A stretch of 64,000 bases of DNA from Anastrepha obliqua. Taxonomy: Eukaryota > Arthropoda > Insecta > Diptera > Tephritidae. Shown here piece by piece: positions 1 through 64,000 of the stretch. A model generated the notes under the pieces. The model ran no database searches. It saw only the letters and a list, made by a program, of their open reading frames with translations, and had not been told where the DNA came from. The stretch is taken from assembly GCF_027943255.1 (NCBI RefSeq), contig NC_072894.1, forward strand, positions 78,407,601-78,471,600, in the 5' to 3' direction. Positions within the stretch are counted from its first letter, which is position 1; each line of letters begins with the position of its first letter. Both the position numbers and the translations under genes were made by a program.

Positions 1-224
1 AAATTAAGAAAAACATTTTTCTAATAACGGTCGCCCCTCGGCAGGCAATGGCAGACCCCCGAGTGTATTTCTGCCTTGAAAATCTCCTCATAAAAAATAT
101 CTGCCGTTTGGAGTCGGCTTAAAACTGTAGGTCCCTCCATTTGTGGAACAACATCAAGACGCCGCCACAAATGGGGAAGGAGCTCGACCAAACACCTAAA
201 ACAGGGTGTAAGCGTCAATTTAAA
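1..224 (+). repeat. tRNA-derived SINE, 3' part, cut by window edge
   Basis: The reverse complement matches the body of the repeat at 15120-15403 and 48797-49093, including the shared GTTTGG.CGAGCTCC and TTGATGTTGTTCCACAAATG blocks. The tRNA-like head would lie beyond the left window edge. The tail reads AGGGTGTAAGCGTCAATT, and the same tail recurs at 48797 and 56868. It codes for nothing. Confidence 0.8.
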
Positions 225-599
225 ATGGTTTTTATATTCAAAACTAGGTGGCTCCTCAGTTGCGAGAGATTTAACTGTTCGAAAGAGAAGAAGAAGAAAA
301 AAACTTGGAAAAAAATATCAATAAAGCAAAGAAATGTCACACACAAATATGACCCGAACAGTCATCAACATCAACAATAATGAATCGCCGACAATGTGAC
401 CAGATAATAAAAGAAATTATCTGAAAAAAAAATTATCAGAAAAAAAATTTACAAATCTAAATAGAGCTGAGTGAATTATTAAACTAGTTAAAAAAAATGT
501 ATTTTGCATAATTAAAAACATCTCATTTTAATTAAAAGAGGTTAAAAAATGTCAGGCAGAAAGAACTAAAACCCGAGAGATCAAAAAAATGCTAAACCA
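225..599. other. A-rich intergenic stretch, nothing recognised
   Basis: This stretch is A-rich, with several homopolymer runs and short imperfect repeats around 415-450. I see no coding pattern or known repeat. Confidence 0.5.
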
Positions 600-1045
600 A
601 GAAGGCTCCAGGAATAAAACTCAGACTCCCATATTGGCTAGTGCATCGAAGTTCTCATGTTTCTGTCGAAAGTAAGCTCTCAGCTATCTTGAAACCGATA
701 TGGACATATGGCATTCAAATTTGGGGCACTGCAGCTAACTCCAACATCAAAATAGTTCAAAGATTCCAGTCGAAAACACTCAAAATGATCACAAACACCC
801 CTTATTATATTACAAATGCACATTAACTGAAGAAAATCTGGCACAACACATGACTCTAATCGCACTCAAACCCTCTTGTCATAAAAATATTTGCAGATCC
901 CATAACCTTCACCAGACTGAAGAGAAAATCAACAAAAGGCCTCATATGAAAACAAATTAGTCTAAATTATTATGTATCTTAAAATTAGTAACTGGTTGCA
1001 CCCCTGGGTGTATTCCATAACTGTTTTTTCTCTTAAATAAATTAA
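600..1045 (+). pseudogene. Jockey-type LINE relic (end of reverse transcriptase, C-terminus)
   Basis: Frame 641-823 contains KPIWTYGIQIWGTA followed by QRFQSKTLKMITN. This block after the RT thumb is typical of Jockey-clade LINEs. About 60 bases later another frame gives FTRLKRKSTKGL, resembling the RLKR C-terminal tail of these proteins. The frame is broken between the two. The rest of the element is missing. Confidence 0.7.
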
Positions 1046-1629
1046 ATAGACTTAATCGCAATAAAGATGTGGATTAAAAAAAAATCAAGTTACGAAAACA
1101 TTAATCTAGTCACATTGATCATCAACTGCACTAGTGTGACGTCACGAACATCAGCTGATGCTGTTAAGTTCACTGAGAGCAAAGTAATGCTACTCTGCCC
1201 ATGTATTGCGTGCAGAAATATTCTACACCACTTTCTGATAGAAATCAATAGAATATCACGAGGGTCAGCTTTATCAAAAATTTTAACCCTCTATCTTCCA
1301 TTAGAATCCTAGAATATTTGCGAACTAATGTTCCATAGTATTCGAGACTGGCTGTAAACGACACAACATCAGAGACGCTCCTTGAAAATTGGGCTCCGGA
1401 AGAGACAATTATGTGATTAATGATATATGTATATAACTAGCTAATCCATTTTTCCCCCAATTACCCCTCCCGTGCCAGTTACCACGCCTTGTTTTCGCCT
1501 TTCGACATCACGGAGAATCAACGCATATTTTTTCCTTTGTATCGATGATTAATTTTTCTAACACCTATGTTCAGAGATCAATTTAGATAGAAATCTCCAG
1601 AATGAGCGAATCGTCATTCTGAGCGGCAG
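1046..1629. other. Intergenic, nothing recognised
   Basis: I could not match this stretch to any gene or repeat. It has no long open frame with a protein-like composition. Confidence 0.4.
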
Positions 1630-1985
1630 CTAGGTGGCACTCAAAGCGTTCTCATTCTTTGAGGGTGAGTCCTCATTAGTATTTGAGTGCATTGAAGTAA
1701 ATGGGAACGAAGTAGCGGATGCATTGGCTAAAGAGGATGCGGAAACTCCAACGCACCTTCTTCTCGAATGTGATGCTATCGCCAGAAGAAAGATGAAACA
1801 TATCGGCAGCATGCGATCGGAAGAAAGGCACATGCGTTCAGCCCAAGCTCAGCTCCATCATAGGTTTATGGAGAGAGCTGGCCTTAGATGAGGTACTGTC
1901 ATGCGTAGAAGGCACAAAATATAACACCATGAGGTCAAAGCGCGAACCTCATTTGTATTCCATCATTCATTCAGATAAAAGCAAA
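1630..1985 (+). pseudogene. LINE relic: RNase H end fused to C-terminal Cys/His region
   Basis: The frame through 1670-1890 reads GNEVADALAKED, the last conserved RNase H motif of LINE ORF2 proteins. ETPTHLLLECDAIARRKMKH follows directly, resembling the C-terminal region after the Cys/His box in LOA/R1-like elements. Direct joining of the two implies an internal deletion. The upstream RNase H core and RT are absent. Confidence 0.55.
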
Positions 1986-2226
1986 AAATCCACTGTTCGT
2001 ACCGCAGACTTGAGCTAAATCAACCAACAAAATGCTCTGAAAATATCACACTGAGTGCGGTCTAAAATCCTTTACCCTGTGCGTTACAACTGTAAACAAG
2101 ACTTAATATTTCATGATTGAGGTGTAAAATATTCCCACGGTGTGAATGAAGTATTATTAATTGTGAAGCACTTATTACCTATGACAGGTTAATTACATAT
2201 TTTGATGAGCAAACTTAGTTCAAGTG

Positions 2227-2234
2227 TATAAATA
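2227..2234 (+). promoter_or_regulatory. TATA box of the first odorant receptor gene
   Basis: TATAAATA lies 78-85 bp upstream of the ATG at 2312. The second receptor has TATAAAA at a similar distance. The in-frame ATG at 2237 sits just after the TATA box, so it would precede the expected transcription start. This favours 2312 as the true start. Confidence 0.6.
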
Positions 2235-2311
2235 CCATGCCATGCCAGTTTTTATATCACAAGTTACAAATTGTTTTCAGTGAATTTTCCTTCATTTCCA
2301 AAAATTTCGTC

Positions 2312-3795
2312 ATGGCTATTAAAAAAATCCAACCATCTCAATCATTCGCAAAAATAATAAGGATGGCTCGCTTCATTTCCGGAGTGGTCGGCGCTGACGT
2401 CTCCAATATGGATTATAAAATCAACATTATTACCGTTATAGTGATAATCTGTATTACCATTTATTTCATCTTCACTGCTTCAACGGTAGCGAATGTATTT
2501 TCGGAGAATTGGAAATACATGTTGGAAGCATCCTGTATGGTGGGCAGCGTATTTCAGGGCATCACCAAACTTATTTCGGGGATCTGTTACACGAAATCCA
2601 TCTCTGGAATGCGCTTGGAATTAGAAAAGCTCTATATTGAATACGAGGCTAAGGGTGAGGGCTACTGTAAGGCTTTGAATGAGTGTTGCGAGCGCGTATG
2701 GCAAATTATAAAACTGGTCGGCCAACTCTATGCTGCCTCAGTATTTGGTATACTCCTTTTAACTGCCATTTTGGTCATCGTAACTGACAAGCAAGTTTAT
2801 GTAATGCATTTCTTTATACCTGGAATCGACGTCAATACGCATTTTGGTTATTTGACTACATTGATTGTGCACACTGTGGTGTTTTTAGCTGGCGGTTTTG
2901 GTCTCTTTGCAGGAGATTTATTCTTCCTGATTTACCTAGGACAGCCAGAATTATTTCGCGATCTTTTGGTATTAAAAGTAAAAAACCTAAATGAGGTTTC
3001 TGCCGAACGCAATGTAATAACTGAAAAACTATTGATCGATATTATTGAATGGCATCAATACTACACAGAGTAAGAATTTTGCGATTTATAAGCGTGTGAT
3101 TTTTATCGTTCGATGTGCATACATACATACATCTACATCTATCATTAATTTCAGTTACAACAAGCGTTGCAATCGAATATTTTATTATATAATCACCATG
3201 CAAATTGTGACATCGGGCATTTCAATCATTTGCACTATGTATATTATTTTAATGGGAGATTGGCCAGGCGCATACTTGTATATTATGGTCGCCGTTTGTG
3301 GACTTTATCTTTATTGTATTATTGGCACAAAAATCGAGACTTGTGTAAGTTAAGTCAGTATTTGAAGAGAAAGAAGTAAAAACTTATTCTTTATTATATG
3401 TCACATATTTGTATATGGCAGATTTTGAAGCCAAACCGGATATCCCTATTTAATATTTCTCGTGCTTCCACAGAATCAAGCGTTTTATGAGGAGCTTTAC
3501 AACATTAACTGGTACAATTTGGACGTGAAAAATCAGAAAATGATGGTATTTATTTTGAAGAAGTCCCAAAGTCCCAGTGAAATAAAAATTGGCGGAGTCT
3601 TGCCACTATCCGTACAAACTGCTCTTTCGGTAAGGACGAACGCCATTTTTAATTTGTTTCATAGACGCGTGAGAAATATAACAGATCATTTTTTATAATT
3701 GTGTTTTTTTTGTTTTTTGTTCTTTTTTTTAGATAACAAAATCGATTTACGGATTATTTACAATGATGTTGGGCTTTTTGGATGAGGAGCAGTGA
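2312..3795 (+). CDS. Insect odorant receptor (7TM Or family), 4 exons, 388 aa
   Basis: Proposed exons are 2312-3069, 3155-3344, 3474-3629 and 3733-3795. Every intron is GT-AG, with donors GTAAGA, GTAAGT and GTAAGG. The spliced frame gives 388 residues, usual for insect odorant receptors, which form ligand-gated cation channels with the Orco co-receptor in sensory neuron membranes. Family marks are several hydrophobic segments (for example residues about 39-60 and 137-160) and a C-terminal exon-3 region reading FYEELYNINWY and then MMVFILKKSQ, the conserved end of the family. The last exon ends FLDEEQ. The start at 2312 is chosen because the paralogue at 5011-6468 starts at the equivalent ATG and a TATA box lies just upstream. 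Subfamily is uncertain. Or67d-like is possible but only a guess from memory, and the ligand is unknown. Confidence 0.9.
3028..3275 (+). repeat. Identical tract shared with the paralogous receptor (copy A)
   Basis: From late exon 1 through all of intron 1 into exon 2, these 248 bp match the reverse complement of 5505-5752 without a difference by eye. Flanking exon 1 differs at roughly 56 of 253 residues. This looks like a gene-conversion tract. Confidence 0.8.
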
Positions 3796-3860
3796 AGAGA
3801 TAGATAAAACAATATTTTCTAAACTTTTATTAAGAACTCAATAACCCCAAATGATGCAAT

Positions 3861-3866
3861 AATAAA
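3861..3866 (+). promoter_or_regulatory. Polyadenylation signal AATAAA of the first receptor gene
   Basis: AATAAA lies about 65 bp after the stop codon at 3793-3795, in the run AATAAATAAA. It is the first such signal downstream. Confidence 0.5.
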
Positions 3867-4930
3867 TAAAACGTATATGTTAAGTGCGGCAGTTGCAAAA
3901 TAAATCTAAAGCAGTGAATTATAAATGCTGTGTAGAGCACACAGCGAAGAGCGGTTTTATATTTAGTTGGTTGTATCGGGTGTTTTTTAGCTGCATGATA
4001 ACTATCGATAATATGATTTGACAGCTGACACTGAGAATTAAATCTGTTCGCGACGTTCGTAGAGCGACTAACCACCAAACCTTTTTGTATGTCCTTGTAA
4101 ATTTTTGCATGGCCCAATAAGTTGTAGGCGAAATCCCTGAATATTTCTCGAGAAAGTGAAAGCACGATTAAAAGGTATATGCGAGGGAAATTCATAATTT
4201 ATACACAAATAAGTACATATCCGGAATATTTTTCAAGGATTATTAGATTGATGTCTGGCAAGTCCATGGAGAACGCGCTTACCAGTCTCGAATTGCATTT
4301 CAATTATCGAAAAACCTTCTTGGCGCAAAGGATTTATGTCTTGTAGACTCTCCAGATATTAAGAACGGTGTGAGTTATGAATGGGATAGGTGTGGACCAT
4401 TCAATCTCTGGTGAAGTTCATCCGCCAACTACTTAACTGAAGAGGAGTAAAGAATAAAAAAGTTGGGTGAATCGGTACTATCAAGGCATGTTAGTGAAGA
4501 CTGCTAAATCGCTGTCCCGAGAATCGTGTTGAAGCGGCAACATGTTTCCATAAACATTTTGTGACTTGATAGACGCTGCAAGATGAGCCAAGGGTCCATT
4601 CGCTACGGTTTCAGCAGCAACTCGATGGGAAATAGGAGCTTGCCTTTCTTTATGAGATGCCATCACTCACTCCACCGGAACTAAATAGTCTTCACCTAGA
4701 CCCAGCAAAAAGAGACTAAGCTCTGGAGCGTTCGTTTGAATAAAAATCTGAGCAGGAAGGAGACCCCAGCTCGGCGATATAAGGCAATTATAAGGAATTA
4801 AGGAACTTATTGAAAACCTGTACTGTTTAAAATTGTATTTATGCGGTAACAAAAAAATCTATTAGAGCTTCTATTGGGACTATTAATCGGAGCTCCCAAA
4901 TTAAACTATTTAAACGCCGCTTTATAAGTA
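3867..4930. other. Spacer between the convergent odorant receptor genes
   Basis: This is about 1.1 kb without a recognisable gene. The reading frames found on either strand are short and not protein-like. The motif ATCGGGTGTTTTTTAG at 3977 recurs at 12990, so it may be the end of a decayed DNA transposon. Confidence 0.4.
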
Positions 4931-4936
4931 TTTATT
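4931..4936 (-). promoter_or_regulatory. Polyadenylation signal AATAAA of the second receptor gene
   Basis: On the minus strand AATAAA occurs about 75 bp after the stop codon at 5011-5013. Confidence 0.4.
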
Positions 4937-5010
4937 ATATATTTACTTTACATTCGGAGCAATCATGTTTGATCTGCTCAAAACTAAAATATAATTTCTT
5001 TAACATAACT

Positions 5011-6468
5011 TCATTGGTTCTCATCCAAAAAGCGTAGCATCATTGTAAAAATGCCATAAATCGATTTTGTTATCTAAAGTTAAAAAGGAAAAGTAATAAC
5101 AGCAGTGACTTACTTTCTGATTCATATTCGAGAAATTTCTCATAAATTACCGAAAGTGCTGTTTGTACGGAGAGTGGTAAGAATCCGCCAATTTTTATTT
5201 CACTGGGACTTTGGGACTTCTTCAAAATAAATACCATCATTTTCTGATTTTTTACATCCAAATTGTACCAGTTAATATTGTAAAGCTCTTCATAAAACGC
5301 TTGATTCTGTGGAAATACGAGAAATATTAAATAAGGATATTCGGTTTGGCTTCAAAATCTGCCACATACGAATATGAGACATATAATAAAGAATAAGTCT
5401 TCACTAGCCCCTCTTCAAATTCTCATTTAACTTACACATGTCTCGATTTTTGTGCCAATAATACAGTAAACATAAAGTCCACTGAATGCGACCACAATGT
5501 ACAGGTATGCGCCTGGCCAATCTCCCATTAAAATAATATACATAGTGCAAATGATTGAAATGCCCGATGTCACAATTTGCATGGTGATTATATAATAAAA
5601 TATTCGATTGCAACGCTTGTTGTAACTGAAATTAATGATAGATGTAGATGTATGTATGTATGCACATCGAACGATAAAAATCACACGCTTATAAATCGCA
5701 AAATTCTTACTCTGTGTAGTATTGATGCCATTCAATAATATCGATCAATAGTCTTTCAGTTATTGCATTGTTTTTGGTAGAAACCTTATTAAGGTGCTCT
5801 ACTTTCAATACCAAAAGATCGCGAAACAATTCCGGTTGTCCCAGAAAGAACAAAAAAAATAGATCGCCCGCAAAGAGCCCAAAACCGCCAGCTACTATCA
5901 GCACAGTGTGCACAATCAATGTAGTCAAATAACCAAACTTCGTCTCAACGTCCACCCCAGGTATAAGGAATTGCATTACATAAACTTGCTTGTCGGTTAC
6001 GATGACCAGAACGGCTGTCAAAAATAATATTCCTACAACAGTGATAGCGTAAATGTTTCCAACCATTTTGATAAATTGCCATACGCGCTCGCAACATTCG
6101 TTCAAAGCCTTACAATAGGCCTCACCCTTAGTTTCGTATTCACTATAGAGCCATTCTAATTCTGAGCATACCGTGGAGATATCTTTGGCGTACACAATGG
6201 CCGAAATAAGTTTGGTGACGCCCTGCAATACGCTGCCCACCATACAGGATGCCTCCAACATGTACTTCCAATTCTCCGAAAATACATTCGCCACAGTGGT
6301 GGCAGTGAAGATGAAATATATGGTAATGCAGATTATCACTATAACGGTAATAATGTTAACTCTATAATTCACATCGTACACATCAGCGCCGACCACTCCG
6401 GAAATGAGTCGAAAGGCCTTAATGATTTTTGCAAGTGACTGCGAAGGTCGAATATTTTTTACAGCCAT
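5011..6468 (-). CDS. Insect odorant receptor paralogue (7TM Or family), 4 exons, 388 aa
   Basis: Minus-strand exons are 6468-5711, 5625-5436, 5306-5151 and 5073-5011, with lengths 758, 190, 156 and 63, identical to those of the gene at 2312-3795. All introns are GT-AG. The protein is 388 residues, starting MAVKNIRPSQ and ending FLDENQ. Exon 1 is about 78% identical to its neighbour in residues, by hand count. Intron 1 and adjoining exon sequence are identical in nucleotides. Differences cluster in the middle of exon 1 (around the ELEWLY segment) and in the VEHLNKVS region, which could affect specificity. The genes are tail-to-tail, so they arose by inverted local duplication. A TATA box lies 72-78 bp upstream. 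Role and uncertainty are as for the first copy. Confidence 0.9.
5505..5752 (-). repeat. Identical tract shared with the paralogous receptor (copy B)
   Basis: This is the counterpart of 3028-3275. The first mismatches flanking it correspond to positions 3027 and 3276 of copy A. It includes all 85 bp of intron 1. Confidence 0.8.
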
Positions 6469-6539
6469 GTCGTAGGGGCTAAGAAGTTAAAGTAACTATA
6501 TAAAATTATTCTTCACCTGTGAAAAATAAAACCGTTCTA

Positions 6540-6546
6540 TTTTATA
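6540..6546 (-). promoter_or_regulatory. TATA box of the second odorant receptor gene
   Basis: TATAAAA on the minus strand lies 72-78 bp upstream of the ATG at 6468, matching the layout of the paralogue. Confidence 0.55.
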
Positions 6547-7519
6547 GACTTATTAAACTACAAGAAACTGAGTTTACTTATCAAAACAAACAATTAAGCT
6601 GTCAATGGAAATAATTACTCTCTCATTTTAATTGTAGACCGCATTGTACGTTGATAGGTTAAGGCCGAGATTACCTTAAAAATTTGTGGTGAACCTCAAA
6701 ATCGTATATGATTTTCATAAGAACCGTCTTCAAACAAAACATGTATTTGTGGTTCGCCATTGCCTATCGAGTTGTGATCGCTACTACACAAAGATTATCT
6801 ACGCTTTTCAATTGTTAAACACTTGGAAATTCAAATCGCACAAATAACCTTCTTACTAGCTGTTAATACGATATGCCATGCACAGTCAAAGTCGGCCACC
6901 ACCGCCCCTTATGGGAGCAGAGCAGTAATTAATTTCTGATTGACAACGCTGAGAAGTTAACTTACACCTCTTGTGTGAAAATGATTAGAATATTACAATA
7001 TTTTACGCCTACACTCAATGTAATCTATGTATATGCAGGTACGTATTATAAATATGTTATGCTGTTTCCTCAGCCTTGGCGCATAGCAAAATTGTAACCC
7101 ACAATTTCACACTTATCCTTGTATTCGTCCGATCAGTTGTTGTTCACACGGCAACGAAGTGGTTTTTTTTATATAGCCAACGCAATCAGATCCCAAGTGA
7201 TGTCAGCACACCAGCTGATTCCTTCAAATTCGCTGTCGGCCACTCCCTCTGAATACTTATCACCATGCTTTGAGACCTACGCTTTTGTTTTTTGTCCTTT
7301 TTTGACGAAACTTACAATAAGTTTAAAATCTTATGAAATATTACTGAAATATTTTTCTCTGCCAATGTATAAAATATTACTTAAAGAACGTGTTATACAT
7401 TTTTTTTTAAGTTGGATCCCTCGAACATATGCATATGTCCCACATGCAATAAAAATTAAGTACATTGAACATTTTTCTATAAAAACAATATGTAAACATT
7501 TATTAGCTGCGATGTAACT
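6547..7519. other. Upstream intergenic stretch, nothing recognised
   Basis: This lies upstream of the second receptor gene. The open frame around 7119-7517 has no recognisable domain and is not supported as a gene. No repeat of the window was identified here. Confidence 0.4.
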
Positions 7520-7692
7520 GCGTCTTTCAAACTTCGTCGATTTTGGTTTTCCTGTAAGAGCAGCAACCTCGTCAAGGAGTCTGTGTGTGGCAGAAGTAGG
7601 TTGATGTGTTTTTTGCTTGCGTTACGTATCACTTCAACAGTGACAATATTTAAGTCACGATGTATATCGGAGTTCGTCACGTGCCATGGATT
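7520..7692 (-). pseudogene. Jockey-type LINE relic (protein C-terminus)
   Basis: The minus-strand frame reads NSDIHRDLNIVTVEVIRNAS, then KKHINLLLPHTD and LLLQENQNRRSL. This resembles the Jockey ORF2 C-terminus (DLNIPTV..., then a run before RRLKR). Only the last 60 or so residues are present. Confidence 0.6.
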
Positions 7693-7930
7693 TATGCCCG
7701 AAGTATTTTAGACTGGGTAATTTTGAATACTTGCAGGATGAACTCGGAGGTAGTTCACAAAACTTCTGCGCATGAGAACTATCGATATCGATAACTATGG
7801 TTTGGCAACTGAGAGTGGCAAATTTTCAATAAATTTACTTTGAAAAGAAAAAAGAATCGGTTCGCCAAGTTTATAGAGCACTGGCGCCCTCATCCTTCGT
7901 TTTGAAATGAAAGGTGAGCGCGAGGATTGA

Positions 7931-8225
7931 CCTCACGGGGACAAATAGGCAATGAATTCTGATTCAGCACTTTCAAAAACGTATATATCAATTTCTTGAA
8001 GAATCTTCTTGAACTGACACTCAAACTGACCCCGCAAGGACAAACGGGCAACAAAATCGGACTCAGCAACCCTAAAAAAATTAAATGTTCCGGTATATTA
8101 GGTGTGTCTTAAAAAAATGATTTTTAAGTTGTTAGGGGGGTTGGAAGCTTTGCTAACTTGCCGTGATGTATTTTTTTTTGTTTTTCTTTTTTGTCGGGAC
8201 AAATAGCAAGTACAGAACTCAGACA
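7931..8225. repeat. Degenerate direct repeats containing GGACAAA
   Basis: Segments near 7931-7968 and 8029-8067 share GACC.C...GGACAAA..GG.AA followed about 10 bp later by TC.GA.TCAGCA. A weaker third copy starts near 8193. Spacing is about 100 bp and then 165 bp. They lie just past the 3' end of the minus-strand LINE relic and could be its untranslated repeats. Confidence 0.35.
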
Positions 8226-9640
8226 CAATAAAGTCCAAAGTACTGCACTAATTTTCTTTAAATCTACTCGACCTCCGAAAAAATATGAGTAGATCTTGTG
8301 GTGCCAAGGAGTTAAGGTGGTCGCTTCTTAACACATCAGCGCCAAAGACCTCAAGCCTGATTCGAGCAAAGGCCGGGCAGATGCACAGAAAGGGGTCCGC
8401 CGCCTCATCCTCCTCTTCACATGCTGGGCAGAGCGCACTGTCTGAGATGCCTACCTTTTCCATGTGCTGCGCCTATAAAAAGTGGGTCGTCATCAGTACA
8501 ACCAGCTGCAACATTCCCTTCCGCTTAATGACAGGAGAATCTGCGACAGACGAACGAACATGTCAGGAAACATCAGCTCGCTTGTGGGCTGAAGTCTTCC
8601 GTTTGGTAACCGTGGTTTGATGGCTGCAGAAGCGAGTGGGAGAACGGGCTTCGGGTCAAAGAAGTTGACTTCAGAGCACATCCTAGCTAAAGCGTCAGAT
8701 GTCTCGTTGCTCCCCACCCACGTGTCCCGCAACCCATGCTAGAATCAGGACATAGTACTGCCTTTTTTTACAGGCTACTACCCTTGAAGTGGTTGGAAGG
8801 CTGTCTAAGGCTATGAGCGCAGCTTTGCTGTCGACACATACAAATATGCCTCTCCATCTGTTTTCGACAACAAAACTCATCGCTTCTTGAACAGCATACA
8901 CCTCCGCTTGAAACACAGATGAGTGCAATCCAAGAGCAAAGTGTAGTTTTGTCCCGCTGGATTCCACGTAGACAATATAGCCGGTACCGTGCTCGGTCCT
9001 GGGCCCATCCATGAAAATGCGAAAACAGTGGTTACCGAGCTCATTTCCAGAGTTTGACCACAATTGAGCCTCTGGCAGCACTCCACAGTATCTTTTTTCA
9101 AGTACGACTCTTGATGGCATGAAGTCAAGGGGCATGCTTTGGATCGTTGGATCGAAGTTCATGCTTCTTTCTCTGTTATCTAATCCCCGGCAAGGGCCGT
9201 ACCAGTTCCCATTGTGTTTCAGCCTGCAGATGGCCTTCAAGGCCTCTCCTTGGATGAAAGCATCAAGTAGTGATAAACCAATCAGAGCATCTAATGCCAG
9301 ACCAGAAATAGTCGGAAAAGCTCATGTGCAACCGAAGGCGACAGTGCGTTGTAGTCTCGATAAGGGCCTCCTGACTCTCACAAAGGAGAGTCTACTCATT
9401 CAGACCAATGATGCATAGGTGATAATAAGTCTTATCATAAGATCTTGCTAGGAGAAAGACCCCACTTTTTCCCAAAGACACCTTTGCACTGCCAGAAGTT
9501 TAGCTGGATTGTGATTCCTTTTAGCTTAGGCAGAACGAGTCCATCAAGCTTTCTCCTCCTGATAAAGAAGACAATACCAGTCGTGGTACGGTTTCCAAGG
9601 TTTTGGAAGCCTTTGATAGCCATGCTGAATTGAAGAAATA
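8226..9640 (-). pseudogene. 5'-truncated LINE ORF2 relic (end of RT, RNase H, Cys/His box)
   Basis: Read on the minus strand from 9640, it gives GKKWGLSPSK (RT thumb region), then ALDALIGLSLLDAFIQGEAL (linker), then RNase H: FMDGPRTEHGTGYIVYVES, FQAEVYAVQEAM, VDSKAALIALDSL and AWVAGHVG. Near the end a CPACEEEDEA...FLCICPAF region resembles the C-terminal Cys/His box. At least three frameshifts separate these blocks. In the first RNase H motif the usual T.GS is altered to MDGP. RT, endonuclease and ORF1 are missing. The RNase H points to an R1/LOA/I-like group. Confidence 0.75.
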
Positions 9641-9939
9641 GGGTGACGCTTTCAGCATATCCTACATGTGTTTAATAATTATCGTATTATAATATTTAGA
9701 TGTGGCAACTCGAATTTTCCAACTACTGTCTTGTCATCTGGCATTCATGTTTTTGTTTTAGAATCTCATTCGCTGGTTATTGCCTCTAGTTCGCAAACAT
9801 TCGTACTCTATCGCAGTATGTCCACACATAAGTACATAACTTTTCAAATTTCGAATTTCCACAGTGTTCCCTTACAAAAAAGTATCTGCTGCCTAATATT
9901 ATAATCGAAGAAAGTGCTTGCTTTTTTCAATAGGCAATA

Positions 9940-11185
9940 CGAAGGGTGCCTTTTATATTTCGGCATTTGGCAACCCTGGTGTTGCAATCTGGCAACTGAC
10001 AGCTGTATCACAGAACGTTTTGAAATACCAGCGCTATTTGTGTTGTTTACAGTAACTTAAAAGATTCATCTCGGTCCAAAAATGGAATTAAATCGTGAAC
10101 ATTTTCGTGAGATTATTTTTTACAACTTTCGACGTGGATTAACTCACCAACATTGCATGGATGAACTTAACTCATTTTTTGGCGATGAAGCTCCATCAAG
10201 GACCAGTGTTTATCGATGGTATGGTGAATTCAATCGTGGTCGTAGTTCACTCCAAGACGAATTTCGTGAAGGTCGTCCAAAATCAGTTGTTGTTCCGAAA
10301 ACCATTGATGCTGTGCGCGAACTGATATTGCAAGATCGTCATGTGACCTATCGCGAGATTGAGACAATCTTAGACATTAGTGGGACCAGCATACATTCAA
10401 TATTGCATAAACATTTGACTGTCAAAAAAATTTGTTCGCGTTGGATCCCACACAATTTGTCAATCGCTCAAAAAAAGGCTCGTGTCGATTGGTGGAAGGA
10501 AATGCTCAAAAAATACGATCGCGGGGCTTCGAATCACGTCTATGACATCGTGACAGGTGATGAATCATGGATTTACGCGTATGAGCCCGAAAGTAAACAG
10601 CAGTCGACTGTATGGGTGTTTCAAGATGAGCCAAATCCAACAAAAGTTGTTCGCTCACGAAGCACTTCCAAGCAAATGGTCGCCTGTTTTTTCGGACATG
10701 TCGCAACCGTACCACTAGAACAACGCAGAACAGTAAATTCTGAGTGGTACACAGCCATTTGTTTGCCAGTTGTCTTCCAAGAAATTAGAAAAACCAATCG
10801 CCAAAGACGGATCACTCTTCACCAATGCGAGCTCTCACACATCGGCTCAAACAACTGCATTTTTGAGCACCCAAAACATCGAATTAATGGGTCATCCGCC
10901 GTATAGTCCTGATTTGACACCGAATGACTTCTTTTTATTCCCGTACGTAAAAACCAAACTGAGAGGTCAACGTTTTTCGACACTTGAAGAAGCGGTTGCG
11001 GCATTCAAAATGCATGTTTTGGAGGTACCTCATTCAGAGTGGCAAAAGTGCTTTGACAATTGGTTCAAACGCATGCAAAAGTGTATAGATCTTCATGGAG
11101 AATATTTTGAAAAACAATAAAGTGATTTTCGATGATTAAAATTTGTTTTTGTTCTCCAATCCCGAAATATAAAAGGCACCCCTCG
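9940..11185 (+). mobile_element. mariner transposon with TIRs and TA target duplication
   Basis: The left end reads CGAAGGGTGCCTTTTATATT and the right end is its near-exact inverse (CGAGGGGTGCCTTTTATATT). Both are flanked by TA (9938-9939 and 11186-11187). Length is 1246 bp, typical of mariner. It contains one transposase gene, broken as described in the nested entry. It is the best-preserved mariner in the window. Confidence 0.9.
10082..11120 (+). pseudogene. mariner transposase, frameshifted, second catalytic Asp deleted
   Basis: The protein starts MELNREHFREIIFYNFRRGL with a helix-turn-helix N-terminus (FGDEAPSRTSVYRW). The first catalytic Asp is in VTGDESWIY at residue 160, and the third lies in PPYSPDLTPNDFFLFP. 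At 10823 a 5-bp deletion after ITLH shifts the frame and removes the HD of the usual HHDNA box, and with it the second catalytic Asp. The downstream frame resumes at NASSHTSAQTT and ends at the stop near 11120. A few residues also appear to be missing around FFGHVATV. It therefore cannot encode an active transposase, yet the rest is little decayed, so inactivation looks recent. Confidence 0.85.
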
Positions 11186-11187
11186 TA

Positions 11188-12724
11188 TGAAAAATATTTT
11201 AAAAATTATAAGAATATGCTCCTACTTACCAATAAAAAAATTTTTTAGTCTTTACTATGTTCCATTTCGAAAAAAAAGACTGCAAACTTCTCTTCCACTA
11301 CTTCTCATTAAAATCTAGACATTTTAAACTAGTTAGGGGGAAATTGAAATCTGAAATATGTAAGTATTTGATTTTCCGCGTATTAAGAAAGTTATTGTGA
11401 GTGTGTTATAGTCATTTTTAAAATTATTACTTCAAACACATTCGCATTAATTTCAATTATACGTAAAATTTACTAGAAATGTTGATCACTTTTGTATGGC
11501 TATGAACTGGCTGGATATGAGTATTAAAGTTTCTTAATATGGAATCATTTACAAAACCAAATCATTAATATTCATTTCGAAAATCTTAAACAAAAAAATG
11601 CCAATGCATATGAAAATATTCGATGTATGTCTGTGAATTTTTGAAAACTTGAGCATTCACACCCTTAAACTACAACGAGAATACTCGTAGTAAGCAGTCA
11701 ACAACCCGCATTTTTAACATGCGGCTGTCAATCACTTTACAAAAATATTGCCCAAATTAAGAGATAAATGGATACGTTTTATGCGCGAAATCTTTTGTTC
11801 ATGTAATGATTATATGAAACATTTAAGTGATTGAATGAAAAATTATAAAAAAAATTAAATATACATATGTACGTGCATATGTACTTCTTGAGGGCTTGTT
11901 TTTAACACTAAAAATAAAACAATTTTGTAATTGATATATTTGATGTATGTATGTATAGGTTTTCAATATTTGTTATGTAAGTGGCTCCCACATTGGCTTG
12001 TTTGTCAGTTTTGTTAAAATTTCTGTTATTTTCCAGTGTAGCCGCTCATTTCGTTAGCCATCAGTCAACCATAATTATCAGCCAGCGTGCATTTTACTTT
12101 TTTAACCGATACGAGTAATGTGAACCAAAACGTATCACTCAAGCGGAATATTTACAGCGTTAAGATCTATGTATTTGTGGCACGTATTTATATAAATGTG
12201 TGTATATGCAATTAAGCATTTACAATTTTTAGACATTTTTTAATTTTTACTTTTTAAGCAGTTTTTATACCATTGCATTGGATATATCGAATAAATGCAT
12301 CTATTGTAGATGTAAATGGAAATATTTTTTGTGTCAACGGATATTTGATGAGTGGAGTTTTGAGTTTCAGCAAATAATTATAATTTTTCCATGAAATTCT
12401 GCAATAATTGTTAAAATCATTGAGCTTTTTAAATATTCACATGATTTAATTTTTTCTGTTAGCAGCCCATCGGGTCCTTTTGTTGCATTTTTTTTTCTTA
12501 CCAATTAAAATGGTATTTACTACGCTGGTATTTATTACGCACTAAACTTTCTTCGTCTCCATATTTACTGCTCAAATTTCGCAGTCTGAATGAAAGTTCC
12601 ACATCAAACATGAATGACAGTGGCAGACCGTTACGAAACTATTGAATTTTTGACCGACGAAAATCTTCACCAATGCGGCAGCCAAATGAAACAATAACTG
12701 ATGTCAGTGTGATTACATACCGCG
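11188..12724. other. AT-rich intergenic stretch, nothing recognised
   Basis: About 1.5 kb of AT-rich sequence with short ATGTATGTA motifs (for example 11941-11955). I found no coding pattern and no copy of the window's repeats. Confidence 0.45.
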
Positions 12725-12725
12725 T

Positions 12726-12767
<42 letters not shown>
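12725..12767. repeat. (TA)n microsatellite
   Basis: About 20 TA units lie directly next to the MITE at 12768, consistent with insertion into a TA-rich target. Confidence 0.9.
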
Positions 12768-12769
<2 letters not shown>

Positions 12770-12985
12770 GGAAATTAATCATCCAGCTTTGTTTTTGAAT
12801 AACTTTTTTACTAAATAAAGAAAAATAATTCGGATAATGGAAATCTTTATTTTGACCTTTGCGCACTCCATTGATTGTCTGTTTGTATACCGCAGCTTTC
12901 TAGTTAACAAATGTCAAATATGATTGACGTACGAGCCATTTGCAAATATTATAAATCTTCCAATAGAGTGATTTTTGCGCCACTT
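12768..12985 (-). mobile_element. Short MITE (about 218 bp), most complete copy
   Basis: The minus strand starts GTGGCGCAAAAATCACTCTA and ends near TGGATGATTAATTTCC. These ends are imperfect inverted repeats related to a GTGGCGCAAAATGAATCATC consensus. The interior has ATCAATGGAGTGCGCAAAGG and AAAAAAGTTATTCAAAAAC. Related copies lie at 39005-39213, 49618-49764 and 60400-60482. It encodes no protein. Confidence 0.65.
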
Positions 12986-13046
12986 TGTATCGGGTGTTTT
13001 TTAAGAGCTCGAGAAGTTAAAATTATAATATATATTGTATATAAAT

Positions 13047-14180
13047 AAGTCCAAAATAAATAAGACTGGTGTCACAAAAATGTTTTTGATGGCGCCATCT
13101 TTTTAACGAGTTAGTGCGTTGGAAGTTACATCCCTAGCTGGCTTCCAGTGAAAGCTTGGTGATATTCGGTTCAGTGGAAGCAAAGTTATTGCATCGGTAC
13201 AAAAATGAGTTTCGAACAAAGAGCTAATATCAAATTTTGTTTAAAATCGGTAAAACGTTTACTAAAACATTTGAATTGATTAAAAAAGCTTATGGCGATG
13301 ATTATCTCGTGCCAGAGTTCATGAGTGGTTTACACGTTTCAGAGATGGTTGTGAGGACATAAATGACAATGAACATACGGGCCGCTCAAAACCAGTAATC
13401 ACCGACACCTCCATCGAAATTGATCGTAAATTTATCAAAAATTAACCGAAATGATCGTTGAAATTCATGGAATCGGAGTTGAATATCTTCAAAGCATCGA
13501 TTTATCGCATTTTAACTGATAATTTGCGCTTACGTTTCATTCCGCACAAGTTAACTGAGGACCAAAAATTGGTCCGAATTCAATATTCCAAACACCTTAT
13601 TACAGAAGCGCGAATAGATGAGAACTTCCTTTACAACATTGTAACTGGTGATGAAACGTGGAGTTTCCAACATGAATCTGAAACTTAGCGTCAAAGTGCC
13701 GAATGGAAGGCCCGATGATTCATTTTTTTTACGATTCCAAGGAAATTGTCCACAAGAAGTTCGTGCAAACGGGCCAAACCGCAATTTGCAATTTTCTATC
13801 TAGGCCTTTTGAAGCATCTTTTACATTGCATTCGTCGAATTCGCCCTGAATACCGCGAAAGAGGAAGCTGGCGCTTATTGCATGATAATGCACCATCTCA
13901 TTGATCCACTCTTGTGACTGACTTTTTGACTAGAAATCACATTTTAACCATCAATCACTCACCGTATTCGCCTGATATGGCTCTCTGTGAATTCTACCTA
14001 TTCGGAAAATTGCATTTGGCCACGAAAGAAAAACGTTTTACGTCCAAAAGTCTTGTACGGCCATCCTGAAGGAGATACCGGTCAATGGCCTGAAACACTG
14101 TTTCGAAAAGCTTTTAGACCGCGCAAAAAAGGGTATCGAGACCAGAGGGGACTATTTTGAATAAATAAATTTGAAGTTAT
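13047..14180 (+). pseudogene. Decayed mariner copy (family 1)
   Basis: The left end AAGTCCAAAATAAATAAGAC matches the inverse of the right end of the copy at 57672. Transposase blocks include MSFEQRANIKFCF at 13205, VHEWFTRFRDGCEDINDNE, then LTEDQKLVRIQYSKHL and the first catalytic motif VTGDETW near 13645. A later region resembles HHNAPSH...SPYSPDMAL. There are several frameshifts and stops. The right terminal repeat is not recognisable. The copy at 56934-57672 is the same family with a large internal deletion. Confidence 0.8.
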
Positions 14181-15119
14181 CCGAACAAAGCTCCTGTTAC
14201 GTTGGTCGTCATATTTGAGCAGTTTTAAAGTGAAAAAAAACCAGTTTATCTAATAGCGTCCACAAAAGACTATAGGGCCCTCTAATGGTAAAACAACGTC
14301 AAAGTGAACATGACAAATTGGAATACAAGCTAGGCTAAATGTCTAACAAATGAATTTTTTAATCTGGTTTGAATTCCAAAAATTAATTAAAACTACTAAC
14401 GAAAAACAAAACGTTATGGTTCACTCTTTTTTTTCTGAATCAATCGTCTAATACCAAACGATTTTTTACACTAATCTTTGCATTAGCTTTCGCATTGCAT
14501 TCAACCAAACAAATTTAATCAGCACAATTTTTCTTGATAACAAAGCACCATAACTACTAGCAAAGCTTGGCTAAAACATGGAAGAGTTGATGCTTCTCAC
14601 CGTTCATCCTTTAACCAGGCTAAGCCCCATCCTTCTTGAGGTGGACATGCCACTCAAGTGTGGCACTTCATTTCTTACGAAATGGTGCTAGCAACATTTA
14701 TCCACTCAAATTTATAATGTACATGCCATTTAAAATTGAGCGAAAGTTCACAGTTCGTTTGCGAGTGAAGTGCCTGGGTTCAAAAACTTCGAAGGCATTT
14801 TTAAACGAAACGGATTCGCAAAAAGTGAAAGTAAAACTTCTTTATATTATTTGTGTCAATATATTTGTATATTAATTTATTGAAGAACACTTTTCTTACC
14901 AAAATATGACACTCACAAATTTTTCTTCTGATTCGACAATCAATGTTGCTAGCAACATTTACGGCAAGCCAAATCTATTTTGCTGGCGAAATTTCATGGC
15001 TATGAAGTTAGTGCTAACCTTAATTTTACGAAATGTTGTTAAGCGATTCATTCAAAAAATGCCTTAGAGATAGAAAAATGTATATGTACATATATGTAGC
15101 AATACCTATTAAAAAAATA
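14181..15119. other. Intergenic, nothing recognised apart from a short local repeat
   Basis: The motif TGCTAGCAACATTTA occurs near 14688 and again near 14946. No gene is supported. The frame at 14636-14875 shows no family signature. Confidence 0.4.
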
Positions 15120-15403
15120 AATGTTTGACCGAGCTCCTCCTCCTATTTGTGGTGTGCGCCTTGATGTTGTTCCTCAAATGAAGGACGTACAATTTTAAGC
15201 CAACTCAGAAAGGCAAATTGTTTTTTATGGGGAGCTTTTTCATGGCAAAAATACACTCGAAGGTTCGCCATTACCAGCCAAGGAGCGACCGCTGTTAAAA
15301 CACCATTTTTCAATCATTTTGCTGTTTCATGCACGGAGATTCGAACCTACGTGCTCGAGAATGGTAGGCATGCACCAACTCATTCAGCTACCGTGGCCGT
15401 CAT
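15120..15403 (-). repeat. tRNA-derived SINE, most complete copy
   Basis: On the minus strand the element starts with a tRNA-like head: A box TAGCTGAATGAGTTGG at 15390-15375 and B box GGTTCGAATCTC at 15347-15336, about 43 bp apart as in tRNA genes. A body follows with AAATACACTCGAAGG (plus-strand sense), TTTTAAGCC and TTGATGTTGTTC. It is an internal RNA polymerase III promoter repeat mobilised by a LINE. The body is shared by the other copies at 1, 34635, 40503, 48797, 56855 and 62055. Confidence 0.85.
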
Positions 15404-16034
15404 GCAATATCTATTACCTGAATAAAATATATTCTGCTATTTTCGAAATACATCTGTAATATATTAATAAATATTCAAAGAATTCTGCACACATTAGTAG
15501 GTGTGCACTTGGTACTACCCACTCATATTTTATGTAATATTATGTAATTAAAAAGCGTGAAGTTAATATGTATTCCACTTCTCGTGAAATTAGAGTGATT
15601 ATTTGTATGTATCATACATGTGGAAGTAACTGGCTTCTCGCTTACAGTTTGTTATTTTCCCTTCCATTATAGTCTACTTTCAGGCTATGACACGGGCAAG
15701 TAGTAAATTGCGTGTTAATTTCTTATACCTACGTAAGCATTCTTGGTTGCTACGTACCGTGTGCTTTAAATCGATCGACCTAATTCCACACTCCCCCATC
15801 TAATTTCCTGTACTTTGTACTTCCCTTCTAATTCTGTACATTCAAAAAAAAAAAGAAAGTGAAACTCATTCAAGGTATTGAATTAATTTAGCAAGAGAAA
15901 TTCACATCAATTTACACCCAACATCAAGATAAGAAATTTAAGAAATGTTTAATAGTTTTGACTGCTTTCTTCTTTAATTTACAAAGGTTTAAAACTTTGT
16001 ACAGCTTCAAACTTTTTAATCAGAATGTAATGAA
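15404..16034. other. Intergenic, nothing recognised
   Basis: AT-rich sequence without an identifiable gene or a copy of the window's repeats. Confidence 0.45.
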
Positions 16035-16346
16035 TAAATATAAATATAAATATAAATATAAATATAAATATAAATATAAATATAAATATAAATATAAATA
16101 TAAATATAAATATAAATATAAATATAAATATAAATATAAATATAAATATAAATATAAATATAAATATAAATATAAATATAAATATAAATATAAATATAAA
16201 TATAAATATAAATATAAATATAAATATAAATATAAATATAAATATAAATATAAATATAAATATAAATATAAATATAAATATAAATATAAATATAAATATA
16301 AATATAAATATAAATATAAATATAAATATAAATATAAATATAAATA
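16035..16346. repeat. Perfect (TAAATA)52 microsatellite
   Basis: Fifty-two uninterrupted hexamer units cover exactly 312 bp, followed by a few imperfect units to about 16373. The open frames here (Tyr-Lys, Ile-Tyr and Leu-Tyr repeats) follow from the repeat and are not genes. Confidence 0.97.
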
Positions 16347-16373
16347 CAATTATAAATATAAATATTATATAAA

Positions 16374-17204
16374 AATTCTAGCACAATATTTTTCTAAAAT
16401 AACCAGGTTTAGACCGGTTAAAATTTAAAAAAATATATATATTATATTATATATTAGTTGTATTCCAACATTTTAAAATATTCAATTTAATATTAAAAGT
16501 TATACAGAATATGTGTTTTCTTATAATTAAATGTAATTTATTAAACATTCAAGTATTGGTTTATGTAAGTAAATCTTAAGAAACTCGAAATAATAATTTA
16601 ATAATATTCCTATTTTTTCCTTGTTCACTCCTTTCGGGAGCATAGGGCCTCGACAAGACTCTTCCATCGTACATGCTGTTGTTTTTGCACCGTGTGACCT
16701 ATCCACTTCCGTACAACAATTCGGACTTCACGAATGAGCCGAATGTTCATGCTTTAATAAAATAGTTAAATTTTAAAAACTTTAGTTGTGGCAAAAATAG
16801 TGAATATTTCATTGTAATGGAAGTGTGTGGAAAGAACTCATACGCAAGTGTTGTGAAATAATTATTTCTCTTGACATTTTAAAGCTTAAACTGAGCTTTG
16901 TGAAAACATATATCCATTCCTATAATATTAGTGGGGCGAGGCTACATATAAAATGAATAAATTTAATGTATTGTAAATATTTATTAATTGTTGCCTTTAT
17001 TTGCTAACTTCGATATAATATTTTTCCAATAAATCTATTTAACAGCGTCTAAGAGACTTTCCTTTCAGATTTTGCGCCTTTGCAACACCATGTTTGATGA
17101 GCTGTTATTTGATATTTTTATAGGAAAGTTTGGTATTCTTTAACATAAAATTACATCTAATGCTTTCCCTTACGAGCTGCTTTCTTCTTTTTTCAGTGAG
17201 TAGC
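16374..17204. other. AT-rich intergenic stretch with a possible LINE tail at 16621-16730
   Basis: On the minus strand 16730-16621 can be read as HVRWKSLVEALCS, similar to the C-terminus of RTE/CR1-like LINE proteins. The match is short. The remainder shows no gene. Confidence 0.3.
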
Positions 17205-17480
17205 AAAATTCAAAATTTTCGGGTGATGATTTATAACGATTTTCGATGTGGATAATTGAGAAAGCAGTGCATTAATCAACTTACTTCCACTCCTTGCGTT
17301 GAAGCACTACACTTAGTCACTGTGAAACGCTAGCACTACGAATACCACAAAGTTGGTCCCAAAGGACCTGAATTTCATGCAAAAAAGGGACCACTAGATA
17401 CATGATTTCTAACATTCATCAAACGCAGATGAGATGTGGATTTATGAATGTCTATACCGAAAATATAGTTCCACAAATGC
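17205..17480 (+). pseudogene. mariner N-terminal relic
   Basis: The frame reads QNFRVMIYNDFRCG followed by KQCINQLTSTPCVEAL, resembling the helix-turn-helix start of the transposase at 10082 (FYNFRRGLTHQHCMDELNSF). A later piece reads DEMWIYECLYRKYSSTNAWR, like the first catalytic motif region. It is very decayed and the 3' half is not visible. Confidence 0.5.
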
Positions 17481-18040
17481 TTGGAGGGAGTATTTTGAAA
17501 TCGGTAATATCACTTTTGAAGAAACAAATTGTATTTTGAATTTTCTAAATATATTCCGGGAACTTTTTGATCAAGATGGTATACGGTGTGTACTTATATA
17601 TCGAGATATGGCTCAATAAAGGCATCGAACGAAAAATATTTACTCCATCGAATGTATGCATACAGGCATGCGGTTAATGTGCCAGAATATACGTATGAAT
17701 GCATTTCATAGAATTCACTGTTATCTAAAAGTACGCACATTATTCAACATGTTTGGCCACAATGAGCAATTTACTATATTACCTACAAATAATAATTACC
17801 CACAATGGAATAATTCAAATAGTTGCATTAGCTACTTAGCTAAAAATATATATAAACATGCAAATATTTATGCACATAAATACACATCTATGTATTGGAA
17901 TGAAATTTGGCGTATTCCCTAATAAATGGAAGCTAATTTGGCAAATTTTGAATATCCAATATCCAAAAATAACAGTTCAATGTTAATTCGATAAAAATCT
18001 AATGAGATCATTACACGTCCACATATACGTGCATATGTAT
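17481..18040. other. Intergenic, nothing recognised
   Basis: No gene or known repeat was identified. Frames here are short and low-complexity. Confidence 0.4.
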
Positions 18041-18475
18041 TAGGTTGGGGAATAACTTCGTAGCGTTTTTCCGAAGATGTTTTTTTAAACGAAAAACAAT
18101 AATTATATCACTAAGTTCATCAATTAAGGAGGGTAGATGTTGAAATGGAATAAAATGGCGTTTGCTGTGTGGCACGTAGCGCCGTCCTGCTGGAACCATA
18201 TGTCGTCTAGGTCCATATGGTTCAATATGGGCCATAAGAAATTGGAAGGGCCACCACGTCTACCGAAAAATGGGCGCAATGCGCGCAAAGTTTGCGTTAA
18301 TGAACACTCATTTTGATAATAAAGTTTTATCATTTGAACGTGCTGTTCAATCGTGTAACTTGCCATGATGATTTGGCAAAGAACTGAATAATAAACAAAA
18401 GATTTGACAGATGTCACCAAAACAAAATGGCTGCCACAGGGCGCCAAAATCGACCCGCGCCAATTGAAAAACCCT
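18041..18475 (-). mobile_element. WFQQDGA-type transposase, internally deleted copy
   Basis: The minus strand from about 18366 reads MASYTIEQHVQMIKLYYQNE and LTQTLRALRPFFGRRGGPS, a DUF4817-like helix-turn-helix N-terminus. It then jumps to LWPILNHMDLDDIWFQQDGA and TCHTANA, the second catalytic Asp region. About two thirds of the transposase is missing. The lower end starts TAGGTTGGGGAATAACTTCG, a mariner-like terminus that differs from the other end, so the element may be chimeric. Confidence 0.7.
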
Positions 18476-18489
18476 TTATATACACCGTT

Positions 18490-19070
18490 GCCGTTTACAA
18501 CTTCTTCCCACTCTGATGTTGTCGTGAAAGAGTATGGTTTGACCAATTCTTTTCCGTCGAATAGCCTCATTAACGCGGTGTTGCTGGGCAATGTCGAGCT
18601 TCTTTTCGAGCATTTCTCAGTACACTACGCCCTCCCAGACCTACCAAACACCACCTTCTTTGGATAAGGATCCCGCTTGACTCTCAGCTTTGGTGTATAG
18701 GCAACATGTCTTGTGACGATTCGGTGCAAAAAGCGCTGGTTATGACCTCATGTTGCTCGATGGCGGGCTAGATGCTGAGAAACAATTTGAAGGACTTTCT
18801 TTTTTTTCAAATTGCAAATCCCACTGAAGGATTGAAAATCGGTTTATAATCACAATACATTATTTTCGCCAAATCACAACTAGTTTGGAGACCGTTCTCC
18901 TTCAAAAGTGATTTGAAACGTTTTTCATCGAATTCAGAAGACCTTTCGCTACGCGACGTGTCATCGGCGTCAAAGTCTCCATTTTTGGATACTGCCGATT
19001 CTGTAACAACTAACTTCGTGCACTTTTAGTTTCGTCGATTTCGTTTACGCATTTTTAATGTTGAAGATCC
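18490..19070 (-). pseudogene. Decayed mariner copy
   Basis: The minus strand gives fragments in mariner order: FDEKRFKSLLKENG and TSCDLAKIM-like (around 18930), LQIVSQHLARHRAT (around 18780), KLRVKRDPYPKKVV (around 18690) and LDIAQQHRVNEAIRRKRIGQ with TILFHDN (around 18600-18540). Stops and frameshifts are frequent. The WFQQDGA-type element at 18041-18475 lies next to it. Confidence 0.65.
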
Positions 19071-19078
19071 ACCTCGCG

Positions 19079-19735
19079 GGCTTCATGACATCGCCGAGGA
19101 GCTAAAGATCGCCCAGGAGCTAAAGATCGCCCAGGAGTTTGCAAAAAGCTGAATTCAAACAGAAGCTCCATGTTTATGTGCCACACCTATTAAGACCAAA
19201 AAACATTACGAATCTAATTTCCATATGCGTCTTGGCCAAACGGAGTGAATCGACCCCTTTCTTAAACGGACTGGGGATGAGAAATGAGTCACATACGACA
19301 AAATTGTGCGAAAACAATCATAGTCAAAGCGTGGTGAAGCGGCTCTGGCGGGGGCCAAACCAGAACTAACAGTCAGGAAGGTTCTACTGTGCATTTGGTG
19401 GAACTCGAAAGGAATCATTTATTATGAGTTGCTTCCGTATGGCCAAACACTAAATTCAGATCTCTACTGTCAACAACTAGACCATATGAAGCCAGCGATT
19501 GACCAAAAACGGTAAGAATTGGCCAACAGGAGAGGTGTTGTGCTCCATCAGAATAACGCAAGGTCTGTAGCGACTCGTCAAAAACTCCGGGGTGCTTGGT
19601 TGGGAAGTTTTCATACATCCACCATATAGCCTGGACCTGGCACCAAGCGATTGCCACCAATGTCTCTCATTGCAAAACTTCCTAAGTCATAAAAAATCGG
19701 TATCAAGAGAAGATTGTGAAAATCTGGCATAGAGG
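19079..19735 (+). pseudogene. Decayed mariner copy, middle and C-terminal parts
   Basis: Readable blocks are KVLLCIWWNSKGIIYYELLP (near 19378-19437), LNSDLYCQQLDHMKPAIDQK, VVLHQNNAR (near 19540; second catalytic region with Asn for Asp) and a later HPPYSLDLAPSD. The same family as the copy at 63282-64000 seems likely from KVLLCVWWDWQGIIHYELLP there. There are multiple frameshifts. Confidence 0.7.
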
Positions 19736-20385
19736 AGACATGCACCCGTTCATTCGTTCATAAGATTCATCGTGAATTGGAAGCATCAGGAAGGTGGCTT
19801 TGCAAAACGCAAAAAACACGAGGAACGTTTTGACATTGTGCGATATGCAGTGTTTATTCGAAAAGTGCAAGCGATCATTCAAAATCAATGAAGGTACTTG
19901 CGAGGGAGCCTCATGTTTCTGAGGGTCTTGAACGTCGAGCTGTGCAATGTAGATCGTCGGTATAAATCTTACAATATGCGCAGAAGATAAGTAGTTTATG
20001 TCGGAGCTACCACGAGAACAGCGAGTTATCTGATCAAAACGCCCTCTGAACAAAATTAAGTCCCCTGAAGCATCTGAGTTGTTCTAGTTTTTTACTTCGT
20101 GACTCTCCAGACTTTTATCCCCTGGACTACTACATATGCGGCGTAGTTGAGCGTGCAACCTATAAGCATTCTCTTAACACCATTTCTTCTCTGAAGACTG
20201 CAACTAATGCCGTTAGGGCAATGTGAATAATAAGCATTCGATTCGGGCATGCAATCGTTTCCGGGACCGAATCGAGGAGGTTGTGGAAAAGGAGGTTATT
20301 ATGGAAATTTAATTGAGTAGATATATATACGATCGTATACTATCGTATACCAAGTTAAGTATACAAAAATCGTGAGGTTTCATTA
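19736..20385 (+). pseudogene. Tc1/mariner-superfamily transposase relic (GVVER family)
   Basis: It begins with HRELEASGR-like and VALQNAKNTRNV-like pieces near 19770-19815. Near 20095-20225 a frame gives SPDFYPLDYYICGVVERATY and KHSLNTISSLKTATNAVRAM. This matches the C-terminal region of the relic at 33860-34560. It is heavily decayed. The LOA element is inserted at its end. Confidence 0.6.
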
Positions 20386-20736
20386 AATTTTGTTTAGGGG
20401 GTGAAGTGTACGTTGCTTCTTGGGGGAATGCACACAGAGGCGTATGGCAGTTGTGCCAGTAGCCTAAAGACCGACCATTGTGGTAGAATGCCACTCCTGC
20501 ACGAGGTGCCCCTGCTTTTTAACCAAAAATGGCGGATCTAGAGAGGCATAACTCGAAAAAACCCGTAATCCTAGGTGTAATTCGAACCGTGCCTATAAGA
20601 TGAATGGCACTACGTAAGCGTGTCTTATAACGGTGACCTCCAGATATCGGGCGCCCTCTGGTTGTAATTAGCCTTACCGCGACACCGGGGCACTGTCGTG
20701 GCTCGACCATCCTTTCCCCTTCACTCGTGGGACCAT

Positions 20737-22161
20737 ATGGCAGAGTTAAACAATTCTTTAAAAAAGGCAGGAGTGCCCAATATAAACCAGGTCGATAACG
20801 ACCTTTCGGTAAATAGTGCCGAACTACCTTCAACATCGCAGGCAGCTAAGGGCAAACAATGCCCTCCAACTGTCAGCGAAAGCACGGATATGGAAGTTGA
20901 CGACATGGCCCTGGGGCCAGATGGCAAAGCTTCTACCATATCACCAGAGGAAGAGGATAAACTATTATCTTCTCCCACTTGTGACACAGGAAGAAAGGAC
21001 GAAGACAAGGTGCGGCTTTGCGGTGCCGCCAGAAAACGCCTGAAGTACTTCCTGAGAAAAGGTCACAGCATCGACGAGGCAAGAGAGCTGGCTCAAAAAC
21101 CAGCTGATCTGAAGCGACAACGCTCCAGCAGCACCACGCCAAAGCAAAGCTCCCCTAAGCGTGCCAATTTACAGGGGAGCTCTAGCGTTGGAAAAAAGGC
21201 AGTAGAGACTACCGAAACGGAAGGACCAAAGGCAGCAGTGCCTAATCTAGAAGTCAAGGTAGACTCAACAAAAATGTCTTACAAAGACGCGGCGTGCAGC
21301 ACGAAGTTGGGAATAATTCCTCACGATTATCCAACTACGATATGGTCGACGGAGAGACTAACGGCCATACAACATGCTATCCTGGAGGCGATAAGGAAAA
21401 AGCAGACTGGGGCTGCAAAGCCCAAATTTAATAGCTGCACCTTTCGCCCAGGATATATAGTTATATCATGTGGCTGCGATGAAACGGCTAGTTGGCTAAA
21501 GGAAGCAGTTCCTAAGCTGAAGCCGTGGAAAGATGCACAGCTGAAGATTGTGCAGGAAGCGGACATACCGCGCCCACAAATCTTCGTTGGTCACTTTCCA
21601 GAATTGGACAGCACCACAACTGAGGATATTATTAGCCTCCTCGACGGCCAAAACGAGGGCCTCAACACAAATGACTGGCGGGTGCTCAACAGAGTGCGCA
21701 AGGGTACTGTGGTAGAAATTACCATTGCTATCGACCCTATCTCCGCAGAAGTCATAAAGACTTCCAACAACTGGCTGAACTACGGGTTCGGTAAAACCCA
21801 ACTTCGGCCAAAATCTAAAGGCCCGATTGATCCGCCTAAGGTTACCGAAAAGGACTCTGAACCCTCGGCGAAACAAAGCTCTGAGGAAGCAGGAACTTTG
21901 ACTCCAACGGCTTCAATAGCCCAGGACGAAAAGACCAGCTGCTCCAGACAAGAGGCAGGAAAGCCAACAACATCCGGCACATGGCGCCATAACGTGGCCG
22001 AGGGTATTCGCATGCGACCCCCGCTGCAGGCTGATAAAAAAGCCCACAGCCACAACAAGGATCGAAGAGGGGATCAGATGTCCGCTGAGGAAGCAGTCCT
22101 GCTGAAAAGCAACCGAGGCAAAAAAAAGGCAGCCATTGCCAAACGAAGGTTCACTAGATGA
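20737..22161 (+). CDS. LOA-type LINE ORF1 protein (RNA-binding, DUF4780-like), 474 aa
   Basis: ORF1 of the LINE encodes the nucleic-acid-binding protein that packages the element RNA. ATG at 20737 (MAELNNSLKKAGV) is the first ATG of the frame; the open frame extends further 5' without another ATG. The N-terminal third is acidic and Ser/Thr/Pro-rich with a basic patch (CGAARKRLKYFLRKGHS). A folded region from about residue 170 to 360 contains FRPGYIVISCGCDETASWLK, PRPQIFVGHFPEL and NDWRVLNRVRKG, typical of the DUF4780 domain found in LOA ORF1s. The tail is basic (RGKKKAAIAKRRFTR). No CCHC knuckles are seen. The stop TGA overlaps the ORF2 start. Confidence 0.85.
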   Translation: MAELNNSLKKAGVPNINQVDNDLSVNSAELPSTSQAAKGKQCPPTVSESTDMEVDDMALGPDGKASTISPEEEDKLLSSPTCDTGRKDEDKVRLCGAARKRLKYFLRKGHSIDEARELAQKPADLKRQRSSSTTPKQSSPKRANLQGSSSVGKKAVETTETEGPKAAVPNLEVKVDSTKMSYKDAACSTKLGIIPHDYPTTIWSTERLTAIQHAILEAIRKKQTGAAKPKFNSCTFRPGYIVISCGCDETASWLKEAVPKLKPWKDAQLKIVQEADIPRPQIFVGHFPELDSTTTEDIISLLDGQNEGLNTNDWRVLNRVRKGTVVEITIAIDPISAEVIKTSNNWLNYGFGKTQLRPKSKGPIDPPKVTEKDSEPSAKQSSEEAGTLTPTASIAQDEKTSCSRQEAGKPTTSGTWRHNVAEGIRMRPPLQADKKAHSHNKDRRGDQMSAEEAVLLKSNRGKKKAAIAKRRFTR

Positions 22162-25100
22162 CCTGGCCTAAGCGTAATTCTCACAACACCAGAAGGCAAC
22201 TCGGATGCCTTCAAATAAATCTCCATCACGCAAAAGCAGCCTCGGACGTGCTTACGAAGAGATTTAACCAAGAACTCTTGGATGTAGCTTTCATTCAAGA
22301 ACCATGGGTACGTAAAGGAGTCGTTCTGGGACTCCAGAGCGTAAACGGTAAGTTGATATATGCTGCCAACAAAGACCGTCCCAGAGCGGCGCTGATAATA
22401 AATAATCAACTAACCTTTATCCCAATATCACAGTTCATTACAGAAGACCTGGTGGCGATTTGGGTAAAAGTGCCAACGAGCAAAGGTGAGCATGAGGTAG
22501 TACTTGCCTCCGCCTACCTTCCAGGAGATGGGGTCACTGCTCCAACAAGGGAGGTTATAGCCCTGGTGGAATATTGCCAGCAAAAACGTCTCCGGTGGAT
22601 CCTCTGCTGTGATGCAAATGCGCACCACACAGCGTGGGGAAGCACAAACATCAATCCAAGAGGTAAGTACCTTATTGAATTTCTACTTAGGTATAATATA
22701 TCAATCCTAAACCGAGGCAACGAACCTACATTCATTAATGCAATCAGAGGTGAAGTCCTTGACATCACTCTCTCTAGCCATAATGTTTTGTCCGAAATCT
22801 CAAATTGGCATGTGTCAGAGGAAACATCTATGTCGGATCACAGACATATTAGATTCGATATAGGTGCAACCAAACCACAAACGACAATTTACAGAAACCC
22901 CAGAAAAACTAACTGGGACTACTTTCACTTCTATCTAGAACAAAGTGTTAACTGCTCTAAGCGTCACATTCAGCTTATATCTGAGCTTGAGTTCGAATCG
23001 AACGAACTACATTCAAACCTAATATCTGCGTTTCAGGAAAGTTGCCCAGTAAAAGTGAAAAAGCCACAAAGAAATGTTCCTTGGTGGAATAGTACACTTT
23101 CCAACCTCCGTAAAGAAACAAGAACCCTATGGAATAGAGCTAAAGCAATGGGGGACTGGTCCTCCTACTCAACAGCCCTAACCAACTACAATAAAGAATT
23201 GAGGAAATCTAAAAGGGCTACTTGGAGGAATCACTGTGAAAAGATTTGTAGTCTTCCGGATGCTATTCGAATCCAAAAAGCCCTACTAAAAGATCACTCA
23301 AACGGCATTAGTACCCTGAAAAAGCCAGACGGAAGCTACACAAGGAATCCAGAGGAAACCAGTCAACTTCTGCTGGACACTCACTTCCCTGGATCACTTG
23401 TGCTAGACGAGATCTCTGTACCGGCAGAAACTACTACATCTGCGGGTGCTGAGAACTTAAAACTAGCAAACAAGCTATTCCATGAAAAGCGGGTACAATG
23501 GGCAATATCAACATTCAGTCCATACAAATCTCCTGGTCCTGATGGGATATTCCCCTGTCTCTTACAGCAGGGTGCACACCATATTATCCCTAATTTGACC
23601 AGGCTATACAAAGCAAGCTTACTGCTAGGATATTTGCCTACAAAATGGGCTGAGGTTAAGGTCGTATTTATTCCAAAGGTAGGGAAAAAACCCGAACAAT
23701 TGCCTAAATCATACAGGCCAATTAGTCTCAGCTCATTTTTCCTCAAAACAATGGAAAAGATAGTCGATCAGTATATTAGGGAATACAATCTAGCTAAATT
23801 CCCACTGCATCGACTTCAATTTGCCTATCAACAGGGAAAATCCACTGAGACTGCAATACACAGCCTGGTAACAGTTATAGAAAAGGCTATTGAGTCCAAA
23901 CAGATAGCTCTATGTGCATTTATTGACATATCAGGAGCTTTTGATAACACCTCCTATGAGGCAATCTATAATGCCCTATATCTAAAGGAGGTACCTGAAC
24001 CCATCACTAGATGGATAATATTCATGCTGAAATCTAGGACGATCAGCACTGAACTAGGAGGAACATTCAAATCGATTAAAGCCACAAGAGGTTGCCCTCA
24101 AGGTGGCGTACTCTCACCTCTTCTGTGGACTCTAGTCATAGATGAACTTCTCCACAAACTGAATAACCTAGGATTTCACACTCAGGGTTACGCTGATGAC
24201 CTAGTAGTTTATGTATTAGGCTGGCATGAGGAAACCATTTCGGATCGCATGCAGCAAGCCCTTACAATAATAAACAAATGGTGCACGGAAAAAGGGCTCT
24301 CCATCAACCCATCCAAAACAACTCTTGTACCGTTTACCAGGAGAAGGAACATAATTCTCAAATGTCCGACCCTTAATAGAACAACACTTGAACTCTCGAC
24401 AGAAGCGAACTATCTTGGCGTTAGTCTTGACAAAACGCTTACGTGGAACTCCCATATTGAGAGAGTTACTTCAAAAGCCACAAGGGCATTCTTTGCCTGT
24501 ACAAGGCTTTTCGGCAAGACATGGGGACTAAGCCCTAGAATGACCTTCTGGACATTCACCACAGTTGTAAGACCCATAGTCACCTATGCATCTTTAGCAT
24601 GGTGGCCCAAGGTCAAGCAAAGAAAGGCGGCAAACGAATTAAGCAAACTGCATCGCCTGGTATGTGTTGGCATTACAGGGGCTATGAAAACGTGTCCCAC
24701 GGATGCATTGGGTGTGCTCCTGAACATACCACCGCTTCCAATTCTAATTGAAAGGGAAGCTCGCTCGAGTGCCTTAAGACTAAAAGGTATATCTGAACTT
24801 AAAAGTGGGAATATGAAAGGACATTTAAAGATCTTAGAAGACTTCCTACACAGTCCCATTCTTCATAGGGATGATATACTATCACCCAAACCAATACTCT
24901 TCAGGAACTTCCAAGTTATAATCAATGAACGAACAGACTGGAGAACTAACTCTATCACTTTCAGACCTGGCTCCCAGCTATGGTTTACTGATGGGTCCAA
25001 ATTGGAAAATGGTAGAACAGGGGCAGGAATCAATGGGCCCAAATTCAAAAAATCGATTCCGATGGGATCCTACCCAACTATATTCCAGGCAGAAATACAT

Positions 25101-25796
25101 GCCATCGAAATATGTGTGAGAGAATGCCTTAGAAGGAAAATGAGAGGTACTCACATCTACATACTTTCAGATAGCCAAGCGGCTCTAAAAGCCCTTCTAT
25201 CAACAACTATCACCTCTAAATTGGTAAATGATTGCCTAAACCTTCTAAATACGTTAGGAAACCTCAACACAGTAACACTATGTTGGATTCCGGGACATGA
25301 AGGACATGAGGGAAATGAAATGGCTGATGACCTTGCAAAACAAGGAGCAAATATGCAACTTACTGGTCCTGAGCCTTTCTGTGGACTAACAAAAGGCCAC
25401 ATAAATGAATTCCTTAGGAAATGGGAAGAAAGAAAACTTGCCGCACACTGGCTAAACTGTGCCGGTCAGCGTCAAGCTAAACTATTCATAAGTCCCAACA
25501 AAGGAATATCTGACAAACTTCTCTCACTAAACAGAGTAGATCTGCGTCTTTTAACTGGATACCTTACAGGTCACTGCAGCCTGAGGTACCATCTAAATAA
25601 GATTGGTCTATCCGAGACCAATGTCTGCCGCTTTTGCGAAATGGACATAGAAAGCTCAGAACATGTGCTTTGTGAATGTCCTGCGTTGGGCAGACAAAGA
25701 CTTCACCACCTTGGTGGTACCGTAGTATCTCCATGCAATCTTTGGAACAACAAACCCAAAACTGTGCTAAAATTTCTAAAAAGCCTAAAACTCTAG
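22158..25796 (+). CDS. LOA-type LINE ORF2 polyprotein (endonuclease, RT, RNase H), 1212 aa
   Basis: This enzyme nicks target DNA and copies the element RNA onto it (target-primed reverse transcription). An N-terminal endonuclease/exonuclease/phosphatase domain shows QINLHHAKAA, FIQEPWV, CCDANAHHTAWGS and SDHRHI. RT motifs include SPGPDGIFP, YRPISLSSFFLKTMEKI, FIDISGAFDN, RGCPQGGVLSPLLW and the catalytic YADD at residues 678-681. RNase H follows with FTDGSK (Asp945), FQAEIHAIE, SDSQAALKAL and WIPGHEGHEGNEMADDLAKQ. The C-terminus has CRFCEMDIESSEHVLCEC, a Cys/His box. All key residues are present and there is no internal stop. The ATG lies within ATGA overlapping the ORF1 stop, suggesting termination-reinitiation. 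Confidence 0.95.
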   Translation: MTWPKRNSHNTRRQLGCLQINLHHAKAASDVLTKRFNQELLDVAFIQEPWVRKGVVLGLQSVNGKLIYAANKDRPRAALIINNQLTFIPISQFITEDLVAIWVKVPTSKGEHEVVLASAYLPGDGVTAPTREVIALVEYCQQKRLRWILCCDANAHHTAWGSTNINPRGKYLIEFLLRYNISILNRGNEPTFINAIRGEVLDITLSSHNVLSEISNWHVSEETSMSDHRHIRFDIGATKPQTTIYRNPRKTNWDYFHFYLEQSVNCSKRHIQLISELEFESNELHSNLISAFQESCPVKVKKPQRNVPWWNSTLSNLRKETRTLWNRAKAMGDWSSYSTALTNYNKELRKSKRATWRNHCEKICSLPDAIRIQKALLKDHSNGISTLKKPDGSYTRNPEETSQLLLDTHFPGSLVLDEISVPAETTTSAGAENLKLANKLFHEKRVQWAISTFSPYKSPGPDGIFPCLLQQGAHHIIPNLTRLYKASLLLGYLPTKWAEVKVVFIPKVGKKPEQLPKSYRPISLSSFFLKTMEKIVDQYIREYNLAKFPLHRLQFAYQQGKSTETAIHSLVTVIEKAIESKQIALCAFIDISGAFDNTSYEAIYNALYLKEVPEPITRWIIFMLKSRTISTELGGTFKSIKATRGCPQGGVLSPLLWTLVIDELLHKLNNLGFHTQGYADDLVVYVLGWHEETISDRMQQALTIINKWCTEKGLSINPSKTTLVPFTRRRNIILKCPTLNRTTLELSTEANYLGVSLDKTLTWNSHIERVTSKATRAFFACTRLFGKTWGLSPRMTFWTFTTVVRPIVTYASLAWWPKVKQRKAANELSKLHRLVCVGITGAMKTCPTDALGVLLNIPPLPILIEREARSSALRLKGISELKSGNMKGHLKILEDFLHSPILHRDDILSPKPILFRNFQVIINERTDWRTNSITFRPGSQLWFTDGSKLENGRTGAGINGPKFKKSIPMGSYPTIFQAEIHAIEICVRECLRRKMRGTHIYILSDSQAALKALLSTTITSKLVNDCLNLLNTLGNLNTVTLCWIPGHEGHEGNEMADDLAKQGANMQLTGPEPFCGLTKGHINEFLRKWEERKLAAHWLNCAGQRQAKLFISPNKGISDKLLSLNRVDLRLLTGYLTGHCSLRYHLNKIGLSETNVCRFCEMDIESSEHVLCECPALGRQRLHHLGGTVVSPCNLWNNKPKTVLKFLKSLKL

Positions 25797-25878
25797 GGTT
25801 ACAAAATAGGCCTTCACAATAGATCAACTCTGGTCGCAGTGCGCAATGGCCTTCTAATAATAATAATAATTTTGTTTA

Positions 25879-27181
25879 AAAGTTAATTAGTTTCACTCTC
25901 AAGTTGTTCTCAAGTACCGTATGCACCCTGTGTTTAATCTTAAAATGAGCAATTTTTTTTTATAAACTTCTATTTTTATATTTTTTTAGGCAAATGAAGG
26001 GCAATCCAAACAAGGCAATCAAGAACTATCAGTTCGATTACAAAACTAGTTTCCTTCAAAAAATGTAGTTTATGTTCAAAAGTTCTACACAGAACTAAGT
26101 TTGTGCACAAGAAAAAAACAGCAACAAAGGCTAACAAATACATTATTACAATATACAATATAAAAATAGTTGGTCTTATGATAAATTAAATCAATTTTCT
26201 GCAAACAAACTTACTTTTCCAGTGAATTCAATTTATGAATTTTTTGTTTGACGTCATTGCTAGCGCGTGGCGTTTTTAATAAAGCCTTCATGTGAAAGAA
26301 CAAACATTCCAAAATCTAAAAACAAATTTAGTAAATTGAGAAATTCAATCAAGACACCACCTCGACAGCGTTCACAAAAAATGTATGAATACTGCTGTAC
26401 ATTTTTCAGCGGCACTTATCTGCTGTTTGTATAAAATTACTGTGCCCTCAAATCCCCAATACCAGCTCACCTGTTTTGATTAGCCAAGCAACTTAACATT
26501 TAATTACTTTTATAAATATGAGATATTTAAGACTAATTTGCAAAATGTTTTCTTTAAATTTTCTGTTCTTGCATGGATTTTTATATTTACAGTAAAGGGT
26601 AATATTTTAAAACTTTCCCATCTCTATTGGAATGTATAGCCTGAATAAAAATAGTGTATATGTACATATGTACATAGAAATGTACTATATATCAAAGGCC
26701 TTCTTTTATAGAGAAGTCGAGCAAAAAAACCCATGGTGACCCATTGCAGTGCCATTCGGCGAAAAAGGGAAACATAAGGTAAATGGCGCTGTGCTTTTCG
26801 GTGAACCTAATATTGGAATATGTAATATAATTTATAACCAGAATCCATACAAAAAAAATTAACAAAATTGTGAGAAAAATTCTGAGCTTGAATTACTTAT
26901 GCCGACACGAAATTTTAAGAGAGTTTAACTTCACTAATATTTGAAGGACACATTGCATTAGTCCACTTTTTGAGGTAAACAATAATTTGCATAGGACATT
27001 TCTTGCTCAATATTTGAGGCCTCTGCTGGCGACAGAAGATATCGTTCGATTGGGCTGAAATTTGGCAAACACTTTATTAGTCTAACAGCAACTTTTCCGC
27101 ACTATTAGAATTCGATCCTAAAAAAAAAATTTTTTTCGGCCTACTCTATTGCACAGTGCTGTTTGTATGTACATGCATATA
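25879..27181. other. Intergenic, nothing recognised
   Basis: About 1.3 kb of AT-rich sequence. No coding pattern or copy of the window's repeats was identified. Confidence 0.4.
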
Positions 27182-28327
27182 CAGTCTATGTCAGAAGAAA
27201 AGAACCGGTTTTTTTTAGCTTGAAGATATATTCCGTTCTACTTTTTGCTGCGTAATAGTCCCACTCAAGGGCGACGACGCCAGTGTTAACTCAGGTTAGT
27301 GTCGTTCGAAACTTTTCCGTAAACGTAACCAAACAGAAATGAGTGAGAAGTTCGCGAAGCGTTTCGAGGCAGTATTTTTATGCACGCATTCCAAAGGACC
27401 GAAATTATCTTAGGCTGCTAAAGAGATTAAAAAATCAAAAAAAAATTTTGTGATGTGGAATCAGCGGCATAAAGCAAAAATGTTGGAGACTTTTCCGAGC
27501 ATGGCTTGAAAGGAGTAACGACAAAAAAGCAGGATAAAGTAATGAACTTTTTAAGCGGGACCCTTCTTTGTGACTACGCCAAGCATGCACAATTCTTTCT
27601 AAAAAGGGAATAGATGTGAGTATGAACACCATCGTACGACGATTGAAGGAGGCAATATATCCTACCGTCCTATATTATCAAAACCATTGTAACCATTGAA
27701 AACATGGAACGCGATTGAAGTAAGGTTGTTTCTCGGATAAAGCTCCTTTCTGGGCTTGGGTTCCACTTAAGCGAGCTTGGTCCACGAGACATTCTAAAAT
27801 CGTACAGCGCACTGTAAAACACCCGATGAAAGTGAATGTTTGGGGTTGTTTCTTCGAGCGCGGTTTCTGACGTTTGGAACTCCATTCACCCAAAATTTTA
27901 ACGCCGAATAAATGATCGAAATTTACAATCGAGGATTTTTGAAGTCTGTGAAAAAGGTGTATTCAGGAAGAAACAATAATTGGGTCCTACAAGGGGATAA
28001 TGACCCAAAACACCAAGATCGACTCTGTAAGAACTGGATACAAGAAAATGATGTCACAGTAATGGACTGGCCTTCTCAGTCCCCAGACGCCAACCCCATT
28101 GAAAATGTGTGGGGAATTATGAAAATTTATCTTGCCGGAAATCCAAATATGGTCCTCTTTGTAGACGAGCTACCCATAAAAGCTGCTTCAAAGCATGCCG
28201 AGAAGATGCCAGGCTAAACTCGACAACGATGGAGATTACACAGCTTATTAACTAATTGCGTCTCGTAGTTTTGTACATAATTTCATGTGAAAAATTGTAA
28301 ATATATATCTTTTATGCTTCATGACTG
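27182..28327 (+). mobile_element. Tc1-like transposon, decayed, TA-flanked
   Basis: The ends CAGTCTATGTCAG... and the inverse CAGTCATGAAGCATAAAAG are imperfect inverted repeats, flanked by TA at 27180-27181 and 28328-28329. The transposase starts at 27338 (MSEKFAKRFEAVFL). Its C-terminal frame 27912-28214 retains WVLQGDNDPKHQDRLCKNW (second catalytic Asp) and SQSPDANPIENVWGIMK (Glu of a DD34E triad). The middle carries frameshifts and stops, so it is inactive. Confidence 0.8.
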
Positions 28328-28866
28328 TATGTAAATATTTTATTTGTATGTATTTTTAAATCAAATCAAGCAACCTGAAAACACTTGAGTTTTAATACAA
28401 ATAATTTCTATGCATGCATATGTATGCCGCTGTGTGTTTGTATGCTAAAATAACATTGCACCTACAATGGCATTTTGCAACTTGAAAATATGTTGCGCAT
28501 TTCTACGGCTTCTTACGTGCACAACTTTTACATAAATGTCTGTCCATTCCAGTGGGCCGTGTCAAAGTTTTACTCTATTTTTATTTGAGCAACAATTACA
28601 ACGGGTTTTATTTTACTTCTCACTTCGCCCTATACTATACAGCTATACAGCCACTAGCATGTACAATATTCGTTCATTTCGTCTCCACCTAAGTCGGCAC
28701 AAAGCAATAAAGTACCAACTGGTAGTAAATCATTAAATCTGATTTGCACCGATTTATCGCAAATACAACATGCACACAATTGTAGTATACTTAAGGGCGC
28801 ACCAAACAACAATTCACCTCTGCACCCAGTTGACGTACTCCTGTAGGAAAAATCACTAGTTTCGTA
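28328..28866. other. Intergenic, nothing recognised
   Basis: No gene or repeat recognised up to the inverted-repeat arm. Confidence 0.4.
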
Positions 28867-28999
28867 TCCGCTTGCGAAACTTAGCATTTTACTTTTAAAA
28901 AGGTGTCAAAGGTGGCGCCTATTAGAACAAAGAGCGAAAAGGAGAAAAAAGTGCATTCAGTTAACGAAGGACGGAAGGAAGGAAAATTATTCGCTTGGC
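28867..28999 (+). repeat. Perfect 133-bp inverted repeat, left arm
   Basis: The arm begins TCCGCTTGCGAAACTTAGC and ends TTATTCGCTTGGC. By eye its reverse complement is identical to 31391-31523. The enclosed segment is 2.39 kb. It is not recognised as a terminal repeat of a known transposon; see findings. Confidence 0.9.
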
Positions 29000-29387
29000 T
29001 TTTAGAGAATTAAAGAATCTGACTGGTTGACTTACCTTCTCCTTTCCATATAAACAAGGAGAGATTCCTTTGTTCATAGTCTGCGTTTAATTCATATAAC
29101 TACACGTATATCTGTTTTCGTTAATAATGGTAAGCCGAAAATGTATATTACATGCATACTTCACTGCTTCAAGTTCTTTGAACGAAAATAAATCCCTCCT
29201 CTGACTCTTCCGAACAGCAAACCTAAAGGTTAGTCACATCAAACTTAGGAGCTCAGATAATCAACCTGCCCTCATCTCTATCTTCAGCTTCGCACTCTCA
29301 CTAAGCAAATCGGAAATCATAAGAAAATCAAGTTGTTTTAAGAAATCAGCAGAGAGCAGTTGAATGGATCACTACCACTATTAATAC

Positions 29388-29940
29388 AGGGTTTTTCAGT
29401 AAGAGCGCTTCAACTTTTGAACTTTTTTGAATAAAACACAAACGGTTTGACTTTTTTAACTAATTTTTTTTTTTATTATCGAGTTTGAACATATACATTT
29501 AAGTATGAAATTCGATTTCTTTTGCATGACCACCGCATGCACGTTTTACGAAGTCCAATCGTTGAACCCAATTTTCGACCACTCTTTTGCATAAATCGGC
29601 CGAAATTCCAGCAATTTCACGTTCAATATTGGCTCTGAGCTCACAAATCGTCGCCGGCTTGTTACTGTAGACCAATGACTTCACATAACCCCAAAACGGG
29701 ACGGCTTGTTAAATGCACCGTAAAATGGCCGTAATAGCCTCTTAAAGTAGCAGAGTAAAGTAACAGAACGATTATTTTCATAAAAAATTTGCACGATTTG
29801 CAATTGTTGCTCAAGTGTGTAGCGTTCCATGATGAAATGTATACTCATGAAGTTTACAAATGACAAGCGAAAAATAAAAAATATTGCGTCGTTCGCCCTC
29901 CCTATTGGAAAAAAGTTGAAGCGCACCTATTAAAAACCCC
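29388..29940 (-). mobile_element. WFQQDGA-type transposon, internally deleted (N-terminus joined to C-terminus)
   Basis: The termini CAGGGTTTTTCAGTAAGAGC and the inverse GGGGTTTTTAATAGGTGC continue into a shared GCGCTTCAACTTTT, and TA flanks both sides. On the minus strand the transposase start MERYTLEQQLQIVQIFYENN runs to about 29740, then jumps to its C-terminus: FWGYVKSLVYSNKPATICEL and VVENWVQRLDFVKRACGG. The catalytic core is absent. The copy at 40861-41155 has the same join, so this is a propagated deletion derivative. Confidence 0.8.
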
Positions 29941-29942
29941 TA

Positions 29943-31390
29943 TAGTTCCATCCAAAATACTATTTCATAAATTTTTTACCAGAATTCACGTACACTTTCT
30001 CGTTTCTCGGTTATCATAACTGTTTGGGCAGTCACTGCTATTTGGTTGACACGATATCTACTAGCTATGGAATATCAAAAATTATCTGCTGTACGTAAGC
30101 GACAAGTATAGATCCATCGCGGAACATGCACAGTATAAATGTATACAAATAAAATGTTGACTTAATGAAATGCTTCTTAACTTAAGCTTATACTACTTTA
30201 CCTTTGTACGAGTTTACCTGGCGAGATGAGCTAAGTAGCCATCAGCATTCCAATGTCTGAGGTATCCGTCATGATTAAGCGCAAATTTTTAGCAGAACTC
30301 TTTTCCCGAACACAGAAGGAGATATTGAGGGCAGACAGACATGGATATTGGAGACAAATCAGTTCTTTGAAAGTGTTATTTGATATATAAGGTTTCGTAG
30401 GCTATAATAAACTAATTCTGTAGAAGCAACCATAGGACTATGACCGGAATGCACGCGTCTCACATTATTGTGCAAGAGGTTTATTCATTATAGTGCATGC
30501 AACTTCTCAATGATGTATTTAAAAAACTCATCTAAGAGGCCGTCTTTAACAGCACTAATAGGCGTTGACTTCTTTATTCAGTTTAGTTAAGGATCATATG
30601 TCGGCATTCAGTAAGCAGTATTTAGTACGCAGCCTCAAAAATGGTCTCTATTTTGGCAACACATTTTTAGCAGGTCACAAAAAGAAAATATGCAAAACGA
30701 GACATTTTATTTGATTAAAAAAACGCGAAAATGAAGTGACGTAATGTTTTCTTGAATACAGTTTCATAAATACACAGCATATTCAGCAGCAATCGTATCC
30801 GATGAGTACATGCTGAAAGATACTGTTGTAGTAATCGATTGTTGATTTTTTCATCTTTTACACATATTTGTAATAATCAAATTACATAAAACGTGTATAA
30901 AACGAACTTATGGAGCATGCTTTATATTTTCAAGTATTCGATTAATAAGTTTTCTTGCTCCCCTTCGATACATACATCTCCAACTGGACACCCTATCAGC
31001 TAATTGTCTCTGCTCGTTTTCACCATCAAATTTGGCAAATTTTTGTGGCTTCTAGTTAGTTAGTCCCTAACATAAAATCTCAAATTTAGTGACTACATAC
31101 TTGTATAAATATATACAATCGTTACTATACTCTGTGGATATGTAGCCATCGCCATTCTGCAAGATAGAATGAGGTCTTAGCATATTCTTTGTCTTTTAAT
31201 CTGGATATCAGAATTTTTTTGCTGTTTCAGTTTTCTACTCTTTTTCATTTTCCGGAAGAACAGTTACTATGAAGCAGAAATTCGAATAACAAATTTAAAT
31301 TTCCTGCAGGGATGATGAATAGCGCTTATGTGTGCGAGTGTGTGTATGTAAAGCTAAAATGTCGCACGACTGTGTTTTATGCAAAAGCAC
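29943..31390. other. Intergenic within the 28867/31523 inverted repeat, nothing recognised
   Basis: AT-rich sequence with no coding pattern. If the inverted-repeat arms bound a transposon, this interior shows no transposase. Confidence 0.4.
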
Positions 31391-31523
31391 GCCAAGCGAA
31401 TAATTTTCCTTCCTTCCGTCCTTCGTTAACTGAATGCACTTTTTTCTCCTTTTCGCTCTTTGTTCTAATAGGCGCCACCTTTGACACCTTTTTAAAAGTA
31501 AAATGCTAAGTTTCGCAAGCGGA
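31391..31523 (-). repeat. Perfect 133-bp inverted repeat, right arm
   Basis: Exact inverse of 28867-28999 by eye. Sequences outside and inside the arms do not match each other, so identity stops sharply at both ends. Confidence 0.9.
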
Positions 31524-32407
31524 TTCACCCATTTACTTGCCTACAGATGTGATGCACATACATAAATATGTGTAATTTATAAGCAAATACTTGTAAGTAG
31601 TGCGTGTAAGTAGGCGAATAGGTGACGACTGGTGCAATCTTATTAAATATTCGCTTTGGAGACTTTGCAATTTTGTACTACATGCACCACTGCCGGCTTT
31701 TACCGTTTATCTTTGTGTACCAATTTCTGTGAGTCATTCGAATTTTTTAATAGGTATGTAAGTATGTATGTTTTCATATTCAGATGCGTATCAATTAAGG
31801 GCAAATTTACGGTCGCCTTCCCTCAGTGTAGCCCATTTTCAGTCTTAGTGTCTGGCGCTTCATCGATTGTGCATTGACCAGAAAAAGTTCAGAAATAGCC
31901 TTTCAGTTTCAGTTTTAAGTATTCGTTTATTTGTACTATATAAAGTCTAATTACATTTTTAACGACTATGTTACAATAATAATTATTAAGAAACAAACGC
32001 ATGCCATAAAAATCGAAGCATCCACCCCATAAATGGTTCTCGAGAAACCAATTTTCAAGATTTCATACTGTCGAACATTCTTTTTAGAAATATTAAATTG
32101 AATTTCACTCATAAGTGAAGAACAATCAATACTTCCAGTAATGAGACTAACAATAAATGACCACGATAAAATAGATCTTCTCCTATCACGTGTTTTAAGA
32201 CAATCAATAAACATAAAAATCCACTACCTTCCACCTACACAAATTCTATAGACATATCTCAAACCATTTCTTGGATCACTCTTTGCTGATAGGCGCTCAA
32301 ACACATTCTCTGCCAGCACCAATTAGGGGAGAGCAAAACAAATTAATAGCTTTTATTTTCCACAAAATTTAATCATATTTCACGAATTTCATACCAAAAA
32401 TTACCTA
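31524..32407. other. Intergenic, nothing recognised
   Basis: No gene or window repeat identified. An adjacent element begins at 32408. Confidence 0.4.
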
Positions 32408-33803
32408 CCCACAGAATTATTCACACAGCCACTAATTTTTCTCTCGATAAGCTTTAGAAAAAATATATGTAATTAAAAATGTTATTTTAAGAAAAATATA
32501 CAAATATATTGATTATTTAAAACTAACATAAACTTAACAAAACTTTACTCCATAAATAAAATATTAACGGAAATCATACGATTCCTCATATTTTCAAGGG
32601 ACAAAATTATTCACACAAAGTACGAATTTTAGGTAGGTAGGTAGTTTAGATAGTAAGAGTACCCCAGGTACACTACAAGTAGCACTTACGTGCGGTATGA
32701 ATTTTAAATTTTAAGTGATTTCATTTTTCTAACAAAGCGGCCCATGCTTTCGAATAAGTCCCGTTATGAATATGATCATTCGAAACACAACTTATTTGGT
32801 CATTTCAAGTCTTGCTTTCACGTTATTATTAAATACATACATACATTGGAAACAAGCAGATACAACTGAAAGTAGAATAATTTTGCATATGCGTAATGAG
32901 GGCAACTCATGTGCAGAAGTCGGTCAAACGGTGAATCGAAGTCGTTTTATTATTTATAGCATAATAAACGTTGTAAAGGGAAACAAATCTTAAGACCTCT
33001 CACTGGAAGACCAGACAAATTGACCCTCAGTGATGAACGCCATATTATATAATATGAAAAATAAATAAAAATCCAAAAATTACATCAACGCAAGTGGTAG
33101 CAGAAGTTCTTGAAGAGATTAATAAAAAAGGCAATCCGAAAACAGTTCGCAGGGCCTTGAAACGTGCCGGGTATAGCTCATCAGCAAAGTCGATAAAAAT
33201 AAAAGGACAGAGTTTGCAAAGGAATATAAAAATAAGCCGCTTGATTTCTAGAGCAACGTCATTTTTGGCGACGAGAGTGAGTCCAACCTTTTTCAATCGA
33301 ATGAAGGATTCGAGTCTGGAGAAAACCCAATACCGAATTCGATAAAAGCAATACAGTAAGTACAGTGAATCATGGTAGTGTGGCTGAAATGGTGTGAGGC
33401 TGTATGTTAACGGCAGGCGTGTCTTGTATTTACTGATGGGGGTTATGGATAAATTACTTTACCTTAATATTTTAAAAGAAAACTTGCGCAAGAACTGTTT
33501 AAAAACTTTTATTTTTAACAAGATAATGATCCCAAGCATACTGCTTAGGATCATACATCATGTGCCCCACATTCGTCCAACACTACCACAGTCTCTAGAC
33601 TTGAAACTCGGTAGGCGCGCCGCTAAAATTAACATAACTAGCAAAACCGAACTGAAGGAGGTATTCCAACAGGAATGGCGAAATTCTAGTCCGAATGAGA
33701 CTAAAAAAATAGTTAATTCTATGCCAAATAGGCTTAATGAAGTTCAACAGGTAAAACGGAAATGAAAAATTAGTGGTTGTGTAAATAATTTTGTCCGTGT
33801 GTG
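32408..33803 (+). mobile_element. Tc1-like transposon with repeated terminal motifs (IR/DR-like), decayed
   Basis: The motif CAGAATTATTCACACAGCC near 32411 and GACAAAATTATTCACACAAAG near 32600 are direct repeats about 190 bp apart. The inverse of the first occurs at the right end (CCACTAATTTTT... at 33770-33803). TA lies outside both ends (32406-32407, 33804-33805). Transposase fragments are ILHMRNEGNSCAEVGQTVNR (helix-turn-helix), VWRKPNTEFDKSNTVSTVNH, YLNILKENLRKNC and a C-terminus with SMPNRLNEVQQVK. It is heavily frameshifted. The paired repeats recall the IR/DR arrangement of some Tc1 elements. Confidence 0.75.
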
Positions 33804-33859
33804 TATATATAAGTATAATGTCTACAAAATCATTCCGATACGAGTCCAGAACCGATTGT

Positions 33860-34560
33860 ATGTCTGAATCAAATGCTCCTTATTCCTAATTGAACATAAA
33901 GATATTGAGCAGCCTTCATAAAAGAAATGATGTTATGAGGATGCTCATTGGTTTTACGCTCAACTACGCCCCATATGTAGTATTCCAGGGGATTTCGGCG
34001 ACTATAACTTTGATGTTATGTGGTCATTAAAATTATCAGCCATCCAATCTTGTTTCGCCGTTATTTTGTGTGAAAGAGCAGAGTCTTGCTGAAAGATGTA
34101 TGGGCTGTCAGCGCGTAAGCTATCAATCCAGGGTATCACTACTGTCTCTAGAACCTCGATATATAACGCAGAACTCACTCGAAATACTTGAGTAAAGAAG
34201 TGAGGTAGCTTGGCATGTCCTTTGTTGCTCACAACACCTAAAACCACAACAGTGGCTGGAAACCTCGTGCGCATGACAGAAGGAAGATAAGTAGGATCTG
34301 TAATTCTGCCGATGGTCTTGGTAAAAAAATTTTACGTCAGAAAAAAAGATAACACTTTAAGTGCTCAGGGTGGTAAATTTTGTTTAGGGTGCGTTTTGAT
34401 CGAATAACATTGTGACAGCCCATTATTTCTCGGTCGACTAACGAACACTAATTTTGATAAATAATATTCATGAGCTACCAATCGTGTAGCTTACCAAGAT
34501 CATTTGGCAACAGTGATTGAATTACACATTACCGCTGCAACTTGTCAACATGCCGCCGTG
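33860..34560 (-). pseudogene. Tc1/mariner-superfamily transposase relic (GVVER family)
   Basis: The minus-strand frame 34274-34002 reads VVVLGVVSNKGHAKLPHFFT, VLETVVIPWIDSLRADSPYI and FQQDSALSHK (second catalytic Asp). Past a frameshift, YYIWGVVERKTNEHPHNIIS follows near 33980-33910, carrying the C-terminal catalytic region. Upstream, FSDVKFFYQD-like residues near 34350 may hold the first Asp. It is the same family as 19736-20385. Confidence 0.7.
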
Positions 34561-34634
34561 GACTTCGGCACCGAGTCCGAACTGCAGACAATTTTTATGA
34601 ATTCCACACGCAGTTTTTAACATTGCTTGCCAAG

Positions 34635-34720
34635 GGCCAACCTATATTAGAAACCACTTTTTTATTATTTGATGTTTCATGCGCAGAGAGGATATAGAAC
34701 TCGGGACCAACCGACATAAA
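34635..34720 (-). repeat. tRNA-derived SINE fragment, decayed
   Basis: CCAAGGGCCAACCTATATTAG and TTTGATGTTTCATGCGCAGAG match the middle of the SINE (compare 40655-40710). The head and tail are not recognisable. Confidence 0.55.
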
Positions 34721-35509
34721 TCATCGCAAATAATACCTTCGAGAAATCCTCACCTCCAACACTGCAAGAGTGAGACTTTCTGGTGAGAGCAATTATCGGT
34801 TGAATTTGAAGATATGCTTCACTTCGAAATAGGATAATATGATAATCTGTTTAATGCCAATAGTTGTTGTATCTTATTTTCGATCACTACCAGGCCACCA
34901 CTTTACCCCAATAATAAATAGTATTTAAACTTTATTCTCCAATAACAAATTAAAAACAAACCGTATGATCTAGTCTTATCCGAAGTCTTACTTAGTATCA
35001 AATATGTTGCTCAAAAGTTCCTTCCTAATTTTAACATAACTGCCGGTAACACATTCGATTAGGTTAGGATCCGCCAGACGAGCTTCTTTTAAAAAGAGTT
35101 CACTCGGTCGTCATACAGCCCTATTGTGATGCCTGAAAAAATTTCTCTCTCTCTCATTTATACACCGCCAGACTTGATTAAGTCAAGTAATAGCTCATAA
35201 GCTCCTGCAGTTTTTTCTTTACTTACGAATAGCTATATGCAAATCGGACAAACTTTTGAACGTGTTTCTCCTCTACCAACGTCTGAACCTCTTTCTTCTC
35301 ATGAAAAAGACTTCTCAACGCAGGGTTATTAAGCGTTATTGTTGGAAGTGATTTAACAGATCACTTATAACATTTTCATTTAACTAGTTTAACAGTGTCT
35401 ATTATTTCCTTGCTAAAATAGCAGGCCGATCCACCAAATCTTCCTTTGTTTGGAACTGACCAAAGTCTCCTACTACTGCCTCTCTCCCGTTAGTACTGTT
35501 GGCAATGCG
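34721..35509. other. Intergenic flank of the CACAGTG transposon, nothing recognised
   Basis: No gene seen. A short CT run lies near 35144-35156. Confidence 0.4.
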
Positions 35510-35513
35510 GTTT

Positions 35514-38500
35514 CACAGTGCTCCTAAAGCAAGGGCAGGGTTTTTGAAAATGGATCCAAGATTTTCCAACGTAGAGTTTTCGTATATGACCTCTAGATTT
35601 CAAATTTTCAAACCCCGAAATCGTACCTGATCCTATTTTAAAGATAAATGTATGTATTACTTATGTATGTACTTAAATGTAAACCACTTTCAGCGTAACC
35701 CAGGACCAACGACGGGGACGTAGTGGTAACCTGGTCCCATTTTGTTTTTTAAATTTTTTTGGTTGATTTTTTGTTTTTTTATATTTTTTTTTTTGGTTTT
35801 TTTTTGATTTTTTTAAATGTTATTATTAAATAAAAACTTGAGCGATAACGATACTCCTTGGAATCAAAATTTTGATTATGCATTAAGTGATGAAAATTCT
35901 ACAACTGCTGTAAAAAGCTTCTCTAAGTATAACTCATCTTCGATTGTATTTATTTTATATCTCTCCCAAGTTTGCGAGAATTCACGGTGGAGTGACTCTC
36001 CACTTTGCTCGGACCAATATCCTAGACCATCATTGTGTTTTATGAATTGAAGACATTCCATAATGTGGGTTTTTAAGACATGAATTTTTAAGGTTACTGA
36101 GATGTCTTCAATTTCATGTAAAGCAATCAAAGCTTTGTTTAACTTATCCAAATGAACGTTTAGTTCTGGTCCTACTTTTCCAGATGTAAAACTACAATCG
36201 ACAACTTTATTCATTATTACAAAAGCATTGGTAAAAGGTATGATTTTTAAATATCCCACAGTTTCATAAATCTCAGGATCATTTAGTTTGTGAGCTTCTT
36301 TTAAAAGTTTCCTACATGCATTGCCTTCGAAACAATCTCCGTGGTAGTTTTTGGAAATAAGTTTTAATTTTTTTGGCCATATCAAAGCTTTATCTTTTCC
36401 CAAAAGGGGTACTAAACCTTTCCAAAACAGATGGTTTACGAAGCCCATTAGCACGTGTAATTCAGGAATTACGCATTTTTCTAACACAGTGATGTCATCA
36501 CTTTCGGTAAATAGAGGGAGGTTAATAGTGCTATGAAACTCTTTGCTGTTTTTCTTATTTCCACCAGCAAGATTGAACTGTTCATAATCGTTTCTTAAAT
36601 CTCCGTATGATTTCAGTTTGATAACATTGCTTTCAAAATTATCTGCATTGGAACTACATTGATTGTAAAGCACATCTTCCTGTCCAGATGTCTTGTTTTC
36701 TTTCAAGTCGTTAAGTGAAACAAAACAATAAGGACAAGGAAACATTGCAGATGCCGTCTGTTGGCCATTTATGATAAGCATCAATTTAAAATCCGAAACG
36801 AACTTGAAGGGAATGTTATTTATTTTAGTGATGTCAAACAAAAGTTTTACGTTTTCATACGTTTCCTTTATCTTAGGTACAATGCATAGTAGTATAACTC
36901 GTTTCACGCTCATCAATTTTGCTTTCTTACTTGCGCTACCTCTCTCAGAATAAAGACTTCTCTGATTTTTATCATGAATTGTTAAATCATCATAATTAAA
37001 ATCATCACCATCAGAATTTTCTTGAAATATTGATAAAGAAATTTTAAAAAATCCGCGGCCCCCGTCAGCCATTGCTTTAACACAAACATTCCCTTCAAGT
37101 TTTCTTTCCATAATTACTGCATCAAAAAGTTCTTCCGCATTTGCGTAAACTACTGGTCTTTCTTCTTTTTTTGCATCATCACAATCAAAAAAGTATTTAT
37201 CTTTTTTATATATATCTTGTAAAAGTTTCGATTTTTCTGACATGTGCTTCTTATAGTCAACGGGTACTGACTTTCTTCCAACATTTGATCTTAAAAAGTT
37301 AGCAATGCTTTTCATTTTATTACTGGATAAGCCAAGGTTTACTCGCAAATTATCCAAACGCTCTTCACTGAACGTAATGTCCTTTTTTTCATTAGGATTA
37401 ACAACAACTCTCATTTTAGAACCCTTCGTACTCAACTCAATTTTCTTATTCTTAATGTGTCGATTTATATCGTCTTCAGAATCAATTTTGGTTCTAATAA
37501 TAGTTGACGCAACTATTTCTTGCTTGACATCAGGAAGTTTTTCTATTATTTTTAAAGCATTGCCTTGAATATTATTACATGAATGTTTTTTGCCTTTACC
37601 AATTTCTTGTAAGCATTTTTTACATATTTGTATATTAGTTTTTTCCTTTTTTTGGCTGTCTTTCTTTGCAAGTTTGTCAATATTTGAGGATCCATAAAGA
37701 CCATTAGTTGTATCAATCTTAGTTTCGAAATTTCGTTTACAACCCTTACCCTTTACTACTTTCTCATGACCTTTATATCTGCCTGTTAAACATACATAAC
37801 AATTACAACTGTCCATAAATGTGCGAGTACTTTTAGGTAAAACCAAACTATTGTAATCTGGCATGTCTGGAAAAGGTCTTGTAAAAATGTTGTTACTTGC
37901 ATCAAAAAGTGTGAGGTAGCAAGTTCTGCATGTGCTAAGGGGGTATTTTTCGTTATTTAAATCATAATCTTTGTTTATAAATTTCTTTATCAATGTTTCA
38001 TACTTTTCGTTTATAAGAAATTTATTCGGCTTTTTTTTGCCAAAAGAAATTTTTGTACCGCAAGGTCCGCAGACTTTACGTCTATTTTCATCGTGAGAAC
38101 AAGCTTTCGTATTGTCCATTGCACCATTCTAAACAAGTCAAACACTACTTGAAAATATCTGCAAAGCCTTTTTTATTCGTAATTTAACAAAAATTATTTC
38201 AGTTTTTTAGTGTTGAATAGGACCAAAATGTTTGCGTCAAAGGTGATTTATATTAGGATTGTGAGTTTATTTTAAATTACAGGTATTTGTGTTATTGAGA
38301 TGATGGCTGCTAGACTACAAGTGACTTTTTAGATATTGTGAAATGTACAAATAAACGTCTAGCCTGGCAAGGCCTATTAGATCTTTATCTGGCGTAGACA
38401 TGAACCTATGCACATTTAAACTGAAAATAAGTAATGTAAATCTTTCAACTAGATTTACCACAGGTAAACTTACTCTATCTTTAAAATAGGATCAGGTACG

Positions 38501-38608
38501 ATTTCGGGGTTTGAAAATTTGAAATCTAGAGGTCATATACGAATACTCCAGGTTGGAAAATCTTGGATCCATTTTCAAAAACCCTGCCCTTGCTTTAGGA
38601 GCACTGTG
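35514..38608 (-). mobile_element. Apparently intact Chapaev-like DNA transposon with 133-bp TIRs starting CACAGTG
   Basis: The terminal inverted repeats are 35514-35646 and 38476-38608, 133 bp each with only 3 mismatches by eye. Both begin CACAGTGCTCCTAAAGCAAG from the outside. GTTT flanks both ends (35510-35513 and 38609-38612), a 4-bp target duplication. A single 747-residue reading frame on the minus strand fills most of the interior. Near-identical TIRs and an open frame indicate recent activity. Known facts used: Chapaev-type (CMC) elements are described with 4-bp duplications and termini beginning CAC, and some carry a RAG1 N-terminus-like domain. The exact superfamily is inference. Transib is a less good fit because it makes 5-bp duplications. 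Confidence 0.85.
35876..38119 (-). CDS. Putative transposase with RAG1-N-terminus-like Cys motifs, 747 aa
   Basis: The frame starts at ATG 38119 and is uninterrupted. It is the only gene of the transposon, so it is presumed to cut the CACAGTG ends and integrate them. Cysteine pairs lie at 17/20 (CGPC), 64/67 (CRTC), 105/107/110 (CNCYVC) and 166/169 (CKKC) with HSC at 179-181. This spacing recalls the zinc-binding N-terminal region of RAG1 and of N-RAG-TP transposases. The central part has VNLGLSSNKMKSIANFLRS. Candidate acidic catalytic residues sit in conserved-looking blocks: ADGGRGFFK (Asp352), IPELHVLMG (Glu553) and YWSEQSGESLHREF (Glu704, Glu708). The last resembles the context of the RAG1/Transib catalytic Glu, but this is by eye. 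A CPYC pair near residue 468 could be a zinc site within the core. Similar proteins recur as repeats in arthropods and cnidarians, as I recall. Confidence 0.85.
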   Translation of the reverse strand: MDNTKACSHDENRRKVCGPCGTKISFGKKKPNKFLINEKYETLIKKFINKDYDLNNEKYPLSTCRTCYLTLFDASNNIFTRPFPDMPDYNSLVLPKSTRTFMDSCNCYVCLTGRYKGHEKVVKGKGCKRNFETKIDTTNGLYGSSNIDKLAKKDSQKKEKTNIQICKKCLQEIGKGKKHSCNNIQGNALKIIEKLPDVKQEIVASTIIRTKIDSEDDINRHIKNKKIELSTKGSKMRVVVNPNEKKDITFSEERLDNLRVNLGLSSNKMKSIANFLRSNVGRKSVPVDYKKHMSEKSKLLQDIYKKDKYFFDCDDAKKEERPVVYANAEELFDAVIMERKLEGNVCVKAMADGGRGFFKISLSIFQENSDGDDFNYDDLTIHDKNQRSLYSERGSASKKAKLMSVKRVILLCIVPKIKETYENVKLLFDITKINNIPFKFVSDFKLMLIINGQQTASAMFPCPYCFVSLNDLKENKTSGQEDVLYNQCSSNADNFESNVIKLKSYGDLRNDYEQFNLAGGNKKNSKEFHSTINLPLFTESDDITVLEKCVIPELHVLMGFVNHLFWKGLVPLLGKDKALIWPKKLKLISKNYHGDCFEGNACRKLLKEAHKLNDPEIYETVGYLKIIPFTNAFVIMNKVVDCSFTSGKVGPELNVHLDKLNKALIALHEIEDISVTLKIHVLKTHIMECLQFIKHNDGLGYWSEQSGESLHREFSQTWERYKINTIEDELYLEKLFTAVVEFSSLNA

Positions 38609-38612
38609 GTTT

Positions 38613-39004
38613 GTGTAATAGATCTCGCATAGAATAATTCTGTCAAATGATTCTAGTAGGTACTCATCTCTGTTCGATATCGCAGAAGTAAGAGAGGAAC
38701 CTCCTTTTCACTTGCCTACCAAACTTCAACAGTATCTGTTGACGAGAATTAGTCTTCGCTTGCCCTCATTGCTGACATTGTTGGTGGTATCTATGCTGAC
38801 TCCTAAGTGTGCCAAGCTCTTCACAATATGGAACTTTGCCAACTATGATGTGTGTAACTTTTTGTGTGTTGACAGGTAGACTCAGTTTTGTCCTCACTAA
38901 CCGCCAGGCTAACCTCTTTTGCGTCCTTCTCAAAGCCGAACAAAATCACGCTGACGCGCTAGAGAGAATTATGTCCATATCTTCTGCGTACGCCAGCAAA
39001 ACAC
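38613..39004 (-). pseudogene. LINE reverse transcriptase relic (RTE/CR1-like)
   Basis: The minus strand reads LLAYAEDMDII (the YADD motif with Glu for Asp) near 38985, then KDAKEVSLAVSEDKTE and a GKVPYCEELGTL-like piece near 38830. Frameshifts separate them. The CACAGTG transposon inserted at its downstream side, and the MITE at 39005 interrupts or abuts its upstream side. Confidence 0.6.
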
Positions 39005-39213
39005 TACAGTTAATCACGCTATCAAAAGATTTATAATATTTACAAGTGGCGCATATACATTATATTTGACACTCGGGAACTACACAGATGGATTATATCA
39101 ACAGAGTGCGTAAAGATCCAAATAAAGATCTCCATCACTCACAACCATTGCTTTTATTTATATAGTAAAAAAGTTATTCAAAAACAAAATTGGATGAAAT
39201 ATTTTGCGCCACC
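39005..39213 (+). mobile_element. MITE, second copy of the GTGGCGCAAAA family
   Basis: It matches the reverse complement of 12768-12985: GATTTATAATATTTACAA, TATATTTGACA, AGAGTGCGTAAAGATCC, AAAAAAGTTATTCAAAAACA and a right end TGGATGAAATATTTTGCGCC. The left terminal repeat is decayed. Confidence 0.6.
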
Positions 39214-39713
39214 TGCTTTCTAACGTTAAATTGAAGAATCTGTACAAAAGTGAGTCGCGTGGTTTTATTAGGCAAATGGTAATTCATTGTCGTCCTCAAC
39301 GTCAATTTATACTGCCGTATGAGTTGCGCAGCGATACCGCAACTGGGGTATTATCCGCCGCTTTGTGATACGCCGAGCCTGAAGCCAGTCTGTCAAGGTC
39401 CAGGGTCGACTCTCCGGTGTTGGTATTTCCAACAGTGGTCTTGCTCTTCTTCTGTCACCATCAGTTGACCGTACATCAAATACTTTTAGTGCCGGATCTT
39501 CCCATAAGATATAAATTTGATTTTTTTAGGCGGCCTCAAACTATAATTGGAGCCCAAAAAAACGCTTGGCCTAACAACTTCACAGAGACTATGCGCCAGT
39601 ATTACATTATTAGCTTCACATTTAGTAACATATTAATATATGTATATTTATGTTCCCATATGTCACTTTAATTATACATTCATTTATATAATATAAGCAC
39701 ATATATAAGTGCA
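39214..39713. other. Intergenic, nothing recognised
   Basis: A GC-richer patch near 39320-39480 has no readable domain. No gene is supported. Confidence 0.35.
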
Positions 39714-39715
39714 TA

Positions 39716-40260
39716 CAGGTTGTTTGAAAAGTATTGGAAGCGACTCTTGTTAACTTGTAGGGGAATAAAAATTTCTGTATCATTTTAATAGCTCATCTTT
39801 TAAAAACCATTTGAAGTAGAAGCGCCAATGCCTTTTTTACATTGGAAAGAACCGTATCACGTGCAGAGATGAAGTTCTTAGTTTTTGAAAGTTTATCAGC
39901 TACATAAATTTAAAAAGATGGTCGAAGTTTTAAAAGCATCTGCTCCTTTATTTCCAACTTTACATCGATGGGTTTTTAGAGTTTAAATGGTCTTCGTACA
40001 AACGTTGTAAATGAAGCACGTAGTGGGCGTCCAAAAAGTGCAATAGCACCCAAAATCATTAGACACTGGCATTATTTGCGAAAATCCAAGATGGACTATG
40101 GGTGAAATTGGTGATACTATGAGAATCGCAGATGAAGGAGTAATCCATGTTCTACACGACGAATAGTTAGCAATTCAACAAAAAGTTGTGTGAATACTAT
40201 TCTGCAGAGCATCCGAAAAACCATTGCGAATTGGCATAAAATTATTGGAAGGCAATTGGA
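39716..40260 (+). pseudogene. mariner relic, N-terminal half
   Basis: A terminal CAGGTTGTTTGAAAAGTATT follows TA at 39714-39715. Frames give KMVEVLKASAPLFPTLHRWV, VVGVQKVQ-like residues, then RWTMGEIGDTMRIADEGVIH and VLHDE, the helix-turn-helix part of mariner transposase. The catalytic half is absent. Confidence 0.65.
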
Positions 40261-40354
40261 ATAAGTTAGTTTTGAAGTTGGGAAAGATTATATTGAATAA
40301 AAAACTAGTTTAGCTTAACATTAACACTCAAGCCAAATGCATGTTCAGCTGTTG

Positions 40355-40445
40355 TCTTGGTTGTGTACCTTGGTATACATTTGGATAGACGCTTTACCTC
40401 AAAAAGACGGATTATTGACAAAAAGTTACAAATAAACTTGCGAGC
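40355..40445 (+). pseudogene. Jockey-type RT fragment
   Basis: About 25 codons read YLGIHLDRRFTSKRRIIDKK, matching the RT thumb block of Jockey elements (LGIHLDRRLTW). Nothing else of the element is visible. Confidence 0.55.
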
Positions 40446-40502
40446 TTCAAACATACATATGTATTAATATATACATGCATAGTTGGCTCTTGCCCCTTTT
40501 AT

Positions 40503-40760
40503 TAAGTGTTTGACTGAGCTCCTTCTCCTAATTTCGGTGTGCGTCTCGATGTTGTTCCACAAATAAGGGGTCTTACAGTTTTAAGCCGACTCCGAACAGC
40601 AAATGGGTTTTATGAGGAACTTTTAGAAATACACTCAGATTTGGCCTTGCCAAGAGGCGACCGCTATTAGAACAATATTTTTCTATAATTTGATGTTTCA
40701 TGCACGGAGACTCAAACCTGCTCACTTCCCTATGGTAGTCACTAGGTCGGGTCGATTTGT
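40503..40760 (-). repeat. tRNA-derived SINE copy
   Basis: It shares the body (TTTGACTGAGCTCCTTCTCC, TCGATGTTGTTCCACAAAT, TTTTAAGCCGACTCCGAACA) and GTTTCATGCACGGAGA before the B box region. The B box is mutated (GACTCAAACC on plus) and the A box is lost, so the copy is old. Confidence 0.75.
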
Positions 40761-40860
40761 GGGGAGGCAAAAAATCGCTCATTGCTCTGTGAAAATCATA
40801 TTCTAGGGATCAAAATAAGAAACTTTGTCGAAGGAACCATACCTCTAAAACGAATTCTGA

Positions 40861-41155
40861 TGTCTCACAAATCGTCGCCGGCTTGTTACTGTAGACCAAT
40901 GACTTCACATAACCCCAAAACGGGACGGCTTATTGAATGGACCGTAAAATGGCCGTAATGCTCTTAAAGTAGCAGCAACAGAACGATTATTTTCATAAAA
41001 AATTTGCACGATTTGCAATCGTTGCTCAAGTGTGAAGCGTTCCATGATGAAATGTATACTAATGAAGTTTACAATGACAAGCGAAAAATAAAAAATATTG
41101 CGTCGTTCGCCCTTCCTATCGGAAAAAAGTTGAAGCGCACCTATTGAACAACCCT
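40861..41155 (-). mobile_element. WFQQDGA-type deletion derivative, truncated second copy
   Basis: Near-identical to 29650-29940, including the same internal join between CCAAAACGGGACGGCTT and GGACCGTAAAATGGCCGTAA. One end (GCGCACCTATTGAACAACCC) is intact and the other is truncated at TCTCACAAATCG. Confidence 0.75.
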
Positions 41156-41255
41156 ATACATAGAGATCTTCTAGTACTCATGACCATACTACAAAATCAC
41201 ACTAGTCGTACATACAATCTCTCAACACCACAAAACCACTGAATTAAGGAGTTAG

Positions 41256-42141
41256 GGGTAGTCAGAAGCCCGAAAAAATTATGATTTTCAATAATTTTTT
41301 TTTTTTGTTTACTAGTCAATTGCTTTATTTTACAAAAATAAAAACATAGCATTAAAACATGATGTTTCGACTTGACTTTGGAAAAATTAAAAAAAAAAAA
41401 ATAATTGTAAAAGTTATCGCTGTTTGTGTGGCGCCCGTTTCTCCAAAAGTTCCTTACGGTGATCATCACAAGTCCTTGGAGACTCATCTGAAATCAATCA
41501 AACAAGAGAAATTATTTTTATTAATAATAGATAAAGGTATTGTGCCTGATCGAAACTTTTTTTTAAAATTAACAATATGGCGGCCCCAGAAAATATTTTT
41601 CAGATTTTCGAGAAAAAAACCGGCAATTAATTGTTACAAAAAAATCGAAATTTTGAAAAAAAGCCTTTGATTTGTATGCTTTTCAAAAGCAGTTTAAATT
41701 TTATTGAAATCTACCAAGCGGTTTTTAAGTAACAGAGATCACCAGTTCAAGAATCATGGCATTTTAAGTTTTGCTATCGATTTATGTAGAGTTATACGAA
41801 TTATTTAATTACTTACAATGTGTCATCTATTCCTGGGCCATATAATAGTTCTCCAGCCGTCATAGTAGCTTCCAAAATATCGATTTGCTGTTGCCTACGT
41901 AGCATTCTACCTTCTCGAGTGTTATCGTTAGCGCGCTTATCTGCCACTCTCATACAGCATCCATTTTTTTCTACTAGAGCAAGTAGTCTCGAACGCTCCG
42001 GAGCGCCCGAGCGCCTTTTGTTAATTGTTGAATAACACGAAAAGTATTTGTTGGATTCACTTAACATTTTCTCACAATATTTTTATGATATTATGCTTTA
42101 AGAAAATGCAAAAAAAAAAAATTTGAAAATTCTGACTACCC
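41256..42141 (-). mobile_element. Putative TTAA-flanked DNA transposon remnant (Kolobok/piggyBac-like target)
   Basis: The ends GGGTAGTCAGAA (41256) and its inverse TTCTGACTACCC (42130-42141) are flanked by TTAG and TTAA, suggesting TTAA target duplication. The minus strand 42067-41816 keeps an open frame with RRSGAPERSRLLALVEKN, then RRQQQIDILEATM and GPGIDDTL. I recognise no certain domain in it. It could be the C-terminus of the original transposase. Confidence 0.45.
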
Positions 42142-42145
42142 TTAA

Positions 42146-42975
42146 CCACTTAATCGTTTCCACTACCGGGAACGCATTTTAATAGCCGAAAGAAAGTAAT
42201 GGAAAAATTGAAAACGGCTCTGATGGCTGCACCAAGGTGGTATCACGTTTAGAACTAAGAGATCGTCCCGACTTATATGGAGATACGTAGATCAAAAACA
42301 GCCAGCTGAACGAACTAATACGAAATTGATAGAATATAAGATTTAGCCATCCGAAGCAAAATTATGAGAGTAACTTTGACTGCTAGAAACTGGAATGAAA
42401 TGAAAACAAAATGTCTAAAGTGAGGATAGTTTAATTGAAACATTGTTATCACCAAGTTTTGGCAAAATTGTCAATTTGTCTCACATTCACCAACCGCTAT
42501 CATCTCACTTACTAGATCAGCAAATCAGCTCGTTCCTTCAAATCCTCTGAGCCGGTTTCATGTTAGCGAAATCTTTGCCATTATGTGTACCTATGTATAT
42601 ATCGTGTGCCTACTAAGCAGATAAATTATATAAGATTGAAAAACATATTATTAAGCTTATGTTTAGTTAAGCTTAAGTTTTTGTAAATAAAACCATGTTC
42701 TTAAAGAAATAAGATTAACATAGTTTTTATTTTTGCTCTCAATACTTTTCGACCAACCTTCAAAAAGTATGCTGAAAGTACTTACAAGTAAATGCAACAG
42801 GCCCTATTATATAAGTTCCATTTTGAATTATCGTTGCATTTTTTCGTATTTAAATTTTTTTTCTTGTATTGTATTGTCAATGGATTCAATGGCATTCTTT
42901 ATTAAATAGCATTGGCGTAAAAGTCAGTCTCTGGTTTACCGCCACGAGACGCACGCACAAACTACTCAGAACGCC
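42146..42975. other. Upstream region of the first elongase gene
   Basis: Nothing is recognised in 42146-42880. An initiator-like TCAGTC at 42924-42929 lies about 50 bp before the start codon, preceded by an A/T-rich TTAAATAG near 42902. It is a plausible core promoter. Confidence 0.35.
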
Positions 42976-43977
42976 ATGTCGAACATTGCTGCCAACGTTT
43001 ATGCTTTTCTGACGGCGCCAGGAACCTTATACGGTACGTATATAGTAGGTATATACGTGAATATACATAGCATACAATTATAAAACTTAGATTTTAGAAA
43101 TGTATGTAGAATTGTCTTTCACCCAGGTAACCGCTTCCTGCCCTTCCATGGTACCCTACTGCCATATCTGCTGACAAATATTCTCTATGTACTGCTGGTG
43201 TTCAAGATCGGTCCGTGGTATATGAAAAATCGCCAACCATACAACCTTAAGACTGTGCTACGCTACTATAACATTGGACAAATTATTTACAATGCAATTG
43301 TTTCAGGCATGGTAAGATTTATTGTACTTGTGTACCTGAGAATGTTTGCAAAAGATACTTAATTGTCTTATGTTTCAATGTAGGCTTTTTACTTGTATGT
43401 TTACAAGCGTCCGATGGCCATTACTTGCATGACCATTCTACCCACAGGACATCCGCTTAAGAACATTGAAGGACTCGTCAGTGCACTCTACTTGATCAAT
43501 AAATTTATAGACTACTTCGATACAATATTCTTTGTGCTCCGCAAGAGTTACAAGCAAATCACATTTCTGCATGTATATCATCATATAATGATGACATCCT
43601 TAAGCTTGCTGTACATAAGATATTCGGGAGGTGGTGGACATGCATCCATGATTGGTATTTTGAACACCAACGTGCATGTATTCATGTACGCTTATTACTT
43701 TATGAGTGCGACTCGACCGGAAATGAAGAATTCTCTGTGGTGGAAAAAGTATGTGACCAGCCTGCAGCTTGTCCAATTCGTTCTGATACTTGTGCATCAA
43801 ATGTGGCCTTTGGTGATTCAACGGGATTGCGAGTATTCAAAGGCTCTTTGTTTGTGTTCCTCCATTCAGGCCATTTTAATGCTTTACTTATTTGGTAGTT
43901 TTTATATTAAAACATATGTACGAAATCCAAAAAAGAATGCGGCGCAACAAGTCTCACAGGAAGCAAAAGAACGCTAA
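42976..43977 (+). CDS. Very-long-chain fatty acid elongase (ELOVL), 3 exons, 278 aa
   Basis: Exons are 42976-43033, 43127-43311 and 43384-43977, with GT-AG introns. The enzyme is the condensing 3-ketoacyl-CoA synthase of the ER membrane elongation cycle, adding two carbons from malonyl-CoA. Family motifs are NKFIDYFDTIFFVLRK at residues 120-135, the HVYHH histidine box (HxxHH) at 144-148, NVHVFMYAYYF after it, and QLVQFVLILVHQMW in the later membrane segments. The early LPFHGTLLPYL and YNLKTVLRYYN segments fit the first membrane helices. The C-terminus is Lys/Asn-rich (RNPKKNAAQQ), like an ER retention tail. Length is usual for insect ELOVLs. In flies such tandem copies often make cuticular hydrocarbon or pheromone precursors. 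The orthologue cannot be named from sequence alone. Confidence 0.95.
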
Positions 43978-44117
43978 ATTATTTTTTATTATACTTACTG
44001 CGCATAATTGGTAGTTGCACATATAAACATTCAGAGTAGTCGATTGTTCATTTTAACGTGAAACTTCTCTGCTTAAAATGTTCCTAGCTGAATACAAATT
44101 TAAGACTTGAAAGGCGT

Positions 44118-44123
44118 AATAAA
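44118..44123 (+). promoter_or_regulatory. Polyadenylation signal of the first elongase gene
   Basis: AATAAA lies about 140 bp after the stop codon, the nearest canonical signal downstream. Confidence 0.45.
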
Positions 44124-44182
44124 ACATTAAATAGAAATATTGTCTAGTCAACTACTTCTTTATTAATGGCCTACATAACAAA

Positions 44183-44959
44183 TGGGTTGAAAAGTCCGGG
44201 TCTTATATACAGATGGCGCTAGTTTTATTGCATTCACCTCTTTTTCAGTTATTTTACTACTAACCTTAATGTACTGTTAAAATTTCATAATATTCTATTG
44301 ATTAGTTCGTGAGTTATTGTCCTAAAAGTGAAAGAGTGAAGTTATTGTACTACTTTTATACTGTTAACAATGGATCCAAAAGAATTTCGTGTTTTAATTT
44401 TACCGTGCTTCTTGATGAAAAGTGTTATGGGAACACCGCTCCAATACTCCAACAATAAAACAATGGTTTGTAGACTTCAAACGTGGTCGTACAGATACCG
44501 ATGATATACAACGCAGTATACGTCCAAGTGAGGCAGTAACACCAAAAACATCAAAAAAATCCACAAAATCGTACTGAATGATCGAAAAGTGAAGTTGTGT
44601 AAATTAACTGACATTGTAAAGATGTCAAAAAAAACGTCTTGGCTGCATATTGCCTGAGCATTTGACTATGAGAAAACTCTGTTCAAAGTGGATGACGCGT
44701 TTGCTCACTTTCAAGACAATGCACCGTGTCACAAATCATTCAAAACAATGGCAGAACTACATGAATTGAACTTTGAATTGGCTCCCAGCGACTACTCGCT
44801 GTTCGCAGACCTAAAAATATACTCGCCGGTAAGAAATTTCGCTCGAATGAAGAAATTATCGGTGAAACTGAGGCCTATATCAAAGCGAAAAATAAATACA
44901 GCTAATTTTGGACAAATAAACACGTGTTTTCTTTATTAGGCGCAGGACCTTCCAGCCCA
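44183..44959 (+). mobile_element. irritans-like mariner, internally deleted and decayed
   Basis: Ends TGGGTTGAAAAGTCCGGG and inverse TGGGCTGGAAGGTCCTG. Transposase pieces start at 44370 (MDPKEFRVLI), then PTIKQWFVDFKRGRTDTDDI, EAVTPKTSKK, HLTMRKLCSKW and, after a deletion, AHFQDNAPCHK. The order and wording recall horn-fly (irritans) mariner. The region between the helix-turn-helix and the second catalytic Asp is missing. Confidence 0.75.
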
Positions 44960-45079
44960 TGAGTTTAAATATATAAATATAATACGAGTACGTATAATGT
45001 TTTATATGTGGATATAAATAGTAAAGCAGAATGTTTTGATAAAAGAATGGATTAAGATACATAGATCTAAGATAAATGT

Positions 45080-45480
45080 TAGGTCCTTTCAAAAGTGACG
45101 CCAACATGTGGGAAGTGTATAATTCCCAGTAATTTATGTCATCTTTGACATTTCTCAAGTAGACAGATGTACAATTTTACACGATACAACAACAAATTAT
45201 TGTAACTTATAATAAAAATTCTCGACCTTTAGGAATAACATAACGCCAAATTTCGTAATTTTTTTGGTGCGAATAATTGTCCGAATGAGTTGAAAATTCA
45301 AAGGTTGAATTGAAAAACATGAAAACATATCAAGAAACACATCAACTCGATATCTCGACGTTTATCAACACTTACGCACTTATGAAACGACTGTTTCGAG
45401 CTTATTCGAGAAGGAACAATACTCAATAAGTGACTTAAACAGAGACCTTGACATCACAAAACCAAGATCAAGACTTCTAT
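45080..45480 (+). pseudogene. WFQQDGA-type transposon 5' relic
   Basis: TTTGACATTTCTCAAGTAGA and the ATTTCGTAATTTTTTTGGTGCG / CGAATGAGTTGAAAATTCAA blocks match 57690-57850, where the reading frame is clearer. Only the helix-turn-helix region is recognisable. Confidence 0.5.
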
Positions 45481-45880
45481 AAAACCGATTAAACTCTTCA
45501 AGTACTCTTGTAAGTGGGGGGGAATTATCGTAATTAGATCTGAGAACTTAGGCGAATTACTCTATTAGGAACATTGAAACGTACAACTCTTCCAATTCTA
45601 AAAAATGTGAGAAAAACATGGGATTCCAGATGATAAAGGTATAATCCAACTTCGAACGGACTAAAGCATTATATATAGGATTTTTCTAGTGTATGAATCT
45701 TTAAAATCACTAGCGTAACATCACAAAACAGCTAAGTTAGCATAAGCGTTCTGAATAATAGAGTTAATATAGATAGCGAGCGTAAAAGACGAATCAAAAA
45801 TATCACCAAGATCATTAAAAAAAAAGTTCAGAAAAGGAGATTCATGGACTTGGTTAACGTCACGTAATAACACTTACTAT
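45481..45880 (-). pseudogene. Jockey/CR1-like RT relic
   Basis: The minus strand gives QNAYANLAVL, then CYASDFKDSYTRKILYIML and a WIIPLSSGIPCF-like piece. This matches the RT thumb order (KAYSMLGF...FKDPYT...LYTSLVRP.LEY...WNP). It has many stops. It resembles the relic at 46990-47560. Confidence 0.5.
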
Positions 45881-46985
45881 AGTGTATTAAGACATAGTTT
45901 GTATTGTTCCCCTCAGAATTTGCTATTTTAAATTTGCTTTGAGGAGTTTCTCCTGCGAACGCGGCGTGGCAGCCGAAGTTACTCTAACAATTTTGCTACC
46001 GATGGCCAAACCTTTTAATCTATTGCCACTTACTACGAATCAAAATTTCCTTTTTCGCCACACTCAAAGAATTCGGATACCATTTTAAAAACTGTTTTCT
46101 AATTTTTAGCACAGCTGAAATGGTCGCGCCTACTTTACAATTAATGTTTTGCCATAGCTAATTTAATTTCGGACCTCCACATTCAGCAAATGCTGAAATT
46201 GGCACTTTCTTCGCGCTAGATTTAAAATTTGTACGACTGTATGTCGTAATGCCGAATTGTGTCTTCCGATTTTTTCATATTTCGTCCAAATTAGTAGCTC
46301 TTAAATTAGTAATTGCTGCAGAAATTGTTGTGAATAATTTCCATCTCGATTCACCGATTTTTCGCATTTTCTGGCACAGTTGGATTCATATAGCATTCTA
46401 TGACTTAACTCTCTCCCATGGTACAAGGATCATATTAGCCCCAAGGGACAGAAGTATACTAAATAGAGAGTGATTCCATGCCGACCGTTCAAAAGGTAAA
46501 AGCTGAAAATGTAAAAAATAATTACTGAGTTTAAGGGTATACGAGTATATGCGCGTATATGCGAGGCACACAGTAAGCCCATCAAACACATGCAAATCAA
46601 AACGCAACTACATTGTGTTGATAACCTATTACGCCTTTATTCGAATATTTATTCCACTCAAGTATTTAAATTTTAAAACCATTTTCATTTTAGTTTAAAA
46701 CTAGGCATATTCGTAAAATTAATTAGAAATGCGAATATTACATGACCAAAAACAATCAATACCTATGTAAGGAATAGAAAAATTAACTCCTTTATGGAAA
46801 TTTTAAAACACACACCATTCGCATAAGCTTGGATATGAGAAAAGCGTTGTTAAAAGGCACAGCAGAACAATCTCCCTTTTCTACATCTTTCCCAAAAGTC
46901 ATAAATAAAATAATAACTTTGAAAATGTTCCTTCTTAAACTGGCGAAAATCCATGTAAAGGTCTAAGAAATTAGCTATTCTACAA
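45881..46985. other. Intergenic, nothing recognised
   Basis: No gene is supported. The frames at 46249-46473 and 46398-46607 show no family signature. Confidence 0.4.
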
Positions 46986-46989
46986 GTTT

Positions 46990-47560
46990 TAGTTCAAAGC
47001 GCCCACCAGAAAAATTAAGAGTAACTAAATTCGAAATTTTGTTTTGTTCTCAAAGTGAACGAACTACTGGGGCATACCTTGCAAGCTCTTGATATAAAAA
47101 GAATAATAAGAACGAAAGTCCTCGTTGAAATAAGAAACCGAATAGCAAACAGTAATTAGGGGCAATCAATGTCGCATTGAACATGCCAAACACAAACAGA
47201 GATAGTACAGTCCTTCTGCTCTGAAGGGACTTTAAGTTAATTAAAAAGATACGAGATTTAGAAGGGATGGGATAAGACAATTTAAGAGAACTACAGACAC
47301 ATTTAAGGAACATCTTTTAAATACTCTCTATTCTATCAATGGCAAATTTGTGATGAGGTCTTTAAATAAGTGGCACAAACGAAATATGTGTACAGTAGTT
47401 TGAATGTATAAGGGCATGGGGCGCATAAAACTTAGAGTAGCATATGATTTAAATATGATAAGGTTGATGTGATTATTAAACGAAAAATACGAATCAAATA
47501 TGTATAACACCAAGATATCCAATTTCATCTATCTTCTGAAGAATAGAACCGAAGATGCCA
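46990..47560 (-). pseudogene. Jockey/CR1-like RT C-terminal relic
   Basis: The minus strand reads YFSFNNHINLIIFKSYATLS (47500-47440), HLFKDL-like, and in another frame LSYPIPSKSRIFLINLKSLQ and SRRTVLSLFVFGMFNATLIA (47290-47160). This matches the post-RT region (LPPY.SRL.LINL.SL..RR). Two or more frameshifts are present. Confidence 0.6.
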
Positions 47561-47653
47561 TAAAACGAACGATATTAGCGCTTTCGGAGAACTTTAGAGA
47601 ATAACACTTATTCATGTTTCTTAAGAAGTATGGCACAATACTAATATAATATA

Positions 47654-48742
47654 CGAGGGCCGTCCAATAAGTACCCATGTTTGATGCCAGAGAGCGTTTC
47701 TGAGGGAAGTTGGTGTTAGCATCGTGTGCTGTCATCTATCAAACGACGGCAAAACAAATATCAGACTGATTGATAGGTTAGTTAGGATTTGGCAGCTATT
47801 CGAGTAAGACGTGTTTCGTGATTTTCGCTAAGATATAAAAAGACCAGTATCGTTCGGTAATTCGCTTTTTGTTTTTGTATGGAAAAAAATGCGAGGAGAT
47901 AAATCAAAGCTGCCTATGGGGAGGTTTCGCCATCTATGACTACAGTTAGATATTGGTTCAACGAATTTAAACGTGGGCGAACATCGGGTATTGATGCGGA
48001 ACGACCACCACGCTCGGTTACTGAGGAAATCATTCAAGAAATAAGCGGATGCTGTGTTTGAAGCAATCTAAGCGAGATCTGAGGGAATTTTTGCGTCGAG
48101 TTGTCACCGTTGATGAAACCTGGATTCATCATTACACATTACACAAAATCGATTTCTCCCGGTGAATCTGCTCCAATGAAGGCGAAGGCAGTCTCATTTG
48201 CCGGAAAGGTCATGGTGACGATTTTTTTGGATGTGAATGGCGTCATCATCATGGATTTTTTAGAAAAGGAAAGAACGATCAATACCCTCACAGCGACAAT
48301 ACTGCAGTGAGTTATAGGACCGATTTCATACAAAATTGAAGGAGGTACGGCTGCATTTGGCGAAAAATAAGGTGCTATTTCACCACGATAACGCACACGA
48401 AATTAATCCGGAGTTGTCGCCGCTAAACTGCATGAATTGCGTTATGAATTGCTGCCGCACCCCTAGTATTCATCGAATCTGCCTCCCTGCGACTTTTTCT
48501 TGTTCCCTAACATGAAGAAATGACTCGCGGGATAAAAATTTAGTTCAAACGAGGAAGCCATCGTCGACTCAGAGATATATTTTGGAGAGTTTGACAAATC
48601 CTATTCTTTGGAGGGGTTCAAAAATTGGCCGGAGCGTTGGGAGACGTGTATCTTTCTAAAAGGGGACTATGTTGAAAAATAAAAAAAAATTGAAAAAGTG
48701 GTGTCTTCATTTCTACCACGAATACTTAATGAACCCACCTGG
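47654..48742 (+). mobile_element. Decayed mariner, TA-flanked
   Basis: Ends CGAGGGCCGTCCAATAAGTA and inverse CCAGGTGGGTTCATTAAGTA, with TA outside both. Frames show SMTTVRYWFNEFKRGRTSGI, LREFLRRVVTVDETWIHHYT (first catalytic Asp), ESAPMKAKAVSFAGKVMVTI, then FHHDNAH (second) and LPPCDFFLFPN (third). Stops and frameshifts inactivate it. Confidence 0.8.
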
Positions 48743-48796
48743 TATATAATTATTATGTATATACATATATGTATATATATATATTTATATATATAT

Positions 48797-49093
48797 AATT
48801 GGCGCTTACACCCTATTTGGGTGTTTGGAGGAGTTCATGCTCCTATTTGTGGCGTGCATCTTGATGTTGTTGTACAAATGGGGACCTACAGTGTTAAGCA
48901 GACTCCGAACGGCAGATTTTTTTTTTTTAAGAAGCTTTTTCATGGAAGAAATACACTCGCAGGTTTTCCATTTCCTACCTATGGGCGACCGGTACAAAAA
49001 AAAATAGTTCATCATTTTGGTGATTCATGCACGGAGATTCGAACCTATGCACCTCCGAATGGTAGTCACGTACCAACTCATTCAACCCAATTG
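48797..49093 (-). repeat. tRNA-derived SINE, near-complete copy
   Basis: The plus strand starts with the tail TTGGCGCTTACACCCTATTT, then the body, and ends with the head: GAGATTCGAACC (inverse B box) at about 49035 and CCAACTCATTCA (inverse A box) near 49074. It has the longest tail in the window. Confidence 0.85.
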
Positions 49094-49617
49094 AAAGCTT
49101 TGGGTTGATTATATAAAAGAGTAATGGTTATTGACTTCATCCATTGAGTAAGTAATAAGATAGAGTCACAATCACTAAATTGTTGGCAAACAGGGATATT
49201 GATGCAAGAAGTAGAAAGAAGAGGGAGGTAGAAAGAAGAGGGAGTGCATCGCGACGAACTGTAGAGGCGAACAACGAATTTAGCCTACTTTACTTGTTTA
49301 GAGTAAATTAATTTAATTTTTTTTGCTGTTTTAACACATCACTATTTTGTAAGGATTTTTTATATTTTATAGTGCAATTTTTTACATTAAAATCATAAAA
49401 TAATTTTGTTTTAATATGTGCATTGAAATGTTCATTTATTTATGTTATTTTCGCTATTTCATAACGCTTTAACATATTTTCGAAGAGAGACACAATTTAT
49501 GCACCGCCTTTCATTACATAAAAATCGTCGCACAGTGTTTAATTTTGTAGCTATTTTTGAAGTTTTTACAACCCTCTCCGATTCAAACTACATTTACATG
49601 GTCGCAAAATTTTTGTG
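49094..49617. other. Intergenic, short tandem duplication near 49207-49243
   Basis: GGTAGAAAGAAGAGGG is duplicated in tandem. Otherwise nothing is recognised. Confidence 0.45.
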
Positions 49618-49764
49618 AAGTAGACAGCTGCGGTATATAAACAGACAAGCAATGGAGCGCGTAAAGGCCAAAATAAAGAATTCCATCGAACAAAATCATT
49701 TATTTTTTTATTTAGTACAAAAAGTTATTCAAAACCCAAATTGGATGATTCATTTTACACACCG
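49618..49764 (+). mobile_element. MITE, third copy of the GTGGCGCAAAA family (partial)
   Basis: It shares AGCTGCGGTATATAAACAGA, CAATGGAGCGCGTAAAGGCC and AAAAAGTTATTCAAAAC with 12768-12985. It ends TTGGATGATTCATTTTACAC. The left third is replaced by unrelated sequence. Confidence 0.6.
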
Positions 49765-50155
49765 CTACGGAGTAAGTTCTTAGAGTTTTTATAGAAGAAT
49801 TGAACCTTTTTGCCAGTCATTTCTTCAAATTTGGGTACAAATATTAGTTCCACTGGTCCGACGGATGCAAGTCTGGAGAATAGAGTTAAAACGCTGTTTC
49901 CATTAATTTTGCGATCACAACTGCTGATGCGTGAGCTGGTGCGTTGTAGTGATGGAAAAGGAAAATCACTCGCCTTGCAAGACTCGACTTCTAACGAATG
50001 CCAAACACAAACACGGTTACCGATTTGGTTGAAGCTTGGTGTGGGTTCTTCCAAGACACGCTACCAACTAAGCGTAACCGCGATACGACATCTCTCTGTC
50101 TTAGCAAGGACTTTTCAGGCTCGTAGTAGGCTCAAGACTTGTTTCTTAAACTTTT
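49765..50155 (-). pseudogene. mariner relic, catalytic C-terminal part
   Basis: The minus strand reads FLFHHYNAPAHASAVVIAKL (second catalytic region with Asp changed to Tyr), YSPDLHPSDQWN and LYPNLKK.LAKRF, in mariner order across frameshifts. The N-terminal half is not visible. Confidence 0.7.
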
Positions 50156-50159
50156 GATT

Positions 50160-50668
50160 TAAACTTTCCTGTTTATTTTGTAAATTGTACCCAAATTTTG
50201 AATATATAAATATTTTTTAACAAGTGATACCTCGTTAAAAAAGAGTTTTTTGGACTGGTAATTATATTATTAGTAATTTTCATAAATAGCAAACAGGCAT
50301 CCTCAGAAACAATTACCGCATTTTGTAGATATATTGCAACTAATTCTTCTGTAAGTATTGTGCTCGTATGTAATGTATTAATTACGTAAATTAGAATATT
50401 AACTGTAATTCAGAATATGTAATCGAACTATTGCTTGCATAAACAGCAGAAATTATATTAACAGCTGCTTTAGAATTAAATATTCTGAGGCTTCTGCAAC
50501 TTTGAACTTCATTAAAAAACAGCGAATAAAAATGTGTACCAAATTACAAGTAGACACAAGCAATAGGCAGGCACGCACCACTCAGCTACTGTTTCGAATG
50601 GAATAGTGAAGCACTATAGTCTGTGACAAAAGCTCAACAAGCATTGTACGAGTACAAGCGAAAACAAA
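50160..50668. other. Upstream region of the second elongase gene
   Basis: AT-rich. No clear TATA box or repeat identified. Confidence 0.35.
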
Positions 50669-51696
50669 ATGTTGGATACCTTGGGATACATCTACGACTT
50701 TCTTACAAGTCCAAGCACCCTTAGAGAAGGTAAGAAACGCAGTTGCACATTTTATTTATACTTTTGACCTATTGAGATTGTATGAACACAAGAACATTTT
50801 TTTCAATTCATCACAAAGGCTATGATTATCTACCTTTCCATGGCGCACTGTTGCCCTTTCTACTACTCGAAATTGCGTACGTGACTTTTGTCTTCAGAAT
50901 AGGACCATGGTTTATGAAGAATCGGGAGCCCTATAAGTTAACGGCAGTGCTTTGGTATTACAATGTAATACAGATTCTTTTCAACTCATTCATGGCGACT
51001 TTGGTAAGACTTTATTGATTGCAACATAAAAATAAAATACATCGAGTACGAAAATTTGATATTGAAATTTCCCATGCAAACATAATTTCAATTTGATCAT
51101 TTCAGGCTGTGTATTTGTTCTTCTATAAAAAAGTCGTACCCATTGGTTGTATGACTGTGCTGCCTTGGGAACATCCGCTCAAGTCGTTGGAGGTGTTAGC
51201 CGGCTATTCTTACGTATTCAATAAGTTTCTCGACCTTTTCGACACAATAATCTTTGTACTGCGTAAAAGCTACAAACAAGTGACTTTCCTTCATGTTTAC
51301 CATCACATAATGATGACCAGCATTTCGATAATTTATGCAAAAAATATTGGCTCAGGTGGGCATGCCGCTATCACTGGTACCATGAATGCCATAGTGCATA
51401 TAATAATGTATGGATATTACTTTGTGAGTGCCACAAGACCGCATATGAAAAACTCGCTATGGTGGAAGAAGTACATTACACAAATACAAATTGTACAATT
51501 CGTTTTGGCCTTAATACATAATCTGTGGCCGCTGATAATCGATACCGATTGTAGTGTTCCAAAAATCTTTTGTGTATTCTCGGTGATACAAGCCATAATG
51601 ATGATCTACCTTTTTGGTAGTTTTTACAAGAAAAGTTATTTGGACCAAAGTGGAAAATCGAAAGGGGCAAGTAAAAGTAGTGACAAAGGCTTATAA
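50669..51696 (+). CDS. Very-long-chain fatty acid elongase (ELOVL) paralogue, 3 exons, 278 aa
   Basis: Exons are 50669-50729, 50819-51003 and 51106-51696. Exon 2 is 185 bp as in the gene at 42976, and all introns are GT-AG in the same phases. It has the same role in ER fatty acid elongation. Motifs are NKFLDLFDTIIFVLRK at residues 121-136, HVYHH at 145-149, NAIVHIIMYGYYF and QIQIVQFVLALIHNLW. The tail ends KSKGASKSSDKGL, basic and Ser-rich, different from its neighbour. It lies on the same strand 6.7 kb downstream, so the two are a tandem duplication later filled with transposons. Divergence in exon 1 and the C-terminus is clear, while the catalytic block is nearly identical. The substrate chain length is unknown. 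Confidence 0.95.
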
Positions 51697-51813
51697 AGTG
51701 GTTTCAAACGTAATAGCTCATACGCGCTAGTAGCAATTCTCTAATATTGTTGTATGTATATATACGATAAGTTCTCAAATGGTGTTCGAAAAAATATACA
51801 CTATACACAGGAA

Positions 51814-51819
51814 AATAAA
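51814..51819 (+). promoter_or_regulatory. Polyadenylation signal of the second elongase gene
   Basis: AATAAA in the run AATAAATAAATAA, about 120 bp after the stop codon. Confidence 0.5.
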
Positions 51820-52165
51820 TAAATAACCAAGGAACTGGTTAAAAATTATTTTTTTTTCATATATGCACTTTACCTTAGCATCTTAGCAGCTGACAGTACT
51901 AACAGACAATTGCATTGACATTCTCTGGTATAACATACACTGAGTGAAACAACTATAGTGCCAGGACTTATCGACAAGTTTTGACAATTTATTTGTTTCT
52001 TAATTTAGACTTTGTACAACTTAAAAAAAAGTCCAGCAAATTTTCATTACAATTTCACACATTTGAGCAGAATTTTTAGAAAAATTTCGTGTATGCAGTT
52101 TCATATCCCATTGTTTTTAGCGTAAAAAAGTACTATTTTGAAGTTACTCAAAAATTGCGTTGATT
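51820..52165. other. Intergenic, nothing recognised
   Basis: AT-rich, with no gene or repeat identified. Confidence 0.4.
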
Positions 52166-52630
52166 TGTAACAATGTTTTTTTTTTTTGCTTTTTTCAACG
52201 CTGACACGTTGCAACGCAACGATAAGTTTTTGCGCTACTTAAAACTTGTCTTCCGCAAGACAAGCCATTTTAAGAGACTCCGGCCACTCCTATTGGAGAA
52301 TACTGAAGAATTATTTTATACCAACACTGAGAAAGCATCCTTTTGTATACACACAGGGTTCCACATATGCAGATGGCGCCACGCCACACTATGCCAGGGT
52401 GGCTATGGCGATGCTGCGTAATGTCGTCCCTAACAAACTGTCCCGCCTGATCTTACCCCTATAGACTTTTTTATGTATGGTACCTTAGAAGTAAATGCTA
52501 TGAAATAAGCTGAGCGACCATCTTTGCACTAAAAAAAAAGATCATTCGCCAGGTTAATGGCATCCCGATATCACTTCTCCAGCGAGTGGCATGGCGTATG
52601 GAACCTAAATTTCAGGAATTTTTGGATCTT
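52166..52630 (+). pseudogene. WFQQDGA-type transposase relic
   Basis: Frames read RWRHATLCQ and, one frame over, ADGATPHYARVAMAMLRNVV followed by PNKLSRLILP (second catalytic region). After a gap, KKIIRQVNGIPISLLQRVAW matches the C-terminal helix of this family. The intervening catalytic Asp region is lost. Confidence 0.7.
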
Positions 52631-52639
52631 TACACATTA

Positions 52640-53000
52640 GCCATTGCGAATATCGCAGGCACTGAAACAATTAGCTGTATGAGCTTTACGACGACATATA
52701 CATAGCGCAGGGAATAAAGATCCAGCGACTTCATTGACTGGGTCATGTCGTCCGAATGGATACAACGCTCCGACTCTAAGAGTATTTGATAAGGTACTAA
52801 CTGGTAGCAGAGGAAGAGGAAGACCTTCTCTGCGTTGGAAAGATCAGGTGGAGAAGGATTTGGCTTTACTTGCTGTGTCCAACTGGCGCCGGTTAGCACG
52901 AGATAGAAACGATTCGAGCGCTTTGTTAAATTCGGCCAAAATCGCGCAAGCGGTTATCGCGCCAATTAAGAAGAAGAAGAATTATTTTTTAATTTAGCTT
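52640..53000 (+). pseudogene. RTE/CR1-like LINE 3' end
   Basis: ELYDDIYIAQGIKIQRLHWL and GHVVRM lead, across a frameshift, into GSRGRGRPSLRWKDQVEKDL and SNWRRLARDRNDSSALL. These form the typical C-terminus of this LINE group. The tail is AAGAAGAAGAAGAA. The copy is 5'-truncated. Confidence 0.75.
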
Positions 53001-53718
53001 TTAATTTCGAATTCTTCCACCGAACACCCTGTATATCAGTAAAACATAGTTTCTAGTTTAAAAATTCAATACGAAATCTAAAACTTATAATTTTAAGTTT
53101 TTGTTGAGGTTTCATAAGCTGATATCGCAGGTTGCATAAAGAGAAAACAAGTTATTTTTTAGAAAACTGAAAAGCACTGAAGTTTAATAAAAAGTATGCA
53201 AAAGTAAATATATATTTTTATTCCTTTAATGAACAGTAGAGTTCGTCGCCTTTCAGCAAAGCTAAAAAAGTCAACTTCCATAAACCCGTTTTTTTTTAAA
53301 TAATTCGTTTGCAGCTTGCACCCAAAAACTATGTATGTTCCTTTGAAATTCCTATATTCTGATCAACTTATTCCAAAAATTAATTAAAATGTGAAATTCA
53401 AAATAGTCATAAGGAATACTGATATTCAAATATTTTTAAATGCAAAATATTATTTTTAAAAAGTATTTGAATGTAAACATGCAATTACTTCAGGGTTCAA
53501 GATATTTATGATAGAGGATGGATGTATGCGGTAATTCTAGGTGTTGCATTCAACTTTTGAGATGTTAACGTTAGTCTAAAGATGTTAGCAAAATTAAAGA
53601 AGCAGAAAGAATTCCTTATCGAGCAATTTAAAGAAGAAGAGTTTGATATGTATGGTTTTGGTTCGGTACAAAAGATAGTTCAATGCAAAAAAGTGCGTGT
53701 AGCGTAATACACATAACA
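53001..53718. other. Intergenic, nothing recognised
   Basis: AT-rich with no coding pattern. Confidence 0.4.
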
Positions 53719-54426
53719 GAAGTGAAACTTTCAAGGCAGACGAAGAAAGGGGGAGAGACCCGAGAGAGAATGAGAGAGAGAGAGAGAGAGAAAGAATATA
53801 TATCTAAATAAATTCACAACATTTGCAGAGGATACAAATTGAGAAAATTTACTAAAAACGGAGAAGGGTCGACCGGTGTAGGTAAACGCCGGACACAAAC
53901 CGTGGCAACAACGAGCACTACTCCGAGCGTTTATCACCCGCACAAACGCAGCGATTCCAGGACCGGAGCAACGGCACAAATTACCTCTAGGCAATACCAA
54001 TAAATCCGACGCCGGAATGGATAGCACTTTATAGTACGCACAAGCACTAGTCAGGAAAAGGAAATAAGCGCCAAAAAGTAGGCACCAAAAAAACACCAAA
54101 AAAATTGGGACAAAAAAACGCCCCAAACAGTAGGCACCAAGGAAATATAACGCCAAAAAGTAGGCACCAAAAATATAATTCCTACAGGTTTGCACCAACA
54201 AACAAGCGCCAAAAAGTAGGCAGTGTTATTTCTCACTAGAAATTAGCAACCGCAAGGAAAAATAGTCTAAAATATATCTAAGATAAGTTATAGCTCTCTC
54301 TCTCCTTTTCCTCTATGTTATATCTTTTTTCTCTCTCGCGGAACGAAAATGCCCAAACCGTTGCATGGCCTTGAAATTTTACTCTCCATTCTCGCTCGTC
54401 CATCGACGCCTAAGAAGTTTCACTTC
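53719..54426. mobile_element. Putative nonautonomous TIR element of unknown family with internal tandem repeats
   Basis: The left end GAAGTGAAACTT...AGGC..ACGA and the inverse right end GAAGTGAAACTT...AGGCGTCGA match, with further similarity (GAGAATG, GAGAGAG) for about 60 bp. Inside are a (GA)10 run at 53772-53791 and four copies of a CGCC(A)AAAAGTAGGCACC motif at 54068, 54119, 54151 and 54206. No target duplication is visible. Open frames here derive from the repeats. Confidence 0.5.
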
Positions 54427-54734
54427 AATAAAAATAAGTACAGAAAATCCTCTTTTAAAAATCAATTTTGAAAATCAAAATTCTTTTTCGATGATGTACA
54501 TATGTACATATGTATTGAATTGAAATATTTTTTGTGAATTTATTTATAGATTTTTTCTATTTGCCAATCGGCAAGTTATGGTTTGCCTAGTTTCAATAGT
54601 TCAAAGAAATTCCTATTAAAATAAAATTTTGTTTAGTTAATTTCTCAAAATAAGTTTTAGAAGCATATTCTAAAAATATGCCAAGAGTTCGCTTATGACA
54701 TACCAAAAAAATATCGCTTATTTTATTTAATATT

Positions 54735-55260
54735 ATTATGGGTCCCAGAACACAAGAGTATAACGGGGAACGAAGTATCGCATGCATTGGCTAGAGGGGC
54801 TGCGGCCTCGCTATTAATAGCCCGAGTCTTTCCTTGCTATGGCACAACACAGCATGTAAGAGAAGCTTAAAAGTCAGTGAGTAAGGCTAAGAGACGTGAG
54901 TTGGCAACAAACTATGAGGCTACGGCAGGCAAAGGAAGTTCAAGCACACGGGAATTCTCACAGGTCACTGCAAATTGCGTAGTCGTTTGCACAGACTTGG
55001 GATATGTTCCACTAACAATCCGGCCAATCCCCGGAGACTCCAGCATACTTCCTTCTTTAATGTATTCCAAGCCTTTAGCATAATTTTGGATAGCATAAGT
55101 TTTGAATGTATATGCAAATGGCACTATAGTAATGGCTAGAAATAGTCACGCTTCCACTGCTTCTAATCAACTTCAGCACAACATTGGCAGCCTTAGCCCA
55201 TGGCTGATTAAAATTAATACTGAATGCTATTTTATGGCAGATTGTATTTAATAAATGGAG
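54735..55260 (+). pseudogene. R1/LOA-like LINE relic (RNase H end and C-terminus)
   Basis: WVPEHKSITGNEVSHALARG (last RNase H motif) at 54735-54800 is followed, over stops, by ILTGHCKLRSRLHRLGICST near 54955-55015, the block before the Cys/His box. The box itself is replaced by unrelated residues. The upstream RT is absent. Confidence 0.65.
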
Positions 55261-55269
55261 TTAAGAACT

Positions 55270-55420
55270 CAAAGAATCAAATGAAGAACGTCTTGGCTTC
55301 ACTTGATGTGTCCAAATTGTACCGGTTAGTACGCCAAAAAAAAAACTACTGGCACGCTTTGTTAAAATCGTTTAAGCGGTTATCGCACCATTCAAGGCGA
55401 TAAAAATCATAAGAAATTTT
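55270..55420 (+). pseudogene. RTE/CR1-like LINE 3' end, short decayed copy
   Basis: The frame KNVLASLDVSKLYRLVRQ and HALLKSFKRLSHHS parallels 52855-52960 (KDLALLAVSNWRRLARDR...ALLNSAKIAQA). Confidence 0.5.
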
Positions 55421-56003
55421 TTGTTTCATTGCGTTACAATTCCTCAAAATGCACCTCCTTACCTTCTAAATCCACTCTCATATGTAAAAAATCTTTATAA
55501 AAAAAAGTGTCTCTGTTATTTCTTCTATTGGAAACGTGGTGGCTATTCCGAAGTCAGATTCGCATTCAGCACATTAAAAACCTTTGGAAAAATGTGATAA
55601 AGTCTTGGCTCTAAAATTCAATTATGCGTACGACGTTGAAACGCCACAATCATTGGCAATCAGGAAACTTTTGAAAAAAATTCGGAAATCGTTCCTGCAT
55701 CAAACTAACTTAAATTGTACTGTAACAACAACTTCCTATATATATGTATATATGTACATATTGTATATACAGAGAGAGCTATTAATAAAAATGTGTTAGC
55801 TTATTGACGTCCAATCACAAAATGGGACGGCTTGAATTCAATTTTATTTCCAATTTTTTTCTCCTAAGCTGAGTATGAATAAGTAACAAAGGAAAATATC
55901 AAGTACGAAAATCGCGCATAGTTGCATTTAATCTATATTATTTTATTTATTTATTAACATTAAATTTAAGAATGAGTGGTGTTGCCACATAAGTATGCAT
56001 GTA
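55421..56003. other. Intergenic, nothing recognised
   Basis: No gene or window repeat identified. Confidence 0.4.
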
Positions 56004-56844
56004 AAGGGCTTTCCAATAACAGGTGTTATTTTGAATAGCCCGCTATTTCGGTCGATGTCACTTTTGAAGCTGTCATTTTTTGAAAATTTGGCAGAGACGG
56101 TTCGTAAAACTCGAACATCTTTGGGTCATCGTGAAGCACCTTGCCGGACCCCAATACAGAAATTGGTGAAAAAATCCGAGCTATTGGGACAAGTTAGTGA
56201 TGTGAAGAATAAAACCCGTGCACGTCGCTCAAGAACAGCCGAACATATTGCTGTTGTAGCCGAAAGTGTTGAAGAAACCCCAGGTTTGTCCATTCCTCGT
56301 CGTTCTTTGGAATTAGGCATTCCACAAACGTCATTACACCATATTTTGCATAAAGATTGGGGTATTAAGGCTTATAAAGTCCAGTTAACATAAAGACTCA
56401 AGCCAGCTTATCAACAACAACGTCGTGTCTTTGCTGATTGGGTCGTTTAAATACATGAAAATGATGCGGAATTCCATCGAAAAATTATCTTGAGTGATGA
56501 GGCCCATTTCCACCTCGGTGGCTTCGTCAACAAGCTAAATTGTCGGATCTGGAGCTCAGAAAATCCAAGAGTTATTGTTGAAAAGTCTCTCTATCCTCAA
56601 CGTGTGACTGTTTGGTGCGGTTTATGGTCCGGCGGAGTCATTGGACCTTACTTTTTCGAAAATGAAGCTGGAGCAACAGTGAATGGATTGCGCTATCGAT
56701 AGATGATTAACGAATTTTTATGGCCGGAATTGGATGGTATGGATCTGGACAACGTTTATTTTTAACAAGACGGCGATACGTGCTACACAAGCAACGAAAC
56801 CATAGATCTTTTACGGGAATAACACCTCTTATTGGAAAACCCTT
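56004..56844 (+). mobile_element. WFQQDGA-type transposon, C-terminally deleted, TA-flanked
   Basis: Ends AAGGGCTTTCCAATAACAGG and inverse AAGGGTTTTCCAATAAGAGG, with TA outside both. The transposase reads from the helix-turn-helix part (RTSLGHREAPCRTPIQKLVK, IPRRSLELGIPQTSLHHILH) through ILSDEAHFHLGGFVNKLNCR (first catalytic Asp) and RVTVWCGLWSGGVIGPYFF, and stops soon after DGMDLDNVYF, where the second Asp is in QDGDTCYTSNET. The third catalytic region is deleted, yet both termini remain. Several in-frame stops are present. Confidence 0.8.
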
Positions 56845-56854
56845 TATATATAAT

Positions 56855-56933
56855 TTGCGCTTACAGGGTGTTATTCGATTTTTGGCGGAGATCCTACTCC
56901 AATTTGTGGTGTACGTCTTGATGTTGTTTCTGA
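56855..56933 (-). repeat. tRNA-derived SINE tail fragment
   Basis: TTGCGCTTACAGGGTGTTAT, GGCGGAGATCCTACTCC and GTCTTGATGTTGTTT match the SINE tail and body. It ends abruptly where the mariner sequence (CTGATGGCGCCATC) begins. Confidence 0.75.
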
Positions 56934-57672
56934 TGGCGCCATCTTTTTACTGAGTTAGTGCGTTGAAAGTTACATCCCTAGCTGACTTCCAGTGAAAGCT
57001 TGGTGGCATATCGTTCAGTGGAAGCAAAGTTATTGCGTCTAAGGTGACAGTATGTTTGTGTCATCGGTACAAAAATGAGTTTCAAACATAGAGCTAATAT
57101 CAAGTTTTGTTTTAAAATCGGTAAAAAGTTTCCTGAAACATTTGAATTGATGGAAAAAGTTTATGGCGATGGTAGTATATCACGTGCCAGAGTTCATGAG
57201 TGGTTTACACGTTTCAGAGATGGTTGTGAGGACATAAATGACAATGAACGTACGGGCCGCTCAAAATCAATAATCACCAAAAACCCCATCGAAATTGCTC
57301 GTAAATTTAAAAAAAAATGAACCGAAATCTTTGCTGAAATTCATGGAATCGGAGTTGAATATCTCCGAAACATCAACATCAATTTATCGCATTTTACGTT
57401 TCACGGTTCATTCCGCATTCGTTGGATATGGATCCCTGTGACTACTTCATATTCGGAAAATTAGATTTGATGCTGAAAAGAAAACGTTTTACGTCCAAAA
57501 GTCTTGTACGGACATCCTGAAGGACATTCCGGTCAATGACCTGAAACGCTATTTCGAAAAGCTTTTTCATCGCGCAAAACAGTGTATCGAAGCCAGAGTG
57601 GACTATTTTGAGTAAATAAACTCGAAGCTCCTGTCGTTTATATTTTATCTCAGTCTTGTTTATTTTGGACTT
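56934..57672 (+). pseudogene. mariner copy (family 1) with large internal deletion
   Basis: CTGATGGCGCCATCTTTTTA and MSFKHRANIKFCFKIGKKFP (57075) match the copy at 13047. After VHEWFTRFRDGCEDINDNER and LLKFMESELNIS-like, the sequence jumps to HSLDMDPCDYFIFGKL and KRFTSKSLVRTS. The region with the first and second catalytic Asp is gone. The right end CAGTCTTGTTTATTTTGGAC is the inverse of the left end seen at 13047. Its own left terminus is missing at the SINE junction. Confidence 0.75.
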
Positions 57673-57689
57673 CATCTTTATGATAATAA

Positions 57690-58070
57690 TCGTTCAAAAG
57701 TGAATAATTCCCCGCCGCTACTTTTCTTTTATGTCAGATTTGACATTTCTCAAGTAGACATATCGCAAAATTCGTGAATTTTTTAGTAGAAATAATCGTG
57801 CGAATGAATCGACAATTCAAAGGTTAGTGAAAAAATTTTAAGAAACTGGTTCTGTCAAGGATAGAAAAACGATAAGCAGACCAAAAACTGAGCGCTCTGT
57901 TGAGAGCTTTGCTGCTGCAGCGCAAAGTATTGCTGAGCAACCTTCTCAACAATTAGGCATTCATGAATCCACTGTTTGGCGGATTTTACCTGTCGATGGT
58001 GGATACTTAAATGATGTAATTTTTCACACATATGTAATTGGTAAGAGCCGTATTTTGAATAAAAATAGTG
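57690..58070 (+). pseudogene. WFQQDGA-type transposase N-terminal relic
   Basis: The frames read REFFSRNNRANESTIQRLVK, SVKDRKTISRPKTERSVESF, QSIAEQPSQQLGIHESTVWR, the helix-turn-helix region of this family. The catalytic part is missing. Confidence 0.65.
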
Positions 58071-58516
58071 AAACTTGAAAGAAACTAAATTTTTACATAT
58101 TTTATTTTAAAACAACTTCTATGCGCGTCTCTTGAGCGACCCTTTATATTACAAGATATATGCATATATGTATGTACTCGGAGCTTATAGCTTAGCCCGA
58201 TGGCGGCGTTAATCGGAATTACCAGTGTAGTTAATTCTGAGTAAAATTGTAGTGTGAAAGACGGTATTGCGCGGTTTAGTGAACAGCTGATTTGTTTATT
58301 GAATAGTTTTGTCAGTAAAATATGGTTCGCAGGCGACAAATACGGAATACTAAAAACTAATCATTTATTTAAAAAAAATCTTAAATGTAAGTTTCTCAAA
58401 CTGTCCCAAAATATCAAAACAATTAATGTAAGTAATTTTGAACATTTTAGTGCAAACTAGCATTGCATCCAGTCTCGTTCTTTAAAAGTTTCATTATTTT
58501 TAATTCACAATAGATA
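58071..58516. other. Intergenic, nothing recognised
   Basis: No gene supported. Frames on both strands lack family signatures. Confidence 0.4.
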
Positions 58517-58646
58517 CAGGGTGGGCCAAATAAGACCTACAACTACTACGCAGCTGGTCCATAGTTTGCCTAGCAGTATGCCCAGTTGCTCCATCTTGTT
58601 GAAACCACAAATTAGGATAGTAGTAGGTCTTATTTGGCCCACCCTG
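58517..58646 (-). mobile_element. 130-bp MITE that keeps a transposase catalytic fragment
   Basis: Perfect inverted ends CAGGGTGGGCCAAATAAGAC, with TA outside at 58515-58516 and 58647-58648. The minus-strand interior reads NLWFQQDGATGHTARQTMDQ, the second catalytic Asp box of the WFQQDGA-type transposase. This proves derivation from a full-length element by two large deletions. Confidence 0.85.
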
Positions 58647-58648
58647 TA

Positions 58649-59102
58649 TTAACTCTCGGCAATATTGCCATCGAAAATTCCCCTAATTTGCTTCAATTAT
58701 GAGAATTAAGTCTAGTTGTCAATCCGCGTTAGCTGCACTTAATTCCTTCCTTATATTCAGTTATGCAAATTTGTTAGCACTTTTACCTCTTGTAAGTGTG
58801 CATGTAATTAGATAAGTAGACATGTATGTATGTATGTAGGTATTTCATTACGAGTAGTGGATATGTTTGTATATGTTGTATACATATGGTTATATACAAC
58901 TCGCATTGCTGTGAAGTGTCCAACTCAGGCCTAGATGGTATAAAGAGTCGTAGCCCAGCCACAGGATTCACTTTTTCTTTAAAATGTAAAGTATCAAACC
59001 TAACGAAGATCGATCTTAATCATCTAGTTCATTCTAATAAAATATGGTAATTAAAAATAATTTTGCATACATATGTATGTGTATGTATTTACAATTAAGT
59101 AA
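58649..59102. other. Intergenic, nothing recognised
   Basis: Short ATGTATGTATGTA runs near 58823. No gene or window repeat identified. Confidence 0.4.
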
Positions 59103-59885
59103 AGGGTGACCAGATTGGAGGTACTTTTTCCAATAGGGTTTTCTTGACAGATCACGCGTGATTACTGTCACACAGAATATATCGTTTAGTTTAGTATTCA
59201 TTGGCATTTAATCCTGGAAAGACTTCTGTCTTAACAACGCTTAAAAATCGTACAATTGTATTACGAAAATCGACGCTCTGTGAAAAGTATTCACCGCGCC
59301 TCAGGCCAACTTATGGTGTTCAGTGATGATGCCCATTTTTGGCTTAATGGCTACGTTAATAAGCGAAATTGCCGTATTTGGGCTGAAGAGTAACCCGAAC
59401 ATAAATTGGAAAACACCATTAAAAACAACCTTTTGGTGCGGCTTATTGGCTGGATGAGATTAATATTTCTTCCAAGACAAGGCTGGCGCCAATGTAATAG
59501 TGAATGGCGAACGCTATTGCGCCATGATAAACGACTTTTTTATGCCAGAAATTGAAGCCCATGATCTTCACAGCATTTGGTTCCAATAAAACTGCGCTAC
59601 TTAACATTCAGCCGTAAAATAATGGATTTACTCTGACGTCGTTTCGGTGAGCAATTTATCTCACATCTTCAGTTGATTCGCCTTCGAGATCCACAGCTTT
59701 GGACTTTTATTTGTGGGTATATGTAAAATCTAAACATTACAACAACATTACAACATTACTGAAGTTATTCACGGGATACCGAACGAAGTCGACTCGCTGG
59801 AGGATGGCCGAAATACGGCGCAGTTGCGGACAACATTTGAAAGGAATTATCTTTAAAAAATTTTGTTATTTTATTTCAATTTAAA
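59103..59885 (+). pseudogene. WFQQDGA-type transposase relic, central and C-terminal parts
   Basis: VFSDDAHFWLNGYVNKRNCR (first catalytic Asp) near 59320-59380, TTFWCGLLAG, VNGERYCAMINDFFMPEIEA, then HDLHSIWFQ and a C-terminal QLRTTFERNYL-like end. The second Asp region is mutated to stops (CCAATAAAACTGCG). It starts with a terminal-like GGGTGACCAGATTGG. Confidence 0.75.
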
Positions 59886-60399
59886 ATCCCATACCTTTAA
59901 ACTGATCTCCTTTTACATTAATTTTTTTCGTTGTGCCGCTCATTATTATCAATCGCTCATTAATATCAAAATATGTATATGCATACATATGGAAATATGT
60001 CTATTTATGTCCCAGCCTACATGATGTGAGTACATCAAGCAATTGCAACTTGCAAATGCTTTAAGCCCTTTACCTACTTATTATGTACGCATACATAAGC
60101 TTGGTGGTCGGCCAAGCTGACCCCAAAATGGAACAAATGGACATTTATGCACATTTTCCACATTACTAGTCAGTTTACTTTTTTTTCTTTCTAATACGAC
60201 TCTTAAGAAAATTTGTATATGTGTATCATTGCATTTATTCAGGAAATTTTCCGTAATCACAGAAATGTGAGACAACCCTTTTTTATAATAAATAGATATG
60301 TTAACATTTTCATACTGCTGCTTTCTATTACCTACAATGAATACATTAGCGCATATCGAGGCTAATAATGAATCTTAAATACTTCAACTAGAGTATACA
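59886..60399. other. Intergenic, nothing recognised
   Basis: AT-rich, with no gene or window repeat identified. Confidence 0.4.
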
Positions 60400-60482
60400 A
60401 GGTGACGCAAAATGAATCACCCAATCGGAAGATTTATAATTTTTGCAAATAGCGGCATACGTCAATCATATTTGCCATTCCT
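60400..60482 (+). mobile_element. MITE, fourth copy of the GTGGCGCAAAA family (left part)
   Basis: GGTGACGCAAAATGAATCAC, GGAAGATTTATAATTTTTGC and TACGTCAATCATATTTG match the inverse of 12900-12985. The right part is missing or diverged. Confidence 0.6.
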
Positions 60483-62054
60483 CATAACCGGACAGTATTT
60501 TTGTCCGGTTAAGGTAAGAAATGGTAAATTTATTTAATATGTTCTACAAATTTATGAAAATTACACAAGAATTTTAGATTACCAGGTTTGGACATCAGCT
60601 ATGGGAAAAAACAAAATTGTAAGTGTAGCCTCGGGTAGGGATTCGTCAGGCAAATTCTGCCCGCTTATTTTGCATGTATTCACACACTCGTTTAATCGGT
60701 CGCTCTTCAGACGGCAACGAAGTAATAATGGCCTAGGGTACGTCACCCGGTTGGATTGAAAAAAAATGAAATAGTTGATTCCCTAAACAGTGATTATTTT
60801 AATTTTAAATATTCATTTTGAAAATGGTCCTCGGTGTTTTTGATATATTGAAAAGCTTGGTTTCAAAATCGCATCAATTTGAACCCCTCAACTTTGATGT
60901 TATGAGCTAACTTATTTCTTTATTAGATGCTTCTTCTGAATCACTTATCTACAGTTTGTCCACAATATTGCTTTGAAAGTCTATATTCTTGTATTCTATG
61001 CAGAAATTTTGATCAATTTGGAGAAACCCTTAGAAATCATTTGCCAAATTGAATCCTTCCTGAAATTTAGCATAGATTGCCGGTGGAATGTCCTCTTCAA
61101 GATAAAAATCTCACCAAATTCCGAAAAATCTGCTTTCCGGTAACTGTTTTGGATTGTTGTTGTGTCTATTTTATCCCATGACGTTTTAATGAAATGCACA
61201 GTTTCAAGCACATTAATAGATTTTGAAAGAGTCTTCAAAGTAAGCCATACACAATTTTAAAACATTTTGGATAATGAAGCATCTCATTAACTAATATATT
61301 TTGCCCCTGAATACAACGGTGGTTAGTCAATCATTAAGTAAGATATAATACAACATTTTTGAACGCAGTTAATGAGATGCACCATTTTCCAAAAACAAGA
61401 GCATTTTTCGTTTCTGGGCCAATTTTCTATTTCATATCATTTTCATATAATTTTTTATTTCATTTCATTTCATTTATTGCCCAAAATCATTTTAATTTAA
61501 TTTTTTATTGAACTATTTCAGCCTCACTCATTACTTTTCGAACAAGTCATCGAGGCATTTTTAATAGATTTCTAGTCCGAGGTAGGAATCTGTTTGAAAG
61601 ATCGAGGGCAGCTATTTTACTAATAACCAAAAGCAGCTCTTTCTATCCAGACATCTTTGCACAAAAACAAAATTGTGGCCTTTGCTTAGAAAATTTACCT
61701 CCAATGCATATCTCGGATTGAAGAGCGAGAGTTTTCTCAAGCTAAATGTCTTCAGACTTATGGTATATCTGTTCAACAGAGATGGCTCGTTGCCCTGATC
61801 GTCTCGACATAGTTCTTCATGTGGAAAGCCGCATTATTCCTGCGCCATATATTCAGTAATTTGCTTGGGCCTTCTTGAATTTCGACCGTTTATGAGAGTT
61901 TTTTCGATCAAAATGAAGTGAAATATTATATGTCCGTGTCTAGTTGTTAGAATGCCCGGTTATTGGCATGACATTTGTATACAAAAATCAATGGAAAAAC
62001 TGTTAGCACAAAATGTATCTGGCTATTGAATTTAGCTGAATGTTGTTCGTATGA
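60483..62054. other. Long intergenic stretch, nothing recognised
   Basis: Nearly 1.6 kb without a gene. A hairpin-like GGACAGTATTTTTGTCC lies at about 60489. Region 61500-61900 is less AT-rich but has no readable domain. Confidence 0.4.
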
Positions 62055-62195
62055 CAAGATTTTTCATATTAGAAATACACTCGGAGTTTTGCCATTATCC
62101 GCCAAGAAGCGACCGCTTTTAAAAGAACTCAGTCTATAATTTAAACCTGGACGTACAAAATAGTAGTCACGTACAACCTATTCGGCTATGGCGAT
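62055..62195 (-). repeat. tRNA-derived SINE, head half, decayed
   Basis: AGAAATACACTCGGAGTTTT, CCAAGAAGCGACCGCTTTTA and the inverse A box region CAACCTATTCGGCTATGGC match the SINE head. The B box is lost. Confidence 0.65.
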
Positions 62196-62334
62196 TGAAC
62201 ATCACTTAGAAAAACTACATTTTTTTTCTTTTTGATATTTCAATTTATTCAAAAATTAGGCAACATATTGTGAAAAAAATTATATTTTAAAACTTACTAG
62301 TACTTTTATTATAGGTAGTTCTACAGGGTGACCA

Positions 62335-62385
62335 GATAAAAACGATAGGAACGATAGGAAAGATAAGAACGATAGGAAAAGAAAT
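62335..62385. repeat. Short tandem repeat of ACGATAGGAA
   Basis: Four or five imperfect units follow CAGGGTGACCAGATAAAA. That sequence resembles the start of the element at 59103. Confidence 0.6.
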
Positions 62386-62389
62386 TTAA

Positions 62390-62710
62390 ATAAAATTCAT
62401 TCTGAGGCTAAACTTTATTTTCAAGTTAGAATCATGTATTTATATATGGATTAGCACATCATTCAATTAGCTGGCTCGGGTTTGTTGGCAGTGCTTCAAA
62501 TAGTTGTTCAAATTCTTGATGACTTGGAAAAATATGTGCGGTGGCTTTTATTCGAGAGGTGTCAAGTCACACGGTGGCCATCATCAGTTGTCGAATTTTC
62601 CCTTCACAACTTCAAGCATTGCGGCTCCTCTATACCAAGTAGTGAAAATTATGTGGATATGGTATGATAAAATGGATAAGATAAAAGGCGTTGGAATATA
62701 ATTAACTCGA
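62390..62710 (-). pseudogene. WFQQDGA-type transposase relic, C-terminal part
   Basis: The minus strand reads AAMLEVVKGKFDN, then WPPCDLTPLE followed by KPPHIFF-like residues, matching WPPRSCDLTPLDYF of this family, with in-frame stops. Confidence 0.6.
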
Positions 62711-62711
62711 T

Positions 62712-62879
62712 GATCGTATTTATAGTCCAATTTGTTTCTAATTCAAAGTTCATGTTTAATAGTTATATGACAACAAAAAAAACTACACAAAAAACAATAA
62801 CTACTTCGCTAAGTGGCGCTGAACTCGGGATACCCTATAATCAGAGCGTACCGGGAATGTTTAAATAAAACAAAAAGTA
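62712..62879. other. Short spacer, nothing recognised
   Basis: No feature seen. Confidence 0.3.
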
Positions 62880-63245
62880 GTTAAATTTCAGGCAAATTTA
62901 TATTATCTCTTTTAAAATATGACCGGTCTGAAGCAACGCACATGGCCAGCGTGTAACCAAGTCCTCCATGCACCCCTGGTAGGCCGTCGAAAGGATGGCC
63001 TTCAGCTCCTTCGTTGCATTCTCTTTGATCTCCTCTAACGACTGAAATATCCATCCACGAAGTAGTAACTTCAACTTGGCAAACAGAAAAAGTCGCACTG
63101 GGCCATATCAGGTGAATATGGTGCTTGCACGATGGTACTTGGGCTCGGTTTGATGGCGCGCTAATATCGTGCAAAATCCAAGAATTGTTTGCCACATTTC
63201 CGGCCGTTTGCGACGTACAGCATCTTTCAAATGCTTCAAAACGGA
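62880..63245 (-). pseudogene. mariner relic, C-terminal part
   Basis: The minus strand gives LKHLKDAVRRKRPEMWQ, ILARHQTEPKY (catalytic box broken), then in another frame RLFLFAKLKLLLRGWIFQSL and EEIKENATKELKAILSTAYQ. This is a different mariner subfamily from the neighbouring copy at 63282. Confidence 0.7.
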
Positions 63246-63281
63246 TAAATAATTTTCTTTATTTACTGTCTTGTCTACATA

Positions 63282-64000
63282 AAGGTTGTCAGAAAAGTCT
63301 TGTGGTATTTTTATTGAATTTTCAATTGTTCATAAAATTGGTTATAATAATGCGATTTAAGTCAAATATGCGCCGTTTTGTTCGATGACGAGTTCCCAAC
63401 GAGATGCCAACTTCATAATGCCCCTCTTATAGAAGCTCGCTTCCCTATTGTCAAAAAACTCGGAGAGCCAATTTTCACAGGACTCTCTTGTGGACAACTT
63501 CCGACTACCAAGCTCGTTCGCCATGGACAGAAATAGGTGGTAATCACTTGGTGCGAGATCCGGACTATACGGTGAATGCAAAAGAACCTCCCATCCGAGC
63601 TCCTGGAGGTTCTGGCGCGTCACCAAAGATGTGTGTGGCCTGGCGTTGTCCTGATGGAAGACAATTCGGCCTCTGTTGACCAAAGATGGCCTCTTCTGCA
63701 TGAGTGCTGCATTAAAGCGGTCCAGTTGTTGGCACTACAGGTCCGAATTGAGCGTTTGGCCATAGGGGAGCAGCTCATAGTGGATGATTCCCTGCCAATC
63801 CCACCAAACACACAGAAGAACCTTCCTGGCCGTCAATCCAGGCTTGGCCACCGTCTGGGTAGCTTCACCGCTTTTCGACCACGACCGTTTGCGCTTCACG
63901 TTGTCGTAAGTGACCCACTTTTCATCGCCAGTCACCATCCGCTTCAAAAACGGGTCGATTTTGTTGCGATTCAGAAGCGATTCGCATGCATCCATACGGG
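63282..64000 (-). pseudogene. mariner copy running off the window end, frameshifted
   Basis: The end AAGGTTGTCAGAAAAGTCTT with adjacent TA at 63280-63281 is a mariner terminus. From 63995 downward the minus strand reads KRMVTGDEKWVTYDNVKRKR (first catalytic Asp), KVLLCVWWDWQGIIHYELLP, a frameshift near 63735, another near 63690, then RIVFHQDNARPHTS (second) and HSPYSPDLAPSDYHLF (third). All three Asp codons survive, but two frameshifts break the protein. The N-terminus lies outside the window. Confidence 0.85.

Follow-up and report, generated by a model that had tools for sequence, protein, structure and literature searches.

A probable Chapaev transposon with a RAG1-related transposase, from a recently active family in an insect genome

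The element at positions 35514-38608 (3095 bp) of the window, the 64,000-nucleotide stretch of DNA that was analysed, appears from its sequence and modelled structure to belong to the Chapaev superfamily (CMC/Transib/RAG1 group) and to be a cut-and-paste DNA transposon of autonomous type, with a probability of roughly 0.93. A relationship of its predicted transposase to RAG1 is supported by fold and profile alignment. Recent activity of the family is supported by 15 near-identical copies, which formed a star. The features of the element were as follows.

35510-35513, no strand: left target-site duplication GTTT (flank read)
35514-35646, plus strand: left terminal inverted repeat (TIR), first bases CACAGTG (inverted-arm comparison; 27-mer not in shuffles)
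35876-38119, minus strand: transposase open reading frame, single exon, 747 codons plus stop (110 proteins at E <= 0.001 in a protein search)
35879-37384, minus strand: predicted RAG1/Transib-type DDE core, residues 246-747 (D352, D443, C462xxC465, L554H555, H680x4H685, E708), from fold, motifs and profile alignment
37577-37624, minus strand: small zinc-type motif C166xxC169...H179xC181, residues 166-181, conserved in alignment A1; no RING family in a Pfam scan
37790-38095, minus strand: predicted N-terminal zinc domain, residues 9-110 (H9, C17xxC20, P60, C64xxC67, C105xC107xxC110), from pLDDT and hhalign to the RAG1 N-terminus
38476-38608, minus strand: right TIR (inverted-arm comparison)
38609-38612, no strand: right target-site duplication GTTT (flank read)

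The TIR arms of 133 nt differed at exactly three positions (arm positions 58, 60 and 65), and the termini of the window copy were 5'-CAC ... GTG-3'. The terminal 27-mer occurred twice in the window and was absent from 100 dinucleotide shuffles (<=3 mismatches). The transposase frame started at an ATG, ended at a TAA and was preceded by an in-frame TAG located four codons 5' of the ATG. The first-pass annotation had described 133-bp repeats with three mismatches, GTTT on both sides and one uninterrupted 747-codon frame, and each of these was re-measured as claimed; the cysteines that it had listed (17/20, 64/67, 105/107/110 and 166/169) were at those positions and were conserved in alignment A1. 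No second frame of RAG2 size was found inside the element among ATG, GTG and TTG frames of at least 80 aa, a scan that an intron-split gene would escape; besides the transposase there was only an 87-aa antisense frame.

The 836-Mb assembly was searched with the first 187 bases of the element. At least 33 matches were found, of which 32 were 98-100% identical to the query and one 76%. Seventeen stretches were taken from the matches, and 15 two-ended copies (L009-L023, the window copy being L014) were chosen as those with the terminal 27-mer within three mismatches at both ends. Outside the 15 were L024 (left end truncated), L025 (76% end only), and a 792-bp second left-end piece of the same family beside L015 (6046-6837), about 2.6 kb from the near-complete copy.

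Other copies sharing the TIRs, which the first-pass annotation had proposed to look for, were thus present, and identical 4-bp flanks of varied sequence (e.g., GTTT, CTGA, TGCG, AACA) bordered 13 of the 15. L009 (401-4223) was interrupted close to one end by a 741-bp insertion, and its flanks had no matching duplication. The duplication of L023 was offset by one base; its flanks share GCGTG, readable as 5 bp, but the reading frame fits dropping 4 and not 5.

Empty sites were reconstructed by joining and translating the flanks. All 15 were inspected for frames, and three with long frames (L016, L018 and L023) were followed. With one tetramer kept, the joined flanks of L016 gave an alignment unbroken at the junction with the reverse transcriptase encoded in the window (E 6e-9), and those of L018 an equally unbroken one with a mariner transposase (E 2e-10), indicating that both insertions had landed in other mobile elements and had each produced a 4-bp duplication. 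The L016 junction frame was 163-164 codons in the right frame versus 129-153 in the others, frame length alone being a modest control. For L023 there was nothing in the window to align with. Empty sites with the tetramer present once, anticipated in the first-pass annotation, were therefore recovered only at the protein level, in two of three copies tested (of 15), and L023 was ambiguous.

The window contained several further mobile elements. Positions 20698-25796 (plus strand) held an apparently intact non-LTR retrotransposon with abutting frames of 487 aa (DUF4780) and 1212 aa (endonuclease, reverse transcriptase, RNase H). A transposase remnant at 18124-18591 (minus strand), presumably mariner-type from its FQQDGATCHTA motif, served as the empty-site yardstick. 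Another mariner-type transposase remnant was identified with Pfam at 10082-10906 (plus strand).

Substitutions relative to the majority letter numbered 6-19 per copy (mean 0.37%, range 0.19-0.62%), counted only in columns held by at least 12 copies and with L014 represented by the window. All 167 substitutions were private to one copy and none was common to two. This star indicates one source sequence and a single recent burst, with no sign of later copying rounds among these copies, and the recent activity claimed in the first-pass annotation was borne out. The fly mutation rate is about 3e-9 per site per generation; on this basis, as a rough estimate, 0.37% would take about a million generations to build up, an age of perhaps 10^5 years. 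Variable sites at codon positions 1, 2 and 3 numbered 37, 45 and 31, indicating that the copies decayed without visible constraint since insertion. The family went through one burst followed by neutral decay, with the window copy one of two still reading through.

The full 747-codon frame was lost in 13 of the 15 copies and kept in the window copy and L012. L012 differed from the window copy at nine amino acids, including C169S, a cysteine kept in 62/62 sequences of A1. The window copy itself carried private replacements at residues 63, 101 and 393, the last being Gly in 47 of 61 relatives. The assertion that this copy has everything needed to move is plausible from its sequence: the reading frame and both ends were intact, as was every catalytic and zinc residue, and the three private replacements qualify it. 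The competing explanation, that the family as a whole has ceased to move and that the window copy is a dead relic, its frame intact by luck and its changes already disabling, has a little under an even chance of being correct. It agrees with the absence of shared changes, the survival of the frame in so few copies, the lack of constraint by codon position and the replacement at residue 393. It sits less well with a mean divergence of only 0.37% and with the intact frame, ends and residues of the window copy; in a single assembly, polymorphism of the copies is not visible.

Alignment A1 comprised 62 sequences: the window protein and 61 of its 110 relatives, picked mostly for near-full length, with the other 49 excluded. 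Residues C17, C20, C64, C67, C107 and C110 were kept in 61 of the 62, C105 in 58, and C166/C169 in all. D352, D443, E708, H555, C465, H680 and H685 were present in 62/62, and C462 and L554 in 61/62. Several residues absent from the first-pass list (H9, H179, C181, C462/C465, H555 and H680/H685) were conserved equally to the cysteines on it.

Named insects with related proteins included Psylliodes, Brassicogethes, Leptopilina and Eretmocerus, under labels such as 'unnamed' or 'uncharacterized'. Together with odorant-receptor pieces in the window, these agreed with the earlier description of the element as an insect member. The receptor (7tm_6) coding pieces were two, similar to each other and in opposite orientation (2237-3073, plus strand; 5707-6468, minus strand), and long exact inverted words paired around 3555 and 5186. 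One relative (P0007, JGI, 14.7-kb contig) matched about 65% of the window protein at 84% identity. Among viral contigs, 24 pattern-matching stretches yielded no confirmed relatives and there were no exact terminal 27-mers.

Direct sequence searches gave little. The Pfam scan of the window protein returned no transposase match and the PDB sequence search found RAG1 with neither the window protein nor profile A1, chance hits only being obtained in both. The Chapaev-linked Pfam family DUF1280 was matched by 3/62 A1 members (best E 0.021), the single score seen being below the cut-off.

Further relatives in the genome were 38-54% identical (60 of 566 candidates scored). These included a sister Chapaev family (L046, L047 and L048) with CACGGTA ends, all three loci beginning CACGGTAGGCAGG. 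Its 4-bp duplications at the three loci were TAGG, TGCG and ATAG. The repeats were about 185 bp in L046 and L047, and L048 had a shorter matching right end. L047 and L048 were 99.5% identical over 2.7 kb, so the sister family looks young too.

The best fold matches of the transposase core were RAG1, BbRAGL and HzTransib, in a structural search in which no Chapaev structure exists to compete. Core identity to RAG1 was 13-15% in the top structural matches. The core-to-core profile match was weak by itself (hhalign E 0.054, probability 1%), and the core assignment thus rests on fold and motifs.

The N-terminus was compared by hhalign with a RAG1 profile containing 69 of the 72 proteins found, the named ones being tetrapods; the N-terminal set of the window family held 61/62 A1 members, one having fallen out. 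The match had an E value of 3e-4 (probability 40%, score 31.8), versus scores of at most 25.2 in 300 column shuffles of the RAG1 profile and 16.7 for the reversed profile. H9, C17/C20, P60, C64/C67 and C107/C110 were aligned with RAG1 H103, C111/C114, P172, C176/C179 and C211/C214, which were invariant in 16 aligned RAG1s (of 69). With full-length profiles the best local match was again N-terminus to N-terminus (score 38.0 versus at most 32.0 in 120 shuffles; hhalign probability 12.6%). An extended full-length alignment of 663 columns recovered 16/16 key residue pairs together; these pairs had been chosen on the basis of previous alignments of this type, which makes their recovery a sign of consistency and not independent evidence. 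Matches to a single RAG1 sequence were weak (E 0.028 and 0.21). Residues 1-182 modelled alone reached a pLDDT of 90.6.

Structure comparison thus pointed to a RAG1-type core fold and profile alignment to the RAG1 N-terminus, in keeping with the 'RAG1-related transposase' of the first-pass annotation. The element shares with vertebrate RAG1 the core fold, each of the eight catalytic and core-zinc residues, and the N-terminal H and C1, C2 and C3 cysteine pairs in identical order. Unlike RAG1, the element had no RING/ZDD, no RAG2-size frame and a 4-bp rather than 5-bp duplication, besides the low core identity. The Pfam scan found no RING finger in the window protein, and RING families were matched in all 16 RAG1s scanned (of 69).

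The Chapaev superfamily was reportedly described by Kapitonov and Jurka in 2007. Its hallmarks, in the parts of the literature consulted, are CAC...GTG ends, a 3-4 bp duplication, a DDE transposase with C(2)C, LH and H(4)H, and a Chapa domain (PMC4079192, PMC4411706). All testable hallmarks were found: the CAC and GTG termini of the window copy, a target-site duplication of 3-4 bp (4 bp in 13/15), the DDE triad with all three motifs, and a Chapa-type N-terminus, judged through RAG1 and not through a Chapaev reference. The placement in Chapaev follows from these ends, duplication, motifs and N-terminus. The element differs from part of the superfamily in being RING-less, RING being described in two Chapaev subgroups in the available text of PMC4411706. 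That Chapaev has in common with RAG1 an N-terminal domain, named 'Chapa', is already given in the same text, and the origin of the RAG1 N-terminus is still argued in the portions seen of PMC4411706 and PMC8355894.

Chapaev3 (Merrow, Garfield, Conan) has identical catalytic motifs and is known from the fly Calliphora vicina (excerpt of PMC3630058). It duplicates TWA between A and T according to the excerpt of PMC4079192, and the varied 4-bp duplications seen here rule it out. On the extent of these sources, Chapaev in insects is not new and the element is a further member of a known superfamily. N-RAG-TP from Aplysia likewise places a RAG1-N-terminus-like domain inside a transposon, and is composed solely of such sequence in the portion seen of PMC8355894; it was ruled out since the element carries the whole transposase core. 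The 'Chapaev/N-RAG-TP-like' label of the first-pass annotation therefore held for Chapaev and failed for N-RAG-TP.

Membership in the Transib or RAG-like (RAGL) transposons, the lineage that gave rise to RAG1, was weighed and is improbable. Transib has CAC-type ends, and the first seven bases of the element, CACAGTG, equal the RSS heptamer. The RSS nonamer occurred in the TIR only in reverse, with one mismatch, at positions 26-34 after an 18-bp gap; forward matches had at least three mismatches. An RSS identity of the TIR was rejected; given the nonamer misfit and the CACGGTA start of the sister family, the heptamer match was treated as CAC plus chance. The RAG1-type core fold, its closest matches and the RAG1-like N-terminus also agree with Transib or RAGL, but the fold search had no Chapaev structure to compete. 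Moreover, duplications in these groups are invariably or predominantly 5 bp (PMC7204232, in part), in contrast to the 4 bp in 13/15 copies here, and the element has no RAG2-size second frame. As far as the accessible text of PMC7204232 and PMC4411706 goes, Transib, alike in core fold (HzTransib), has 5-bp duplications and lacks a RAG1-like N-terminal region, and identity to the RAG1 core exceeds 30% for the RAGL-type transposase TransibSU, versus 13-15% for the element (PMC4411706).

A domesticated host gene within old transposon ends, to which the intact 747-codon frame could point, is very improbable given 15 dispersed copies with near-identical ends, 4-bp duplications in 13 of them, and the absence of constraint on codon positions after insertion.

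Going by its homology with RAG1 and Transib, the transposase would act as a dimer that pairs both TIRs and cuts at the CAC ends through its D352/D443/E708 site; once released, these ends would be joined to target DNA with a stagger of 4 bp. Zinc would be bound by C462/C465 and H680/H685, as it is in RAG1 by C727/C730 and H937/H942. The N-terminal zinc domain would probably, as a guess, serve dimerisation or partner binding.

A weak resemblance also linked the N-terminal domain to the ZAD, a domain of transcription factors in insects (Pita, 7pok; Grauzone, 1pzw) that likewise has the layout C-x2-C ... C-x2-C. In a Foldseek search with the N-terminal model, the best two of three matches were the Pita ZAD, with weak scores. 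In Pfam, zf-AD (PF07776) was matched by 33/62 full-length members at E <= 10, and by 8/16 N-terminal pieces (best E 0.011), but by only 2/10 members scanned alone at E <= 1. Aligned with the single 1pzw sequence, the N-terminus gave E 0.027 over 59 columns (hhalign), and the RAG1 N-terminus E 0.033 over 11 columns only. The N-terminal profile A4 found no PDB sequence at E <= 10, and zf-AD was matched in 0/16 RAG1s scanned. ZAD proteins are not known to contain a transposase. A tentative and rather doubtful proposal is that a single homologous zinc fold underlies the element's front zinc domain, 'Chapa', the C1-C2 region of the RAG1 N-terminus and the ZAD of arthropods. Vertebrate RAG1 and the large arthropod family of ZAD transcription factors would then share a module that had travelled on Chapaev-like transposons, the burst family keeping the complete RING-less layout in a cell-testable form.

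The family lies 0.37% from its source and encodes a transposase alignable with RAG1 in its N-terminus as well as its core. The element presents the putative RAG1 N-terminal layout with 4-bp duplications, without a RING and without a RAG2-size frame. With ends, duplication and protein all defined, it is directly testable what a RAG1-type N-terminus does for a transposase of the cut-and-paste type.

Elsewhere in the window, a long simple repeat with the frame KYKYKY... was found at 15958-16428 (plus strand). Two fatty-acid elongase (ELO) coding pieces were located at 43393-43977 and 51109-51696 (plus strand), about 7.7 kb apart.
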